From assembly GCF_900104725.1 (NCBI RefSeq), contig NZ_LT629758.1, positions 124,001 to 188,000 on the forward strand: a stretch of 64,000 nt of DNA, written 5' to 3'. Positions 1 through 64,000 of the stretch are shown piece by piece. The notes below the pieces were generated by a model, which made no database searches, was not told where the DNA came from, and saw only the letters and a program-made list of their open reading frames with translations. The stretch comes from Actinoplanes derwentensis. GTDB taxonomy: Bacteria > Actinomycetota > Actinomycetes > Mycobacteriales > Micromonosporaceae. The translations under genes and the position numbers were made by a program. The first letter of the stretch is position 1. Each line of letters begins with the position of its first letter.

Positions 1-331
1 GTTCGTTGTCCACGAACGTGCTCGTGGTGCCCTCGGTCCGGTCGGTGGTCGCGAACGGCCCGGCCTCCTCGACCCGGGTGACCCGCGCCTGGCCCGCGTC
101 GATCCGGGTGCGCATCAGCAACACGAAGCGCACCTTGCGGCAGCGCCGGTTCTCCGAGGTGACCACGGCGGTCAGGGTCTCCGCGTCCCGGCCGACCGTG
201 AAGTCGCCGGGCGCGCTCACTCGCACGCTGAAACCCCGCTCGTCAGCCGAGGCCGGTGCCGCGTACGGCACCGCACTCAGTACGGCGCCGGCGATTACCG
301 CGCCGGAGAGCGCGGTGATCCGGTGTCGCAT
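1..331 (-). CDS. Secreted protein, N-terminal part (cut by window edge)
   Basis: The reading frame starts at ATG 331-329 and runs leftward off the window, giving about 110 residues. The first 29 residues look like a Sec signal peptide: MRHR, then a hydrophobic alanine/valine/leucine stretch ending in an Ala-Ser-Ala type cleavage site before DERGFSV. The mature part is polar and beta-rich with one cysteine seen so far. An AAGGGGGA ribosome-binding site lies a few bases upstream of the ATG, which supports this start. I do not recognise the family and assign no function. The gene is divergent from the cytochrome b gene at 714. Confidence 0.6.
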   Translation of the reverse strand, partial: MRHRITALSGAVIAGAVLSAVPYAAPASADERGFSVRVSAPGDFTVGRDAETLTAVVTSENRRCRKVRFVLLMRTRIDAGQARVTRVEEAGPFATTDRTEGTTSTFVDNE

Positions 332-713
332 GACGATCCCCCTTCCCAGGGCAGCTCAGTACATTCGCCTGCATTACTTAGTTCGCCCCGGACGCGCGAA
401 AGGTTCAGAGGGTGGCCCGGGTCACTTCTGGCGTCATCCTTATTTTTTCCTTAAGCTGGCAACCTTCTGCGCATCTGCCCAGCTCAGCAGGCCTGCGCGG
501 AAAGTAATCGGACGACTACGCAAAAAATTCGGACGGTGTTCATCCGAACCCGGGCCCGGCACGTAATCCGGGGCAGGACACGGTCCGCGGCATGCAGGGG
601 AAAGCACCGCCGGGACCGGGTTCAGCGCAGAGCTTGAGCGCGGGGCGTTCCCCACGGACGCCGGCGTCCCACCGCCCACGGGACGTGACCGCACCAAGGA
701 AAACGAGGAGTCC
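332..713. other. Divergent intergenic region without a gene
   Basis: This 382-bp gap separates two divergent genes and must hold both promoters. It contains an unusually T-rich streak near 438-455 and a short hairpin, TTCGGA (528-533) pairing with TCCGAA (543-548). No ORF with a ribosome-binding site and convincing codon usage was found. The GAGGAG just before 714 is the ribosome-binding site of the next gene. Confidence 0.4.
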
Positions 714-2483
714 ATGGCCCGCTCGAAGAACAACAAGGCAGCCCCCACCCGGGTGGCGGTCGACGTCGGATCCACCGGTGCGCGTTCCGTACCGAAGGGT
801 GCGGTGGCCCTGCTCATCGTGTGCATCGTCGCCGCCGTCTGGGCGGTCGCGATGATGACCGGTCCGGGTCGCGTCGGGTACTACATCCTTTTCATCTACC
901 TCAGCTACTACATGGGCGTCATCGCCCTGGTGTCGCTGTCCATCACCATCATGATCGGACTGGTCGCCACCGACCGCCTGGTCCTCAGCATCCGCCAGCG
1001 GGTGCTGCTGCAGTCCGCACATCGCACCACTGGCGTGATCGCGGTCAGCGGCCTCTTCGTGCACGTCTGGGCGAAGTTCTCCGAGGGCCTGATCGGTATC
1101 GTCGACATCTTCATCCCGTTCCTGGTGGACGGGCGTGAGGGCTGGGTCGGCATGGGCACCATCTCCGGATGGGTGATGGTGCTGGTGATGTGGTCCGGTC
1201 TCGCCCGCGCCAAGTTCATCGGCCGCGGCAAGCCCTGGATGTGGCGTGGCATCCACTCCATCTCCTACCTGATCTGGCCGATCGCGCTGCTGCACGGTCT
1301 CGGCGCCGGCCGCCCCGCGGCCACCTGGGTCATCGTCAGCTACGTCGTCTGTGTGCTCGGTGTGCTGGTCGGCCTGGCCGTCCGGCTCTCGGTCAGCCTC
1401 AACCGCCGTAAGGACTTCGCCTCACCGGCCGGTGTCGGCGCGGTCAAGTCGAACGAGACCGGCACCCTGGTCCCCACCGCCACGGCACCGATCCGTCGCC
1501 CGCAGGCCACCCGCCGGGCCGAACCCGCCGTCGACCTGCTGGCCCCGGCCGGTGGCGCCGCCGGGCAGGTCACCCAGTCCTGGAGCATGGACGCTCCGCC
1601 GCCGCCCCCGGCTGCTCCGATCGCCCCGATTCCGGAGCCCCTGCCGGTCGAGGAGGTGCCGGCGCCCCGCGCCGCCCGCCAGCCGGAGCTGGAGGCACCC
1701 GCACCCCGGCCGCGCCGGGCCGTCGAGGACGACGAGCGGTACGACACCCAGACCCGGATGTCGCGCCGGGACCTCGAGGACGACCGGTACCGGTACGACG
1801 ACGAACCGGCCCCGCGGTCCCGTGGCGGTCGCCCCCAGGACCGTTTCGACGAACCGGCCCCCCGTGCCCGCCGTTATGAGGACGACGAGCCGGCCCCGCG
1901 GTCGCGCCGCCGGGACGAGGTCGAGTCGACCGGCACCCGGATGCGCCGCGACGACCTGGAGTCCACCAGCACGCGGATGCGCCGTTACGAGGACGACATG
2001 GAGACCACCGGATCCCGGGCCCGCCCGCGCTACGACGACGACATGGAGTCCACCGGTGCCCGCCAGCGTCCCCGTTTCGAGGACGACATGGAGTCCACCG
2101 GATCCCGGGTCCGTCCCCGCTTCGAGGACGAGGAACCGGCCCCGCGGTCACGTCGCCGTGACCCGGAACCGGAGTACGACGCGCGCCCTAGTGGCCGCCG
2201 CCGTGCCGACGACGGGTACGACGACACCCCCGCACCCCGTGGTGCCCGGTCGGCCCGCTACGAGGAGGCGCCCCGCCGCGAGGAGCCGCCCCGGCGGCCC
2301 AGCCGCAGCGAGTTCGTCGACTTCGGCGACGCTCCGGTCGACGACAGCCCGACACTCGTCGACACCGGTTCACGGCGCGCCCGCCGCGCTGAGCCGGACG
2401 GCGGTGGTGGCCGCGACGGCCGCCGCGGCCGGGACGACAGCGACGACGGCTATTTCTCGCAGCTGCGCGGTGACTCGAAGTGA
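714..2483 (+). CDS. Ferric-reductase-like membrane cytochrome b with long charged tail
   Basis: This 589-residue protein has about six membrane segments in its first 230 residues. Two histidine pairs, His103/His117 (H-x13-H) and His181/His194 (H-x12-H), sit in neighbouring helices as in ferric reductase-like domains that carry two b-type hemes across the membrane. Residues from about 232 to 589 form a hydrophilic, probably disordered tail of repeated Arg/Asp/Glu/Pro motifs such as EPAPRSRRRD and DDMESTGSR. The start has a GAGGAG site. The stop overlaps the GTG of the next gene (GTGA), so the two are translationally coupled. With the NuoF-like protein and the thioredoxin lipoprotein downstream, a role in moving electrons across the membrane is likely. 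The final acceptor is unknown; ferric iron remains an alternative. Confidence 0.75.
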   Translation: MARSKNNKAAPTRVAVDVGSTGARSVPKGAVALLIVCIVAAVWAVAMMTGPGRVGYYILFIYLSYYMGVIALVSLSITIMIGLVATDRLVLSIRQRVLLQSAHRTTGVIAVSGLFVHVWAKFSEGLIGIVDIFIPFLVDGREGWVGMGTISGWVMVLVMWSGLARAKFIGRGKPWMWRGIHSISYLIWPIALLHGLGAGRPAATWVIVSYVVCVLGVLVGLAVRLSVSLNRRKDFASPAGVGAVKSNETGTLVPTATAPIRRPQATRRAEPAVDLLAPAGGAAGQVTQSWSMDAPPPPPAAPIAPIPEPLPVEEVPAPRAARQPELEAPAPRPRRAVEDDERYDTQTRMSRRDLEDDRYRYDDEPAPRSRGGRPQDRFDEPAPRARRYEDDEPAPRSRRRDEVESTGTRMRRDDLESTSTRMRRYEDDMETTGSRARPRYDDDMESTGARQRPRFEDDMESTGSRVRPRFEDEEPAPRSRRRDPEPEYDARPSGRRRADDGYDDTPAPRGARSARYEEAPRREEPPRRPSRSEFVDFGDAPVDDSPTLVDTGSRRARRAEPDGGGGRDGRRGRDDSDDGYFSQLRGDSK

Positions 2484-3955
2484 GTGAGGCTCAGGTTCCG
2501 CCGGTCACGGCGGTCGGCACACCCCGCATCACCGCTGGTTTCGACGAGTACGGCCGCCTCGACCTGCTGGCCCACCAGGAGGTGCACGGCGGGTTCGCGG
2601 CACTCTCCTCGGGGGAGCTGATCGGTCTCGCCGACCGCATCGAACTGCGTGGTCGTGGCGGCGCCGGCTTCCCGTTCGCCCGTAAGGTGCGCGCGGTGGT
2701 CGACTCCTGCCGCCGGCAGGAGTTGCCGCCGGTGATCGTCGTCAACGCCACCGAGGGCGAGCCGCCCTCGTGGAAGGACAAGGCGGTCCTCACCCGCGGC
2801 CCGCACCTGATCCTGGACGGCGCGGCCCTGGCCGCCGCCGCCCTGGACGCCGAGGAGATCGTCATCGGGGTCGCCGACGACGGTGTCGGTCAGGAATCCC
2901 TGGCGGCGGCGCTGGCCGAACGGAAGATGCCCTGCCCGACCCGGATCGTCGTGGTGCCCCACCGGTTCATCTCCGGTGAGGGTGGCGCGCTGGTCCGCGG
3001 CATCAACGGCGAGGCGCACATCCCGCCCGGCCGCAAGGTCCGGTCCAGCGAGAACGGCGTGATGGGCCTGCCCACCCTGCTGTCGAACGCGGAGACGTAC
3101 TCACAGCTGGCCATCGCGGCCCGGCTCGGGCCGTGGGAGTACAACGCGGTCGGCATGCCGGAGGAGCCCGGCACGGTGATGCTCACCGTCGGCGGCTCCG
3201 CGACGGCCCCCGCCGTGGTCGAGGCGCCCAGTGGCACCCCGCTCATGGAGGTGCTGGAGATGTGCGGCGCCGACATCGGCCCGGGACTGCTGGTCGGCGG
3301 CTACCACGGCAAGTGGGTCACCGCCGAGCAGGCGAAGACCATCAAGATCTCCCGCAAGGGGTTCGCGAAGGTCGGCGGAACCCTGGGCGCCGGGATGCTG
3401 ATCCCGATCGGCTCGAAGACGTGCCCGATCGGCGAGGTCGCCCAGGTCGTGCAGTACCTCGCCGGCGAGTCGGCCGGTCAGTGCGGCCCGTGCCGCATCG
3501 GCCTGCCCGACCTGGCCCGCGCGGTGACCCTGGTGGCGCTCGGCGGCAACGCGGTCAAGGAGGTGCGGCAGGCGGCCGGTCTGGTCAAGGGCCGCGGCGC
3601 GTGCAGCCACCCGGACGGCACCGGCCGGTTCGCACTCTCCGCCCTGGAGGTGTTCAAGGCCGACGTCGAGGCGCACGCCAACGGCGAGGGCTGTGGCAAG
3701 TCCGTCAAGGGCATCCTGCCGCTGCCGTACACGGCCGAGAAGGGCGCGCGCAAGCTCGCCCTGGACTGGTCCCGCTGCGACGGTCACGGGCTGTGCTCGG
3801 CGGTGGCCCCGGAGATCATCCGGCTGGACCACAACGGGTTCCCCGCGTTCCCCCAGACGCCCCTGCCGCCGTGGCTCGAAGACGGCGCGCGCAAGGCGGT
3901 GAACGTCTGCCCGGCTCTGGCCCTGCGCCTGACCGAGCCGACCCCGACGAGATGA
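2480..3955 (+). CDS. NuoF-like flavo-iron-sulfur protein fused to a ferredoxin
   Basis: This 491-residue protein has the FMN-binding motif of the NADH dehydrogenase 51-kDa family (RGRGGAGFP, residues 57-65) and an N-A-T-E-G-E-P segment after it. The 4Fe-4S region reads ESAGQCGPC: Cys335, Cys338 and Cys375 are present, but the usual first cysteine (position 332) is alanine. A C-terminal ferredoxin-like module has Cys433, Cys439 and a Cys477-Pro, the pattern of single-cluster 3Fe-4S ferredoxins. The protein probably takes electrons from NAD(P)H or a ferredoxin on the cytoplasmic side and passes them to the cytochrome b encoded just upstream. It starts at GTG 2480, overlapping the upstream stop by four bases. 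It is not part of a complex I operon, as no other nuo genes are nearby. Confidence 0.8.
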   Translation: MSEAQVPPVTAVGTPRITAGFDEYGRLDLLAHQEVHGGFAALSSGELIGLADRIELRGRGGAGFPFARKVRAVVDSCRRQELPPVIVVNATEGEPPSWKDKAVLTRGPHLILDGAALAAAALDAEEIVIGVADDGVGQESLAAALAERKMPCPTRIVVVPHRFISGEGGALVRGINGEAHIPPGRKVRSSENGVMGLPTLLSNAETYSQLAIAARLGPWEYNAVGMPEEPGTVMLTVGGSATAPAVVEAPSGTPLMEVLEMCGADIGPGLLVGGYHGKWVTAEQAKTIKISRKGFAKVGGTLGAGMLIPIGSKTCPIGEVAQVVQYLAGESAGQCGPCRIGLPDLARAVTLVALGGNAVKEVRQAAGLVKGRGACSHPDGTGRFALSALEVFKADVEAHANGEGCGKSVKGILPLPYTAEKGARKLALDWSRCDGHGLCSAVAPEIIRLDHNGFPAFPQTPLPPWLEDGARKAVNVCPALALRLTEPTPTR

Positions 3956-3965
3956 CGAAGGTGAC

Positions 3966-4553
3966 ATGAGGAAACGCGAGCTGGTACGCGTACCCAAGCT
4001 GGTCTTGATCGCTCTGACCACCGCGATCGCGGCTGCCGCCTGTGGCACCGCACCCGTCGCGTCTCCCGTGTCCCTCTCGTCGGCCCAGGCGCCGGCGGCC
4101 GGCCCGTCCCCGGCCGCCGTGCCCTCGGCCACCCCCACCACTGTGGTGGTGCCGAAGAACCTCACCTTCTCCGGGACCACCCTGGAGGGGGCGAAGTTCG
4201 ACGCCGCGAGCCTGGCCGGCAAACCCGCCATCCTCTGGTTCTGGGCGCCCTGGTGCGCCACCTGCGCCAGCGAGGCACAGTCGATCGGCGACCTCAAGAC
4301 CGAGTACGGGGACCGGCTGCAGATCCTCGGAATCGCCGGGATGGGCAAGAACACCGAGATGAAGCGGTTCGTCGCCGACTTCGAACTGCAGGGTGTGCCG
4401 CACCTGAACGACGCGCCCGGCAAGCTGTGGAAACGGTTCGGGATCGTGCAGCAGAGCTGGTACGTCTTCCTCGACGCGAACGGTAAGGAGACCTACAAGG
4501 GTTACCTGGACGACCTCCAGCTGACCCAGCGGGTTCAAGCCATGACGGCGTGA
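3966..4553 (+). CDS. Thioredoxin-like (TlpA/ResA family) lipoprotein
   Basis: This 195-residue protein has a lipoprotein signal peptide with the lipid-accepting cysteine at Cys26 in AAAC. A Pro/Ala/Ser-rich linker follows, then a thioredoxin fold with the active site W96-C-A-T-C100. It should sit on the outer face of the membrane and exchange thiols with exported proteins or be reduced from the membrane. It lies 10 bp after the NuoF-like gene and is probably co-transcribed with it. I chose ATG 3966 because GAAGGTGAC precedes it at a workable distance. The last 19 bases overlap the 3' end of the convergent lipoprotein gene. The partner that reduces it is inferred, not shown. Confidence 0.85.
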   Translation: MRKRELVRVPKLVLIALTTAIAAAACGTAPVASPVSLSSAQAPAAGPSPAAVPSATPTTVVVPKNLTFSGTTLEGAKFDAASLAGKPAILWFWAPWCATCASEAQSIGDLKTEYGDRLQILGIAGMGKNTEMKRFVADFELQGVPHLNDAPGKLWKRFGIVQQSWYVFLDANGKETYKGYLDDLQLTQRVQAMTA

Positions 4554-5191
4554 TCGGCCAGTTCGGCCAGGGTGGCGAAGCGTTCGGCCTCGGCCTGCGC
4601 CCCGTAACCCGAGGTGTCGTCCTGCGCGGCCGGCGCCCGCACGTGGCCGGCGTCCTGGACGAAGATCCCGCAGTTGGGGTGGACGACGTGGTAGAGCTTC
4701 GGGTCTGCCGGTCTCCGCTGCCCCTGGCCCTGCCATCGCAGCAGCCAGACCCCGCGTGCGGGCGGGAACGAATCCATCAGGTCGGCGACCCGGGCGACGT
4801 CCTTCGGGTCGAAGAGCGGTCCGAACTCGACCTCGGCCGGAATCTGCGGCCGTAGCGCACCGCGGAGCACCCGGGCCGGTCGCAGCGTGACGATCACGGT
4901 GCTCATGTCGCCGATCGTCCGGCCCACCCGGACCCCGGTCACGTCGGCCTCGATCACGGCGGTGGCCTCGGCGTACGCCTCTTTCAGCGTGGCGGGCTGC
5001 CGTTTGAGATCCATCGCCGGGCCGGGCCGGATCGGCTCGAAGAACCGGGCACCGATCAGTGGGCCGGCGAAGGACGGCGCCGAGGACGGCACGGCGGCCA
5101 CCGGCGGGGCCACCGTGGCCTTCTCCGAGGTGCAGGCGGACAGCAGAACGGCGGCCACCGTGACGATGGCCGCCGTGACGGGAAGCTTCAT
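4535..5191 (-). CDS. Putative lipoprotein of unknown function
   Basis: The 218-residue product starts MKLPVTAAIV and has a lipobox LLSAC around residue 20, so it is expected to be a membrane-anchored lipoprotein. The mature domain is mixed alpha/beta with one other cysteine, in the segment VHPNCGIFV. I do not recognise the family. A longer frame is open upstream to 5563, but it would run through the PspC gene in another frame, and the signal peptide fixes the start at 5191. The gene lies 41 bp after the PspC gene and is probably in its operon. Its 3' end overlaps the thioredoxin lipoprotein gene by 19 bp. Confidence 0.7.
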   Translation of the reverse strand: MKLPVTAAIVTVAAVLLSACTSEKATVAPPVAAVPSSAPSFAGPLIGARFFEPIRPGPAMDLKRQPATLKEAYAEATAVIEADVTGVRVGRTIGDMSTVIVTLRPARVLRGALRPQIPAEVEFGPLFDPKDVARVADLMDSFPPARGVWLLRWQGQGQRRPADPKLYHVVHPNCGIFVQDAGHVRAPAAQDDTSGYGAQAEAERFATLAELADHAVMA

Positions 5192-5232
5192 GGCCGGTTG
5201 GACGCGGCCGGAACGTCCCGGGTTCCGCCGGG

Positions 5233-5454
5233 TCAGAAAGCGGTCTTCTCGTTGGGCATCAGGAACCAGAGGATCGGATAGACCAGGAACTGGCTGCCCG
5301 GGATCAGGAAGAGGATCAGCACGAACAGCAGTCGTGCGATCCACGGGTCGAGGCCGAACCGGCGGCCGAGGCCAGCGCAGACGCCGGCGATCATCCGGCC
5401 CTGCAGGGGACGGATCAGGCCCTGGCGAGCGAGAGAGTCGTGCACGGCGTTCAT
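5233..5454 (-). CDS. PspC-domain small membrane protein
   Basis: The 73-residue product matches the PspC domain: a GRMIAGVCAGLGRRFGLDP segment followed by one hydrophobic span with IPGSQF in its middle and ending ILWFLMPNEKTAF. PspC-type proteins sit in the membrane and are linked to envelope stress. I prefer ATG 5454, just ahead of the domain. An in-frame ATG at 5526 also has a good GGGGGAG site and would add 24 polar residues, so the start is uncertain. It lies upstream of, and probably in an operon with, the lipoprotein gene at 4535-5191. Confidence 0.75.
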   Translation of the reverse strand: MNAVHDSLARQGLIRPLQGRMIAGVCAGLGRRFGLDPWIARLLFVLILFLIPGSQFLVYPILWFLMPNEKTAF

Positions 5455-5571
5455 CTTGAGGATCCCTGCCTTCACTCGGTGTGAACTGATGACTCCATGG
5501 TGTCCCCCGTCCGTGGACTTGCGCATCGGGTCTCCCCCCGATCCTCGACTCGGGGATCCCCATGAGACCGC

Positions 5572-5602
5572 CTACCCGGGTAGCGACGCGGCCCTATACA
5601 GT
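5572..5602 (+). promoter_or_regulatory. Possible promoter with palindromic operator for the kinase gene
   Basis: A perfect 12-bp palindrome, CTACCCGGGTAG (5572-5583), lies just upstream of a TATACAGT stretch (5595-5602) that could serve as a -10 element. The kinase start codon is at 5631 behind GGGGGGACGG. The palindrome is where a -35 box would be, as expected for an operator. This is inferred from position and symmetry only. Confidence 0.35.
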
Positions 5603-5630
5603 GCGAGCGGCACGCTTCGGGGGGACGGGA

Positions 5631-7403
5631 ATGGCGGACGGCGCACTGCCGGGTGAGCGGACTCAACCGCTGCGCCCGCGTGATCCACGTGCCCTCGGTG
5701 ACTATGAGCTGGTCGGGCGCCTGGGCGAGGGCGGGATGGGCACGGTCTACCTGGCCCGTACCGCGGGCGGGGTGCTCGTCGCTCTGAAAGTGGTGCGCGC
5801 CGATCTGGCGCACGACGACGAGTTCCGCCGGCGTTTCCGCAGCGAGGTGAACCGGGCCCGGCAGGTGCCGCCGTTCTGCACCGCCGAGGTGCTCGACGCC
5901 GATCCCGACCACGAGCAGCCCTACCTCGTCGTGGAGTATGTGGACGGTCCCACCCTGGCCGAGGTGGTCGAGCAGCGCGGCCCGCTGACCAGCGCCAACC
6001 TGCACGGCGTGGCGATCGGGGTGGCCACCGCGCTGACCGCGATCCACGGCGCCGGGGTGATCCACCGCGACCTCAAACCGCGCAACGTGCTGCTCGCGCC
6101 GGGCAGCCCCAAGGTGATCGATTTCGGGATCGCCCGGGCGATGGAGGCGACCAGCGCCAACACCCGCACCGACCAGATGGTCGGCACGGTGGCGTACATG
6201 GCTCCCGAACGCTTCGGCTCCGAGGACGAGACCCCGATCACCCCGGCGGCGGACGTGTTCGCCTGGGGCACCGTGGTGGCGTACGCGGGCACTGGCCAGA
6301 CCCCGTTCCACGCCGACTCGCCGCCGGCCATGGCGGCCCGCATCCTCACCCAGCCGCCCCGCCTGGACGGGCTCAGCGGCCCGCTGCGCGACCTGGTCGG
6401 GCACGCCCTGGAGAAGGACCCGGAGAACCGGCCCAGCTCCCGGGAACTGCTCGATCTCCTGATCTCCGGGTCCGGGCGGCCGTCCGCGACCGCCGCCGCC
6501 TTCGCCGACCAGCCCGACCTGCGGGCGGCCGCGGTCGAGGCGCAGGCGGTCACCGGGGTCACCCCGGCGCCCACCCTGGTGCCGGCCCTGCACATCCCGC
6601 CCGGCCTGATCGGCTACGACGAGAACTCGATCATCACGGTGCCGATCTCGGCGCCACCCGGCCGGACCCTGCCCGGCCCGCCGCTGCCGGAACCGGCCCG
6701 GCGCTGGGCGCTGCCCGCCGCCGTCGGCTTCCTGATCCTGGCGATCACCGCGGGCGCGGTCATGCTGGCCCTGTCGGTGCGCGACCGCGGTGGCCAGGGT
6801 GAGGTGGACGCGGCCCCCACCGTGATCGCCGCCCCGTCACTGCCCGCCGCCGCACCCTGGATCAACGATTCGCTGCGGCAGCAGGCGTACTGGAAGCCGA
6901 GCGAACAGTCCGGCGAGGGCGAGTGCCACCTGGACCCGGCACGCGGCCTGGTCGCGCGCCGGGAGACCGAGGGCACCTTCAAGTGCAAGGGCCCGTCCGA
7001 CCAGCTCCCCGCCGACCTGCGCATCGACGTGACGGTCCGGTTGAACACGCCGGACAGCTGCGCGACCGTCTGGTTCCGTAACGAGGGCAGCATCGGCTAC
7101 CAGCTGCGGGTCTGCGAGCAGAACCTGTACTTCGGCGTGCACCGGTCGCGGGACGTCACGATCAAGCGGACCTTCCCGCTGACGCAGGCACCGATCGCGC
7201 GGGACGTGGACACCCGGATCGGGCTGGTGATCCAGGGCGATGAGGTGCGCATCCTGCGCGACGGCACCCAGATCGGGGTGGCGCCGCTGGAGGAGGCCGA
7301 CATCACGGTGGGCCGGGTGGTGCTCGGCATCTACAACGAGCGCGATCCCGCACCCGGCCCGTACGAGGTGACCTTCAGCGACCTGCGGGTCTGGAAGCTC
7401 TGA
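5631..7403 (+). CDS. Membrane Ser/Thr protein kinase with extracellular sensor-like domain
   Basis: The 590-residue protein begins with a kinase domain of about 260 residues: glycine loop GEGGMGTV, VALK lysine, HRDLKPRN (His145-Arg146-Asp147) and DFG (Asp164), so catalytic residues are intact. A proline-rich juxtamembrane stretch is followed by a single membrane span at about 361-383. The C-terminal 200 residues are outside the cell and look like a beta-sandwich of the laminin-G/DUF1080 type, with several cysteines; there are no PASTA repeats. The protein probably senses an outside ligand and phosphorylates cytoplasmic targets. I chose ATG 5631 over the upstream extension because GGGGGGACGG precedes it and kinase homology begins about 25 residues later. 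Its cognate phosphatase may be the PP2C protein at 10232. Confidence 0.85.
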   Translation: MADGALPGERTQPLRPRDPRALGDYELVGRLGEGGMGTVYLARTAGGVLVALKVVRADLAHDDEFRRRFRSEVNRARQVPPFCTAEVLDADPDHEQPYLVVEYVDGPTLAEVVEQRGPLTSANLHGVAIGVATALTAIHGAGVIHRDLKPRNVLLAPGSPKVIDFGIARAMEATSANTRTDQMVGTVAYMAPERFGSEDETPITPAADVFAWGTVVAYAGTGQTPFHADSPPAMAARILTQPPRLDGLSGPLRDLVGHALEKDPENRPSSRELLDLLISGSGRPSATAAAFADQPDLRAAAVEAQAVTGVTPAPTLVPALHIPPGLIGYDENSIITVPISAPPGRTLPGPPLPEPARRWALPAAVGFLILAITAGAVMLALSVRDRGGQGEVDAAPTVIAAPSLPAAAPWINDSLRQQAYWKPSEQSGEGECHLDPARGLVARRETEGTFKCKGPSDQLPADLRIDVTVRLNTPDSCATVWFRNEGSIGYQLRVCEQNLYFGVHRSRDVTIKRTFPLTQAPIARDVDTRIGLVIQGDEVRILRDGTQIGVAPLEEADITVGRVVLGIYNERDPAPGPYEVTFSDLRVWKL

Positions 7404-7428
7404 AGCCGGGGCACGCGGCCCCGGCTTC
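7402..7428. terminator. Terminator hairpin between convergent genes
   Basis: An 11-bp perfect stem, GAAGCCGGGGC (7402-7412) with GCCCCGGCTTC (7418-7428), closes a 5-base loop. It overlaps the kinase stop codon and sits between the convergent kinase and tex genes. There is no T run, which is usual for actinobacterial terminators, and it can work in both directions. Confidence 0.7.
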
Positions 7429-7436
7429 GGCCCACG

Positions 7437-9857
7437 TCAGTCCTTCGCGAGCCCGGCCCGGCGCAGCGCGTCGGCCATCGCGTCGTTGCCGATGCTGCCG
7501 GCACCGCCGCCACCGCGCTGACCACCGCCCTGCCGGGGCTGACCGCCACGCTGACCGCCCTGACCGCCGCGCTGGCCACCCTGGCCACCCCGCGGCTGTC
7601 CGCCGCCGCCCTGGCCCCGCTGAGCGCCGCCGCCACCGCCCTGACCGCGGTCCTCGCGCGGCTGCCGGGCCTTGGCGGGCTCGTCGTTCAGGCGCATCGT
7701 CAGCGAGATCCGCTTGCGCTGCTCGTCGACCTCCAGGACGCGGACCTTCACCACGTCACCGGACTTGACCACCTCGCGCGGGTCCTGCACGAACTTGTCG
7801 GAGAGCGCCGACACGTGCACCAGACCGTCCTGGTGCACGCCGATGTCGACGAACGCGCCGAACGCGGCCACGTTCGTCACCTGACCCTCCAGGATCATGC
7901 CCGGCTTCAGGTGGGCGAGCTTCTCCACACCTTCGGCGAAGGTGGCCGTGGTGAACGCCGGCCGCGGGTCCCGGCCCGGCTTCTCCAGCTCCTTCAGGAT
8001 GTCGGTGATGGTCGGCAGGCCGACCGCGTCGGAGACGAACTTGTCCGGCCGGATGCCCTTGAGCAGCGGGCTGTTGCCGATCAGCGTCTTGACGTCCGAG
8101 CCGGCGTCCGCCGCGATCGTGCGGACCAGCGGGTACGACTCCGGGTGCACGCTGGAGAAGTCGAGCGGATCCTCGCCGTCGCGGATCCGCAGGAAGCCCG
8201 CGCACTGCTCGAACGCCTTCGGCCCCAGCCGGGCCACCTTCTTGATCTCGTGGCGGTTCTTGAACGGGCCGTTCTCGTCGCGGTGCAGCACGATGTTCTC
8301 GGCCAGCCCGGCGGTGATCCCGGAGACCCGGGTCAGCAGGGGCGCGGACGCGGTGTTCACGTCCACACCGACGCCGTTCACACAGTCCTCGACCACGGCG
8401 TCCAGCGAACGGGCCAGCTTCACCTCGGACAGGTCGTGCTGGTACTGGCCGACCCCGATCGACTTCGGGTCGATCTTCACCAGCTCGGCGAGCGGGTCCT
8501 GCAGGCGGCGGGCGATGGAGACCGCGCCGCGCAGCGACACGTCCATGCCGGGCAGTTCCTGCGAGGCGTACGCGGAAGCCGAGTAGACCGACGCGCCGGC
8601 CTCGGACACCACCGCCTTGGTCAGCTTCGCCTCCGGGTGCCGCTTGATCAGCTCGGCGGCCAGCTTGTCGGTCTCCCGGGACGCGGTGCCGTTGCCGATC
8701 GCGATCAGGTCGACGTGGTGCTTCGAGGCGAGCGCGGCCAGCCGGTGGATCGACTCGTCCCACTTGTTCTGCGGCACGTGCGGGTAGATCACGTCGGTGG
8801 CGACACACTTGCCGGTCGCGTCGACCACGGCCACCTTCACCCCGGTGCGGAAACCCGGGTCCAGGCCCATCGTGGCGCGGGTCCCGGCCGGCGCGGCCAG
8901 CAGCAGGTCGCGCAGGTTCGCGGCGAACACCCGCACCGCCTCGTCCTCGGCCGCCTCCCGCAGCCGCACCCGCAGGTCGGCGCCGAGGTGGATGAGGATC
9001 CGGGTGCGCCAGGCCCAGCGGACCGTGTCCACCAGCCACTTGTCGCCGGCCCGGCCGAGGTCGGTGATCCGGTTGCGCCCGGCGATCCGGCCCTCGAAGT
9101 AGCCCTCGTCCTGTTCCGGGTGCGGTTCCATGGTGAGGTCGAGGACGTCCTCCTTCTCACCGCGGAGCATCGCCAGGATGCGGTGCGAGGGCAGTTTGCC
9201 GTACGGCTCGGCGAAGTCGAAGTAGTCGGAGAACTTGGCGCCGTCGGTCTGTTTGCCGTCGCGGACCTTCGCCACCAGGCGGCCCCGCGTCCACATCTGC
9301 TCGCGCAGCTCACCGATCAGGTCGGCGTCCTCGGCGAACCGCTCGATCAGGATCGCCCGGGCCCCGTCCAGGGCGGCCTGCGGATCGGCCACCCCCTTGT
9401 CCGCGTCGACGAACGCGGCGGCGGCGGCCTTCGGGTCCACGGTCGGGTCGTTCAGCAGACCGTCGGCGAGCGGCTCCAGACCGGCCTCGCGGGCGATCAT
9501 CGCCTTGGTCCGGCGCTTCGGCTTGAACGGCAGGTAGATGTCCTCCAGGCGGGCCTTCGTGTCGGCCTGAAGGATCTGCTGCTCCAGAGCGTCGTCGAGC
9601 TTGCCCTGGGAGCGGATCGACTCCAGCACCGCGGCCCGCCGGTCCTCCAGCTCCCGCAGATAACCGAGGCGTTCCTCGAGCGTGCGCAGCTGGGCGTCGT
9701 CGAGTGTGCCGGTCACCTCCTTGCGGTATCGGGCGATGAAGGGCACCGTCGCCCCGCCGTCGAGCAGCTCGACCGTGGCGGTGACCTGCTCTTCCCGTAC
9801 CCCGAGCTCCGAAGCGATGCGCTGATGGATAGCTGTCGTCACGTCGACGATTGTCAC
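7437..9857 (-). CDS. tex: Tex family RNA-binding transcription accessory protein
   Basis: The 806-residue product aligns along its length with Tex: the N-terminal helical region (VPFIARYRKEVTGTLDD), a YqgF/RuvC-like core (TMGLDPGFRTGVKVAVVD), helix-hairpin-helix elements (VNTASAPLLTRVSGI) and a C-terminal S1 RNA-binding domain starting near residue 650. Tex binds RNA and RNA polymerase and influences transcription. After the S1 domain there is a tail of about 70 residues rich in glycine, arginine and glutamine (RGG/QGG repeats), ending NDAMADALRRAGLAKD. Such tails are disordered and add RNA affinity in other proteins. The start is GTG 9857 with no clear ribosome-binding site, so the true start could be slightly downstream. 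Confidence 0.9.
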   Translation of the reverse strand: MTIVDVTTAIHQRIASELGVREEQVTATVELLDGGATVPFIARYRKEVTGTLDDAQLRTLEERLGYLRELEDRRAAVLESIRSQGKLDDALEQQILQADTKARLEDIYLPFKPKRRTKAMIAREAGLEPLADGLLNDPTVDPKAAAAAFVDADKGVADPQAALDGARAILIERFAEDADLIGELREQMWTRGRLVAKVRDGKQTDGAKFSDYFDFAEPYGKLPSHRILAMLRGEKEDVLDLTMEPHPEQDEGYFEGRIAGRNRITDLGRAGDKWLVDTVRWAWRTRILIHLGADLRVRLREAAEDEAVRVFAANLRDLLLAAPAGTRATMGLDPGFRTGVKVAVVDATGKCVATDVIYPHVPQNKWDESIHRLAALASKHHVDLIAIGNGTASRETDKLAAELIKRHPEAKLTKAVVSEAGASVYSASAYASQELPGMDVSLRGAVSIARRLQDPLAELVKIDPKSIGVGQYQHDLSEVKLARSLDAVVEDCVNGVGVDVNTASAPLLTRVSGITAGLAENIVLHRDENGPFKNRHEIKKVARLGPKAFEQCAGFLRIRDGEDPLDFSSVHPESYPLVRTIAADAGSDVKTLIGNSPLLKGIRPDKFVSDAVGLPTITDILKELEKPGRDPRPAFTTATFAEGVEKLAHLKPGMILEGQVTNVAAFGAFVDIGVHQDGLVHVSALSDKFVQDPREVVKSGDVVKVRVLEVDEQRKRISLTMRLNDEPAKARQPREDRGQGGGGGAQRGQGGGGQPRGGQGGQRGGQGGQRGGQPRQGGGQRGGGGAGSIGNDAMADALRRAGLAKD

Positions 9858-10231
9858 CGACGCGGTGGTGGCTTGTCGCGCCGCCCCGGACTGTCACCCG
9901 CCCGCGATCATGAAAAGCCCGTTCGGGACCGGTCCGGCCGTCCCTCTTCCGGGGGATGCCCGAGTCGCCCCTGAACCGTCGCGAAGGCTCATCCGTACCC
10001 CGATGTCGCGAATGTCACTTCCGTCTTTGCGGCCGGGGGAAAGACCTTTTCCGGCGCCGTACGGCCGGGCGAAGCCCGGTGATCGACCCTCCAGAGCGTC
10101 CCGCCGGGCTGTGACCTGCGCGATCATCGTGCTAACCGGGGTGCGCCGCCTACCGTGGTACCAGCCGGAAGCCGCGACACTTGGTAGGAGGTACTAGAGA
10201 CAACGGAATTGGCCTTTGGCACTCTTGCAGC
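9858..10231. other. Intergenic region without a convincing gene
   Basis: This 374-bp gap lies between the divergent tex and PP2C genes. A 77-codon minus-strand frame (9894-10127) is open but lacks a ribosome-binding site and recognisable domain. A good AGGAGG at about 10185-10190 is not followed by any start codon at a usable distance. I see no clear promoter boxes for either gene. Confidence 0.35.
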
Positions 10232-10951
10232 ATGACGCTTGCTGTCCGGGCGGTCGCCGCCACTGATCAGGGCCTGGTCCGGTCCAACAACGAGGACGCC
10301 GTCTTCGTCGGTAATCGACTCTTCGTGGTGGCGGACGGCATGGGCGGGCTCCCCGCCGGGGAGCTGGCGAGCGACATACTCGTGCAGACGCTCAGCTCCG
10401 TCGACACCGCGCCCGACAACGGCGAACCCCTGCAGGACCTGATCTCCGCCCTGGAGACCGCCAACCAGCGGATCGAGGCGTCCGTCGCCGAGGACGACGC
10501 CCGCGACGGCATGGGCACCACGGTCACCGCGCTGCTTCTCTCCGGCGACCGCCTGGCGGTGCTCAACGTCGGCGACTCCCGCTGCTACCTGCTGCGCGAC
10601 GGCGAGTTCCAGCAGCTCACCCGGGACGACACCTACGTCCAGGCACTCGTCGACCAGGGCGTCCTCACCCGCGACGACGCCCGCCGCCACCCGCAGCGCG
10701 CCCTGGTCACCCAGGCCGTGCAGGGGGGCGCGTACCGGCCGGCCGGCCGGACCATCCCGGCCCGCGTCGGCGACCGCTACCTGCAGTGCAGCGACGGCCT
10801 CTCCGACTACGTCGAGGACACGGTGATCGCCCAGACCCTGCGCGACATCGCCGACCGCAAGGAGTGCGCCGCCGCCCTGGTGAACCGGACCCTCGCCAAC
10901 GGAGCCCCCGACAACGTCACCGTCATCGTCTCCGACGTCGTCGACTCCTGA
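10232..10951 (+). CDS. PP2C family Ser/Thr protein phosphatase
   Basis: The 239-residue protein has the ordered PP2C motifs: RSNNEDAVF, VVADGMGG, GMGTTVTALLL, NVGDSRCYLLRDG, CSDGLSD and APDNVTVIVSD, so the metal-binding aspartates are in place. It has no membrane segment and is expected in the cytoplasm, where it would reverse Ser/Thr kinase signalling, possibly from the kinase at 5631. I start it at ATG 10232 because family homology begins at once; the upstream in-frame extension to 10181 would need a TTG start. No ribosome-binding site is visible close to the ATG. Confidence 0.85.
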   Translation: MTLAVRAVAATDQGLVRSNNEDAVFVGNRLFVVADGMGGLPAGELASDILVQTLSSVDTAPDNGEPLQDLISALETANQRIEASVAEDDARDGMGTTVTALLLSGDRLAVLNVGDSRCYLLRDGEFQQLTRDDTYVQALVDQGVLTRDDARRHPQRALVTQAVQGGAYRPAGRTIPARVGDRYLQCSDGLSDYVEDTVIAQTLRDIADRKECAAALVNRTLANGAPDNVTVIVSDVVDS

Positions 10952-10961
10952 CCCCACCATC

Positions 10962-10992
10962 GGTGGAGCGAGCCTCCGGGTCTCGCTTCACC
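10962..10992. terminator. Terminator hairpin between PP2C and toxin genes
   Basis: GGTGGAGCGAG (10962-10972) pairs with CTCGCTTCACC (10982-10992), an 11-bp stem with one G-T pair and a 9-base loop. It lies between two convergent genes, so it may serve both. Confidence 0.6.
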
Positions 10993-10997
10993 GGATG

Positions 10998-11315
10998 TCA
11001 TGGCAACTCAAGGAATTCACGGATCTGCTCCTCGACCGCGCCCATCGTCGAATGCGACACGAATCCGTGAAGTTCGCGAAGTGCGGTGCGGTCGGCGATC
11101 TGCGCCACTCCATGGATACGGATCCAGGCGCCGCTCAGCGGATCGCCTTGTCGTAGCCGGACCGCCAGATGGTTGGGGTGGGGCGACTCCCGCACGACAC
11201 TCAGAGCCCACGGCGTCATCTCCTCCACCATGTTGAACTCGTCGTTACTGATGACCAGGACCCGATGCTGGGATCCTCCTCGCAACAGGGTCCAGATCTG
11301 ACCGCGTTTCACCAT
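10998..11315 (-). CDS. MazF/PemK-type toxin
   Basis: The 105-residue protein has the MazF/PemK fold signature: MVKRGQIWTL at the start, RVLVISNDEFN after it, and the HLAVRL and HGVAQIADR strands later. Family members are ribosome-independent endoribonucleases that cut specific RNA sequences. The start overlaps the antitoxin stop by seven bases (ATGGTGA, 11309-11315), so translation is coupled and the antitoxin is made first. A hairpin terminator follows. The length is normal for the family and the frame is intact, so it is probably functional. Confidence 0.85.
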   Translation of the reverse strand: MVKRGQIWTLLRGGSQHRVLVISNDEFNMVEEMTPWALSVVRESPHPNHLAVRLRQGDPLSGAWIRIHGVAQIADRTALRELHGFVSHSTMGAVEEQIREFLELP

Positions 11316-11557
11316 TCGGTGCCGCGCAGTGCGATGTCGTTGTTGCTCTCGATGAACTGACGGTCTGCCTCGATCTCCTCTGGCGAGCGGTTGCGGAGGA
11401 ATTCACCGTAGGCCTGGGCTGCCGCGCGCTGCCGTTCACGGCGGGCTTCGGGAAGGATCCGCCGGACAGCGTCGGTCACGGCGGCCGAAGTGTTGCCGCG
11501 GCTCTGCAGATAGGCGGCGATGTCGTCGGGAACGCTGATGCTTAGCTTCACGGTCAT
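11309..11557 (-). CDS. Antitoxin of the MazF-type pair
   Basis: The 82-residue protein starts MTVKLSISVPDDIAAYL, typical of ribbon-helix-helix antitoxins, and has a charged helical C-terminal half (RRERQRAAAQAYGEFLRNR) that would wrap around the toxin. It lies first in the pair and overlaps the toxin by seven bases. A TACGAT -10 box (11569-11564, minus strand) is followed by exactly six bases and then the ATG, so the mRNA is probably leaderless. An upstream in-frame ATG at 11614 would add 19 unlikely residues. The antitoxin probably represses its own promoter, which is shared back to back with the acetyltransferase gene. Confidence 0.8.
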   Translation of the reverse strand: MTVKLSISVPDDIAAYLQSRGNTSAAVTDAVRRILPEARRERQRAAAQAYGEFLRNRSPEEIEADRQFIESNNDIALRGTEW

Positions 11558-11563
11558 ACTTCT

Positions 11564-11569
11564 ATCGTA
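11564..11569 (-). promoter_or_regulatory. -10 box of the toxin-antitoxin operon (leaderless)
   Basis: TACGAT on the minus strand fits TAnnnT and ends six bases before the antitoxin ATG at 11557. That spacing puts the transcription start on or next to the A of the start codon. No good -35 box is visible. Confidence 0.5.
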
Positions 11570-11615
11570 CCGGCGAGGCGGTGGGGAGTTGTCGTCGTCC
11601 GAACGGGTGAGCACC

Positions 11616-11621
11616 TATCCT
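11616..11621 (+). promoter_or_regulatory. -10 box of the acetyltransferase gene (leaderless)
   Basis: TATCCT fits TAnnnT and is followed by six bases and then GTG 11628. The spacing suggests a leaderless mRNA beginning at the GTG. No ribosome-binding site is present, which agrees with this. Confidence 0.45.
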
Positions 11622-11627
11622 CAGCGC

Positions 11628-12167
11628 GTGCTGATGGCTACCGAGCGGCTGATCCTGCGGCGTTTCCGGGCGTCGGACGCTCCGGTGCTGGCTGCCTATC
11701 GGTCGGATCCGGACGTCGCGCTCTACCAGTCGTGGGACGCGCCGTTTCCGGTCGAGAAGGCGGCGGTCGCGGTGCGGAACTTCGCGGACAGCTCGCCGAC
11801 GGCGGCCGGGTGGTTCCAGTACGCCGTGGAACTCGCTGAAGAACGGCGGCTCATCGGGGACGTGGCGGTGCGGCTGCACGAGAACCTCGTACAGGCCGAG
11901 ATCGGCTTCACCCTTGATACGGCGTACCAGAAGAAGGGTTTCGCCTTCGAAGCCGTCAGCGCCGTGCTGGACCGGCTTTTCCGGGTGCAGGGAGTGCACA
12001 AGGTCACCGGGGAGTGCGACGCCCGGAACGTGCGGTCGGCGGGGCTGATGGAGCGGCTCGGGTTCCAGCGGGAGGGCTTGCTGCGGCAGCAGACCTTCAT
12101 CAAGGGCGAGTGGACCGACGACCTGCTGTACGGCCTGCTGGCCACGGAATGGCCAGCAGGCCGGTGA
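11628..12167 (+). CDS. GNAT family N-acetyltransferase (RimJ/RimL-like)
   Basis: The 179-residue protein has the RimJ/RimL-type layout: TERLILRRFRASDAPVL at the start, a GDVAVRL strand, an acetyl-CoA loop region around YQKKGFAFEA, and ARNVRSAGLMERLGFQREG near the end. Members transfer acetyl groups to protein N-termini or small amines; the substrate here is not known. Start choice: GTG 11628 sits six bases after a -10 box and ATG 11634 is the alternative two codons later. The longer frame reaching 11520 would run across the antitoxin promoter and is rejected. It is divergent from the toxin-antitoxin pair. Confidence 0.8.
   Translation: MLMATERLILRRFRASDAPVLAAYRSDPDVALYQSWDAPFPVEKAAVAVRNFADSSPTAAGWFQYAVELAEERRLIGDVAVRLHENLVQAEIGFTLDTAYQKKGFAFEAVSAVLDRLFRVQGVHKVTGECDARNVRSAGLMERLGFQREGLLRQQTFIKGEWTDDLLYGLLATEWPAGR
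12131..12163. terminator. Terminator hairpin at the acetyltransferase 3' end
   Basis: CGGCCTGCTGGCC (12131-12143) pairs with GGCCAGCAGGCCG (12151-12163), a perfect 13-bp stem with a 7-base loop. It lies inside the last codons of the acetyltransferase and a few bases from the glgB stop at 12172, so it can terminate both convergent genes. Confidence 0.65.
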
Positions 12168-12171
12168 AGCG

Positions 12172-14349
12172 TCAGGCGGTGTAGCGGAGCCAGACGGCGC
12201 CGAGCGGGGGGATCCGTAGGGAGGCTGAGGCGTCGAAGCCGTGCCAGGCGATGTGTTCGGCCTCGACCCGGCCCAGGTTGCCGACGCCGGAGCCGCCGTA
12301 CAGTTCGCTGTCGGTGTTGACCACCTCGTCCCAGCGGCCGGCACGGGGCAGGCCGATGCGGTAGCCCTCGTGCGGGACGGCGGCGAAGTTGACCACGCAG
12401 GCCAGGGCGTCGCCGTTGGGGGCGAAACGGGCGAACGAGAACGTGTTGTGCTGTGAGTCCTCGCTGGTGATCCACCGGAACCCGGCCGGGGTGGTGTCCT
12501 GCGTCCACAGGGCGGGAGTCTCCCGGTACACCCGGTTCAGGTCGCTGACCAGGAACTTGATGCCGCCGAACTGCGGGTCCTGGAGCAGGCCCCAGTCGAG
12601 CCCGCGTTCCTCGCTCCATTCGCGCGGGTCGCCCATCTCGGCGCCCATGAACAGCAGCTGCTTGCCGGTGAACGCCCACATGAAACCGAGCAGCGCCCGG
12701 GTGTTGGCGAGTCTCTGCCACTGGTCGCCGGGCATCTTGCCGGTCAGCGAACCCTTGCCGTGCACGACCTCGTCGTGGCTGATCGGCAGGGTGTAGTTCT
12801 CGCTCCACGAGTAGACGGTGGCGAAGGTCATCTGGTGGTGGTGCCACTGCCGGTGGATCGGCTCCTTCTCCATGTAGGAGAGGGTGTCGTTCATCCAGCC
12901 CATGTTCCATTTGAAGCCGAAACCGAGGCCGCCGAGGTGGGTGGGGCGGGTGACGCCGGGCCACGCGGTGGACTCCTCGGCGATCGTCATCACGCCGGGA
13001 TGATTCTTGTAGACGGTCGCGTTCATCTCCTGCAGGAAGCTGATCGCCTCCAGGTTCTCCCGGCCGCCGTACTGGTTCGGCACCCACTCGCCTTCCTTGC
13101 GCGAGTAGTCCAGGTACAGCATCGAGGCCACGGCGTCGACGCGCAGGCCGTCGGCGTGGAACTCCTCGCACCAGTAGAGAGCGTTGGCGACCAGGAAGTT
13201 GCGCACCTCCTTACGGCCGAAGTCGAAGACGTAGGTGCCCCAGTCGGGCTGCTCGCCGCGCCGCCAGTCACCGTGCTCGTACAGCGGGCTGCCGTCGAAC
13301 CGGGCCAGACCCCACTCGTCCTTCGGGAAGTGGGCGGGCACCCAGTCCAGGATCACGCCGATCCCGGCCTGGTGCAGCTTGTCGACCAGGAAGCGGAATT
13401 CGTCAGGTGTCCCGAAGCGCGACGTGGGAGCGTAGTAACCGGTGACCTGGTAACCCCACGAACCGCCGAAGGGGTGTTCCATCACGGGCATCAGCTCGAC
13501 ATGGGTGAAGCCCGTCTCGACGACGTACTGCACCAGCTGCTCGGCCAGTTCGACATAGGTGAGGCCGGGCCGCCACGAGCCGAGATGCACCTCGTACGCG
13601 CTGATCGGCTCCTGATGCCACGACTTGCCGGCGCGCTCGCGCATCCACTGCTCGTCGTCCCACCGGTAGTCCGACTGGAACACCACCGACGCGGTGGCCG
13701 GCGGGACCTCGGTGTGCTGAGCCAGGGGGTCGGCGTGCTCGCGCCACACCCCGTCGCGCCCGAGGATCTTGTACTTGTAGCGGGTGCCGACGTGCGCGGC
13801 CGGGATGTGCAGCTCCCAGACCCCGCTGGAACCCAGCGACCGCATCGGCCACCCGTCGTGCGGGCCCCAGCCGGTGAAATCGCCGACCACCTGCACGCCA
13901 CGGGCGCCGGGCGCCCACACCGCGAACGCGACACCGGTGCCGTACGGCTGGGCGCCGAGCACCTTCCACAGTTTCTCGTGCCGGCCCTCACCGATCAGGT
14001 GCAGGTCGAGTTCGCCGAGGGTGGGCGGATGCCGGTACGGGTCGTCGTGTTCGGTCCCGTCGACGTCGAGCCGGTAGTCGAGCACGGTGCCGGGCAGTTC
14101 GGCGGCGAAGATGCCGACGTCGTGCACCTTGGTGGTCTCGTAACGCTCCCCGTCGTGCAGGACGGTCACCTCGGAGGCGCCTTTACGCAGGGTCCGCACG
14201 ACGGTGCGCCCGTCGTGCGGGTGGGCGCCGAGGACGGCGTGCGGATCGTGGGTCTCCCCGGCGATCACCGCGTCCATGGCGCGTTTGTCGGCGGCTAGCC
14301 GGGAGGTGGTCTGACCGATCATGATTTTGGGATGCCCTCCGGGGTTCAT
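12172..14349 (-). CDS. glgB: 1,4-alpha-glucan branching enzyme
   Basis: The 725-residue protein is a GH13 branching enzyme. It has an N-terminal carbohydrate-binding segment ([11 protein letters not shown]), a second beta domain ([20 protein letters not shown]), then the catalytic barrel with [17 protein letters not shown] (nucleophile Asp near residue 404) and TIAEEST (acid Glu near 457), and a beta-rich C-terminus. It introduces alpha-1,6 branches into the glucan built by GlgE. The ATG overlaps the maltokinase stop by four bases. It is the last gene of the glgE-treS-mak-glgB operon, and its length is normal. Confidence 0.95.
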
Positions 14350-15650
14350 CCGACGAGCCTGGCGATAGACCGCAGGGGGATCCGCAGCCAGCCGGGCCGA
14401 TGTCGGGCTTCGTACGCGGCCTCGTAGACCGCCTTGTCCAGCTCGTACGCCGCCAGCAGCGCACCGTGCTCACGCGGGTCGGTGCCGGCCGCGCTGGTGT
14501 ATCCGTCGCAGAACGCCGACTGGTTGCGGTCCACCCACTCCCGGGCCCGGGCCGCCAGATGCTCCTCGTCGTCCTGGTCGACCAGCAGCTGGTAGGCCGC
14601 GTACTCGTAGGACCGCAGCACCCCGGCGACGTCGCGCAGCGGCGAGTCGGGCAACCGGCGTTCGTCCAGCGGCTGGCCGGGCTCGCCCTCGAAGTCGATC
14701 AGCAGCCAGCTCTCCGGAGTGCGCAGCACCTGACCCAGGTGCAGGTCGCCGTGGATCCGCTGGACCTCGACCTGCTCGCCGGTGAGGGCGGTGAACCGAT
14801 CGGTGATCGCCGGGACGTACTGCTGCAGTTCGGGCACCGCGCCGGCGGCGGTGCGCAGCCGGGCCAGGACCGCGTCCAGCGGGAACGGCGCCGGGCCGCT
14901 GCCGAGCTGTTCGGCCAGGGTCAGGTGGACCGAGGCGACCGCCTCGCCGAGCCGGTACGACTCGCCCTGGAAGTCACCGCCGACCTCGTCCGCGCCGAAG
15001 GCGGCGTCGGCGAACAGGTCCCGGGCCGAGGCGGTGGCCATCGCCCAGCCCTCGGCGGAGTTCACCGCGTATTCGGTGACCATGCCGAGAGCGTGGTCAC
15101 CGGACGCCTGGAACGACCCGAAGAGCCGGGCCACGTGCGGATTCCCGGCCCGGCCGAGGACCCGGTTCAGCTCGATGTCCGGGTTGACACCGGAGGTGAC
15201 CCGCCGGAACAGCTTCAGGATCGCGTCCTGGTCGAAGATCACGCTGGTGTTGCTCTGCTCCGCGTCGAACACCCGCGGCCAGGCCTCCAGCGGTAGCGTG
15301 ACACCCGGCTCCTTGTCGAAGCTGACGTCACCGGCCAGCACCGACCGGTCGAAGAGCCCGAGCAGGTAACGCGCCGCCGCCGGGTCGTAGAGGGCGTCGT
15401 AACCGGTCCGGCCGTCGTCGTCGGTGCCGATGGTGGCCACCGCGCTGTACTCGGCCATCGGCCCGGCACCCCAGCCCACCACGATCTGGTAGCGCTCGGA
15501 ACTGCCGTCGGTGTACTCCACGTCGACGAGGACCAGCTCCAGGTCCTCGCCCAGCGGGGTCGCGGACGCCTGTTTGGCCGAGGACAGGACCCGGCTGCGC
15601 CCGGCGTACCAGCGCTGTTTCGGTAACCACTCGGCGAAAGGCAGCGTCAT
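14346..15650 (-). CDS. mak: Maltokinase (maltose 1-phosphate forming)
   Basis: The 434-residue protein begins [20 protein letters not shown], the usual N-terminal cap of actinobacterial maltokinases, and has the phosphotransferase-type motifs [12 protein letters not shown] and [17 protein letters not shown]. It phosphorylates maltose from TreS with ATP to give maltose 1-phosphate for GlgE. In many actinobacteria it is fused to TreS; here it is a separate gene whose ATG overlaps the treS stop by four bases and whose stop overlaps glgB by four. A longer upstream frame exists but lies within treS and is rejected. Confidence 0.95.
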
Positions 15651-17407
15651 TGCTTCTCCTCGGACCCGCACAGTTGGAACCAGTAGAACCCGTGCCCCGG
15701 AAGGGTCAGAAGGTACGGCAGCTGGCCGATCCGGGGGAAGTTGACATGACCGGTCAGTTCCACCGGGGTGTACCCGTTCCAGTGCTGGAGATTCAACTCG
15801 ATCGGCTGTGGGAAGCGCGACAGGTTGTTCACGCAGAGCACCACGTCGTCGCCGATCTCCCGCAGGTAGGCGAGCACCGACGGGTTGGAGCCGCCCAGTT
15901 CCCGGAACGTGCCGGTGGCGAACGCCTCGTGCCGGCGCCGGACCGCGAGCATGGTCCGGGTCCAGTTCAGCAGCGAGGTGGCGCTGTCCCGCTGGGCCTC
16001 CACGTTCACTGCCTGGTAGCCGTACACCGGGTCCTGGTTGACCGGCAGGTAGAGCCGCCCCGGGGTGGCCGTGGAGAACCCGGCGTTGCGGTCCGGGGTC
16101 CACTGCATCGGGGTGCGCACGCCGTCGCGGTCACCGAGCCAGATGTTGTCGCCCATCCCGATCTCGTCGCCGTAGTAGAGCACCGGTGAACCGGGCAGCG
16201 ACAGCAGCAGTGCGGTGAACAGCTCGATCTGGTTGCGGTCGTTCTCCAGCAGCGGGGCGAGCCGGCGGCGGATGCCGACGTTCGCCTTCATCCGCGGGTC
16301 CTTGGCGTACTCGGTGAACATGTAGTCGCGCTCTTCGTCGGTCACCATCTCGAGCGTCAGCTCGTCGTGGTTACGCAGGAAGATGCCCCACTGGGTGTTC
16401 TCCGGGATCGGTGGTGTCTGGGCCAGGATCTCCGAGATCGGGAAACGCGACTCCCGTCGTACGGCCATGAAGATCCGTGGCATCAGCGGGAAGTGGAACG
16501 CCATGTGGCACTCGTCGCCGCCGGAGCGGACGTCACCGAAGTACTCCACCACGTCGGCCGGCCACTGGTTCGCCTCGGCCAGCAGCACCCGGCCGGGGAA
16601 CTCGTCGTCGATCACCTTGCGGCAGTGCTTGAGGAACGCGTGCGTCTGCGGCAGGTTCTCGCAGTTGGTGCCCTCCTCCTCGAAGAGGTACGGCACCGCG
16701 TCCAGCCGGAACCCGTCGATACCCAGGTCCAGCCAGAACCGCAGGACGTCCAGCATCGCCTCCTGCACCTTCGGGTTCTCGTAGTTGAGATCCGGCTGGT
16801 GCGAGAAGAACCGGTGCCAGTAGAACTGCCGCCGCACCGGGTCGAACGTCCAGTTCGACTCCTCGGTGTCGACGAAGATGATCCGCGCGTCCTGGTACTT
16901 CTCGCTGGTGTCGCTCCAGACGTAGAAGTCGCCGTACGGACCCTCGGGGTCGGTGCGGGACGCCTGGAACCACGGGTGCGAGTCCGAGGTGTGGTTCATC
17001 ACCAGGTCGGTGATCACCCGGATGCCGCGTTTGTGCGCTGCGTCCAGCAGGGCCACGAAGTCCTCGACCGTGCCGAACTCGGGCAGCACCTTGTAGAAGT
17101 CGCGGATGTCGTAACCGCCGTCGCGCAGCGGCGAGTCGTAGAACGGCGGCAGCCACAGGCAGTCGACACCGAGCCACTGCAGATAGTCGAGCCGTTCGAT
17201 CAGGCCACGAAGGTCGCCGCCGCCGTCGGAACCCGAGTCGTAGAAGGCCCGGACCAGCACCTCGTAGAAGACGGCCCGCTGAAACCAGGTCCGGTCGGCG
17301 GGCAGAGTCCGGGCGTGCCCGAACTCGTCGGAGGTCGGATGTTCGACCACCCCGTCCTCGGTGTGGCTTCCCTCAGCCGGATCGTGTTCTGACGTCGACA
17401 GCTCCAT
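15647..17407 (-). CDS. treS: Trehalose synthase (maltose alpha-D-glucosyltransferase)
   Basis: The 586-residue GH13 enzyme interconverts trehalose and maltose. It has the family motifs [29 protein letters not shown] (nucleophile Asp), [12 protein letters not shown] (acid Glu) and [12 protein letters not shown]. The N-terminal 35 residues are acidic and variable. AAGGGGAG lies at good spacing before the ATG at 17407. It follows glgE by 19 bp and overlaps mak by four, so it is in the same operon and probably supplies maltose to the maltokinase. Confidence 0.95.
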
Positions 17408-17426
17408 CGTGTTTCTCCCCTTGTTA

Positions 17427-19391
17427 CTACCGTGCCTGTACGACGAACACGTGTGCCGGCTCCACGAATGGATCGATCCGGACCGCGTTGTACTGCCCCC
17501 ACTCGTACGACGCCCCGGTGATCTGGTCGACGACGGTGAACCGGTCGTGCCATTCCAGGCCCAGAGCCGGCATGTCCAGAGTGGTGTTACCCCACTGCAC
17601 GTTGCTCGAGTCGAACGAGCAGATGACCAGAACCGTGTTTCCGGTCTCCGGATCCCGTTTGGAGAAACAGAGCAGCGCGCCGTTGTCGATCTCGTGGAAT
17701 CGCAGGTTGCGCAGCCAGTGCAGGGCCGGGTTGTCGTTACGGACCCGGTTGAGCTTCGTCAGATAGGGCGCCAGGGATCGGCCGGCCCGCTCCGCCGCCG
17801 CCCAGTCCCGCGGCTTCAGCTCGAATTTCTCGTTGTCGATGTACTCTTCCGCGCCCGGCCTGGGCACGTGCTCGAACAGCTCGTAACCGGAGTAGAGACC
17901 CCAGGACGGAGTCAGCATCGAGGCCAGCACCGCCCGGATCTTGAACATCGGCGGGCCGCCGTTCTGCAGCGACTCGTGCAGGATGTCCGGTGTGTTCGGC
18001 CAGAAGTTCGGCCGCATCCAGTCGATCGAGGTGAGGAGCTGTTGCATGTACTCCTTCATCTCGGCGGCGGTGGTGCGCCAGGTGAAGTAGGTGTACGACT
18101 GCGTGAACCCGATCTTGCCGAGGCCGTTCATCATCGCCGGGCGGGTGAACGCCTCGGCCAGGAACAGCACGTCCGGGTTGGTCTCCTTGACCTTCGGGAT
18201 CAGCCACTGCCAGAAGTTGACGGCCTTGGTGTGCGGGTTGTCCACCCGGAAGATCTTGACCCCGTTGTCCACCCAGTGCATGACCACCCGGTGGACCTCG
18301 TCACGCAGGGTGCGGTAGTCGTTGTCCCAGTTGATCGGGTAGATGTCCTGGTACTTCTTGGGCGGGTTCTCGGCGTACGCGATGGTGCCGTCGGCCTTCG
18401 TGGTGAAGAACTTCGGGAACTGCTTGACCCACGGGTGATCCGGCGCGACCTGCAGCGCCAGGTCGAGCGCGATCTCCATGCCCAGCTCTTCGGCCCTCTC
18501 GCGGAACGCGATGAAGTCCTCGAGAGTGCCCAGCTCCGGGTGGATCGCGTCGTGACCGCCCTCGTCGGAGCCGATCGCCCACGGCGAGCCGACGTCCTCC
18601 GGCCGCGCGATCAGGGTGTTGTTACGGCCCTTGCGGTTGATCCGGCCGATCGGGTGGATCGGCGGCAGGTAGACGACGTTGAAGCCCATCGCCGCCACCG
18701 CGGGCAGCCGGTCGATGGCGGTCCGGAAGTTACCGTGCTTGATCGGCGTGGCGTCCGGGCCGATCTCGGCACCCTCGGAACGGGGGAAGAACTCGTACCA
18801 CGACGAGTAGAGCGCGCGCTGCCGGTCCACCCAGATCGCGAACGACCGGGTCGTGGTGACCAGTTGCCGCACCGGGTTGTGCCAGAGCAGCTCTTCCAGG
18901 TCCAGCGCCGGAGTGACCCGGGAGAACAGCGACTTCTCGGTGTCACGCAGCGCGGCGGCGGCGTCGCGGACCCGGTCCTCGTCCTCCGCCGGGACGATCT
19001 TGGTGGCCAGGTCGAGCACGTCGGCGCCCTCGGCCAGGTCGTTCGCCAGTTCCTCGGCGCTCTGCCCGGCGCCGATCTTCTTCACCACCGCGTCGCGCCA
19101 CGTCCGATACGGATCGTCGAACGCCTCCACGGTGAACGTCCACCGGCCGACCTCGTCGGGCCGGATCGCGCCGTGCCACTTGTCGAGGCCCGGCTCGCCG
19201 GGGGTCATCCGGGTGAAAGCCTGAATCGCGCCGTCGGGGCCGCGCCATACCACGTTCACGCCGAGCGCGTGGTGACCTTCGCGATAGGACACCGCCGAGA
19301 CGGGAACCAGTTCACCGACCACCGCTTTCGCGGGGTAGCGGCCACCGGAAACGGCTGGTGTCACGTCTTCGATGGGGAAGCGACCGGTCAT
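17427..19391 (-). CDS. glgE: Maltosyltransferase GlgE (alpha-1,4-glucan:maltose-1-P)
   Basis: The 654-residue protein starts [20 protein letters not shown] and has the GlgE layout: an N-terminal immunoglobulin-like domain, then a GH13_3 barrel with [36 protein letters not shown] (nucleophile Asp) and [12 protein letters not shown] (acid Glu), and [14 protein letters not shown]. It adds maltose units from maltose 1-phosphate to alpha-1,4-glucan. It is the first gene of the four-gene operon. The start at 19391 is supported by GGAGAT nine bases upstream; the open frame continues to 19811 without coding character. Length is normal. Confidence 0.95.
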
Positions 19392-19764
19392 GATCTCCAC
19401 CGTAGTCAGAGGGGTGCGGGAGGACTCGGCGACCGGGAAAACCAGCGCGCGCGGTGTCCCTATGACTTCTCCGCAGCGGAGTTTTTGAAACGGCCGATCG
19501 CCGATGCGTCCCAACCTACCGGAGGGGGACCCGCACCACGCATCCAGACGCGGCCGCGCGCGGCCGGAGAACACGATGATTTCACCTGATCGCAACAGGC
19601 GTTCATCTTTCGCCGCCGGGATGCTCCATCCGGACCGCCGGGACGGGAGTGCGTCGGTTGCCCTCGGTTGCCATCGGGGAACCCCGCTCAAGACCGGTCC
19701 CACGGCACCGAAACATCCCTCGACGCTTACCGACACCGGTGAGCGCACGAAGGAGGAGATCAAC
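19392..19764. other. Divergent promoter region of the glgE operon, no gene
   Basis: This 373-bp gap holds the promoter of the glgE operon and that of the gene at 19765. A short hairpin CTCCG-CAG-CGGAG (19469-19481) followed by five T's points toward the plus strand but has no transcribed gene upstream of it, so it may be a leader element or a protein-binding site. No sure -10/-35 pair was found. Confidence 0.35.
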
Positions 19765-20343
19765 GTGGCCGGACTGTCCACCGCCCTGTCCCCGGTGATC
19801 GCCGCCAGCACCCACTGGCTGGCGCGGGCCTACCCCGGCGGTGAGGCCAACACGGTCTCCCACACGCTCGCCGAGCTCCAGGCCCGGCAGGCGATCACGG
19901 TCGCCGCCTGGCTGCGCTACCCCACCGAGATCGACGCGGCGCTCGTCGCGATCGCCGGCCCCGGCGGTTCCGCGATCCTCGACTGGCGGGCCGGCAGTGA
20001 GCCCGAGGACGAGTTCGCCGACGGTGAGGGCTGGCGTACCTGGGTCGACGAGGTCGTCGTCTCCTGGGCCGCGTGCCTGCTCGCCGACCCGCTCCTGGCC
20101 CGCCGCGGCGTCGACGCGGTCATCGCCGCGATGCCGGTGCCGGACCAGCGGCCCCGCCCGCACGGTCGCCGCGGTGGCCTGCCCAACGAGTTCCGCCGCC
20201 TGCTGCAGCCGGACGCCCGCGACCGGGACGCCGCCGCCTTGCTGCGCCACCCCGACCTGCTGGACCCGATCGCCGGCATGCACCGTGACCAGCTGCTCTA
20301 CCTCCTGGACGCCGAGCAGGACCGCACCCCCCTGGCGGCCTGA
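19765..20343 (+). CDS. Conserved-looking protein of unknown function
   Basis: The 192-residue soluble protein starts at GTG 19765 directly behind AAGGAGGAGATCAAC, an ideal ribosome-binding site, so the longer open frame from 19504 is rejected. It is mostly helical, with WLARAYPGGEANTVSHTLAEL near the start and an Arg-rich segment RPRPHGRRGGLPNEFRRLL near residue 130. There are no cysteines in the catalytic style and no membrane segment. I do not recognise the family. It faces away from the glgE operon and a strong bidirectional hairpin follows it. Confidence 0.65.
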   Translation: MAGLSTALSPVIAASTHWLARAYPGGEANTVSHTLAELQARQAITVAAWLRYPTEIDAALVAIAGPGGSAILDWRAGSEPEDEFADGEGWRTWVDEVVVSWAACLLADPLLARRGVDAVIAAMPVPDQRPRPHGRRGGLPNEFRRLLQPDARDRDAAALLRHPDLLDPIAGMHRDQLLYLLDAEQDRTPLAA

Positions 20344-20419
20344 ATTCGGCTACCCCTCGCCGAGGGCCGGTTCGCGCACGCGGGTGCGGACGGCCCGCCG
20401 GAACGGTGCGGGGTACTCC

Positions 20420-20478
20420 AGAGGCCGCAAGGCCGGCATCACCCGAAGTCCTCCCGGGTGCCGGTCTTGCGGCCTCTT
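20420..20478. terminator. Long terminator hairpin between convergent genes
   Basis: AGAGGCCGCAAGGCCGGCA (20420-20438) pairs with the segment GCCGGTCTTGCGGCCTCT ending at 20477, with CACCCG/CGGGTG extending the stem inward. The arms are long with a few mismatches and TTT follows. It lies between the gene ending at 20343 and the convergent gene ending at 20488. Confidence 0.75.
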
Positions 20479-20487
20479 TCGTCGTGC

Positions 20488-20949
20488 TCAGGCCAGGCGG
20501 GCCGGGAAACCGCCGGTGGCGATCGGGCCCCAGGACTCGATCGTCACCCGGATCAGGCACTTGCCCTGGTCGGTCATGGCCTGGCGGTACTCGTCCCAGT
20601 TCGAGTGCTCGCCGGAGATGACCCGGAAGTACTCCACCAGCGGCTCCACCGCGTCCGGCAGGTCGATCACCTCGGCGACGCCGTCGACCTGCACCCACGG
20701 GCCGTTCCACTCGTCCGACAGGACGGTCAGGGTGACCCGCGGGTCACGGCGGATGTTCGCCACCTTCGCCCGCTCCGGGTAGCTGGCGATGACGATCCGG
20801 CCCTCGGTATCGACGCCGCACGTGTTCGGCGACGACTGCGGGCGGCCGTCCTTCTTCGTCGTCAGCAGGATCGCGTGGTGTCGCGAGCGCAGGAACTCGA
20901 CCAGTTCCGCCCGCTCGACAGTCGAGTTCGTCGCCACTGTGCGTGCCAT
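20488..20949 (-). CDS. PPOX-class (F420-type) oxidoreductase
   Basis: The 153-residue protein has the split-barrel flavin/F420-binding fold: LRSRHHAILLTTKKDGRPQSSPN near the start, IVIASYPERAKVANIRRDPR next, and VTLTVLSDEWNGPWVQVDGVAEV. Actinobacterial members of this size usually use F420 or FMN to reduce small molecules; the substrate is unknown. I start it at ATG 20949 because GGGGAG lies seven bases upstream; an ATG at 20964 is the alternative. It follows ppgK by 24 bp on the same strand, so the two are probably co-transcribed. Confidence 0.8.
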   Translation of the reverse strand: MARTVATNSTVERAELVEFLRSRHHAILLTTKKDGRPQSSPNTCGVDTEGRIVIASYPERAKVANIRRDPRVTLTVLSDEWNGPWVQVDGVAEVIDLPDAVEPLVEYFRVISGEHSNWDEYRQAMTDQGKCLIRVTIESWGPIATGGFPARLA

Positions 20950-20973
20950 GTCGGTACTCCCCAATCGTGTTCG

Positions 20974-21708
<735 letters not shown>

Positions 21709-21961
21709 CCGTCTTCCGTTCTGCCGTCACCTGCGGTTGTTTCCGCGGTTGGTGTCTACCACGTGGGCACTACGGGGAAACCCGCGCTATCGGGTGCGAC
21801 CTGGCCGCCACCATCGAGTGAATCCGCTGCGTGACTGACGGCTTCACGTCAAGTCACTCATACTTTCGGCTGGCTGTGGCTAGGCTACTTGGCTAACGTT
21901 GCACTTCAGAACGGTCGCCGCGTGCGGGCACGGCTCTCTGCCCGCTGATGGAGGACCACTC

Positions 21962-22750
21962 ATGACCCTGCTACAGGCGCCACGCCATCCCGCGCACTCG
22001 GTGCCGGGGACCACCGCATCCGAACTTCTGACCGAGTTGTCGTCAGCTCCCGCCGGGGCGCGGCGCACCCGGCTGCGGGCCCGGGCGATCGAGGCCTGGC
22101 TGCCTCTCGCCCGGCACCTCGCGCACCGCTACTCCGGCCGCGGCGAGCCCACCGACGACCTGATCCAGACCGCCACGGTCGGCCTGATCAAGGCCGTTGA
22201 CAAGTTCGACCCCGAGCGCGGAGTCGACTTCGCCGGTTACGCCATCCCGACCATCATCGGCGAGATCAAACGCCACTTCCGGGACCGCACCTGGTCGGTC
22301 CGGGTGCCGCGCCGCCTCCAGGAGCTGCGCCTGGCCATCACCGAGGCCAACAGTTCCCTCACCCAGGTCCTCGGCCGGTCGCCGACCGTCCCGGACGTCG
22401 CCTTCCACCTGGGCATCACCGAAGAGGACGTGCTGGAGGGCCTGGAGGGGGCCCGGGCGTACAACGCGACCTCACTCTCCACCCCGATCAGCGCCGACGG
22501 CACCACCGAGCTGGGTGACACCCTCGGCGGGGAGGACCACGAGTTCGAGGTCGCCGAGACCCGCGTCGCGCTCGGCCCGGCGATGGCCAGCCTCGACCAG
22601 CGCGAGCAGAAGATCCTCACGATGCGCTTCTACGGGAACCTGACCCAGTCGCAGATCGCCGACCAGATCGGGATCTCCCAGATGCACGTCTCCCGCCTGC
22701 TCACCCGGGCCCTCGGCAAGCTGCGGCGCCACCTCGACGCGGAGATCTGA
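21962..22750 (+). CDS. RNA polymerase sigma factor, SigB/SigF/SigG group
   Basis: The 262-residue sigma-70 family protein has region 2 (DDLIQTATVGLIKAVDKFDPERGVDF), region 3 and region 4 (LDQREQKILTMRFYGNLTQSQIADQIGISQMHVSRLL), without a region 1.1, as in the general stress/sporulation group. GGAGG lies before ATG 21962. No anti-sigma factor or antagonist gene is next to it, which is unusual for the group; its partners must be encoded elsewhere. A convergent general stress protein gene follows and could be a target. A TAGGCT box near 21881-21886 is a possible -10 element. Confidence 0.88.
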   Translation: MTLLQAPRHPAHSVPGTTASELLTELSSAPAGARRTRLRARAIEAWLPLARHLAHRYSGRGEPTDDLIQTATVGLIKAVDKFDPERGVDFAGYAIPTIIGEIKRHFRDRTWSVRVPRRLQELRLAITEANSSLTQVLGRSPTVPDVAFHLGITEEDVLEGLEGARAYNATSLSTPISADGTTELGDTLGGEDHEFEVAETRVALGPAMASLDQREQKILTMRFYGNLTQSQIADQIGISQMHVSRLLTRALGKLRRHLDAEI

Positions 22751-22763
22751 CCGGCTGTTCGAC

Positions 22764-22787
22764 GGCCCGCGGTGTGACCCGCGGGCC
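22764..22787. terminator. Terminator hairpin after the sigma factor gene
   Basis: GGCCCGCGG (22764-22772) pairs with CCGCGGGCC (22779-22787), a perfect 9-bp stem with a 6-base loop, between two convergent genes. No T run. Confidence 0.65.
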
Positions 22788-22795
22788 ATCGTTGC

Positions 22796-23392
22796 TCACT
22801 CGGCGCCGCTGACCTGCCAGTTCAGGCTGATCAGCAGGGTCCGGGCCTCGTCGGCGACCTCGGCGTCGGCGTGCACCTCGTACGAGGACGCCTGGATCGA
22901 GCTGCGGGAGGTGAAGTCGCGCCGGCCGCCGGTCGCGGCGTGCGCGATGGCCCCGAAGATCGCACCCCAGATCGCGCCGATGACCACCGTGGTCAGCAGG
23001 ATCGAGATCCAGCTGGAGTCGCTGAAGATGCCGAAGAACAGGCCGATCAGCAGACCGAACCAGGCGCCGCTGGCCGCGCCCGCGCCGGACGCCCGGCCCA
23101 CCGTCAGCCGGCCCAGCACGTTCTCCACCAGGCGCAGGTCGGTGCCGACGATGGTGGTCCGCTGCACCGGGAACTTGTTGTCCGACAGGTGGTCGACGGC
23201 CTGCTGCGCGAGGGCGTACTCGGGGTAGGTGCCGACCACGATCGTCGGGCCGGTCCCGGCGCTGGTGCCGGTGGTCTGCGCGGGCAGGGCCGGCACGGTT
23301 CCGGCGGGACCGGGCGGGACGGCCGGTCCGGGGCTCACCGAGACGGTCGCGGTGGGCTCGGGTTCGGCCCGGTGATCGGAGGGCGTCGTCAT
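22796..23392 (-). CDS. General stress protein-like membrane protein
   Basis: The 198-residue protein has a Pro/Thr-rich N-terminal 45 residues, then TIVVGTYPEYALAQQAVDHLSDNKFPV typical of the YflT/general stress protein 17M family, then a glycine-rich hydrophobic pair of segments (GAWFGLLIGLFFGIF and ISILLTTVVIGAIWGAIFGAI), and a C-terminal beta strand pair with SSYEVHADAEVADEARTLL. The exact role of the family is unknown; members belong to sigma-B-type stress regulons in Firmicutes. It converges on the stress-type sigma factor gene. The start at 23392 has AGGAGCCCCCTC upstream. Confidence 0.75.
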   Translation of the reverse strand: MTTPSDHRAEPEPTATVSVSPGPAVPPGPAGTVPALPAQTTGTSAGTGPTIVVGTYPEYALAQQAVDHLSDNKFPVQRTTIVGTDLRLVENVLGRLTVGRASGAGAASGAWFGLLIGLFFGIFSDSSWISILLTTVVIGAIWGAIFGAIAHAATGGRRDFTSRSSIQASSYEVHADAEVADEARTLLISLNWQVSGAE

Positions 23393-23403
23393 GAGGGGGC
23401 TCC

Positions 23404-24378
23404 TTATTTCGCGGAAGCGGAAGCAGATGCGGGGGCGGAGCTGGAAGCGGGGGCGGGGGCCGGCTCGGCCGCGGTGAGCCGGATCCAGACGATGAACGCG
23501 ACGGCGGTCGCGGCGACGATGCCGGCGGTACCGGTGAGGAAAGCGAACCGGCCGGAGACCAGATCCGGCAGGGCACCCTCGGAGAGGGCGACCGAGGCCA
23601 TCCCGAAAGTGGCGGTCGCGATCGACAGGACGGCCGCGCCGCCCAGCACCATCATCACCAGGCGGTTGGGCAGTTGCAGGGCCCGGCTCGGGCCGCGCCG
23701 CAGCAGCCGCACCCCGAACAGCGCCAGCGACCCGCAGGCCAGCACGATGAACAGGGCGGCGATCGCGTCACTGGGCCGGTGCCACTCGGCCCAGACGGTG
23801 GCGACCGAGACGATCGCGACGTAACCCGCGCCGGCCAGGCCGACCATCCCGCGCATCGCCCGGGGGAAGACCAGCACCAGTACGAACGCGGCCGAGGCGG
23901 CGGCCGTGGCGTGACCGCTGGGCCACGAGTTCGGCATCGGGAAGTCGTCCAGCAGCGGCCGGCTGAGCCCGGCCTTGAGCTGCTGGGTGACCACGTTCGC
24001 GGTCACCACCAGGAAACCGGCGGCCAGCGCGAGGTCCATCCGTCGGCGCAGCGCCCCGAACACGGCGGCGAGCAGGCACACCCCGGCGAGAATGATGAAG
24101 CGGGTGTTGTCGAGCGTCCGGGTCAGCACCTCACTCACCTGTGGATGCTGGAAGTCGCCGCCCCGCAGCGCCTCGGTGTCGATGATCTGCCCCAGCGAGG
24201 TGCCGATGAACAGCCGGTGCACCGCGTACGCGGCACCCGCGGCGAAGGCCGCCACCACCAGCGGACTGATGGTGTGCCACGTGCTGACCGGCGTCTTCCG
24301 TGGTGCTTTCACGGACGTCTTCACCGGCGTCTTCCGGGGTGTTCTCACGGGCGCCGGTTGGGACGCGACGGCTGACAT
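23404..24378 (-). CDS. PAP2 family membrane phosphatase
   Basis: The 324-residue protein has six predicted membrane segments and the PAP2 motifs: KAGLSRPLLDDFP, the PSGH element in NSWPSGHATAAASAAF, and a late WAEWHRPSDAIA with the catalytic His-Asp pair. It probably dephosphorylates a lipid such as undecaprenyl pyrophosphate or phosphatidic acid. The N-terminal 35 residues repeat Lys-Thr-Pro and Arg-Lys-Thr-Pro units, a basic, probably disordered cytoplasmic tail. I start it at ATG 24378 behind AGGAGG. It stops 11 bp upstream of the stress protein gene and is probably in its operon. Confidence 0.82.
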   Translation of the reverse strand: MSAVASQPAPVRTPRKTPVKTSVKAPRKTPVSTWHTISPLVVAAFAAGAAYAVHRLFIGTSLGQIIDTEALRGGDFQHPQVSEVLTRTLDNTRFIILAGVCLLAAVFGALRRRMDLALAAGFLVVTANVVTQQLKAGLSRPLLDDFPMPNSWPSGHATAAASAAFVLVLVFPRAMRGMVGLAGAGYVAIVSVATVWAEWHRPSDAIAALFIVLACGSLALFGVRLLRRGPSRALQLPNRLVMMVLGGAAVLSIATATFGMASVALSEGALPDLVSGRFAFLTGTAGIVAATAVAFIVWIRLTAAEPAPAPASSSAPASASASAK

Positions 24379-24554
24379 GGGGCCTCCTGGTCGAGCGATG
24401 TGCAACGCGGCTTTCCCCGATGCCGTGCTTTTGATGCGTGACTTCGGCAACGCTTTCGCACCCCTTCGCGCTCTCGCCCCGCACCGGGGGCCGTGGACCT
24501 TCGTAACCGACGCCGGCGCACCTGCTCCGGCGCCGGACGAGGGGACCTTCTCAC

Positions 24555-25424
24555 ATGGGGCACACCACCCGACGACTGCTCACCGGCGTCCTGCTGGTGC
24601 TCGCCGCCGGGGCCGGTACGGTCACGTCACCCGGCGTCGCGCAGGCGGCCGGTTCCGCCGGCGTCATCGGCACGATCCGCACCACCGACGGCCCGGTCAA
24701 CGTGCGCAGCGGGCCCTCGGCCAAGTCCGCGGCCGTCCGGAAGATCGCCAACGGCGGCACCGTGCGGCTGGCGTGCTCGGTCCAGGGCCCGAAGGTCAAG
24801 GGCACCGTGCGGACCACCACCCAGTGGGACCGGCTGCCCGACGGGCGGTTCGTCTCGCACGCCTACGTGCTCTCCGCGGTTCTCAAGCCGTGCCCGCCGG
24901 CCGTCCCGGCGCCCGCTCCCGCGCCGACCACCCCGGCCCCGGTTCTGACGCCGGAGCAGTTCATCAAGGCCGCGGTGCCCGGAGCCCAGCAGGGCTGGCG
25001 GCAGTACGGGGTGCCGGCCTCGGTGACCATCGCCCAGTCGATCCTGGAGTCCGGCTGGGGACGCAGCGGCCTCTCCTCGACCGACAAGAACTACTTCGGG
25101 ATCAAGTGCCAGAAGGGCGCGTACGGCCCGCACGCGAACGGCTGTCACGTCTACACGACGAACGAATGCGACAAGGCCGGTAAGTGTTTCGTGACCGAGG
25201 ACGCGTTCCGGACGTACGCCTCGATGTCGCGCTCGTTCCAGGACCACGGCCACTTCCTGCGCAACAACAAGCGGTACACGCCCGCGTTCGCCTTCACCAA
25301 GGACGCGGACAAGTTCATCTGGAACGTGTGGAAGGCCGGTTACGCCACCGACCCGGAGTACTTCACCAAGGTTACTAAAATCATGGTCAAACACGATTTG
25401 TACCGGTACGACACCTGGAAGTGA
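24555..25424 (+). CDS. Secreted N-acetylglucosaminidase with SH3-like domain
   Basis: The 289-residue protein has a signal peptide ending near AQA|AG (about residue 32), an SH3-like wall-binding domain (VNVRSGPSAKSAAVRKIANGG), a proline/alanine/threonine linker near 118-135, and a glucosaminidase domain (GVPASVTIAQSILESGWGRS, catalytic Glu, then KNYFGIKC). It probably cleaves peptidoglycan glycan strands outside the cell. Paired cysteines occur in both domains. Start ATG 24555 gives a proper signal peptide. It is divergent from the PAP2 gene with 176 bp between. Confidence 0.85.
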   Translation: MGHTTRRLLTGVLLVLAAGAGTVTSPGVAQAAGSAGVIGTIRTTDGPVNVRSGPSAKSAAVRKIANGGTVRLACSVQGPKVKGTVRTTTQWDRLPDGRFVSHAYVLSAVLKPCPPAVPAPAPAPTTPAPVLTPEQFIKAAVPGAQQGWRQYGVPASVTIAQSILESGWGRSGLSSTDKNYFGIKCQKGAYGPHANGCHVYTTNECDKAGKCFVTEDAFRTYASMSRSFQDHGHFLRNNKRYTPAFAFTKDADKFIWNVWKAGYATDPEYFTKVTKIMVKHDLYRYDTWK

Positions 25425-25433
25425 TCCGCGGCC

Positions 25434-25439
25434 TACGCT
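25434..25439 (+). promoter_or_regulatory. Possible -10 box of the histidine kinase gene
   Basis: TACGCT fits TAnnnT and lies four bases before ATG 25444 and seven before GTG 25447. A leaderless mRNA starting at one of these codons would explain why no ribosome-binding site is present. Confidence 0.35.
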
Positions 25440-25443
25440 GCCT

Positions 25444-27741
25444 ATGGTGGGGCAACGGGAGAACGGAGTGTGGCGGGCCACCGGCCCGCTGCTCTCCGTC
25501 TCCGTGCTCGTGATCGGCCTGATCGCCACCGTCCTGTCCGCGGCCGCGCTGTACGACGCCCAGCAGGACACTGCCGGCCGGATCATGGACCAGCGGCACG
25601 ATGCCGCCCTGGAGTCGATCCGCCTGGAGACCGAGCGCTACCGCGGCATGGTCGACACCCTCGCCGCCGGAATCGCCAACGACCCGGTCACCACGGGGGA
25701 CGATTTCGACGCCGCGTCCCGCCCGCTCGTCGACGCCGCCCTGGTCGGCGCGGCCCCGGTGGCCTTCGTCGTCCCGATGCCCGCCGACCGGCTCGCCGCC
25801 ACCGAGCGGCTGTGGCGCGAACGTGGCGCGTCGGGCCCGGCCTTCCGCCCCGACCCGGCCGTCGGTGAACACTACTTCGCGGTCTTCGTCCGCCCCCTCG
25901 ACGAGCAGGAGGAGGGCCCGCGACTGGGGACCGACCTGGCCGCTGTCGAACCGATCGCCGGCACCCTGGCCACCGCCCGCGACACCCGCCAGACGACCGT
26001 CTCCGACGCGTACGTCCTGGTCCGCGACCGCCGGCTGCCCACTGCCGAGCAACAGCAGTCGTTCGTCTTCGCCGCGCCGGTCTGGACCACCGCGAACACC
26101 TCGCAGTTCCGCGGCTGGGTGGTCGCCGGCCTGCGCAGCGCCAACTTCCTGCGGGACGTCCTGGACAACGCCGGACAGGGCCAGATCGCCGGTGACCTCA
26201 TCTCCATCGACAGCGGCGCCCACCGCGACGTGGTCGCCACCTGGGGCGGCGACAGCGCCGGTGACCTGCACCGGAGCGGCCCGATCCGGGTCGCCGACCG
26301 GGACTGGATCCTGGAGACCAGCGGCGACTCCCGGCGACTGTCCGGCGCGGCCTGGTACCTGCCGATCCTCGCCCTGACCGGCGGCCTCGTCCTCTCCGGG
26401 CTGGTCGCCTGGCTGGTGCACGTGCTCGCCACCGGCCGGGCCCGGGCCCGCGACCAGGTCGACGAGGCCACCGCGGACCTGCGCGGTGCCGAAGCCGAGA
26501 GCCGGCGGCAGGCCGAACTCCTCGGCGCGATCATGACGACCATCGGTGACGGGGTCAGCGTCGTCGACTCCACCGGCCGTGTCCTGCTGGAGAATCCGGC
26601 CGCCAAACGGCTCCTCGGCGTCACCGAGAACCCGGCCGGCCCGTCGCAGTGGCAGGAGGTCTACGGCGTGTACCGGCCGGACGGCCGGACCCCGCTGCCG
26701 ATGGAGGAGATGCCGCTGATCCGGGCCCTCAACGGTGAGGCCGTGGACGGATTCGAAGTGCTCATCCGCAACCCCGGGCGGCCCGAGGGAGTCCTGATCA
26801 GCATCGACGCGCGGCCACTCGACCCGAGCGCCGGCGAACACGGGGCCGTCGCGGTCAGCCGCGACATCACCGAACTGCGCCGCTACGAGGCCGACCTGTC
26901 GATCTTCGCGGGGGTGGTGGCGCACGATCTCAAAGCGCCGCTGTCGGTCGCCCGCGGATACGCCGAACTCGCCCTCGACGAACTCCCGGACGACGCGGCC
27001 GCCCAGGACGCGCTGCATCGCATCGTCAAATCCGTCGACCGGATGGACATGCTGATCGAGACGCTGCTCGCCTACACCACCGCCCGGCACGCCCCGCTGC
27101 GCACGGTGGCCCTCGACCCCGCCCCGCTGACCAGGGAGATCGTCGAGGACCGGATCGCCGCCCTCGGCCCCGGAGCGGCGCAGCCCGACTGGACGATCGG
27201 CGATCTGCCACCGGTGGAGACCGACCCGGCGATGCTGCGGCACATCCTTGACAACCTGATCGGCAACGCCCTCAAATACGTCCGGCCCGGGTCCGTGCCG
27301 CGAGTCGACATCGCCGCCGTGCCCTCCGGGAGGTGGGTGCGCATCGAAGTCGCCGACGCCGGGATCGGCATCCCCGACGCGGACAAACCCTATGTCTTCG
27401 AGTCCTTTCACCGTGCCGAGACCGCCGTCGGTTACGCCGGGACCGGCCTCGGGCTCACGATCTGCCGCCGCATCGTGCAACGGCACGGTGGCGAGATCGG
27501 GGTGGAGGACAACGACGGACCCGGCGGGGGTACGCGATTCTGGTTCACCCTTCCGGCGGCGTCGCCCACCGAGCCCCTGTCCGCGGACGCCTCGGCCTCG
27601 GCCGACCCGGAGATCAGGGAGGCCCTGGCCCAGTCGATGCGGGACCGGGCCGCACTGATCGAGGCGACCCGGCTGCCCGGGCTCGCCTCACCCAACCCAC
27701 TGCGCACCCCCATACCGGGACGGCCTAGCTCTCCGCAGTGA
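25444..27741 (+). CDS. Membrane histidine kinase with CHASE-like and PAS domains
   Basis: The 765-residue protein has two membrane segments: one near residues 15-37 and one near 308-330 (LTGGLVLSGLVAWLVHVLA). Between them lies a CHASE-like outer sensor domain (about 45-300). A PAS domain follows (LGAIMTTIGDGVSVVDSTGRVLLENPAA), then a HisKA box with VVAHDLKAPLSVARGYAEL (phosphorylated His) and a HATPase with ILDNLIGNALKYV, DAGIGIP and GTGLGLTICRRIV. It probably senses an external ligand and phosphorylates the response regulator encoded convergently downstream. The start may be ATG 25444 or GTG 25447. The last 17 bp overlap the 3' end of that gene. Confidence 0.85.
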   Translation: MVGQRENGVWRATGPLLSVSVLVIGLIATVLSAAALYDAQQDTAGRIMDQRHDAALESIRLETERYRGMVDTLAAGIANDPVTTGDDFDAASRPLVDAALVGAAPVAFVVPMPADRLAATERLWRERGASGPAFRPDPAVGEHYFAVFVRPLDEQEEGPRLGTDLAAVEPIAGTLATARDTRQTTVSDAYVLVRDRRLPTAEQQQSFVFAAPVWTTANTSQFRGWVVAGLRSANFLRDVLDNAGQGQIAGDLISIDSGAHRDVVATWGGDSAGDLHRSGPIRVADRDWILETSGDSRRLSGAAWYLPILALTGGLVLSGLVAWLVHVLATGRARARDQVDEATADLRGAEAESRRQAELLGAIMTTIGDGVSVVDSTGRVLLENPAAKRLLGVTENPAGPSQWQEVYGVYRPDGRTPLPMEEMPLIRALNGEAVDGFEVLIRNPGRPEGVLISIDARPLDPSAGEHGAVAVSRDITELRRYEADLSIFAGVVAHDLKAPLSVARGYAELALDELPDDAAAQDALHRIVKSVDRMDMLIETLLAYTTARHAPLRTVALDPAPLTREIVEDRIAALGPGAAQPDWTIGDLPPVETDPAMLRHILDNLIGNALKYVRPGSVPRVDIAAVPSGRWVRIEVADAGIGIPDADKPYVFESFHRAETAVGYAGTGLGLTICRRIVQRHGGEIGVEDNDGPGGGTRFWFTLPAASPTEPLSADASASADPEIREALAQSMRDRAALIEATRLPGLASPNPLRTPIPGRPSSPQ

Positions 27742-28099
27742 CCCGCGGCGGCAGCAGCTTCGTGATCAGCGCCAGCAACTGTGCCGGAGCGAACGGTTTC
27801 AGCAGCGTCGCCGACGCCCCGGCGTCCTCGGCCAGTCCGTCACCGGGCATCAGCGACCCGCTCGCCACCACCACCGGGATGTGCCGCAGGTCGTCGTCGG
27901 CCCGGATCGCCCGGCACAGGTCCAGGCCCGTCATGTGCGGCATGTCGACATCGGTGACCACCAGGTCGGGCCGGTGCTCCTTGACCGCGGCCAGGGCAGC
28001 GGCCCCGTCCGACGCCGCGACGACCCGGTGCCCGGCCCGTTCCAGCGACCGTTTCAGTACATACCGGATGTCATCGTGATCTTCCGCAACTACGATCAC
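27725..28099 (-). CDS. Single-domain response regulator
   Basis: The 124-residue product is a receiver domain alone: VIVVAEDHDDIRYVLKRSL with the acidic pocket, VVTDVDMPHMTGLDL with the phospho-accepting Asp, VVVASGS and the LLKPFAP lysine. It has no output domain, so it acts by protein-protein contact. I start it at GTG 28099 where the domain begins; a TTG 36 bases upstream is an alternative. The longer frame to 28396 crosses the LCP promoter and is rejected. It is convergent with the histidine kinase gene and overlaps it by 17 bp. Confidence 0.75.
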   Translation of the reverse strand: MIVVAEDHDDIRYVLKRSLERAGHRVVAASDGAAALAAVKEHRPDLVVTDVDMPHMTGLDLCRAIRADDDLRHIPVVVASGSLMPGDGLAEDAGASATLLKPFAPAQLLALITKLLPPRVTAES

Positions 28100-28256
28100 C
28101 GCTCGGCCCCGTTCGCTAGCGCCACTCCCCGTCAATGGAGATATCGAGTCACTCCCGATTTTGTGACGGGCGAACGGCAGCCGTCGCGCCGCGATAGATC
28201 CAAAGTGGCCGAACAGGTGATGGCACACGCTTGATCCGCAGCCAATCGTAGGGCGG

Positions 28257-29330
28257 GTGGACACCAGCCTCGACATGTCCGGCGATACACCGCTGAAGAC
28301 CGACGAAGGTGACCCGGTCACCCGGGGCATGCCGGGGTGGAAGAAGGCCCTCCTCGTCCTCTCCACGCTCGTGCTGGTGATCGTCGCCGGGATCACCGGG
28401 GGCGGCTACTACCTGTATCAGCGCTACGACAGCAAGGTCGCGCGGGCCACACTCCTGCCGCCGGTCGCGCCCCAGGAGGCGGCGCAGAGTGCCGAGAACT
28501 GGAAGTCCGGCGCGGTGAACCTGCTGCTGCTCGGCTCGGACTCACGGGCCGCCGAAGCCGGTGGGGACAGCCCGGCCGGGGAGCGCTCCGACACGATCAT
28601 GCTGGTGCACATCGCCAAGGGCCGGGACAAGGCGGCGATCATCTCGATCCCGCGGGACAGCTACGTGAACGTGCCCGCCGGTGGGAGCTGGAAGGGCGGC
28701 AAGAACAAGATCAATGCCGCGTTCGCGTTCGGTGGGGCGGAGCTGACCGCCACGACGGTGCGGCAGCTCACCGGGGTCGTGCTGGACGGCGCGATGATCG
28801 CCGACTTCGCCAGCATCCGGAACCTGGTCGACTCGGTGGACGGGGTCGAGGTCTGTGTGCCGTACGACGTGGTGTCCACCTTCTCCGACAAGGTGTGGAA
28901 GCAGGGCTGTCACGAACTCGACGGGGACACCGCCGAGGAGTTCATGCGGCAGCGCTACCAGGTGCCGGGCGGGGACTTCGGGCGGATGTACAACCAGCAG
29001 CTCGTCGTCAAGGCCGTCGTCGCGAAGGTGTCCAGCAGCGGTGCGATGACCGATCCGCTGGCGCTCGACGGGCTGATCGGCATCGCCGCCGACTCGCTGA
29101 CCGTGGATCAGAACCTGGATCTGCGGGACCTCGCGTTCGCGGTGCGGGGGATCAGGCCCGCCGCCATCTCGTACGCCACCGTGCCGTACACCTCGGCGTC
29201 TCTGAAGACCTCGGCCGGGACGGCCGTGCGGCTCGACCCGAAGAAGTCGGCGGCGATGTTCGCGGCGGTCAAGGACGACACCATCGATCAGTGGCTGGCC
29301 GCCAACCCGTCGAAGACGCCCGGCAGCTGA
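28257..29330 (+). CDS. LCP (LytR-CpsA-Psr) family cell-wall transferase
   Basis: The 357-residue protein has a cytoplasmic N-terminus, one membrane span (KKALLVLSTLVLVIVAGITGGGYYLY) and an outer LCP domain with NLLLLGSDSR, SDTIMLVHI, SIPRDSYVNVP and a later MRQRYQVPGGDFGRMYNQQ. Members transfer polymers such as teichoic acid or arabinogalactan from lipid carriers to peptidoglycan. The conserved Arg/Asp positions are present. The start is GTG 28257, with ATG 28275 as an alternative; the ribosome-binding site is weak. The gene is divergent from the response regulator. Confidence 0.85.
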   Translation: MDTSLDMSGDTPLKTDEGDPVTRGMPGWKKALLVLSTLVLVIVAGITGGGYYLYQRYDSKVARATLLPPVAPQEAAQSAENWKSGAVNLLLLGSDSRAAEAGGDSPAGERSDTIMLVHIAKGRDKAAIISIPRDSYVNVPAGGSWKGGKNKINAAFAFGGAELTATTVRQLTGVVLDGAMIADFASIRNLVDSVDGVEVCVPYDVVSTFSDKVWKQGCHELDGDTAEEFMRQRYQVPGGDFGRMYNQQLVVKAVVAKVSSSGAMTDPLALDGLIGIAADSLTVDQNLDLRDLAFAVRGIRPAAISYATVPYTSASLKTSAGTAVRLDPKKSAAMFAAVKDDTIDQWLAANPSKTPGS

Positions 29331-29369
29331 AGCGGCGATAATCACCAGGCGGTCCGCAGCGGTTCCGCC

Positions 29370-29375
29370 TATTCT
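29370..29375 (+). promoter_or_regulatory. Possible -10 box of hrpA
   Basis: TATTCT fits TAnnnT and lies nine bases before ATG 29385. Transcription from it would give a leader of only about two or three bases. No ribosome-binding site is visible. Confidence 0.35.
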
Positions 29376-29384
29376 TGCTGCGCC

Positions 29385-32300
29385 ATGTCGATAACGCCTG
29401 CCGCCCTGCGCACCCAGATCTCCGAACTGCTGCCCCGCGATCAGCGGAGGCTTCAGCGCCGCCTCGACTCAAGCCGGAGGATCCGCGACGACGATGCGCG
29501 GGCCGCCGCGCTCGCCGAGATCAACGCCGAAACCGAGCGAGCCAGGTCCCGGCTGGAGAGCCGGCTGGCCTCGGTGCCCGCCGTGACGTACCCCGAGGGT
29601 CTGCCGGTCAGCGCCCGCAAGGACGACATCGCTACCGCGATCCGGGACCATCAGGTCGTGGTCGTCGCCGGGGAGACCGGGTCGGGCAAGACCACCCAGA
29701 TCCCGAAGATCTGCATCGAACTGGGCCGGGGTGTCCGCGGTCAGATCGGGCACACCCAGCCGCGGCGGATCGCGGCCCGGACGGTGGCCGAGCGGATCGC
29801 CGAGGAGATGGACCGGCCGCTCGGGTCGACGGTCGGCTACAAGGTGCGGTTCACCGATCAGGTGAGCGACGACACCCTGATCAAGGTGATGACCGACGGC
29901 ATCCTGCTCGCCGAGATCCAGAACGACCGGATGCTGTCCCGGTACGACACCCTGATCATCGACGAGGCGCACGAGCGCAGCCTCAACATCGACTTCATCC
30001 TCGGCTACCTGCGGGACCTGCTGCCGAGACGGCCCGACCTCAAGCTGATCATCACGTCGGCGACGATCGAGACGGCCCGGTTCGCCGAGCACTTCGCGGA
30101 CGCGGGCGGCAAGCCGGCGCCGGTGATCGAGGTGTCCGGCCGGACCTATCCGGTGGAGGTCCGTTACCGGCCCCTGGTGACGGTGACCGAGGACGACACC
30201 GAGGAACCGCAGGACGTGATCGACGGCATCGCCGCCGCCGTCGACGAACTGCCCCGCGACGGCGACATCCTGGTGTTCTTCTCCGGCGAGCGGGAGATCC
30301 GGGACACCGCCGACGCGCTCAACCGCAAGGACCTGCGCGGCACCGAGGTCGTCCCGCTCTACGGCCGGTTGTCGGCGGCCGAACAGCACCGGGTCTTCGA
30401 ACGGCACAGCGCGCGCCGGATCGTGCTGGCCACCAACGTCGCCGAGACGTCGCTGACGGTCCCTGGCATCAAGTACGTGATCGACCCCGGCACCGCCCGG
30501 ATCAGCCGCTACAGCCATCGGCTCAAAGTGCAGCGCCTGCCGATCGAGCCGGTCTCACAAGCCAGTGCCAACCAGCGAAAAGGGCGTTGCGGCCGGACGT
30601 CGGACGGCATCTGCATCCGGCTCTACTCGGAGGAGGACTTCGAGCAGCGGCCCGAGTTCACCGAACCGGAGATCCTGCGCACCAACCTCGCCTCGGTGAT
30701 CCTGCAGATGACCAACCTGGGGCTCGGTGACCTGCAGAAGTTCCCGTTCATCGACCCGCCGGACCAGCGCAACATCACCGACGGCATCAAGCTCCTGGAA
30801 GAACTCGGAGCCCTGGAGAGCCGAAAACTCACCCCGATGGGCCGGCAACTCGCCCAGCTCCCGGTCGACCCGCGGCTGGCCCGGATGGTGATCGAAGCCG
30901 ACCGGCAGGAGTGCCTGGCCGAGGTGATGGTGATCGCCGGCGCGCTGTCCATTCAGGACCCGCGCGAGCGCCCCGCCGAGAAACAGCAGCTGGCCGACGA
31001 GAAACACGCCCGGTTCGTCGACAAGGAATCGGACTTCTTCAGCTATCTCAACCTGTGGCGCTATCTGCGGGAGAAACAGCAGGAACTGTCCGGCAACCAG
31101 TTCCGCCGGATGTGCCGCAGCGAATACCTGAACTATCTGCGAATCCGTGAGTGGCAGGACATCTACTCGCAGCTCAAGCAGGTCGCTCGTACCCTCGATC
31201 TGCATCTGAAGGAGGACTGGGAGGCCGGCGTCGCGTCGCAACCCCTGCACTCCGCCCTCCTCGCCGGCCTGCTCAGCCACATCGGCATGAAGGACCAGGA
31301 GAAACGCGAGTTCATCGGCGCACGGGGCGCCAAGTTCGCGATCTTCCCGGGTTCGGCGTTGTTCAAGAAGCAGCCCCGCTGGGTGATGTCGGCCGAACTG
31401 GTCGAGACGAGCCGCCTGTGGGGCCGGGTGAACGCCCGGATCGAACCGGAATGGGCGGAGAAACTCGCGCCGCATCTGGTGAAGAGCAGTTACAGCGAAC
31501 CGCACTGGGACTCGAAGATGGGCGCCGTCATGGCGTTCGAGAAGGTCACCCTCTACGGCCTGCCGATCGTGCCGCGCCGCCGGATCGGATACGGCCGGGT
31601 CGATCCGGTGGTCTCCCGGGAACTGTTCATCCAGCACGCACTCGTCGAAGGCGACTGGGAGACGCACCACAAGTTCTTCACCGAGAACAAACGGCTCCTG
31701 GAACGGATCAGCGAGACCGAGAACCGGGCCCGGCGACGCGACATCGCGGTCGACGACGAGACCGTCTTCGCCCTGTACGACGCGAAGATCCCGGCCGACG
31801 TGGTGTCGGCGCGACATTTCGACAGCTGGTGGAAGAAGGCCCGGCACGATGCCCCCGACCTGCTGACCTTCACCCGCGAGGACCTGGTCAACGCGGGGCG
31901 GGACACCGTCGACCCGCAGGCGTTCCCGGACGCGTGGATCAGTAACGGCGTGCGGATGCCGCTCTCCTACACGTTCGAGCCGAACACGCCGCACGACGGG
32001 GTGACCGCGACCGTTCCGCTGGAACTCATCAACAAGATCGACGCGGAGGACTTCGGCTGGTCGGTGCCCGGGTTCCGCCGCGACGTGGTGATCGCCCTGA
32101 TCCGGGCGCTGCCCAAACAGCTGCGTACCGCCTTCGTGCCGGTGCCGGACTGGGCCGAGGCCGCCCTCGACCGGGTTCCGGTGCGGCGTGGCCCGCTGCC
32201 CGACGCGATCGGCGGCGAACTGCGCCGGCTCACCGGGACCGTGGTACCCCGCGACGCGTGGCGGCCCGACCAGGTGCCGGACCACCTGCGGGTGAACTTC

Positions 32301-33284
32301 CGGATCGTCAACGAGGCCGGCGAGACCGTGGCCCAGGGCCGTGACCTCGAGGTGCTGCGCCGACAACTGGCGCCCAAGGTGCAGGCCACCATCTCGAAAG
32401 CGGCCGGCAACCTGGAACGGCGGGGCATCACCGCCAACGACTTCGGGGTGCTGCCACGCCGGATCGCCCAGGTGCGCGGCGGGTACGAGGTGAACGTCTG
32501 GCCCGCGCTCGTCGACGAGACCGACAGTGTGGCGATCCGGGTCTTCGAGGACGAGGCGTCCCAGCGGGTGGCGATGGCCGCCGGAACCCGCCGGTTGTTA
32601 CTGCTCACGCTCCCGCCGGCGGCGCGGTTCCTGCAGGGGCGCCTGGACAACCGGGCCAAGCTGGAGCTGTCCCGGGCCAACCCGTACAAGTCGATCGCCG
32701 ATCTGCTCGACGACTGCGCGGGTGCCGCCGTGGACCGGCTCGTCGCCGAAGCCGGGGGACCGGTGTGGTCGTCGATCGAGTTCGCGTCGTTGCGGGACAC
32801 CGTGCGCCAGGACCTGGTCGACGCGGTCGCCAACCTGGTCACTCAGGTGCAGGCGGTGCTGGCCACCGCGTACGACGTCGATCAGCGTCTTCGTTCCCTC
32901 AAGGATCCGCAGCTTCTCCCGGCTCTGGCCGACATCCGGCAGCAGCTCAAGGGCCTGGTGCACGTCGGGTTCGTGACCGAGGCCGGGTGGCGGCAGATCC
33001 ATCAGATGCCCCGTTACCTGCGCGGCATCGTGCACCGGCTGGACCGGGTCGGCGGCAGCCTCGGCCGGGACCGGCAGTTGACCACGCAGATTCACGAGAT
33101 CGAGTCGGAGTACCGCGAACTGCGCACCCAGGCCGGCCGTAACGGGCCCGCCGAAGAGGGTCTGCGGGAGATCCGCTGGATGATCGAGGAGCTGCGGATC
33201 AACTACTTCGCGCAGGCGCTCGGGACCGCGTACCCGGTCTCCGACAAGCGCATATATAAGGCTATGGATTCGCTGCCGATCTGA
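29385..33284 (+). CDS. hrpA: ATP-dependent RNA helicase HrpA (DEAH box)
   Basis: The 1299-residue protein has all DEAH helicase motifs: GETGSGKTTQIPKI (Walker A), TQPRRIAARTVA, IIDEAHERSLNIDF (DEAH), ITSATIE, ATNVAETSLTVPGIKYVIDPG and QRKGRCGRT. The HA2 and OB regions and a long C-terminal domain (VEASRLWGR-type segment, then DUF3418-like SYTFEPNTPHDGVTATVPL) follow, giving the usual HrpA length. It unwinds RNA or acts on stalled ribosomes. It begins at ATG 29385 with a short or absent leader and lies 54 bp after the LCP gene. Confidence 0.95.
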   Translation: MSITPAALRTQISELLPRDQRRLQRRLDSSRRIRDDDARAAALAEINAETERARSRLESRLASVPAVTYPEGLPVSARKDDIATAIRDHQVVVVAGETGSGKTTQIPKICIELGRGVRGQIGHTQPRRIAARTVAERIAEEMDRPLGSTVGYKVRFTDQVSDDTLIKVMTDGILLAEIQNDRMLSRYDTLIIDEAHERSLNIDFILGYLRDLLPRRPDLKLIITSATIETARFAEHFADAGGKPAPVIEVSGRTYPVEVRYRPLVTVTEDDTEEPQDVIDGIAAAVDELPRDGDILVFFSGEREIRDTADALNRKDLRGTEVVPLYGRLSAAEQHRVFERHSARRIVLATNVAETSLTVPGIKYVIDPGTARISRYSHRLKVQRLPIEPVSQASANQRKGRCGRTSDGICIRLYSEEDFEQRPEFTEPEILRTNLASVILQMTNLGLGDLQKFPFIDPPDQRNITDGIKLLEELGALESRKLTPMGRQLAQLPVDPRLARMVIEADRQECLAEVMVIAGALSIQDPRERPAEKQQLADEKHARFVDKESDFFSYLNLWRYLREKQQELSGNQFRRMCRSEYLNYLRIREWQDIYSQLKQVARTLDLHLKEDWEAGVASQPLHSALLAGLLSHIGMKDQEKREFIGARGAKFAIFPGSALFKKQPRWVMSAELVETSRLWGRVNARIEPEWAEKLAPHLVKSSYSEPHWDSKMGAVMAFEKVTLYGLPIVPRRRIGYGRVDPVVSRELFIQHALVEGDWETHHKFFTENKRLLERISETENRARRRDIAVDDETVFALYDAKIPADVVSARHFDSWWKKARHDAPDLLTFTREDLVNAGRDTVDPQAFPDAWISNGVRMPLSYTFEPNTPHDGVTATVPLELINKIDAEDFGWSVPGFRRDVVIALIRALPKQLRTAFVPVPDWAEAALDRVPVRRGPLPDAIGGELRRLTGTVVPRDAWRPDQVPDHLRVNFRIVNEAGETVAQGRDLEVLRRQLAPKVQATISKAAGNLERRGITANDFGVLPRRIAQVRGGYEVNVWPALVDETDSVAIRVFEDEASQRVAMAAGTRRLLLLTLPPAARFLQGRLDNRAKLELSRANPYKSIADLLDDCAGAAVDRLVAEAGGPVWSSIEFASLRDTVRQDLVDAVANLVTQVQAVLATAYDVDQRLRSLKDPQLLPALADIRQQLKGLVHVGFVTEAGWRQIHQMPRYLRGIVHRLDRVGGSLGRDRQLTTQIHEIESEYRELRTQAGRNGPAEEGLREIRWMIEELRINYFAQALGTAYPVSDKRIYKAMDSLPI

Positions 33285-33353
33285 AAAGGTGCAGGTCGGT
33301 GCGCCTCTGGTGCCGTTCGGTCACTCCTGTAGTCGTGGCCGGACGGCACAGTT

Positions 33354-33359
33354 TAGGTT
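33354..33359 (+). promoter_or_regulatory. Possible -10 box of the short gene at 33367
   Basis: TAGGTT fits TAnnnT and is followed by seven bases and ATG 33367, the spacing expected for a leaderless mRNA. There is no ribosome-binding site. Confidence 0.35.
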
Positions 33360-33366
33360 TCTCGGC

Positions 33367-33738
33367 ATGACGAACTTCGCCTTCGCCGCCTCTGTCGCCG
33401 CCGTCCGCCCCGCCGGGGCCTACCTCGACGAGATGATGGCCCGGGTCGGCGTCGACGGCCTGACCGCCGCGTTCGCCGAGCCGGGCCTGCTCGCCCTGAT
33501 CGACCAGCACGCCGCGGCGGTGCGGGAGGCGCTCCGGACCGCCGGTCGCCGCCCCGACGCTGCCGGGCTCGCGGCGTACGCCCGCAGCCTCGCCGCCGCC
33601 GCGGTCCGCAGCGGACGGCCGCTGCCGGAGCCCGGTGCCGCTCCGGCGTCGGTCGCCGGGTGGGCGTCGGCCGGCTTCCCGCTGCTGCGCGTGGTGGCGG
33701 TCTGCCTGATCGCGGTGTCCTCTAACGAGCTAAATTGA
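33367..33738 (+). CDS. Short helical protein, possibly DUF6401-like
   Basis: The 123-residue product starts MTNFAFAASVAAVRPAGAYLDEMMARVG and contains LLALIDQHAAAVREALRTAG; it is alanine-rich and helical and ends in a hydrophobic stretch (LLRVVAVCLIAVSS). The pattern reminds me of short Micromonosporaceae proteins annotated as DUF6401, said to be associated with natural product genes, but I cannot confirm this here and no biosynthesis genes are adjacent. The start at 33367 follows a possible -10 box by seven bases; the frame open from 33289 has no ribosome-binding site. Confidence 0.6.
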   Translation: MTNFAFAASVAAVRPAGAYLDEMMARVGVDGLTAAFAEPGLLALIDQHAAAVREALRTAGRRPDAAGLAAYARSLAAAAVRSGRPLPEPGAAPASVAGWASAGFPLLRVVAVCLIAVSSNELN

Positions 33739-33745
33739 ACCGGAC

Positions 33746-33757
33746 TTAATGCATTAA
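33746..33757. promoter_or_regulatory. AT-rich perfect palindrome, candidate operator
   Basis: TTAATGCATTAA is a perfect 12-bp palindrome inside an AT-rich island (about 33722-33775), very unusual for this GC-rich DNA. It lies 28 bp upstream of the LamG-like gene start and just after the preceding gene's stop. It could be an operator or part of a promoter. Confidence 0.35.
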
Positions 33758-33784
33758 AAAGCCCAATAGGGGATGTTTGACTGC

Positions 33785-34519
33785 ATGAAGATCCTCCGGC
33801 TCGCGGCCCTGTCCGCGCTCCTCACGCTTCCCCTCCTCGGCGCCCCCGCGTCCGCGGCCGCCGAGCCGACCGGACCGGGGCTCGTCGCCCGCTACAACTT
33901 CGACGGCGGCACCAGCGAGGGCAAGATCAACGACCTGTCCGGCCGCGGAGCCGCGCTCACCCTGCGCGGCTCCAACAACGGCCAGGTCAGCATCCTCACC
34001 GAAGGCGCCGGCCGGTTCGCCGCGTTCCCCGCCATCTGCGCCGCCGCCGTATCCAACTGCGCCAAGGCACTCTTGGAGACACCCGACCGCCCCGACCTCG
34101 ACCCCGGCACCCGCAACTTCAAATGGGCCGCCAGCGTGCGACTCACCGCCGGCCAGCTCAGCGGCAACGCCAACGTGATGCAGAAAGGCGTCGCCAACGC
34201 TGAAAGTCAGTGGAAGATGCAGGTCACCAGCAAGACCGGCCGCGCCCAGTGTGTGCTGGTCGCCCGCGGCAGCGCCCAGACGTTCACCGCCACGTCGGCC
34301 CGCCCCGTCGCCGACGGTTCCTGGCACCGCGTCGCCTGCGAACGCGCCAACGGTTCCCTCGCCGTCGCCGTCGACGGCGTGACCACCGGCAGGGTGACGG
34401 TCCCCGCCACGGTCGGCGTCGACAACGCCATGCCGATGCGCGTCGGCGGCCCCAACCTGGCCGGCTCCGGCGACATGTACCACGGCCAGATCGACGACAT
34501 CTACATCCAGCTCGGCTGA
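33785..34519 (+). CDS. Secreted LamG/concanavalin-like domain protein
   Basis: The 244-residue protein has a clear signal peptide (MKILRLAALSALLTLPLLG, cleaved after ASA near residue 22) and one LamG-type jelly-roll domain: GLVARYNFDGG, DLSGRGAALTLRG, FKWAASVRL, DGSWHRVACER, AVDGVTTG and GQIDDIYIQLG. It probably binds a sugar or protein outside the cell; no catalytic domain is attached. I chose ATG 33785 because the signal peptide starts there; ATG 33773 would add MFDC. An AT-rich palindrome lies upstream and a strong terminator downstream, so it is a single-gene unit. Confidence 0.78.
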   Translation: MKILRLAALSALLTLPLLGAPASAAAEPTGPGLVARYNFDGGTSEGKINDLSGRGAALTLRGSNNGQVSILTEGAGRFAAFPAICAAAVSNCAKALLETPDRPDLDPGTRNFKWAASVRLTAGQLSGNANVMQKGVANAESQWKMQVTSKTGRAQCVLVARGSAQTFTATSARPVADGSWHRVACERANGSLAVAVDGVTTGRVTVPATVGVDNAMPMRVGGPNLAGSGDMYHGQIDDIYIQLG

Positions 34520-34594
34520 TCCGGTTCGACTGAACCCACGGAAATCCGGTTCGGCTGACTCCGCGAGCAGTCCGGCTCGGCTGCACCCACGAAA

Positions 34595-34635
34595 CCGCCC
34601 GGCACCGGGATGTCCCCGGTGCCGGGCGGCTTTTT
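34595..34635 (+). terminator. Strong rho-independent terminator
   Basis: CCGCCCGGCACCGGG (34595-34609) pairs with CCCGGTGCCGGGCGG (34615-34629), a perfect 15-bp stem with a 5-base loop, followed by C and TTTTT (34631-34635). It ends the LamG-like gene transcript and is the most classical terminator in the window. Confidence 0.9.
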
Positions 34636-34683
34636 CATGCCCGGACTCGCCAGCCGGAAGTGTCCCCGGGCTGATGAACGTTC

Positions 34684-34917
34684 CTAGCTGCGGCGGAACG
34701 CGTAGCCGCGCCCGCCCGAGGAGCGATTCGCGCGGGCGCGGCCGGAACGCTCCCGGGCCGCCTGACGTTCGTCCCCGGCGCCGTGATGCGCGGCAGCCGA
34801 ACCGGTTGAGTGATCCTTATCGGGCCCCGGAGGCATCGTGGGGTGCAGGGCGGCGGCGATGTCGCGTGCGGCGATCTCGTCCAGGTTCAGGTGCACGGAA
34901 AAGGGTTCAGCAGGCAT
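34684..34917 (-). CDS. Small protein of unknown function
   Basis: The 77-residue product starts MPAEPFSVHLNLDEIAARDI and ends in an arginine/glycine-rich tail (RANRSSGGRGYAFRRS). An ideal ribosome-binding site, AAGGAGG, lies eight bases before the ATG and is itself preceded by a 6-bp hairpin (34935-34950), which supports real translation. The first 30 residues look like a short helical domain; the rest is polar and probably disordered. I do not recognise the family. Confidence 0.5.
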   Translation of the reverse strand: MPAEPFSVHLNLDEIAARDIAAALHPTMPPGPDKDHSTGSAAAHHGAGDERQAARERSGRARANRSSGGRGYAFRRS

Positions 34918-35446
34918 GCAGCGACCTCCTTGAAGGCTCCACGCGGAGCCGGAAGCGAAACGGCGGCCATCGTCGCGGAGCCGGATGTGGGCCGGCGGTC
35001 AAGGTGGGACCGTGGCCATCGTCGTGGAGACGACATCGGACGGCGGCCATCGCCGTTGGAGTTGGACGTGGGCGTCGGTCATCGCCGCAGGAGCCCGTGC
35101 GGGACTGGCCTGCGGGGGACCGCGAGCAAGGGAACGCCACCGGACCGCGGCCGGACAGGTCAGCCGGGTGCGCGACGACGGCCCGGCAGGTGTGTGGCCT
35201 GACCGGACGTGCCGAACTCGGGACGGAGAAGCGCGTGAACCAACCCACTCCGGCCGGGCGCGGCATGCGGAGGACGGCGCGGCCCATACCGATGCGCGAG
35301 GCTCGGCGGGCGGCGGTCAGGAAGCAATCACAGCATGTCGCTCACGCTATTGCGGCCGGTGAGGGGCCGCAACCGATTATTCGGTACGCCGGTCAGGTCC
35401 CGCGGAAGTCGTCGGCCTCGGGACTACAGCGCTACGCAGTCCCTGT
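34918..35446. repeat. Gene-poor stretch with four imperfect 20-bp repeats
   Basis: No convincing gene is seen here. Four copies of a sequence close to CGGCGGCCATCGTCGCGGAG begin at 34961, 35010, 35041 and 35073, all in the same orientation, with spacings of 49, 31 and 32 bp. They lie upstream of the small minus-strand gene that starts at 34917, so they could be binding sites in its control region. Several frames are open across the stretch but lack ribosome-binding sites. Confidence 0.4.
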
Positions 35447-35530
35447 TCATGGCCGTTGCGCGACCGCCGGGCCGAATGCGGTGGTCGCCGGGGGGAGCGC
35501 TTCGGTGGGTATGTACAGGGCGTAGGCCAT
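35447..35530 (-). CDS. Possible 27-residue peptide ORF
   Basis: The frame reads MAYALYIPTEALPPATTAF and continues GPAVAQRP to a stop. Codons are mostly G/C at the third position, but the sequence before the ATG is the minisatellite and no good ribosome-binding site is present. Read through the minisatellite, the frame would give an Ala/Glu-rich N-terminal extension with no start codon. The TTAFGPAVA coding segment is part of a 26-bp inverted repeat whose other copy is near 36090. It may be a peptide gene, a remnant or a non-coding repeat. Confidence 0.2.
   Translation of the reverse strand: MAYALYIPTEALPPATTAFGPAVAQRP
35460..35485. repeat. 26-bp inverted repeat, left copy
   Basis: GCGACCGCCGGGCCGAATGC plus GGTGGT (35460-35485) is the exact reverse complement of 36078-36103. 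The two copies are about 590 bp apart in opposite orientation. Confidence 0.7.
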
Positions 35531-35604
35531 CTCGGCGGCCTCGGCGGCCTCGGCGGCCTCGGCGCCTGCCTCTGCGGCCTCGGCGCCTGCCTCTGCGGCG
35601 CCTC
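35530..35604. repeat. GC-rich minisatellite
   Basis: On the plus strand a 9-bp unit close to CTCGGCGGC is repeated about three times and then a 21-bp unit close to CTCGGCGCCTGCCTCTGCGG is repeated twice. It lies between the peptide ORF and the small plus-strand gene. Both strands are open through it, but no start codon is served. Confidence 0.6.
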
Positions 35605-35644
35605 GCGTCGGAAGCGTGACCTCCTGGTGAATCGGAGGAGCCGA

Positions 35645-35872
35645 GTGCTGCCGCGGAAGCGGGGTCGACACCGATTTCCCAACCGGACGTACCCGCTGCT
35701 GGTGCCCCTGGGTCTGCCTGTCCCCCGGGACAAGGTGATCCCCGGCAGATACCTTGCCGACGACGCCGCCGCGCCCGGTCTGCACCGGATCCGCGAGGTG
35801 GTGGACCCGGAATACCAGGCGAACCGGGACCATGTGCGAGGTGCCTGCTCCTACATCAACATCGTCTACTGA
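35645..35872 (+). CDS. Possible small protein of unknown function
   Basis: A 75-residue product would start at GTG 35645 behind GGAGGAGCCGA, a good ribosome-binding site. Codon third positions are largely G/C across the frame, and the residues are balanced: LLVPLGLPVPRDKVIPGRYL in the middle and HVRGACSYINIVY at the end. The opposite-strand frame through the same bases is the shadow. I do not recognise the family. It lies in a region of small ORFs and repeats, so it might be a remnant. Confidence 0.4.
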   Translation: MLPRKRGRHRFPNRTYPLLVPLGLPVPRDKVIPGRYLADDAAAPGLHRIREVVDPEYQANRDHVRGACSYINIVY

Positions 35873-36174
35873 ACCATCACGGCGAGTGTCGCGCGGTGCC
35901 ACTTCGCGAGGGCGCCGGGCGGCATTCGCCGTTCAGACGGCAGGTGAGGCGGGACTGGGTAACCGGTCCCTCTCGGTGGGAACCGCGCTCGGCGGTGCGG
36001 TCAGCGGCACCTTCCTCGCGGACGAGATCGGCCGCCTCGCGCGCCGCGTCCGCGGTGTGGCGGGTTCGGGTGGCGGGACCACCGCATTCGGCCCGGCGGT
36101 CGCCGGGCGGTCTGGGGGAGGGACCGCCTTGCGGGGTGGGGCGGTGCTTTGGTGTGGCGTACCGGAAAAGGGTT
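35873..36174. other. Intergenic region carrying the second inverted-repeat copy
   Basis: These 302 bp separate the small gene at 35645 from the convergent B12-binding gene. A plus-strand frame with high G/C third positions runs through it (reading ALGGAVSGTFLADEIGRLA) but has no start signal. It contains the right copy of the 26-bp inverted repeat. I see no clear terminator. Confidence 0.35.
36078..36103. repeat. 26-bp inverted repeat, right copy
   Basis: ACCACCGCATTCGGCCCGGC plus GGTCGC (36078-36103), exact reverse complement of 35460-35485. In both copies one frame reads TTAFGPAVA. Confidence 0.7.
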
Positions 36175-37278
36175 TCAGGGTTGTGGGATCTTGGTCAGGG
36201 CGGTGTCCAGCAGGTTCACCGAGGACGGGAAGTCGATCAACTGGTCCCGGATCAGGCGCAGGCCGGCTCGCAGGGCGTTCGGGGGGACGTCGCGAGCCCG
36301 GAGGACTTCGGTGGTCCACTGGGTGAAGTCGAGGAAGATGGTGGGCTCGCCCACGTAGAGGGCGGCGGCCAGGAAGTCGACCAGGTGGCCCAGGTCCTCG
36401 GCGGTGGATTCGGCCTGGGATTGGTCGTAGTGGTGGGCCGCCGGGTAGGACGCTGCCAGGCGCTGCATCGATGTGGTGATCAGTTCCGGTCGGCGGCGGG
36501 TCAGGTGGGTGTATTCCTCGTCGGCCGACAGGGGCTCGGCCGGGGAGTACAGCGGGCCGGCGACGTAGGGCGGTGGCCAGTCGGTGGCCAGGCGGGTCAC
36601 CGCGTCCTCGCCGGTGGCGGCCCACGCCTGGGCGCCCAGAGGTTGCGCCCAGCGGCCGCCGGGGCCGAAACCGCGGCCGCCGGCGATCACCGGGACTCCG
36701 GCGGCTCGGCAGGCGGTGATGGCGGCGTGCGCGCGGGGGAGCCGGGTCGGGATCATGCAGCTCAGGGCCACCGCGTCGGGGCCGGTCTGGTGCAGGTGGG
36801 TGATCAGGTGGCGGCCGGGGACGCTGGCGCCCAGGTAGTCGACGCGCCAGCCGTCGAGGCGCAGCAACTCGGCGAGCATCCGGGCAGGTAGGCCGTGCCA
36901 TTCGCCGTCCACACAGGCCAGGGTGATCCGGCCGCGCGCGGGTGGGGCGGCGACGGTGGCCGGGGCGCGGGTCCGGCCGGGGAAAGCGGGGGACGCGGGG
37001 GCGGGGGTTCGGGCGGCGATGGTGGCCAAGGCCCGTTCGGCGGCGGCGGTGGCGGCGTGTTCGCGGGCCACCGACCATTCGTTGGCGGCCCACAGCTCGC
37101 CGACGCGGATCTGGGTGGCGCCGATCAGGTCGACGATGAGCCGCTGTGCGGGAACGCCGTCGTCGAGCAGGCCGTCGACGAATGCGGCGGCGCCCTGCTC
37201 GTCGCCGTCGGCGACCAGGGCCAGGTAGTGGCCGGCCACCGCGTCGTCGATGCGGGTGACGACCTGGTGCGCGGTCAC
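36175..37278 (-). CDS. B12-binding protein with photoreceptor-type signature
   Basis: The 367-residue protein starts at GTG 37278, overlapping the stop of the phosphatase gene by four bases (GTGA). Residues 1-90 form a helical B12-binding cap with Trp63 followed after nine residues by Glu73-His74: the W-x9-EH signature of CarH/LitR-type adenosylcobalamin photoreceptors. A B12-binding Rossmann domain follows; His128 in DGEWHG is the likely cobalt ligand, then YLGASVPGRHL and VPVIAGGRGF. Residues from about 250 form a helical domain with YPAAHHYDQSQAES and IFLDFTQWTTEVLRARDVPP, perhaps an RsbR-like sensor. There is no DNA-binding domain. It probably controls the phosphatase in response to light or cobalamin; this is inference. 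Confidence 0.8.
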   Translation of the reverse strand: MTAHQVVTRIDDAVAGHYLALVADGDEQGAAAFVDGLLDDGVPAQRLIVDLIGATQIRVGELWAANEWSVAREHAATAAAERALATIAARTPAPASPAFPGRTRAPATVAAPPARGRITLACVDGEWHGLPARMLAELLRLDGWRVDYLGASVPGRHLITHLHQTGPDAVALSCMIPTRLPRAHAAITACRAAGVPVIAGGRGFGPGGRWAQPLGAQAWAATGEDAVTRLATDWPPPYVAGPLYSPAEPLSADEEYTHLTRRRPELITTSMQRLAASYPAAHHYDQSQAESTAEDLGHLVDFLAAALYVGEPTIFLDFTQWTTEVLRARDVPPNALRAGLRLIRDQLIDFPSSVNLLDTALTKIPQP

Positions 37279-38606
37279 GAGCGGGGTCTCGGCCGCCGGT
37301 CGCTGATCGCGTACGGCGACGGGACGGCCGCTCCGCCGTCGCGCAGGCTCAGCGGGGTGCGGGTGGGGGCGCGGACCGCGAGCATGGCGATGTCGTCGGA
37401 GTGGCCGCCGTGCGACCAGTCGGAGACCAACTGCCGGATGCGTTCGACGGCGGCGGTGCCGGGGATGCCCCGGCAGGAGGAGAGGGCCTGCTGGAGGCGG
37501 GCCTCGCCGTACTGTTCGCCGCCGGTGGGGCCGCCGCGCGCCTCGGTGAGGCCGTCGCTGTAGAGCAGGCACAGTTCGCCGGGGGCGAGTTCGACGGTGG
37601 CCGGACGCACCACGGTGCGGGGCAGCACGCCGATCAGGGTGCCGGTGACCGGCACCTCTTCGACGGTACCGTCGGCGCGCAGGATCAGCGGTGGCGGGTG
37701 GCCGCCGGTGGCCAGGGTGAGCCGGACCCGGCCGTGGTCGATCCGGGTGACCGAGCCGACCACCAGGGTCACGAACCGGGACTGCCGCCCGGACTGGAGC
37801 AGCGCCTGGTTGAGCACATGCAGCATCTGCTCCGGACCGGTCCCGACCAGCCGCAGCGCGCGGAGCGTCTGCCGGATCTTGCCGGTGAGCACCGCCGCTT
37901 CCGGCCCGGTGCCGCACACGTCGCCGAGGGCGATCACGGTGTCGGTGCTGTCGCCGTCGGGGGCGAAGACGTCATAGAAGTCGCCGCCGATCCGCAGCGT
38001 CTCGCGGGCGGCCTGGTAGGAGCCGGTCAGCTCGAAACCGTCGATCTGCGGCAGTTCCGGCGGCAGCAGGTCGGCCTGCAGGACCGCGGTGATCTCGACC
38101 TGCTCCTGGTAGAGGGCGGCGGCCGAGATCGCCGAGCCGGCGCGGGCGGCGAAGACCCGGGCGAGCAACTCGTCCTCGGAGGTGAAGACGTCACCGCGGG
38201 CCAGGATCAGCGCGCCGGCCGGTTCGGCGTTGCCGGGCAGCGGGACGACCAGCAGCGCACCGACCGAGCCGAGCGAGGCCGGCATCAGCCAGCCGGGCAC
38301 CTGTGCCGGGTCGAGCCAGCGGCTCGGGATCGGCGGGAAACCACCGAGGGCCTCGGCCAGGCCCGGCACCTCGGCGAGCAGCGGCTCACGCAGGGTGCCC
38401 TCCTCGACGGCGTGGCCGGGGGCGAGACGGGCCCAGGAACTCTGCCGGCGGTGCACCGGGCGGACGACCACGGCGACATCGGCGAGGTGGGCGACGGCGA
38501 TCTCCAGCGTGGTACGGATGACCCGGCGCACGTTCAGGGAGGCGGACAGCCGCTGACCCGCCTCGACCAGGAACGAGGCCTGGAGCAGGGTGGTGGATGT
38601 CGTCAT
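37275..38606 (-). CDS. SpoIIE/RsbU-type PP2C phosphatase with GAF-like domain
   Basis: The 443-residue protein has a GAF-like N-terminal domain (about 1-175), a short helical linker (LYQEQVEITAVLQADLLPPEL) and a PPM/SpoIIE phosphatase domain with GGDFYDVF, ALGDVCGTGPEAA, ATGGHPPPL, LYSDGLTEARGG and HSDDIAMLAVR, so the metal-binding aspartates are present. Such proteins dephosphorylate anti-sigma antagonists in partner-switching pathways. GGAGGCGAC precedes ATG 38606. It is the first gene of the pair with the B12-binding protein. No antagonist or anti-sigma gene is adjacent; the sigma factor at 21962 is a possible end target. Confidence 0.88.
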   Translation of the reverse strand: MTTSTTLLQASFLVEAGQRLSASLNVRRVIRTTLEIAVAHLADVAVVVRPVHRRQSSWARLAPGHAVEEGTLREPLLAEVPGLAEALGGFPPIPSRWLDPAQVPGWLMPASLGSVGALLVVPLPGNAEPAGALILARGDVFTSEDELLARVFAARAGSAISAAALYQEQVEITAVLQADLLPPELPQIDGFELTGSYQAARETLRIGGDFYDVFAPDGDSTDTVIALGDVCGTGPEAAVLTGKIRQTLRALRLVGTGPEQMLHVLNQALLQSGRQSRFVTLVVGSVTRIDHGRVRLTLATGGHPPPLILRADGTVEEVPVTGTLIGVLPRTVVRPATVELAPGELCLLYSDGLTEARGGPTGGEQYGEARLQQALSSCRGIPGTAAVERIRQLVSDWSHGGHSDDIAMLAVRAPTRTPLSLRDGGAAVPSPYAISDRRPRPRS

Positions 38607-38637
38607 GTCGCCTCCTGTTCCATCCCCGTCGAATTCC

Positions 38638-39432
38638 TCAGCCTACGTGGTCGGACGGCAGACCACTCAGATCGACCACCACCGGGGCGTGATCGGACGG
38701 TCCCTTTCCCTTGCGGGCGTCCCGGTCGACATACGCGTCGGTGACTGCCGCGGCCACACCGGCGCTCGCGTAGACGAGGTCGATCCGCATCCCCTTGTTC
38801 TGGTGGAACATGCCCGCACGGTAGTCCCAGTAGGTGTACGGATGGTCACCTTTGAGGGCCCGGGCCGGTACGTCGGCGAGCCCGATCCCACGGACGGCGG
38901 CGAGCGCGTCCCGTTCCGGCACGGTGACGTGGGTGGATCCGGCGAACACCGAGACGTCCCAGACGTCGGCGTCGTCCGGGGCCACGTTCCAGTCACCGGC
39001 CACCACCAGCGGGCCGGCGGCCAGGTCGGGGATCAGGGCGTCGCGCAGGGCGGACAGCCAGGCCAGCTTGTACGAATAATGCGGGTCCTCCGGGCTGCGG
39101 CCGTTCGGCACGTACACCGACATGAACCGGATACCGCCGCACACGGCACTGATCGCACGCGCCTCCGGATCGGGGAAACCGGGCTGGCCGGTGAATCCGT
39201 GCCGCACGTCGTCGAGGCCGACCTTGGAGAGCAGGGCGACCCCGTTCCAGCGGCCCTGGCCGTACGCCGCGGTGGTGTACCCGAGGGCGGCGACCTCCTG
39301 CTCCGGGAACGCGTCCCCGGCGACCTTGGTCTCCTGTAGGCACACGACGTCGGGGGCGGTGCCGGTGAGCCAGTCGAGCAGCCGGGGCAGCCGGGCCTTG
39401 ACCGAGTTGACGTTCCAGGTGGCGAAGCGCAT
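38638..39432 (-). CDS. xthA: Exodeoxyribonuclease III
   Basis: The 264-residue protein matches the ExoIII/AP-endonuclease fold: MRFATWNVNSVKARL, VVCLQETK (metal-binding Glu), RFMSVYVPNGR, VVAGDWNVAP, and the final GPSDHAPVVVDL (catalytic Asp-His). It removes 3' blocking groups and cuts at abasic sites in DNA repair. It follows a 28-residue peptide ORF by nine bases, with which it may be co-transcribed. Length is normal. Confidence 0.93.
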   Translation of the reverse strand: MRFATWNVNSVKARLPRLLDWLTGTAPDVVCLQETKVAGDAFPEQEVAALGYTTAAYGQGRWNGVALLSKVGLDDVRHGFTGQPGFPDPEARAISAVCGGIRFMSVYVPNGRSPEDPHYSYKLAWLSALRDALIPDLAAGPLVVAGDWNVAPDDADVWDVSVFAGSTHVTVPERDALAAVRGIGLADVPARALKGDHPYTYWDYRAGMFHQNKGMRIDLVYASAGVAAAVTDAYVDRDARKGKGPSDHAPVVVDLSGLPSDHVG

Positions 39433-39441
39433 ACCGGATTT

Positions 39442-39528
39442 CTACCCGGTCGGGCGCCGGGTGGCGGCGATCAGGGCCGTGGCGAGCCCGGCCGTCAGGA
39501 TCACCAGCGCGACGACGAGCCAGGTCAT
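39442..39528 (-). CDS. 28-residue single-span membrane peptide
   Basis: The ORF reads MTWLVVALVILTAGLATALI then AATRRPTG and stops. It has one hydrophobic span and a short basic C-terminal end, like known small bacterial membrane peptides. GGGGGGATC lies just before the ATG, codons use G/C at the third position, and it ends nine bases before xthA on the same strand. It is too short for homology by eye and I assign no role; it may be an upstream ORF affecting xthA translation. Confidence 0.5.
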   Translation of the reverse strand: MTWLVVALVILTAGLATALIAATRRPTG

Positions 39529-39627
39529 GATCCCCCCACACCGCAGGATTCAGCCTGCGAATAATGCCGGAGTTGCCCGCATGGCACCAGGGTCCCTGGA
39601 AGGTTTGTCTCCGAGAGGAGGCGGATC

Positions 39628-40254
39628 ATGCGCGTGGAGGTCATGCCGGAGTTGCCGGCCGATCTGCTGGACGAGTCCTGGGAGTTCTACCTGCACTGCT
39701 TCAACGACCTGCGGGTGCTCGCGGCCAACCGGCACCTGCTGTACCGCGAGGAGTTCGACGATCTGATGTCGGACGAGCGGGTGCCCAAGTACGTGGCGCT
39801 CGACGCCGACGGCGGGGTGATCGGCCTCGCGGCGATGACCACCGACCTGGACGCGATCTCGCTGATCTCCCCGGAGTACTTCGAATATCACTGGCCGGAG
39901 CTGTTCCGGGAGAACCGGATCTTCTACGTCAGTTTTGTCGGCGCCGACCGGGGCACCCGCGGGTCGGGGGTGTTCATCGCCCTGCTGCGGCGGATGTACC
40001 AGCCGATCGGCGAGGTGGACGGCAAGGTCGTGGTGGACATCTGTTCCTACAACGAGGACCGGCACTCGCTGCCCCGGATGATCTCGATCATTCTGGGCCG
40101 GGCGGCCGGCCGGGCGCAGCCGACCCGGGTGGACGCCCAGTCGTTCTGGCTGTACGAATTCCCCAAGGCCGGTCTGCCGGTCCGCCGGGAGGAACGGCGC
40201 GGGCTGCAGCGGGACCGGCGGGTCAGCGGTTCTACCGAACGCCGTCGCGTCTGA
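39628..40254 (+). CDS. GNAT-fold-like protein of unknown substrate
   Basis: The 208-residue protein starts behind GAGGAGGCGGATC at ATG 39628, a good ribosome-binding site. It has an acetyltransferase-like order: YVALDADGGVIGLAAMTTD as the central strands, then FYVSFVGADRGTRGSGVFIALLRRM, where the Gly-rich RGTRGSG resembles a coenzyme A loop. The C-terminal 20 residues are very rich in arginine. The substrate is unknown. Its last 23 bases overlap the convergent GGDEF-EAL gene. Confidence 0.6.
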   Translation: MRVEVMPELPADLLDESWEFYLHCFNDLRVLAANRHLLYREEFDDLMSDERVPKYVALDADGGVIGLAAMTTDLDAISLISPEYFEYHWPELFRENRIFYVSFVGADRGTRGSGVFIALLRRMYQPIGEVDGKVVVDICSYNEDRHSLPRMISIILGRAAGRAQPTRVDAQSFWLYEFPKAGLPVRREERRGLQRDRRVSGSTERRRV

Positions 40255-42550
40255 GTTCCACCGCGGCCGGAGCCGGGGCCCGCCGGATCATCTCGCGCCA
40301 GCGTTCGGAGAACTCGGGGGCGAACACCGCGGCCCCCCACAGCCAGCCCTGTCCGTTGATCACACCGACGGCGTGGAGTGCCTCCCGTTGCAGGGCGGTC
40401 TCCACGCCCTCGGCGATCACCGACAGGCCGAGGGCGTGACTCATCGCCACCACCGCCCGGACGATCTCGTCGTCCTCCAGGTTGACACCGAGGCCGGTCA
40501 CGAACGAGCGGTCGATCTTGACGCCGGTGACCGGGAAGCGGCGCAGGTAGCCCAGTGCCGAGAACCCGGTGCCGAAGTCGTCGACAAGCAGTTTCACGCC
40601 CAGTTCGCGGAGCTCGAAGAGCACCCTGGCGGTGACGCTGGAACCGTCCACCATCACCGACTCGGTCATCTCCAGGGCCACACAATGCGCGGGTACGCCG
40701 TACCGGACCATCTCGCCGGACACGATCAGCGGCAGCTCCGGGTCGTTGAGCTGCCGGGGCGACACGTTGATCGACAGGTAGAAGTCGTCGCCGACAGTGC
40801 CCTCCGAGCGCCACACGCCGAGCTGGCGCAGCGCCTCCTTGCGGACCCAGGCGCCGATCACGGTGATCAGCCCGGCGTCCTCGGCGATCGGGATGAACGT
40901 CATCGGCGGGATCGCCCCGCGGTCCGGGTGGTCCCACCGGACCAGTGCCTCGGCGCCGACCGGGATCCCGGTCTCCAGGCGGACGATCGGCTGGTACGCC
41001 ACGTACAGCTGATCCTTCTCCAGGGCCTGCCGCAGCGCCACCTCCAGTTCGATGCGTTCCCGTACCTGGGTGTGCATGCTGGTGTCGAAGATGGTGGACC
41101 GGCCCGGCCCTTCACTCTTGGCCCGGTACATCGCGGTGTCGGCGTCGCGCATCAGCGCCTCGGCGGTGACCGTGGCGTTGGCCGGGTCGGCCTCGGCGTG
41201 CGAGATGCCGATCGACGCGCTGATCACCACGTCGTGGTCGCGGACCGGGAACGGCCTGGCGAAACAGCCGCGGATGTCGTCGACCAGGCGCAGCGCGTCA
41301 CCCTTCTCGCCGACGTACGCGAGCAGGAACTCGTCGCCGCCGACCCGGGCGAGCGGGATCCCGCCCCGGACCGCGGTCCGCAGCCGCCGCCCCACGTCGA
41401 TCACCAGCTGGTCACCGGTGTCGTGGCCCCACGAGTCGTTGACCCATTTGAAGCCGTCCAGGTCGAGCATGTAGACCCAGATCCGGGTGTGGCCCTCCGG
41501 GTCCGGCACGGTGACCAGGCGTTCGATCTCGGCCGACATGGACTGCCGGTTGGGCAGCCCGGTCAGCGGGTCGTGGGTGGCCTGGTGCTCGGAGCGCAAC
41601 TGGGCGGCGACCTGGGCGCGGACCGCGGCGATCGCCCGCAGCAGCAGCAACCCGACGATCACCAGGCCGGCCACCGCGATCAGCATCCGGACCCCGGCGG
41701 ACCGGGCGCCGGCGGTGGGCAGCAGCAGGAACGGCACGGCCAGGGCGGGTACCAGCAGCGCCAGCCGGGGCCAGGACCAGGCCTGGGCGGGTAGCTTGTC
41801 GGGCCGGCTCAGGTCCGCGACGGACGGGTGCAGGGTAGCTACCCCGAGTGCCGTGTACGCCAGCAGGAACGGCACGTTGAGCAGCGGCGACGCATAGATC
41901 TGACCGTCCACGCCGGCGATCGCGTAGGCCAGGTCGCCGACGGCCATCAGCGTCATCATGGTGATGTAGGCGACCATGCTGACCGGCCAGTGTCTGGCGG
42001 TGAAGGTGAGGTTCAGCAGCAGGAGCAGCAGCATCACGTCGAACAGCGGGTACGTGCCCTGGATGATCGAGAGCAGCGGGTCGCGGCCGGGGATGGTGGC
42101 CGCCGGAACGGCCAGCAGCAGGGTGCTGATCAGACCGGCGGCGATGAAGACGATCGCGCAGTCCAGCACCGCGTGCCGGTCCAGACTGCCGCGCCGCCGC
42201 ATCAGGGCCACCAGGAACGTGGCGAGCAGCAGATAACCGCTGAAACTGGCCACGTCGGCGACCAGCGGCCACGGCATCGGCAGTTCGGTGACCGTCGGCC
42301 GGATGATCACGCCGATCAGGAAGAGCAGCGCCGACGCGGCCATCGTCAGCCAGGCGGACCGGGGCTCGGCGCCCCACCGCCGTGGCCCGGTGAAGCAGCC
42401 CACGACGGTGGCGACGCCGAGCAGGACGAACCCGGCGGTGGCGACCGCCGACTCCGGGGCCGCGGCGTAGATCGCGGTGACGACGATGCCGGCAGCGGCG
42501 ATGACCTGCCACAACCGGAGCATGACGGCGGTGGGGAGCACGGAGCGCAC
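40232..42550 (-). CDS. Membrane GGDEF-EAL protein (c-di-GMP turnover)
   Basis: The 772-residue protein has nine or so membrane segments in the first 310 residues (a MASE-like sensor), then a GGDEF domain with DPLTGLPNRQS and an intact RVGGDEF, and an EAL domain with GAEALVRW, EMTESVM, DDFGTGFSALGYL, VKIDRSF and AEGVET. Both catalytic signatures are complete, so it may make and degrade cyclic di-GMP, or use one domain for control. GTG 42550 follows GGGAGG with eight bases between. An ATG at about 42523 is the alternative start. Confidence 0.9.
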   Translation of the reverse strand: MRSVLPTAVMLRLWQVIAAAGIVVTAIYAAAPESAVATAGFVLLGVATVVGCFTGPRRWGAEPRSAWLTMAASALLFLIGVIIRPTVTELPMPWPLVADVASFSGYLLLATFLVALMRRRGSLDRHAVLDCAIVFIAAGLISTLLLAVPAATIPGRDPLLSIIQGTYPLFDVMLLLLLLNLTFTARHWPVSMVAYITMMTLMAVGDLAYAIAGVDGQIYASPLLNVPFLLAYTALGVATLHPSVADLSRPDKLPAQAWSWPRLALLVPALAVPFLLLPTAGARSAGVRMLIAVAGLVIVGLLLLRAIAAVRAQVAAQLRSEHQATHDPLTGLPNRQSMSAEIERLVTVPDPEGHTRIWVYMLDLDGFKWVNDSWGHDTGDQLVIDVGRRLRTAVRGGIPLARVGGDEFLLAYVGEKGDALRLVDDIRGCFARPFPVRDHDVVISASIGISHAEADPANATVTAEALMRDADTAMYRAKSEGPGRSTIFDTSMHTQVRERIELEVALRQALEKDQLYVAYQPIVRLETGIPVGAEALVRWDHPDRGAIPPMTFIPIAEDAGLITVIGAWVRKEALRQLGVWRSEGTVGDDFYLSINVSPRQLNDPELPLIVSGEMVRYGVPAHCVALEMTESVMVDGSSVTARVLFELRELGVKLLVDDFGTGFSALGYLRRFPVTGVKIDRSFVTGLGVNLEDDEIVRAVVAMSHALGLSVIAEGVETALQREALHAVGVINGQGWLWGAAVFAPEFSERWREMIRRAPAPAAVELRRDGVR

Positions 42551-42616
42551 CGGGCATTCCTCCCGTACGGCCCGAAGATCAATAGATGGGCCAACGGTAG
42601 CAATTCGGGCAGGGTG

Positions 42617-43366
42617 TTATCGGGCTTCCAGGAAGCTGCCGGTCGGTGCCCGGACCAGCACGGCCGGGCATGCGCTGTGCCGCAACACCCGGGCGGCGAC
42701 CGTGCCGAGCCGCCCGCCCGGCGCGGTGTCCCGGGGCCCCAGTACCAGTAGGCCCGCCTGGTGCGAGGCGCCGATCAGGGTGGCCGCCGGGCTTCCGGTG
42801 AGCACCCGGCGGAGCGCACCGGTCACCTCCGGAACCCGCGCCAGCACCTCGGCGAGCACCCGCCCGCCCTCGGCCGCCCGGCCCGGTTCGGACACGTGCA
42901 GCACGTGCAGCGCCCCGTTCCGGCGCCCGGCCGCCTCGGCCGCGAACCGCAGCACCGGCACCGACCCGGGCGAGCCGTCCACCGCGGCCACCACCGGCCC
43001 CGACGGGGGACGATGCGTGCGGGCCACCGCCACCGGGCACCACGCCCCGGTCACCACCTCGGCCTGCGGCTCTCCCACCACCAGCAGCACCGCTGTCCGG
43101 CTCAGCCGCAGGAGCACCCGTCCCGGCGGGCCATCCACCAGTTGACCGCGCGCCCGGACGCCGGGTGTGTAACGCTGGGCGGTGGCGACCGCCTGATCCA
43201 CCAGGCGCGCGGCGACCCGGCGAGCGGGTCCGTAACCGGCGTCGGCGGGCCCGTCGAAGGCGTGCACCACCAGCAGCACGCGCCCGCGGGAGACCGCCTC
43301 CCGCGCGGCGAGCCGGATCGCGGCCGAGTCGGAGGGGATTCGGCCGACTCCCACGACGATGTGCAT
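42617..43366 (-). CDS. Tandem universal stress protein
   Basis: The 249-residue protein carries two UspA-type domains. The first begins MHIVVGVGRIPSDSAAIRLA; the second begins VVAAVDGSPGSVPVLRFAAEA and ends GTVAARVLRHSACPAVLVR, with the ATP-binding pattern GxxG-x9-G(S/T) only partly kept. Members bind ATP and are induced in stress or low oxygen; the precise role is unknown. GGGAGGCCCT precedes the ATG at 43366. The region between it and citrate synthase (173 bp) contains both divergent promoters. Confidence 0.8.
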   Translation of the reverse strand: MHIVVGVGRIPSDSAAIRLAAREAVSRGRVLLVVHAFDGPADAGYGPARRVAARLVDQAVATAQRYTPGVRARGQLVDGPPGRVLLRLSRTAVLLVVGEPQAEVVTGAWCPVAVARTHRPPSGPVVAAVDGSPGSVPVLRFAAEAAGRRNGALHVLHVSEPGRAAEGGRVLAEVLARVPEVTGALRRVLTGSPAATLIGASHQAGLLVLGPRDTAPGGRLGTVAARVLRHSACPAVLVRAPTGSFLEAR

Positions 43367-43539
43367 AGGGCCTCCCGTAACAGAGTCGCAATATACCGAC
43401 CATTGTCTATGGCGCAACGACCCATACGTACTGGTGACCAATGCCTCAACGGGTGGCCACCTGATGACCCATTCAGGTTGAGGGTTTACGGTGAACGGCA
43501 AAATCTTTGGGACATCTGCCGGTGAAGTGAGGGAAATAC

Positions 43540-44823
<1,284 letters not shown>

Positions 44824-44832
44824 TCAGTTTGG

Positions 44833-44871
44833 CCAGACGCCCCGCCGGATATCGTCCGGTGGGGCGTCTGG
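44833..44871 (+). terminator. Terminator hairpin after citrate synthase
   Basis: CCAGACGCCCC (44833-44843) pairs with GGGGCGTCTGG (44861-44871), and CCGGA/TCCGG extends the stem inside. It lies 10 bp after the citrate synthase stop and 33 bp before the next start. Confidence 0.7.
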
Positions 44872-44903
44872 CGTCTGACGGGCGGAATCGGTAGGGAGAG
44901 CAC

Positions 44904-46481
44904 ATGGACGTGGTGATCGGGATCGACACCGGGACGACCTCGACCAAGGGGATCGCGGCCGGACCGGCCGGTGAGATCCGGGCCCTGACCAGCGTTCACT
45001 ACCCGCTTGCGGTTCCCGGGCCGGGCCGCGCCGAACTCGACCCGGTGCGGATCACCGACGCGGCCCGCAAGGTCCTCGCCGACGTGACCGCCACCTGCCG
45101 GGAGAACGGCGACCGGGTGATCGCGGTCAGCCTCAGCTCGTTCCTGCACGCCCTGCTCCCGATGGACGCCGCCGGGCAGCCCCTCGGCCCGGTCGTCACC
45201 TGGGCCGACAACCGCTCCGCGGGCGAGTGCGAGCGCATCGTCGCGGACGGGGACGCCCGGCAGCTCCAGGCCCGCACCGGCACCCCGGTCCACCCGATGT
45301 CGCCGCTGACCAAACTCGCCTGGTGGGCGCAGGAGGACCCGGCGGCGCTGCGGGACACGCCCCGCTGGGGCGGGGTCAAGGAGCTGGTCGTCGCGGCGCT
45401 GACCGGCGGTCCCTTCCTCGTCGACCTGTCGGTCGCCTCGGGCACCGGCCTCTACGACATCCACTCACGGCGGTGGGACCAAGACGCCTTGACCATTGCG
45501 GGCGTACGACCGGAGCAGCTCGCCGAGGTCGTACCCACCACCCAAGCCCTGACGCTCAGCCCTCAGGTGGCCGCCGCGGCGGGTCTGCCCCCGGAGACTC
45601 CACTGATCATCGGCGCCGCCGACGGGCCGCTCGCCAACCTCGGCGTCGGCGCGGTCTCGCCCGGCGTCGGTGCGGTCTCCCTCGGCACCAGTGGTGCCCT
45701 GCGCACCGTCGTCGGCGCTCCCACCAGCGACAACGCCGGGCGGCTGTTCTGCTACGCCCTCACCGAGGACCGCTGGGTCATCGGCGGGGCCGTCAACAAC
45801 GCCGGTTCGGTGGTCCGCTGGGCCGGTCAGGCCCTGGACCCCGGCACTGCCGGTTCGTCTCGTGGTTCCGGTGGTGAGGACGACGACGACCGCGACGCCC
45901 GGCTGCTCGACGAGGCGGCCGGGATCGTGGCCGGCAGCGAGGGCCTGCTCTGCCTGCCCTACCTGCTCGGCGAACGGGCGCCCTGGTGGCGGCCCGGCAT
46001 GCGGGGCGCCTACCTCGGGCTGCGCCGCGAACACGGCCGGCCGCACCTGGTCCGCGCCGCCGTCGAAGGCGTCTGCCAGCAACTCGCCCTGGTCCGGGAC
46101 TCCTTCGACGCCGAAGGTAACCCGCTCACCGAGATCCGGGCCACCGGCGGAGCCGCCGCCTCCCGGCTGTGGATCACCGTGCTCGCGTCGGCTCTGGACC
46201 TGCCGGTGACCGTCGCCGACGTGCCCGAGGGCACCGCGCTCGGCGCCTGCCTGCTGGCCCGGCACGCCCTCGGCGAACTCCCCGACCTCGACCAGGCCGC
46301 CGCCCTCGTCCCCACCGGCACACCCACCCGGCCTGACCCGGCCGACGCCGCCCTCTACCGGCGGCTGCGCCCACTGGTGGAGAAGTCCGCGCTCGCAGTC
46401 CTCGACGTGGTCACCGAACTCGACCGGATCGCCCCCGAACCCCTGCCCGCCACCGAGAAGGCCGTCCCCGCCGGATCGTGA
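44904..46481 (+). CDS. gntK: FGGY-family carbohydrate kinase, probably gluconate kinase
   Basis: The 525-residue protein has the FGGY motifs: VIGIDTGTTSTKGIA (phosphate loop), VTWADNRSAGECERI, IIGAADGPLANLG, GAVSLGTSGALRTVV, and late IRATGGAAASRLWITVLAS. WADNR and SAGE match gluconate kinases more than glycerol or xylulose kinases. It makes 6-phosphogluconate for the pentose phosphate route. An unusual acidic insert near residue 315 (GGEDDDDRDAR) interrupts the C-terminal domain. AGGGAGAG precedes the ATG. Confidence 0.85.
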   Translation: MDVVIGIDTGTTSTKGIAAGPAGEIRALTSVHYPLAVPGPGRAELDPVRITDAARKVLADVTATCRENGDRVIAVSLSSFLHALLPMDAAGQPLGPVVTWADNRSAGECERIVADGDARQLQARTGTPVHPMSPLTKLAWWAQEDPAALRDTPRWGGVKELVVAALTGGPFLVDLSVASGTGLYDIHSRRWDQDALTIAGVRPEQLAEVVPTTQALTLSPQVAAAAGLPPETPLIIGAADGPLANLGVGAVSPGVGAVSLGTSGALRTVVGAPTSDNAGRLFCYALTEDRWVIGGAVNNAGSVVRWAGQALDPGTAGSSRGSGGEDDDDRDARLLDEAAGIVAGSEGLLCLPYLLGERAPWWRPGMRGAYLGLRREHGRPHLVRAAVEGVCQQLALVRDSFDAEGNPLTEIRATGGAAASRLWITVLASALDLPVTVADVPEGTALGACLLARHALGELPDLDQAAALVPTGTPTRPDPADAALYRRLRPLVEKSALAVLDVVTELDRIAPEPLPATEKAVPAGS

Positions 46482-46508
46482 CCACGCCGGGTCCGGACCG
46501 AACCCGAA

Positions 46509-46577
46509 GTCACCACGCTCACCCGCCCGCTTCCCGGCGTGGTGACCTGGGGTGCGAATCGCACCCCAGGTCACCAC
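46509..46577 (+). terminator. Terminator hairpin with a competing alternative stem
   Basis: GTGGTGACCTGGGGTGCG (46539-46556) pairs perfectly with 46560-46577 (18 bp, 3-base loop). The upstream arm GTCACCACGC (46509-46518) can instead pair with GCGTGGTGAC (46537-46546). The two structures exclude each other, which is the layout of an attenuator, though this may only be an imperfect triplicate of the arm. It lies just after the kinase gene and before the cobalamin riboswitch. Confidence 0.6.
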
Positions 46578-46625
46578 ACTGAAGGGGCTGCCGTGATGTC
46601 GCCGGCCGTGACCTACCCCGCGTTG

Positions 46626-46763
46626 ACGGGTTACTCGCCGGTCCGGAAGAGTGACCGGCGAGCGGTAGCGGAGGAACCCGGTGCGAATCCGGGACGGTCC
46701 CGCCACTGTGACCGGGGAAATCGCCCCGGGAGCCAGGAACTCCGGCCGCTCGCGACAACCGAC
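46626..46763 (+). ncRNA. Cobalamin riboswitch
   Basis: The stretch has the core of the B12 riboswitch: a CTCGCCGGTC/GACCGGCGAG stem, the GTAGCGGAGGAACCCGGTGC region, GAATCCGGGACGGTCCC, the B12-box-type GCCACTGTGACCGG, and GGGAGCCAGGAACTCC. It is followed by a GCGGG/CCCGC hairpin (about 46766-46783) next to the ribosome-binding site, so it probably lowers translation of the chelatase gene when cobalamin is plentiful. The boundaries are approximate. Confidence 0.9.
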
Positions 46764-46796
46764 AGCGGGCGTGGACACCCGCCGGAAGGGACCCTG

Positions 46797-49187
46797 GTGA
46801 CGAATCCGTACCCGTTCTCGGCCGTGGTGGGCCTCGACGACCTCCGACTGGCCCTGCTGCTCACCTCGGTCTCCCCGGCCGTCGGCGGTGTCCTGGTCCG
46901 AGGTGAGAAAGGTACCGCCAAGAGCACCGTGGTCCGGGCTCTCGCCGGTCTCCTCCCGCACGTCGAGGTGGTGCACGGCTGCCGGTTCGCCTGCGACCCG
47001 GACGCGCCCGACCCCGGCTGCCCGGACGGCCCGCACACCCTCGGCGGCCCGGCACTGTCCCGTCCGGCCAGCCTCGTCGAACTCCCCGTCGGCGCCACCG
47101 AGGACCGGGTCGTCGGCACTCTCGACCTGCAGCGGGCCCTCAGCGACGGGGTCAAGGCGTACGAGCCCGGCCTACTCGCCGCCGCCCACCGCGGCGTCCT
47201 CTACGTCGACGAGGTGAACCTACTCCCGGACCACCTGGTCGACCTGCTCCTGGACGCCGCCGCGATGGGCCGCGCCCACGTCGAGCGCGACGGCGTCTCG
47301 GTCAAACACGCCGCCCGGTTCCTGCTGGTCGGCACCATGAACCCGGAAGAGGGCGAACCCCGCCCCCAACTCGTCGACCGGTTCGGCCTGGTCGTCACGG
47401 TCGCCGCGCCCCGCGACGCCCGCCAGCGCGCCGAAGTGGTCCGGCGGCGCCTGGCCTACGAGGCGGATCCGGCCGGTTTCGCGGCCCGCTACGTCGCCGA
47501 CGAGCAGGTCTACGAGGCTCGCATCGCCGCCGCCCGCGCCCAGCTCCCGTCGGTGGTGCTGCCTGACGCCGAACTGGACCGGATCGCCCGCGTCTGCCTC
47601 GCCTACGGCGTGGACGGCATGCGCGCCGACATCGTGGTGGCCCGCTGCGCAGTGGCCCTGGCCGCCTGGCACGGCCGCGACCGGGTGACCGCCGACGACG
47701 TCCGCGACGCCGCCCGGCTGGCCCTGCCGCACCGCCGCCGCACCGACCCGCTCGACCCGCCCGGCACCGACGAGGAGAAACTCGACGAGGCCCTGGCCGA
47801 AGCCGAACGCCAGGCCGAAGAAGACCGCCAGGCCGAAGCCGAACGCCAGGCCGAGCAGGATCGCCGCGCCGACGACCCCGACGGCCCGGATCCGGACGCC
47901 GACCCCGACGGTTCCGGCGACGGCCCCGGTGACGACGACCCGGACGGTCCCGGCGGTGGTGGCGGTCCGCGTGACACCGGTGGCCCGTCCGGCACGGACA
48001 ACCCCGGCACAGACCACCCCCTTGCTGGTACGGACCCCAGCCCCGCACCGCCGAGTTCCCCTTCCCCGTCCGACAGCGACGATCAGTCCACCACGCCCTC
48101 GCCGACCATCCCGGCCGCTGGTGTCGCGGTCGCTGCGGGCACCGCCTACCGCACCCGCACGTTCCGCATCGCGGCCCGCGGCGAGGGCGGCCACGCCGGC
48201 CGCCGCTCCCCGGCTTTCGCCCGCCGCGGCCGGGTCGTCGGCAGCCGCCTCCCGCAGGGCAAACTCTCCGGCGCCCCACACCTGTTCGCCACCCTCCGCG
48301 CCGCGCTGGACCGGACGGCCTTGGACCGGACGGCCTCGGACCGGACCACGGACCGGGCCGTGTTGGACCGGACCGCCCTCGACCGGGCCGCGCCCGACGG
48401 CTGGTCGTCGGGTTCAGGCGGCCTCCTCGCCAGTGGTCGTTCCGCTCCGGGTGGTCTTGCTCCGGGCATCATCTCGTCGTCGGATCCCGTGCACCCGTCG
48501 GTCGTCCGGCCCGCCGGTGGCCTCTCGGCTCGTCCGGTCGGTGGGGGCGCTGGGCGGGGGATCCGGGTGCTGCCTCGGGACCTTCGGGAGTCGGTTCATG
48601 TGGGGCGGGAGGCGAACCTCGTGCTCTTCGTGGTGGACGCCTCCGGGTCGATGGCCGCGCGGAAACGCATGACACTTGTCAAGACCGCGGTGCTGTCGCT
48701 GTTGCGGGACGCCTATCAGCGGCGGGACCGGATCGGGATGATCACGTTCCGGGGGAGTGACGCCGACGTCGTGCTGCCGCCCACCTCCAGCCATGAGGTC
48801 GGGGTGCAGCGGCTGGCCGCTCTGCGTACCGGTGGCCGGACCCCGCTCGCCGCCGGTCTGAAAGCCGCCGCCGCGACGATCGCCACCGAACGCCGCCGCG
48901 ACCCGCGCCGCCGCCCGCTGCTGGTGCTGGTCACCGACGGCCGTGCCACCAGCGGACCCGACCCGATGCGCCTGGTCCCGGCCCTGTCCGGAGTGTCGAG
49001 CGTGGTCGTCGACTGCGAGTCCGGCCCGATTCGCCTGGGCCTGGCCCGCAAGCTGGCCGCCGCCTTGAACGCCGAGATCATGCCCCTCGACCGGCTCCAG
49101 GCGGCGACTGTCCTGAGCCGCCGGTCCGGACCGTCCGGTGCCGAGGCTCCGGTTCCGGTCGACCGCGCCTACCGCCGGGCCGCCTGA
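46797..49187 (+). CDS. Cobaltochelatase-type protein: fused AAA+ and VWA subunits
   Basis: The 796-residue protein joins a Mg-chelatase-I-like AAA+ ATPase (GEKGTAKST Walker A near residue 42, VLYVDEVNLL Walker B) to a Mg-chelatase-D-like VWA domain with the DASGSMAARKRM metal site. In B12-making actinobacteria such fusions assist the CobN-type chelatase that inserts cobalt; CobN itself is not in the window. The linker of about 240 residues is rich in Asp, Pro and Gly, has an EAERQAEEDRQAEAERQ helix, and a DRTALDRTASDRTTDRA repeat. The start is GTG 46797 behind GGAAGGGACC; the frame is open further upstream only through the riboswitch. It is under riboswitch control. Confidence 0.85.
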   Translation: MTNPYPFSAVVGLDDLRLALLLTSVSPAVGGVLVRGEKGTAKSTVVRALAGLLPHVEVVHGCRFACDPDAPDPGCPDGPHTLGGPALSRPASLVELPVGATEDRVVGTLDLQRALSDGVKAYEPGLLAAAHRGVLYVDEVNLLPDHLVDLLLDAAAMGRAHVERDGVSVKHAARFLLVGTMNPEEGEPRPQLVDRFGLVVTVAAPRDARQRAEVVRRRLAYEADPAGFAARYVADEQVYEARIAAARAQLPSVVLPDAELDRIARVCLAYGVDGMRADIVVARCAVALAAWHGRDRVTADDVRDAARLALPHRRRTDPLDPPGTDEEKLDEALAEAERQAEEDRQAEAERQAEQDRRADDPDGPDPDADPDGSGDGPGDDDPDGPGGGGGPRDTGGPSGTDNPGTDHPLAGTDPSPAPPSSPSPSDSDDQSTTPSPTIPAAGVAVAAGTAYRTRTFRIAARGEGGHAGRRSPAFARRGRVVGSRLPQGKLSGAPHLFATLRAALDRTALDRTASDRTTDRAVLDRTALDRAAPDGWSSGSGGLLASGRSAPGGLAPGIISSSDPVHPSVVRPAGGLSARPVGGGAGRGIRVLPRDLRESVHVGREANLVLFVVDASGSMAARKRMTLVKTAVLSLLRDAYQRRDRIGMITFRGSDADVVLPPTSSHEVGVQRLAALRTGGRTPLAAGLKAAAATIATERRRDPRRRPLLVLVTDGRATSGPDPMRLVPALSGVSSVVVDCESGPIRLGLARKLAAALNAEIMPLDRLQAATVLSRRSGPSGAEAPVPVDRAYRRAA

Positions 49188-49600
49188 CCCGGTTCGCCAC
49201 CCGCAAACCGATGCCGAACCTGAAGTGGCCGGGTTCGACGAAGCGACCGGACTCGACGAAGTGGCCGGGTTCGACGAAGCGACCGGTGACCGTCGGCCAC
49301 GGGCGACGACGTGGAGCCGGTCTTCGGGCGCCGGTGCGCTGTCGGCCGGTATCTCGATCGGGCCGGGGCTGACCTGTGCCGACGAGGCCCGACCGGGGCC
49401 GCCCGGGGTGGGGCTGGGTGTGGGCGGGACCGGCATGCCGGTGAGTGGCGCCGGGGAGTGCGTGGCGGGAGCCGCGCCGAGCCCGGTTGCCGGACCCGGC
49501 GGGGCATGCCGGCTTCGGCGGGACCGGAACGGCGTACCGGAAACGGGTTGGAAAGCAGTGACCGTGAGCGGGAAGCCCGCGGTGAGAATGGGGAGGAAAC
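49188..49600. other. Long gap before cobO, no gene seen
   Basis: These 413 bp lie between the chelatase and cobO genes on the same strand. They begin with an 18-bp tandem repeat and continue GC-rich with several small hairpins. I looked for a second cobalamin riboswitch and did not find its conserved core. A plus-strand frame covering it has no start signal. GGGAGGAAAC at the end is the cobO ribosome-binding site. Confidence 0.4.
49222..49293. repeat. 18-bp tandem repeat, four copies
   Basis: GAAGTGGCCGGGTTCGAC and GAAGCGACCGGACTCGAC alternate, giving four 18-bp units (49222, 49240, 49258, 49276), the last diverging after GAAGCGACCGG. Units 1 and 3 are identical. Confidence 0.75.
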
Positions 49601-50200
49601 GTGCCGCAAGGGAAAGTCACCAGTGTGCCGGATGACGGGCTGACGACGCGGCAGCGGCGGCGGCAGGCGGTGTTCGCGGTGCATACCGGGCCGGGCAAGG
49701 GGAAGTCGACGGCCGCGTTCGGAATGGCGTTGCGGGCCTGGAGTGCTGGTTGGCCGGTGGGGGTGTTCCAGTTCGTCAAGTCGGAGAAGTGGAAGGTGGG
49801 GGAGGAGACCGCGCTCAAGGCACTCGGTGAGCACGGGCCCACTCCGGTGACCTGGCACAAGATGGGGGAGGGCTGGTCCTGGATTCAGCGGGCCGGTTCG
49901 GAGCGGGATCACGCCGCGGAAGCCGCTGAGGGGTGGGCGCAGATCAAGCGGGATCTGGCCGCTGAGACGCACAAGTTCTACGTGCTGGACGAGTTCACCT
50001 ATCCGATGAAATGGGGCTGGGTGGACGTCGCCGACGTGGTGGAGACGCTGCGGGACCGGCCGGGCATCCAGCATGTGGTGATCACCGGGCGGGACGCGCA
50101 CGCGGATCTGATCGCGGCGGCGGATCTGGTCACCGAGATGACGAAGGTGAAGCATCCGATGGACGCGGGCCGTAAAGGGCAGCAGGGAATCGAATGGTGA
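49601..50200 (+). CDS. cobO: Cob(I)yrinic acid a,c-diamide adenosyltransferase
   Basis: The 199-residue protein has the CobO/BtuR P-loop VHTGPGKGKSTAAFGMALRA, the VGVFQFVKS strand, FYVLDEFTYPMKWGW and VVITGRDAH, the usual order for the ATP-binding adenosyltransferase. It attaches the adenosyl group to the corrin cobalt. GTG 49601 follows GGGAGGAAAC. Its stop overlaps the start of cbiA by seven bases. The start codon of the adenosyl-cobalamin-consuming pathway agrees with the B12-binding protein elsewhere in the window. Confidence 0.93.
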   Translation: MPQGKVTSVPDDGLTTRQRRRQAVFAVHTGPGKGKSTAAFGMALRAWSAGWPVGVFQFVKSEKWKVGEETALKALGEHGPTPVTWHKMGEGWSWIQRAGSERDHAAEAAEGWAQIKRDLAAETHKFYVLDEFTYPMKWGWVDVADVVETLRDRPGIQHVVITGRDAHADLIAAADLVTEMTKVKHPMDAGRKGQQGIEW

Positions 50201-51534
50201 ATCGGATCGTCATCACGGCCCCGGCCAGCGGGCACGGCAAGACCACGGTGGCGACGGGGCTGCTGGCGGCGTTCGCCCGGCGCGGGCTGCGGGTGGCGCC
50301 GTTCAAAGTGGGGCCGGACTACATCGATCCGGGATATCACGCGCTGGCCGCGGGCCGGCCGGGGCGCAACCTGGATCCGGTGATGGTCGGTGAGTCGCTG
50401 GTCGGGCCGTTGTTCGCGCACGGTTCGCAAGGTGCCGATCTGGCGATCGTCGAAGGGGTGATGGGGCTCTACGACGGGCGGACCGGCGCCGGTGATCAAG
50501 GGTCGACGGCGCAGGTCGCGGAGTTGCTCGGCGCGCCGGTGATCATGGTGGTGGACGCGGCTGCGCAAGGGCGGTCGATCGCCGCCCTGGTGCACGGGTT
50601 CCGGAGTTTCGGGTCGGTGCGGCTGGCGGGTGTGATCCTGAACCGGGTCGGTTCGGACCGGCACGAGCAGATCCTGCGGGACGCCTGTGAAGAAGTCGGC
50701 ACGCCGGTGCTGGGTGCGCTGCGGCGGGCGGACGCGGTCGCCGCCCCGTCCCGGCATCTGGGGCTGGTTCCGGCGGCCGAGCGACGGGCCGAGGCGCTGG
50801 CGTCGGTGGAGGCGATGGCTGATCTGATCGCCGCGTCGGTGGATCTGGACGCGGTGGCGGCGGTGGCCCGGTCGGCGGCTCCGTTGCCGTTGCCGGCGTG
50901 GGACCCGGTCACTGCGGAGCCGATCAAGAACGGTCCGGTTGTCGCGGTCGCCGGTGGTCCGGCTTTCACCTTCTCGTACGCCGAGACCACCGAACTGCTG
51001 GCCGGGGCCGGTGCGACGGTGGTGCCGTTCGACCCGTTGCACGACGAGAAGCTGCCGGACGGCACCCGCGCGATCGTGGTCGGCGGCGGTTTCCCGGAGG
51101 TGTACGCGAGTGCCCTCTCCGCCAACGAGCCGCTGCGGACGGCGGTCAAGGAGTTCGGCGGCGTGATCGCGGCCGAATGCGCGGGCCTGCTGTGGCTGTG
51201 CGAGTCCCTGGACGGCGCGCCGATGTGCGGGGTCCTGGAGGCGGAGGCGGTGATGTCGCCGACGCTGACGCTCGGTTACCGGGACGCGGTGGCGCTGTCG
51301 GACAGTCCACTGGGCCCGGCGGGCACCCGGGTGACCGGTCACGAGTTCCACCGGACGGTGGTGCATCCGCGGTCGGGTCTGCTGCTGTCGCCGGCGGGCG
51401 GGGCGGCCTGGGCGTGGCGGGGTGCCGATCCGGAGGGGTTCGCGTCGGCCCGGCTGCACGCGTCGTACCTGCATCTGCACTGGGCGGGCGCACCTCAGCT
51501 GGCCCGGTCGCTGGTCGCCGCTGCCGCGCGGTGA
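50194..51534 (+). CDS. cbiA: Cobyrinate a,c-diamide synthase
   Basis: The 446-residue protein has an N-terminal P-loop synthetase domain (IVITAPASGHGKTTVATGLL, then FKVGPDYIDPGYH and VEGVMGLYDG) and a C-terminal type I glutamine amidotransferase domain (VVGGGFPEVYASAL, nucleophile Cys in AAECAGLLWL, late GHEFHRT). It amidates two side chains of cobyrinate with glutamine and ATP. It overlaps cobO by seven bases and the next gene by four, so the three are translated as one operon. Confidence 0.94.
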   Translation: MVNRIVITAPASGHGKTTVATGLLAAFARRGLRVAPFKVGPDYIDPGYHALAAGRPGRNLDPVMVGESLVGPLFAHGSQGADLAIVEGVMGLYDGRTGAGDQGSTAQVAELLGAPVIMVVDAAAQGRSIAALVHGFRSFGSVRLAGVILNRVGSDRHEQILRDACEEVGTPVLGALRRADAVAAPSRHLGLVPAAERRAEALASVEAMADLIAASVDLDAVAAVARSAAPLPLPAWDPVTAEPIKNGPVVAVAGGPAFTFSYAETTELLAGAGATVVPFDPLHDEKLPDGTRAIVVGGGFPEVYASALSANEPLRTAVKEFGGVIAAECAGLLWLCESLDGAPMCGVLEAEAVMSPTLTLGYRDAVALSDSPLGPAGTRVTGHEFHRTVVHPRSGLLLSPAGGAAWAWRGADPEGFASARLHASYLHLHWAGAPQLARSLVAAAAR

Positions 51535-51920
51535 TCGTTCTGGGTCTCGGGGCCCGCAGCGGTGCCGATCTGGCCGGCCCGGTGCGGCTGGCGCTGGCCG
51601 CGGCGGGCCTGCTCCCGGATGACGTGGGTGTGCTGGCCACGCTGGACCGGCGGGCCGCCGAGGACCGGGTGCTGGCGCTGGCACGCGAGCACGACTGGCG
51701 GATCGCCGCGTTCACCGCGCACGAGCTGGCCGCCTGCCCGGTGCCGAACCCGGGACGGGCGGCGGCCGTGGCGGTCGGCACGCCGAGCGTGGCGGAGGCG
51801 GCGGCCCTGCTGGCCGCCGGTCCGGGCGCCGAGCTGATCATGCCGAAGCGCAGCCGGGCGGGGGTGACCGTGGCGCTGGCTGTTATACAGCGTCCCGGTT
51901 TCGTTCAGTACATTTGCTGA
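51531..51920 (+). CDS. CobE/CbiG C-terminal-like cobalamin synthesis protein
   Basis: The 129-residue product starts at GTG 51531 overlapping the cbiA stop by four bases. It reads VIVLGLGARSGADLAGPVRL, then AAFTAHELAACPVPNPGRAA and later GTPSVAEAAALL and LIMPKRSRAGVTVALA, the pattern of CobE and the C-terminal domain of CbiG. The family takes part in corrin ring contraction or acetaldehyde release. It is a standalone domain. The cobalamin operon appears to end here; a weak GCTGA/TCAGC stem overlaps its stop codon. Confidence 0.8.
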   Translation: MIVLGLGARSGADLAGPVRLALAAAGLLPDDVGVLATLDRRAAEDRVLALAREHDWRIAAFTAHELAACPVPNPGRAAAVAVGTPSVAEAAALLAAGPGAELIMPKRSRAGVTVALAVIQRPGFVQYIC

Positions 51921-51962
51921 AAGTTCAGCCGATCGTGCGGTCTGTCTTCTGACAATACGTCC

Positions 51963-54900
51963 GTGCGATCTGGCCGGAGAATCTCGATCCTCGTAGTCGC
52001 GGTGCTGGTGCTCACTCTGTGTGCCCGGCCGGAGTCCGCGATGGCCGGGGTGCTGAGATCCACCGCGCAGGGGGTGCGCGCCGAGGTCAACCTGCTCAGT
52101 GGCGTCCTGCCGCTGACCCTGGCGGTACCCAACCCGGAACGCAGCTGGACCGAGGGCGGCAGCGCCTCGTCGTCGACGGTCGCCAACCCGGGCCTGAAGC
52201 TGCTCGGCACCTCGATCCTCAGCAGCGGCGTGATCACGTCGACCGCCGGGCCGGGCACCGGCGCCAGTGGCCGGGCCGAGACGAGCGTGGCCGGCGCCTC
52301 GGTCCTGGGCGCGGCCGGCATCGGGGTCGGCGCGGTCCGGACGGTCTGTGTGATGGCGGCCTCCGGCATCACCACGACCACCGAGATCGCCGACCTGAAG
52401 GTGGCCGGGCAGACCATCGCCAACCCGGACGTCAACCTGAAACTGCCGGTCGGCAACCTCGCCAGCGTCTGGATCGACCACCGCACCGCCGACTGGGACA
52501 GCAACGGCGTCTACCAGTACACCGTCCGCGCCCTCGACGTCAGCCTGCTCGGCGGCTCCGGCATCCTCAGCGCCGTCGCCAACGGCTCCGTGGTCGTCGG
52601 CGAGTCGGTCTGCTCCGGCACCATAGTGCTGGACCAGCCGACCGTCACGCCGGTCTCGCTCGCCCCCGGCCAGTCCGGCACCCCGGTCGTGACCGTCACC
52701 GACAGCGGTGACGTGGGCGCGCAGAACACCACGATCAAGATCCCCAAACCGGGTGCGGCGTACGTGCTGGACCCGCCGACCGTGACCGGCGGCGGAACCT
52801 GCTCGACCGCCGATCCGGACTACGTGATCTGCTCCGGCGTGACCGTCCCCGGCCGGGGCAGTGTCAAGGTGTCGCTGCCGGTGAAGCTGAAGGCGTCGGC
52901 CGCCGCCGGGACACCGGCCTGGGCCACGTCCACCGGAAAACTGATCAGCGCCGCGAGCACCCCGGTCGCCCAGGCCGGCCAGACCAAGACCCAGACCGCC
53001 AACGGCACCCTGGTCAACCCGCAGGGGCCGGTCAGCAGCGGCGGCACGGTCACGGTCGACCAGGTCACCCTCGCGGCCGGCAAGACCGCCGCCGGAACCG
53101 TCAAGGTCACCAACCCGGGACCGTCCGACGCGAGCGCCACCGTCACCGTCCCGATCGGCAACCGCCCCACCGGGATCACCGTCGCCACCGCCGACGTGGA
53201 CGGCACCCCGTGCGTGGTCACCACCGCCACCGTCACCTGCACGGGTGTGCCGATCACGGCGGGCGCCGAGGCGACCGTGAAGATCAACACGGCGGCCGCG
53301 GTCACCACACCGGTCGGCACCACCTGGGACCTGGCCGGCGTGACCGCCCTGATGAACGGCTCCACCGTCACCGGCGCCGGCCGGCTGATCACCGTCGGTA
53401 CCCCGGACGTGAACCTGTCCGGCGGCATCACCGTCGTCCCGGCGACCGCGATCCCGGGCGGCTCGGCCGGCATCGCCACCGTGAAGGTCACCAACGCCGG
53501 CTCGCTCGCCGCCACCCCGACGACCATCACCATCCCGGCGGTACCGGCCGGCTACACCGTCTCCGCCCCGGTCACCACCACCGGCGGCGGCACCTGCGCG
53601 GCCGGGACCAGCGGAATCAGCTGCACCGGCGTGACCGTGCCGGCCGGCGGGACGGTGAACGTGGCAGTACCGGTCACCCTCACCCCATCGGTCACCACCG
53701 GGTGGGCGGCCACCTCGGTCGCGCCGATCACCGCCACCGCCGGCGCCTCCACCGGCACCACCAGCGGCACGATCGTCACCGCCTCCCCACGGTTCACCCT
53801 GGCCGCCACCGCCGACGGACCACTCGCCGGCACGATCAGCCCCGGCCAGACCACCAGCATCGTCACGAAGATCGAGAACCAGGGGCCGTCGGACGCCAGA
53901 CCGGCCACCTTCACCGTGGTCGCCCCGATCGGCACCACCCTGGGTACGCCGACCGGCGCCACCTGCACCGCCGACGCCCCGAAGACCGAACTGGCCTGCT
54001 CCGCCGACCTGGCCGCGGGCGCGCCCGCACTGAGCGTCAGCCTGCCGGTGACGATCAACCCGCTGGCCGACACGTCCCGCGCGCTCACCGGCGGCTGCGT
54101 CAGCCTGGACAACGACAGCCTCTGCCAGACCGGCGAACCGGTGCTGCCGCCGATCACCCTGCGCAGCCCTTTCGGAGTCCGGGTCCTCGGCACCTTCGCC
54201 CCCGCGGTGATCACTCCCGGTCAGGACGGGACCGGCAAGCTGACGCTGCGATCACTGCAGGCGGAGAGCGACCTGACCGTCACCATCCCGGCCGGCACCG
54301 CCCTGCCCAGCGGCTTCAGCGTGGTGTCCGCCACCGCCGGCGGCACCCCCTGCACCCTCGGCACCACCGCCGTCACCTGCACCGGCGTCGACCTGACCGC
54401 GCTCACCGGCAAGGACGTCGCTGTCAAGGTCGCCGTCGACCAGAGTGTCGTGCCACCGGCCGCGTGGACCCCGGCCGGGATCACGGTGACCGGCGGCACC
54501 GAGACGACCACCCTCACCGGTCCGCTCGCCGCCACCGGAACGGTCAACTACACCCTCGCCGCCGCCGCCACCGTCCCGGCCGACGGCACCGTCCTGCCCG
54601 GCACCGCCACCAGCCTCGGCGTGACCGTCACCAACAACGGCCCGTCGACCGCGGCACCCGCGAGCTTCCGGGTCTTCGCCCCGGCCGGCACCAGTTTCCC
54701 CGCCACCGGTCTGCCGCCGATCTGCCGGCGCACCCTGGACACCCTGCTCGTCTGCTCCACCCCCACGCTGGCCCGGAACGCCTCGACCGGAGCGCTCACC
54801 GTGCCGCTGACGGTGGCCGCCGACACCGACCCGTTCACCCCGGTCAGCGGCGGCTGCACGGACGTCGACGGCATCCCCGGCTGCGGCGGGGCCGGTGACC

Positions 54901-57900
54901 GGCCGTTCCCCGACTTCACGCTCAAGGTGCCGTTCACCTCCCGGGCGGCGGTCAGCACCGACCGGGCCGACGTGGTCCCCGGCCGGACCGCGACCGCGAC
55001 CGTGCACACCAAGGCCCTGCACGGCGACCTCACCGGACTGTCGGTGAGCATCCCCGAGGCCGGGCTCCCGGCCGGGCTGACGGTCACCGGCGTGTCCAGC
55101 CCCTCCGGCGGCACCTGCACCCGTACCAGCGCCGTCTGGACCTGCACCGGCCTGAACGCCACCGACGGCGCCACCCTCGACGTCGACCTCGCCCTGAAAG
55201 CGCTCGCCAACGCCGTACCCGGCGGCACCTGGACCCCGAACCCGGTCACCGTGTCACTCGGCGGCGACCAGATCACCCTGGTCCCGCAGCTGGCCCGGAT
55301 CGCCGCGGCCCAGACCGGCCTGGACGCCACCGTCAACCTCGCCGGGCTGAGCCCGCTGCCCGGCGGCGGCGGAGCCCTCAGCGTCGGCCTCAGCAACATC
55401 AGCGGCCCGTCCGACGCGGTCGCCGTCCCGGTCAGCGTGATCGCCCCGCCGGGCACCGTCCTCAGCGTGGTGACCGGCACCGCCGCCCCGGACTGCGCCC
55501 TCGCCCAGAGTGACACCCGGATCGACTGCCGGGTCAGCCTGCCCGCCGGCGGCACCCCGCTGACCCTCGGCGCGCAGGTCGGCATCGGTGGCGACGTGCT
55601 GTCCGGCCGGGCCCTCACCGGCGGCTGCGTCGACCTGGACGGCAACAGCGTCTGCAACTCCGCCGACCGGATCATCCCCGCCATCAACGTCGGCACCCCG
55701 ATGCAGCAGCGGATCGACGTCGTCACCACCCCGGTCCGGATCGCCCCCGGCGAGGACGCGACCGCCCAGCTGAAAGTCACCTCCACCGGCACCGAGAACG
55801 GCCTCACCGTCACCATCCCGACGGCTGGTCTGCTGCCCGCCGGGGCCAGCCTGATCACCGCGAACCCGGTCGGCGGCGGCAGCTGCAACCCGAACGCCGA
55901 ACCGGTCGCATGCTCCGGCCTCAACGTCACCGCCGGCACCCCGGCCGTGGTGAACCTGCAGGTGGCGTCCAGTCCCGGCGGCACCCCCGGAACCTGGACC
56001 GCCGCGCCGATCCTGGTGTCCGGCGGTGGCGAGATCGCCGTCGACGCCGGTGACCTGGCCGTGGTGACCCTGCCGCGCAGCGACCTGAGCGCCGTCGTCA
56101 CGGTCCCGGCCGCCGGCACCGTGACGGCCGGCGGTAGCGCCCCGCTCGCCGTCACCGTCACCAACGACGGCCCGTCCGACGCCCGCCCCGCCGTCTTCAC
56201 CGTCAGCGCCCCGCTCGGTACCAAGCTGGACCTCACCGGGACCCCACCGGCCGGCTGTGCGGTGTCGGTCGCCGGGGTGTTCGCCACCTGCGCGATCCCG
56301 CTCGCCGACGGCGCCGACACCGGCCCGCTGACCTTCCCTGTCACGGTCCCGGCGCTCGCCGACCCGTTCGCCGCCCTCACCGGCGGCTGCGTCGACCTGG
56401 ACGGCGTACCCGGCTGCGGCACCCGTGACCGAATCGTCCCGGACATCGACCTGGCGGTGCCGTTCGCCCGGACCCTGTCGGTGAACACCGTCCCGGCCAC
56501 CGTGGTCCCGGGCACCAGCGGCGTCGCCATCCTCGCCCTGAACGCCGACCGCGGCCTCCTCGACGACGTGTCGGTCAGCGTTCCGGCTCTCGGCCTGCCG
56601 GCCGGCCTCACCATCGACCACCTGGAGGTCGACGGCGACCCCTGCACCTCGCCGTGCACCGGGATCACCGTGGCACCGGGCACCCCGGTCCAGGTCGGTG
56701 TGCACCTCGACGCCAGCCCCGCGGCCGTCCCCGGCACCGTCTGGACCGCGCCGGGGATCTCGGTCGGCAACACCGGCGGGCTGCTCACCCTGGACCGGAA
56801 GCTGGCCGTGGTCGGCCCGGCCGACATCGACATCGACCCGGCGATCACCATGCCGGCCGTCGCCCTCGACCCCGGCGCGACCGGCCCGGTCAGCGTCACC
56901 GTCGGCAACGACGGCACCTCCGACGCGCTCGGTGTCCGCCTCACGGTGATCCCACCGGCCGGGGCCGCCTTCAGCACCGTGCCACCCGGCTGCGGCCGGG
57001 TCGCCGGCACCGGCAAGCTGTCCTGCACGCTGAACGTGCCCGCGGCCGGCCCCGACCCGACACTCCCGCTCACCCTGGAAGTCGGCGACAGCGCCATCCC
57101 CGGCTCCACCCTCACCGGCGGCTGCGTCGACGTCGACAACGACAGCCTCTGCCTGAACCCGCCGGACACCCTGCTCGGCCCGGTCACCGTGGCCACCCCG
57201 TTCGACCGGCTGGCCCGGGTCCGGCTGGACAGCGCCGTCATCCCGGCGAACAGCACCGGCGACGCGAACATCCTGATCGACGCCCCCGGCGCGCCCGGAC
57301 AGCCGGTGACCGTCACCGTCCCGCTGCTCACCAAGCCACTGGCCATGACGGTCTCCGACCCGGACATCACCCCGAACGGCAGTTGCGTCACCACCCTCGC
57401 CGCGATCACCTGCACCACCACGTACGCCGGCACCGGCACCGCCACCCTGGAACTGCCGATCACGGTGGCCCCCGGCGCCGACGCGGTCTGGGCCACCACC
57501 GGCATCACCGTGACCCGCGGCGCCGGTGAGAGCGTCACCGGCGGTGGCATCCTGGCCCGCACCAGCGCACCGCTCTACGACCTCGGCGCCACGGTGACGA
57601 TGCCCGCCGACGACACGGTCCTGCCCGGCACCGTCACGGCGATCAAAGCCACGATCGACAACACCGGCTCCGGTACGGCCGTCACGGTCCCGATCGTGCT
57701 GACCGCCCCCACCGGAACCACCTTCACCACACCCCTGCCGGACGGGTGCCTGCGGCTGACCGGCCTGGCCACCGGCTGTGCCGTCACCCTGGATCCCGGG
57801 CAGTCCACCGTCCTGGACCTGCCGATCGCCGTCCCGCCGCAGCTCACCGGAACCGTCACCGGCGGCTGCGTGATCCTCGGCGGCAACACGTGTGACGTGG

Positions 57901-60900
57901 ACTTCGATCCGTTCTCGCTGCGTACCCCCCTCGCTTCGATCATCACGGCGGCCGGCGGCGTGCCGGCTACCGTGACCCCCGGCCGCAGTGACACCGCCAC
58001 CATCCGGCTGGACGCCGTGGCCGCCCGCACCGATTTGACCGTCACCGTCGGCACCGACAACCGCCCGGTGGGTGTCGCCGTCAGCGCGGCCACCATCGGC
58101 GGCAACCCGTGCGACGTCACCACCGACACGGTCACCTGCACCGGCGTCGGCATCCCCGGCGGCGGCAGCACCACTCTGAACCTGACCGTCGACGCCACCC
58201 CGGAGGCGCGGCCGGGCGACACCTGGCGGCCGGTGGTCCGGGTCAGCACCGGCACCGGCACTCTCCCGGACGTCGCACTGCTCCAGCGGCTCGCCGCGAC
58301 CGTCGGCCCGGCCGACACCGGCGGCGGCCTGAACGTCAGCGTGCTGACCCCGGCCGACGGCACCGTGCTGCCCGGCGCGGAGACCGTCCTGCGCCTGGTG
58401 ATGACCAACCCCGGCCCGTCCGCGCTGTCCGGCGCCACCGCCTGGGTCAAGGCCCCGGCGGGCACCACCTTCGGCGACCTGATCGATCCGGCCGCCACCT
58501 ACTGCGACAAGGCGTCGTCGACCCTGGTCACCTGCACCGCCGACCTGAGCGCCGAGACCCGCCGGTTCCGGCTGCCGCTGCACGTGCCGGCGCCCACCAC
58601 CCCCGGCGCCGTGATCAGCGGCGGTTGCCTCGACACCGACCGCAACGGCGCCTGCGGCACCGGCGACACCGCGATCACGTCGTTCACCCTGGGCAAGCCG
58701 TTCAGCGCGCAGGCCCGCCTCGGCGTGGCCCCGGGCGCTGCCGTCACCCCCGGTGACATCGGCAGCGCCGTCATCCGGACCACCACCGACCGGGCCCTGA
58801 GCGGGCTGCTGGTGGAGATCCCGCTCACCGCCCTGCCACCCGAGGTCGAGGTCGTCGACGCCAAGGGCCCGGACGGCTCGGTCTGCACCCTGACCGGCGC
58901 CATCGTCTGCACCGGCGTCACCCTGCCGCAGGCCACCACCGACCTGGTCACCGTCAAGGTGAAGCCGCTGCCGTCGGCGGCCGAGGGCATCACCTGGGCC
59001 CTCACCCCGGCGGCCCCGGCGACCCTGACCAACTCCGCCGGGGACGTCTCGGCGTTCACCGGCACCCTGCTGCGTACCGGCTCGGCCGTGCCCGGTCTCC
59101 AGTTCACCCCGTCCCTGCCGGCCGGCACCGTCACCCCCGGCACCACCGCGGCCTTCCGGGCCCTGGTCACCAACACCGGCCCGTCCGACGCCACCGCCCG
59201 CCTGGTCCGGGTGAACGCGCCGGCCGGCACCACCTTCGGCACCCCCGTCCCGGCCGTCTGCGCCGCGGCCGGCACCAGCGCGCTCGACTGCCGGGCCACT
59301 CTGGCCGCCGGTGCCCCCGCGCTCACCTGGGATCTGCCGGTCCGCATCCCGGCCAACGCCGACCCGAACATCCCGGTCACCGGCGGCTGCCTCGTCGACG
59401 GCCGCAGCGGCACCTGCGGCGCCGGGACCGCCCCGCTGCCGCCGGTCACGCTCACCCCGGCGCTGTCCCAGGCCCTGACCATCTCGGCGGTCAGCCCACC
59501 GGCGATCAAGCCGGGCCGCACCGGATCGGTGACCGTCCGGATCACCGCGACCCGGGCCCGCGCCGGGCTCACCGTGACCATCCCGCTGACCTCGCTGCCG
59601 ACCGGCATGTCCGTCGTCCGGGCGCAGGCCGGCAGCCGGATCTGTCTCGTCGGCGTCACCGCGGTCGGCTGCACCGGCGTCGACGTCCGCGCCGGCGGCG
59701 AGCTGGAGATCACCCTCAGCGTCGAACTGCGCGACACCGCCGAACCCGGGGCCACCTGGACCCCGACGGTGTCGGTCGCCGAAGGCGCGCAGACCGCCGC
59801 CCGGACCCTGCACGCCGCCACCGTCGGCGACGCCGACACCACGTTCGGCGTCGCGGTGGAGGTACCGGCCGCGCAGATCCTGCTGCCCGGCGACACCGCG
59901 AACCTGACCGTCACCGTCGCCAACACCGGCAGTTCGGCCGCCCGCGGACTCCAGTACACGTTCTTCGCCCCGTCCGGCACGACCTTCCGGACCCCGGCCG
60001 CCGCCCCCGGCGCGACCTGCGCGATGTCCCAGTCCGGGGAGCGGGTGGACTGCTCGGTCGACGTCGGCGGCAACGCCCGCACCCGGTTCCCGCTGGCGAT
60101 CGCGATCAGCGGCACCGCCGACGTGCGGAACCTGCTGACCGGCGGCTGCGCCGACACCGACCGCAGCGGCACCTGCACCGCCGCCGACGTGGCGATCCCG
60201 CCGATCCAGCTCCGGCAGGCGCTCGCCGACCGGCTCCAGATCACCGGCGTGCCGGCCGCCGTCGTCCCGGGTGGTTCCGGGACCGGTGCGGTCCGGGTCA
60301 CCAGCGTCGTCCCGGTCACCGGCGCCACCGTCACCGTGCCGCTGAACGGGCTGCCTGCCGGATTCACCGTCACCGGGGCGAGCGGCCCGGCCGGTTCGGC
60401 CTGTGACCGGACCGCCGCCCGGATCCAGTGCACCGGCGTCGACCTGACCGCCGGTGCCACCACCGCGATGTCGATCACCACTGCGGTGGCCGCGTCCGTC
60501 GCGCCCGGCCTGGCCTGGGCCCCGGCCAACGTGACCGTCGGGGTCGGCACCGAGAGCCTCACCGGCGTCGCCGGCCTGATCGAGGCCGGGGCCCGGTCCA
60601 CCGACGTCACCTGGTCGATCACCGGTGCGGGTGGCACCACGGCACCCGGCGCCACCCGCACGATCACCGTCACCGGCACCAACCGGGGCCTGTCCACCGC
60701 CACCGGCGACAGCGTCGCGGTGGTGGCGCCGTCCGGCACCGGCTTCGGCACCCTCGCCGGAACGGCCGCCCGCGACTGCCGGGGGACCGGCACCGACCTG
60801 ATCACCTGCACCCTCACCCTGGAACCGGGGAACAGCGTCAGCTGGGAGGTGCCGCTGACCGTGGACGACGACGTCACCGACGGGCAGAATCTCGGCGGCG

Positions 60901-62399
60901 GCTGCGTCTCCGCCGACGGCGACACCACCTGCGGCGGCACCGGGGACACCGCGATCGACGCGATCACCGTCGCCCGCGAGGGCCAGCCCCAGCTCCGCGA
61001 CAGCGGCACGGTCAGCGTCACCGGGGCGGTCGTCCAGTCCGGCGGCTCCGGCACCGCGGCCGTGAGACTCACCGCTACCGGCGACTTCACCGGGCTGACC
61101 CTGACCGTGCCGCTCGCCGGCCGCCCGGACGGGGTCACCGTGGACAGCGCCACCCTCGACGGCGCCACCTGCGAGGTCGGCGCCGACGCGATCACCTGCA
61201 CCGGCATCGACCTGACCGCCGGCCAGGAGCGTGTCCTCGAACTCGGGCTGACTGCGTCCACCGCCGCGGTCTGGCAGGCCACCGGCATCACCCTGGCCGC
61301 CCCGGAGTCCACCGATGACGTCCTCACCGTGACCGGTCAGCTCCTCAGCGGCACGGCGGGCAGCCCGAACGTGACCGTCTCGGCCGGCGACTGGACCCCG
61401 GCCACCCCGGCTCGCGGGCAGACCACCACGCTGCCGATCACCCTGACCAACGAGGGCACGGCGGCGGCCGACCCGTACCGGATGACCGCGGTCCTGCCCT
61501 CCGGGCTCACCCACGGCACCCTGCCGTCCGGCTGCACCGCGGGCGGCACCGCCCGGATCGTGACCTGTGAGACCAGGATCGGGGCCGGGGAGGCGGTCAC
61601 CGTCAGCCTGCCCGCGGTCGTCGGGGCCGGAGTCACCGAGGGCGGTGTGCTCACCGGCGGCTGCCTCGACCAGGTGCTCGACCCCGACCAGTCCTGTGGC
61701 GGCGGGAACGACCTGGTGCTGCCCGACTTGACCGTGGGCCGGTACGACGTGGACCTGGAGATCAGCTACGCGGGTGGCACGGTCACGGCGCTGTCCGGCG
61801 AGACCGTGGTGGTGACCATGCCGTACGGCAACCGGGGCAGCAAGACCGCCGCCCAGGTCGCACTGAGCATCGTCCCGCCGGTCGGTGTCACGGTCGCCGG
61901 GGTGTCGCTGGCCACCGGTGTCAGCGGTCAGCGGATCCGGGCCGCCGCGGCCTCCGGCACGGTGCGGGCGACCTGCCGGGCCGACCCCGACCTGGCGGAC
62001 AACGCGGTGGTCTGCGGTGCGCCGGACTCGGCGGCCGACTCGATCAGCGACGTCACGATCACGATGAAGGTCGGCGCCGGAGCCCAGAACGGTCTTCAGC
62101 AGATGGCGGTCACGGTCAGCACCACCGACGTCGACGGTTTCATCCAGGACAACTCGGTCCGGGTGCCGATGATGATCTCCGGCACCTCCAACGACGACGG
62201 TGATGACGGCAGTGATGACGTCGATGACGGAGACGACGGAGACGACGAACTCCCCACCACCGGCGCACAGGTCACCGGGATGGTGCTGCTCTCCGCCATG
62301 CTGACGGCCGGCGGCCTGGGCATCGTCGCGGTGGTCCGCGACAACGCCCCGGTACCGGCCCCGGCGGCCCGGCACCGCGCGGGGCGGCACCGGGCCTGA
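51963..62399 (+). CDS. Giant secreted repeat protein with LPTTG wall anchor
   Basis: The 3478-residue protein has a signal peptide (about 1-28, ending ESAMA), then a choice-of-anchor-P-like domain (about 29-218) and three or so single Ig-like domains. Eleven repeats of about 252 residues follow. Each ends in a GGC(V/L)xxDxDxxxxC motif, at nucleotides near 54090, 54846, 55618, 56382, 57118, 57861, 58619, 59382, 60141, 60897 and 61656. Each repeat holds two DUF11-like beta-sandwiches, one with CTGVDLTAG and one with NxGPSDA. An Asp-rich stretch leads to LPTTG (3430-3434), a hydrophobic span and an Arg/His tail, the sortase signal. It is probably a surface adhesin or stalk. GTG 51963 has no clear ribosome-binding site. 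No sortase gene is in the window. Confidence 0.85.
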   Translation: MRSGRRISILVVAVLVLTLCARPESAMAGVLRSTAQGVRAEVNLLSGVLPLTLAVPNPERSWTEGGSASSSTVANPGLKLLGTSILSSGVITSTAGPGTGASGRAETSVAGASVLGAAGIGVGAVRTVCVMAASGITTTTEIADLKVAGQTIANPDVNLKLPVGNLASVWIDHRTADWDSNGVYQYTVRALDVSLLGGSGILSAVANGSVVVGESVCSGTIVLDQPTVTPVSLAPGQSGTPVVTVTDSGDVGAQNTTIKIPKPGAAYVLDPPTVTGGGTCSTADPDYVICSGVTVPGRGSVKVSLPVKLKASAAAGTPAWATSTGKLISAASTPVAQAGQTKTQTANGTLVNPQGPVSSGGTVTVDQVTLAAGKTAAGTVKVTNPGPSDASATVTVPIGNRPTGITVATADVDGTPCVVTTATVTCTGVPITAGAEATVKINTAAAVTTPVGTTWDLAGVTALMNGSTVTGAGRLITVGTPDVNLSGGITVVPATAIPGGSAGIATVKVTNAGSLAATPTTITIPAVPAGYTVSAPVTTTGGGTCAAGTSGISCTGVTVPAGGTVNVAVPVTLTPSVTTGWAATSVAPITATAGASTGTTSGTIVTASPRFTLAATADGPLAGTISPGQTTSIVTKIENQGPSDARPATFTVVAPIGTTLGTPTGATCTADAPKTELACSADLAAGAPALSVSLPVTINPLADTSRALTGGCVSLDNDSLCQTGEPVLPPITLRSPFGVRVLGTFAPAVITPGQDGTGKLTLRSLQAESDLTVTIPAGTALPSGFSVVSATAGGTPCTLGTTAVTCTGVDLTALTGKDVAVKVAVDQSVVPPAAWTPAGITVTGGTETTTLTGPLAATGTVNYTLAAAATVPADGTVLPGTATSLGVTVTNNGPSTAAPASFRVFAPAGTSFPATGLPPICRRTLDTLLVCSTPTLARNASTGALTVPLTVAADTDPFTPVSGGCTDVDGIPGCGGAGDRPFPDFTLKVPFTSRAAVSTDRADVVPGRTATATVHTKALHGDLTGLSVSIPEAGLPAGLTVTGVSSPSGGTCTRTSAVWTCTGLNATDGATLDVDLALKALANAVPGGTWTPNPVTVSLGGDQITLVPQLARIAAAQTGLDATVNLAGLSPLPGGGGALSVGLSNISGPSDAVAVPVSVIAPPGTVLSVVTGTAAPDCALAQSDTRIDCRVSLPAGGTPLTLGAQVGIGGDVLSGRALTGGCVDLDGNSVCNSADRIIPAINVGTPMQQRIDVVTTPVRIAPGEDATAQLKVTSTGTENGLTVTIPTAGLLPAGASLITANPVGGGSCNPNAEPVACSGLNVTAGTPAVVNLQVASSPGGTPGTWTAAPILVSGGGEIAVDAGDLAVVTLPRSDLSAVVTVPAAGTVTAGGSAPLAVTVTNDGPSDARPAVFTVSAPLGTKLDLTGTPPAGCAVSVAGVFATCAIPLADGADTGPLTFPVTVPALADPFAALTGGCVDLDGVPGCGTRDRIVPDIDLAVPFARTLSVNTVPATVVPGTSGVAILALNADRGLLDDVSVSVPALGLPAGLTIDHLEVDGDPCTSPCTGITVAPGTPVQVGVHLDASPAAVPGTVWTAPGISVGNTGGLLTLDRKLAVVGPADIDIDPAITMPAVALDPGATGPVSVTVGNDGTSDALGVRLTVIPPAGAAFSTVPPGCGRVAGTGKLSCTLNVPAAGPDPTLPLTLEVGDSAIPGSTLTGGCVDVDNDSLCLNPPDTLLGPVTVATPFDRLARVRLDSAVIPANSTGDANILIDAPGAPGQPVTVTVPLLTKPLAMTVSDPDITPNGSCVTTLAAITCTTTYAGTGTATLELPITVAPGADAVWATTGITVTRGAGESVTGGGILARTSAPLYDLGATVTMPADDTVLPGTVTAIKATIDNTGSGTAVTVPIVLTAPTGTTFTTPLPDGCLRLTGLATGCAVTLDPGQSTVLDLPIAVPPQLTGTVTGGCVILGGNTCDVDFDPFSLRTPLASIITAAGGVPATVTPGRSDTATIRLDAVAARTDLTVTVGTDNRPVGVAVSAATIGGNPCDVTTDTVTCTGVGIPGGGSTTLNLTVDATPEARPGDTWRPVVRVSTGTGTLPDVALLQRLAATVGPADTGGGLNVSVLTPADGTVLPGAETVLRLVMTNPGPSALSGATAWVKAPAGTTFGDLIDPAATYCDKASSTLVTCTADLSAETRRFRLPLHVPAPTTPGAVISGGCLDTDRNGACGTGDTAITSFTLGKPFSAQARLGVAPGAAVTPGDIGSAVIRTTTDRALSGLLVEIPLTALPPEVEVVDAKGPDGSVCTLTGAIVCTGVTLPQATTDLVTVKVKPLPSAAEGITWALTPAAPATLTNSAGDVSAFTGTLLRTGSAVPGLQFTPSLPAGTVTPGTTAAFRALVTNTGPSDATARLVRVNAPAGTTFGTPVPAVCAAAGTSALDCRATLAAGAPALTWDLPVRIPANADPNIPVTGGCLVDGRSGTCGAGTAPLPPVTLTPALSQALTISAVSPPAIKPGRTGSVTVRITATRARAGLTVTIPLTSLPTGMSVVRAQAGSRICLVGVTAVGCTGVDVRAGGELEITLSVELRDTAEPGATWTPTVSVAEGAQTAARTLHAATVGDADTTFGVAVEVPAAQILLPGDTANLTVTVANTGSSAARGLQYTFFAPSGTTFRTPAAAPGATCAMSQSGERVDCSVDVGGNARTRFPLAIAISGTADVRNLLTGGCADTDRSGTCTAADVAIPPIQLRQALADRLQITGVPAAVVPGGSGTGAVRVTSVVPVTGATVTVPLNGLPAGFTVTGASGPAGSACDRTAARIQCTGVDLTAGATTAMSITTAVAASVAPGLAWAPANVTVGVGTESLTGVAGLIEAGARSTDVTWSITGAGGTTAPGATRTITVTGTNRGLSTATGDSVAVVAPSGTGFGTLAGTAARDCRGTGTDLITCTLTLEPGNSVSWEVPLTVDDDVTDGQNLGGGCVSADGDTTCGGTGDTAIDAITVAREGQPQLRDSGTVSVTGAVVQSGGSGTAAVRLTATGDFTGLTLTVPLAGRPDGVTVDSATLDGATCEVGADAITCTGIDLTAGQERVLELGLTASTAAVWQATGITLAAPESTDDVLTVTGQLLSGTAGSPNVTVSAGDWTPATPARGQTTTLPITLTNEGTAAADPYRMTAVLPSGLTHGTLPSGCTAGGTARIVTCETRIGAGEAVTVSLPAVVGAGVTEGGVLTGGCLDQVLDPDQSCGGGNDLVLPDLTVGRYDVDLEISYAGGTVTALSGETVVVTMPYGNRGSKTAAQVALSIVPPVGVTVAGVSLATGVSGQRIRAAAASGTVRATCRADPDLADNAVVCGAPDSAADSISDVTITMKVGAGAQNGLQQMAVTVSTTDVDGFIQDNSVRVPMMISGTSNDDGDDGSDDVDDGDDGDDELPTTGAQVTGMVLLSAMLTAGGLGIVAVVRDNAPVPAPAARHRAGRHRA
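62250..62264 (+). other. LPTTG sortase sorting motif
   Basis: These bases encode LPTTG (residues 3430-3434), directly followed by a hydrophobic stretch (VLLSAMLTAGGLGIVAVV) and a positively charged C-terminal tail. It is preceded by a run of aspartates. Confidence 0.85.
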
Positions 62400-62408
62400 C
62401 GATCAGGC
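62394..62408. terminator. Short hairpin after the giant gene
   Basis: GCCTGA (62394-62399) pairs with TCAGGC (62403-62408) around a 3-base loop, overlapping the stop codon of the giant gene and ahead of the convergent ligase gene. It is short, so its role as a terminator is uncertain. Confidence 0.35.
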
Positions 62409-62415
62409 CTGACGG

Positions 62416-63900
62416 TCAGCTCTTGGCCGCCGCCGGCCACTCGTGCACGGGAATGTTGTCGTGCATCAGCGGCAGATAGCGGCGCAACATCTCGTGCAGC
62501 GCCCGTTCCCGGTCCTGACCCTGCGCCTCCAGCGCGTGCAGCGTCTCCACCTGCCACGACGCTCCGTTGCGGTGCCGCAGACAGCGCTGCTCGATGATGC
62601 CGAGCAGCCGGTCCCGCTGCGCCGGATTGACCCCCCACAGGTCCAGCCCCGCCGCGGCCTGCGGCAGCAGACTGCGCAGCACCAGCTCGGTCACCGGCAG
62701 GGTGCCGTGCCCCGGCCAGAACACCGTGGCGTCGATGCCGTGCCGGGCACAGTTGTGGAAGTTCTCCTCGGCGGCCCGGAAACTCATCTGCGTCCAGAGC
62801 GGGCGGTCGGATTCGGCGAGCGTACGGACCAGGCCGTAGTAGAACGCCGCGTTCGCGATGGTGTCGGCGACCGTCGGGCCGGCCGGCATCACCCGGTTCT
62901 CCACCCGCAGGTGCGGGCGGCCGTTGACGACCGCGTAGATCGGCCGGTTCCACCGGTAGACCGTCCCGTTGTGCAGCCGCAGCTCACTGAGTTCGGGGAT
63001 CTCCCCGCGCTCCAGGATCTCCGCCGGATCGTGGATGTCGCAGATCGGCAGCAGCGCCGGGAAGTACCGGACGTTCTCCTCGAACAGGTCGAAGACGCTG
63101 GTGATCCACCGTTCCCCGAACCACACCCGCGGTCGTACGCCCTGCGCCCGGATCTCCTCCGACCTGGTGTCGGTGGCCTGCTCGAACAACGGGATCCGGG
63201 TCTCGCGCCACAACTCCCGGCCGAACAGCAGCGGCGAGTTGGCGCCCAGAGCCACCTGGATGCCGGCGGTGATCTGGGAGGCGTTCCAGTACGCCGCGAA
63301 CTGCGCCGGGCTCACCTGCAGATGGAACTGGGTGCTGGTGCAGGCCGCCTCCGGCGCGATCGTGTCGGTGGTGATCGCCAGCCGGTCCACGCCGTCGATG
63401 CGGATGTCCAGGTCCTCGCCGCGAGCCGCGAAGATCTGCTCGTTGAGGAGCTGGTACCGCGGGTTCGCGGTGATCGCCTCGCCGGTGAGGTGCTCCCGCC
63501 GCAGTGTCGGCAGGATGCCGATCGTCACCATGTGCGCCCCGGCTGCCCGGGCACGCCGCTCCGCCTGGTTCAAGCTGGACCGCAGGCCACGTTCCAGCTC
63601 GGCGAAATCATCCCCGGCCAGCCTCCTCGGTGGCAGGTTGATCTCGATGTTGAACTGGCCCAGCTCCGTCTGGAAGTCGGGATCGGCGATCGCGCCCAGC
63701 ACTTCGGCGTTACGCATCGCCGGGTCCACCTGATCATCGATCAGGTTGAGCTCGATCTCCATACCGGTCAGAGGCCGTTCGAACTCGAAGCGTGCCTCGC
63801 GCAGCATCGTCGCGAACACGTCGAGACTTCGGCGGATCTTCTGCCGGTAGCGGGTCCGGTCCTCACGGGTGAAATTGGTCTGGTCGACTTTCTCGCCCAC
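62416..63900 (-). CDS. Glutamate-cysteine ligase family protein (GCS2)
   Basis: The 494-residue protein has the GCS2 features: PLTGMEIELNLIDDQVD, FNIEINLPPRRL, ACTSTQFHLQVSPAQFAAYW and HLRVENRVMPAGPTVADTI. The first of these is the metal and glutamate site. Actinobacterial members make gamma-glutamylcysteine (for ergothioneine) or related amide bonds; I cannot separate these here. The start is GTG 63900 with AAAGGTGG seven bases upstream. It converges on the giant gene. Confidence 0.85.
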   Translation of the reverse strand: MGEKVDQTNFTREDRTRYRQKIRRSLDVFATMLREARFEFERPLTGMEIELNLIDDQVDPAMRNAEVLGAIADPDFQTELGQFNIEINLPPRRLAGDDFAELERGLRSSLNQAERRARAAGAHMVTIGILPTLRREHLTGEAITANPRYQLLNEQIFAARGEDLDIRIDGVDRLAITTDTIAPEAACTSTQFHLQVSPAQFAAYWNASQITAGIQVALGANSPLLFGRELWRETRIPLFEQATDTRSEEIRAQGVRPRVWFGERWITSVFDLFEENVRYFPALLPICDIHDPAEILERGEIPELSELRLHNGTVYRWNRPIYAVVNGRPHLRVENRVMPAGPTVADTIANAAFYYGLVRTLAESDRPLWTQMSFRAAEENFHNCARHGIDATVFWPGHGTLPVTELVLRSLLPQAAAGLDLWGVNPAQRDRLLGIIEQRCLRHRNGASWQVETLHALEAQGQDRERALHEMLRRYLPLMHDNIPVHEWPAAAKS

Positions 63901-63971
63901 CGCGCACCACCTTTCGAGCCGTCAGAGACGGAGGGGATCGCGCGGCGCCGTAGCCGTCATCCCCCCGGCCA

Positions 63972-63977
63972 TATGAT
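63972..63977 (+). promoter_or_regulatory. Possible -10 box near the right edge
   Basis: TATGAT is a close match to the -10 consensus and lies 11 bases before an ATG at 63989 that could begin a plus-strand gene running off the window. Only four codons of that frame are visible, so neither call is firm. Confidence 0.25.
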
Positions 63978-64000
63978 GACCGCTGTCAATGGCGGCGCGC

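Follow-up and report, generated by a model that had tools for sequence, protein, structure and literature searches.

A stretch of 64,000 nucleotides from Actinoplanes derwentensis (contig NZ_LT629758.1, positions 124,001 to 188,000; hereafter the window) encodes a B12 photoreceptor-type protein whose gene overlaps that of a SpoIIE/RsbU-type phosphatase. This arrangement raises the question of what the sensor responds to and whether the phosphatase is its output. The initial annotation described a light sensor of the CarH/LitR group and proposed that light or cobalamin status drives a partner-switching cascade. What it had observed about the gene pair and its motif residues was confirmed in our analysis, and its interpretation was partly supported.

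The gene pair

Both genes are located on the minus strand of the window:

36175..37278, minus strand: photocobilin gene, 367 aa, GTG start (Pfam; best solved relatives 8j2x/8j2w, E 1.4e-81, and 8j2y, E 1.4e-48)
37275..38606, minus strand: SpoIIE/RsbU-type PP2C phosphatase gene, 443 aa (Pfam SpoIIE, E 1e-44)
37275..37278, minus strand: GTGA overlap of the phosphatase stop and the photocobilin start (both ORFs)

The coordinates of the two open reading frames, their strand and their 4-bp overlap were as originally claimed. In the ORF listing the photocobilin frame is open further 5' (580 aa, 36175-37917), and the GTG start of the 367-aa protein is a choice among possible starts; a database protein (P0006) is identical to it along its full length and likewise has 367 aa. 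No second photocobilin was found in the A. derwentensis genome, where the one other match was weak (E 7.1e-4, residues 110-178).

The sensor as a predicted photocobilin

Three domains were assigned to the 367-aa protein:

37009..37245, minus strand: four-helix cap, residues 12-90, with W63 and E73-H74 (Pfam B12-binding_2 at 18-86; model helices; conservation)
36583..36930, minus strand: Rossmann B12-binding domain, residues 117-232, with E126-x-H128 and H157 (Pfam B12-binding at 117-230)
36190..36528, minus strand: C-terminal globin (photoglobin) bilin-binding domain, residues 251-363, with D295 and W321 (model helices; match to photocobilin crystal structures; Pfam Phycobilisome)

The AlphaFold model of the protein (mean pLDDT 89.9) consists of the cap, the Rossmann domain and a helix bundle at residues 251-363, with W63 in cap helix 44-64 and E73/H74 in the next cap helix, 70-90. 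When the model was submitted to Foldseek, photocobilin structures ranked first (best E 2.7e-25). The match to 8j2x/8j2w, which represent SasPcob, covers query residues 17-358 (E 1.4e-81), and W63, E73, H74, H128, H157, D295 and W321 of the window protein correspond to SasPcob W61, E71, H72, H108, H137, D270 and W296, so that H128, at the cobalt-ligand position, aligns with H108 and H157 with H137.

Pfam, the model and the alignment all agreed with the Trp63-x9-Glu73-His74 signature in the cap and the His128 in DGEWHG that the initial annotation had picked out; the alignment and the model place the W/EH residues in the cap, which answers its reservation that they might lie elsewhere. Residue conservation was followed in an alignment of 55 proteins, those of 54 loci and the window. 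W63, E73, H74 and H128 were each kept in 54 of them, the sole miss being a gap in the truncated photocobilin sequence L055, and it is therefore clear that the motif is not due to chance. H157 was kept in 52 of 55 (gap in L055, Arg in L049 and L052). In addition, the published light-response signature of GxxW, EH, GxxH and GxxxP (PMC11796333) could be read by eye at G60-W63, E73-H74, G125-H128 and G150-P154.

According to Pfam the 367-aa protein has no DNA-binding domain, as had been stated before, and specifically none of the MerR type; the NCBIfam model TransRegCarH scored 28.1 bits, where the cut-off is 400. The description of a B12 light-sensor type of protein without such a domain is thus borne out by Pfam and by the photocobilin matches, whereas the assignment to the CarH/LitR type has to be amended, because a bilin-binding globin domain had been missed. 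A CarH-like reading was dropped in view of the absence of a DNA-binding domain and of a bis-His ligand and of the best match being to photocobilins. Judged by its sequence, the protein is a photocobilin, a further member of a known family.

The last ~115 residues, which make up the globin/bilin domain, had been overlooked in the initial annotation. Pfam Phycobilisome matched this region weakly (residues 257-348, E 0.13). In the 55-protein alignment D295 was kept in 53 sequences (Arg in L046, gap in L051), and W321 also in 53 (Ala in L053, gap in L051). At position 295 the window protein has Asp, like the strong biliverdin (BV) binder SasPcob, versus His in AbPcob, which is described as a weak biliverdin binder with His replacing the BV Asp (PMC10979010). 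Three residues ahead of D295 there is T292, Thr and not Cys (52 of 55 aligned proteins), so that, like in SasPcob, a covalent bilin link is not expected there. Photoglobins are given a CXQD motif in Rockwell-type surveys (as excerpted from PMC10151467); on inspection of the sequence this motif was absent from the window photocobilin. The globin domain of photocobilins binds biliverdin, after which the Co-C bond can be cleaved with either green or red light (PMC10979010); with a second, bilin-binding domain, red light would be expected to act on the window protein besides green, by analogy with these proteins.

The residue that follows the cap Trp, Ala64, was Ala in 53 of the 55 aligned proteins (Gln in L049, gap in L055), whereas TtCarH has His132 at the matching position (PMC10442372). 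It had been argued from this residue that the photochemistry could differ from that of CarH; this still holds, although the difference is of an already described kind and Ala is the rule in this clade. SasPcob, with Gln after the cap Trp, photoconverts to a monomeric light state in which water ligates the cobalt and there is no bis-His ligation (PMC10979010). As SasPcob still photoconverts without His at this position, Ala64 does not exclude a light response, and the light chemistry of the window protein probably follows that of SasPcob, its analogue, rather than that of CarH. Contrary to an earlier report, CarH H132A is described as mostly remaining tetrameric in the light (PMC10442372). This behaviour of the TtCarH variant calls for caution with proteins that have Ala at this position.

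The phosphatase

The product of the overlapping gene was divided as follows:

37371..38033, minus strand: PP2C catalytic domain, residues 192-412 (model strands and helices; Foldseek)
38073..38546, minus strand: GAF-like N-terminal domain and long linker helix, residues 21-178 (Pfam GAF sub-threshold; model; 3lfv)

Pfam SpoIIE was matched at residues 221-413 of the 443-aa protein, and its structure model (mean pLDDT 83.8) shows a PP2C domain preceded by a GAF-like domain and a long helix. The best Foldseek match was 3ke6, the RsbU domain of Rv1364c, and RssB and SpoIIE were found too. D209, D229, D351 and D404, which we take to be the metal-binding Asp residues of PP2C, were kept in 55 of 55 phosphatases. 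By its modelled fold and these Asp residues, the 443-aa protein is classed as a SpoIIE/RsbU PP2C phosphatase. The PP2C/SpoIIE part of the GAF/PP2C label given to it initially stands; the GAF part is weak, since the Pfam match (E 0.0036) was below the cut-off and the PDE5A GAF domain 3lfv appeared at Foldseek rank 50.

Conservation of the pairing

Chance adjacency of a photocobilin and a SpoIIE gene would be rare, because the A. derwentensis genome has 22 SpoIIE matches, 21 of them over the cut-off, in 10.65 Mb. We examined 55 related loci from Actinoplanes, Paractinoplanes, Streptomyces, Sphaerisporangium, Nonomuraea, Catenuloplanes, Hamadaea, Nocardiopsis and others. In all 55 a SpoIIE match ended at most 0.45 kb upstream of the photocobilin on the same strand; one was frayed (L054, with a match of 61 residues only, where an intact ORF was not found). 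A 4-bp overlap of phosphatase and photocobilin was counted in 38 of the 55 pairs. This figure says more about a conserved frame and a short distance than about a proven start: taking the start codon nearest the phosphatase stop favours short overlaps, and most TGA stops, if the frame is right, permit a 4-bp-overlap start.

As the 55 loci had been retrieved using words from the window protein itself, a less biased sample of the class to which A. derwentensis belongs was used as well. It was found that 30 of 197 genomes had a photocobilin match at E 1e-20, with 34 matches in total; these gave 31 loci besides our own, the 2 remaining matches being second tandem copies inside those loci. SpoIIE was present at most 0.3 kb upstream in 26 of the 31 loci, and the 26 span seven families; upstream of the other five there was no SpoIIE, four because none was found and one at a contig edge. 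Similarly, 43 of 396 genomes in a phylum sample had any photocobilin match, and SpoIIE adjoined the photocobilin in 10 of the 10 class loci fetched, versus 0 of 11 full-length relatives fetched outside the class (14 found; flanks up to 1.5 kb). The pairing therefore looks like a trait of the class, and it is no accident.

STAS genes, fused proteins and other neighbours

A STAS anti-anti-sigma gene was found directly downstream of the photocobilin in 21 of the 55 related loci, in 8 of the 10 class loci from the phylum sample and in 15 of the 31 class-sample loci, in 2 of these behind a second photocobilin copy; two further class-sample loci have a STAS gene upstream on the same strand. STAS identity was confirmed with Pfam in three examples, and the phosphorylatable Ser was kept in 28 of 29 proteins (Ala in L029). 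In at least 10 loci (L027, L032, L033, L035, L037, L039, L045, L048, L051 and L055) the called STAS start overlaps the photocobilin stop by 4 bases. In the window, as in the Actinoplanes/Paractinoplanes loci and several others, the pair has no STAS gene next to it, 34 of the 55 loci being without one. The A. derwentensis genome has 29 STAS matches, among which a clear ortholog of the operon-type STAS was not found; the search yielded many paralogs, none of them prominent as a candidate partner. With SpoIIE as the usual neighbour in the class and a STAS gene in many relatives, the partner-switching idea of the initial annotation gains support at the sequence level.

In a check for an anti-sigma kinase of the HATPase_c_2 type, a candidate HATPase gene family was found within the flanks of 5 of the 55 loci (one member checked with Pfam, in L030), and it was absent from the part of the window compared. 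In up to 15 loci a MarR-type gene family, one member of which was checked with Pfam, follows downstream of the photocobilin. Two class genomes, L136 and L137, have two tandem photocobilin genes between SpoIIE and STAS, which may make a two-sensor version in these two genomes of one family.

Fused proteins were searched for with the window's two proteins joined, and only the photocobilin part was scored in the best 8000 candidates. Three proteins were found, a 908-aa single protein of SpoIIE and photocobilin, a 487-aa single protein of photocobilin and STAS and a third with response-regulator and PAS domains. By eye, the joints of the 908-aa and 487-aa proteins are at the usual gene borders, so that one base change, natural or in error, would explain each; the fused proteins were therefore not accepted as proof of contact, and these two give the SpoIIE-photocobilin-STAS link weak support. 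A database search with the photocobilin only gave at least 853 proteins at E 1e-20 among the best 8000 candidates.

Two other neighbours should be mentioned:

38638..39432, minus strand: exonuclease III-like gene, 31 bp upstream of the phosphatase (Pfam Exo_endo_phos, E 5.6e-31)
40232-42550: GGDEF-EAL protein gene, near the pair

Of 56 sequences (the 55 loci and the window), 26 have an exonuclease III gene on the same strand no more than 2.5 kb upstream. With homology-chosen phosphatase starts the gap was below 200 bp in only 2 of the 26 (31 bp in the window), and with longest-ORF starts, a measure biased to short gaps, it was 9-108 bp in all 26. The exonuclease III-like gene is syntenic in relatives; its membership in the photocobilin operon is uncertain.

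Cofactor supply

46611..46764, plus strand: cobalamin riboswitch RF00174 (46.9 bits, gathering 31.5)
49601..50200, plus strand: CobO/BtuR ATP:corrinoid adenosyltransferase, which makes the adenosyl form (Pfam PF02572, E 5.1e-59)

The riboswitch to which the initial annotation had attributed control of nearby B12 genes is real, the pair is ~8 kb from it, and the window has further B12 genes besides CobO. The genome also has one heme oxygenase. Supply of both cofactors is thus plausible. Hand counts for the class members of the phylum sample gave a heme oxygenase in 8 of 11 photocobilin genomes versus 15 of 27 others; outside the class it was counted in 1 of 11 genomes with full-length relatives, several of which are incomplete. 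Co-occurrence of heme oxygenase was set aside as a test of bilin use, as it did not track photocobilins and gave no clear answer.

Model and alternatives

We think it fairly likely that the photocobilin senses light and alters the co-translated phosphatase by contact, thereby switching a STAS/anti-sigma partner switch. The gene pair, the domains, the kept residues, the conservation of the pair and the STAS genes in many relatives' operons were computed here. The chromophores and the light state of the window protein we infer from SasPcob by analogy, and the direct contact, the direction of the effect and the STAS target in A. derwentensis are purely what we infer.

According to this model, the standalone photocobilin would hold adenosylcobalamin between its cap and Rossmann domains and biliverdin in its C-terminal globin, and its dark state would be a head-to-tail dimer. 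Green light acting via cobalamin, or red light via biliverdin, would break the Co-C bond; the adenosyl group would depart, the E73/H74 helix would shift and the dimer would open, with the cobalt left water-ligated. The opened photocobilin would alter its direct contact with the co-translated GAF-PP2C phosphatase, whose activity on a phosphorylated STAS anti-anti-sigma protein would be switched, and an anti-sigma factor would be released or sequestered as a result. We lean slightly towards extending the model to many actinomycetes, in which SpoIIE, photocobilin and STAS would form one translationally coupled light-to-sigma-factor switch, with cobalamin/biliverdin photochemistry setting the phosphorylation of the anti-anti-sigma protein.

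Instead of light, the pair could respond to cobalamin status, with binding or loss of AdoCbl in a given nutrient or redox state switching the phosphatase and light being incidental. The position of the pair ~8 kb from the cobalamin riboswitch and B12 genes with CobO would fit, as would the reported drop in AbDPcob cyclase activity on AdoCbl binding already in the dark (PMC10979010). We consider this unlikely, however, because the bilin residues D295 and W321, each kept in 53 of 55 proteins, would be superfluous in a pure cobalamin sensor, and the nearest characterised relative is light-responsive. It is also conceivable, and in our opinion quite unlikely, that the photocobilin has a different target, such as the STAS protein or a cyclase, instead of the phosphatase, the two genes being merely co-expressed; 4-bp overlaps in 38 of 55 pairs and pairing across seven families exceed what co-expression needs. 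Pointing the other way, a cyclase is a target of SasPcob in trans in vitro (PMC10979010), the gene of a GGDEF-EAL protein lies close by (40232-42550), a photocobilin-STAS single protein was found, and 0 of the 11 full-length photocobilins fetched outside the class adjoin SpoIIE.

Finally, the window protein could be a non-photoactive or bilin-free member of the family which has kept the fold and, with Ala64 and little bilin supply, gives no light response. TtCarH H132A mostly does not dissociate in the light (PMC10442372) and heme oxygenase is patchy among photocobilin genomes, but SasPcob with Gln at this position photoconverts and monomerises (PMC10979010), a heme oxygenase is present in the A. 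derwentensis genome itself and all four light-response motifs are present, which makes such a protein highly improbable here.

Comparison with known systems

The proposed light-controlled phosphatase pair has a precedent in Zhang et al. (2024), where neighbourhood/STRING analysis pointed to STAS, SpoIIE and PP2C proteins as potential interaction partners of SasPcob, and where the function of standalone photocobilins is called less clear (PMC10979010). In the literature searched, B12-binding and SpoIIE were mentioned together only in that paper. As the SpoIIE/STAS link had already been proposed, the window pair represents a known type in which the circuit is now clearer; our analysis adds the overlap and the counts of its conservation, a STAS protein with its Ser as the product of a third gene, and the tandem arrangement. 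A 2022 photoglobin paper reportedly gives gene neighbourhoods of photoglobin proteins, and part of the operon finding may therefore already be in it. The kept phosphatase pairing and a likely STAS substrate in many genomes make a specific function of standalone photocobilins directly testable, namely green and red light control of a sigma-factor switch in soil actinomycetes. The pair would also offer a natural two-colour enzyme switch for optogenetics.

SasPcob of Saccharothrix syringae (8J2W, 8J2X) has the same domain order as the window protein, and 153 of 318 aligned residues are identical. Both are standalone proteins with the same cobalamin residues, the BV Asp and Trp and no Cys for a covalent bilin; the window protein differs in having Ala, not Gln, after the cap Trp and a longer cap-Rossmann linker. 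The overlap with a SpoIIE gene is seen directly in the window, whereas for SasPcob the excerpted paper gives a predicted interaction network only (PMC10979010). The photocobilin-diguanylate cyclase AbDPcob (8J2Y) shares all three domains (cap, Rossmann, globin) with the window protein, with 124 identical residues among 323 aligned, but it has a fused diguanylate cyclase as its output and His for the BV Asp, while the proposed output in the window is a separate phosphatase.

CarH/LitR photoreceptors have the W-x9-EH cap motif and the ExH cobalt ligand in common with the window protein, which, unlike them, has no MerR domain and no His for bis-His ligation and carries an extra bilin globin domain. 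The RsbU/RsbP/SpoIIE phosphatases resemble the window phosphatase in their PP2C domain with metal-binding Asp and N-terminal sensory domain, and a STAS partner gene, as in those partner-switching systems, is present in many relatives of the window pair. The input of RsbU/RsbP-type phosphatases is RsbT or a built-in sensor domain, whereas the window phosphatase is proposed to receive light input via a separate, translationally coupled B12/bilin protein.

Gene arrangement and domain combinations

When the 8000 best candidates of the database search for joined proteins were scored, SpoIIE-photocobilin and photocobilin-STAS were each found as one chain, in the proteins P0003 and P0004, respectively. 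In the STAS (anti-anti-sigma) part of P0004, the place of the phosphoacceptor is occupied by Ala. The same search also returned P0005, a protein of 831 aa in which a B12-binding domain is combined with response-regulator, winged-helix and PAS domains.

Two loci of the Actinomycetes sample, L136 (genome G409) and L137 (genome G522), carry two tandem photocobilin genes between the SpoIIE and STAS genes, an arrangement that suggests a two-sensor or heterodimer version. In one genome from outside this class, locus L082 encodes a B12-binding protein that is no longer than 226 aa and has no globin domain; a SpoIIE gene comes directly after its gene.

Upstream of the phosphatase gene, the window contains the following genes:

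38638-39432, (-) strand, exonuclease III-like gene
40232-42550, same strand as the photocobilin-phosphatase pair, farther upstream, gene of a GGDEF-EAL protein

The phosphatase was preceded by an exonuclease III-like gene in 26 of the 56 sequences compared (55 related loci and the window), and the gene family of the GGDEF-EAL protein was common to 28 of them. The phosphatase reading frame is about 100 residues longer upstream in L033, L039 and L043, which are among the Streptomyces and Nonomuraea loci; by eye, the sequence of this extension looks PAS-like, but for L033 and L043, the two loci in which it was tested, Pfam made no PAS call.

Among the matches listed, photocobilins frequently bear the public name 'methanogenic corrinoid protein MtbC1' (P0011, P0013 and many others, from the search with the photocobilin alone), a name that does not fit their photocobilin match.
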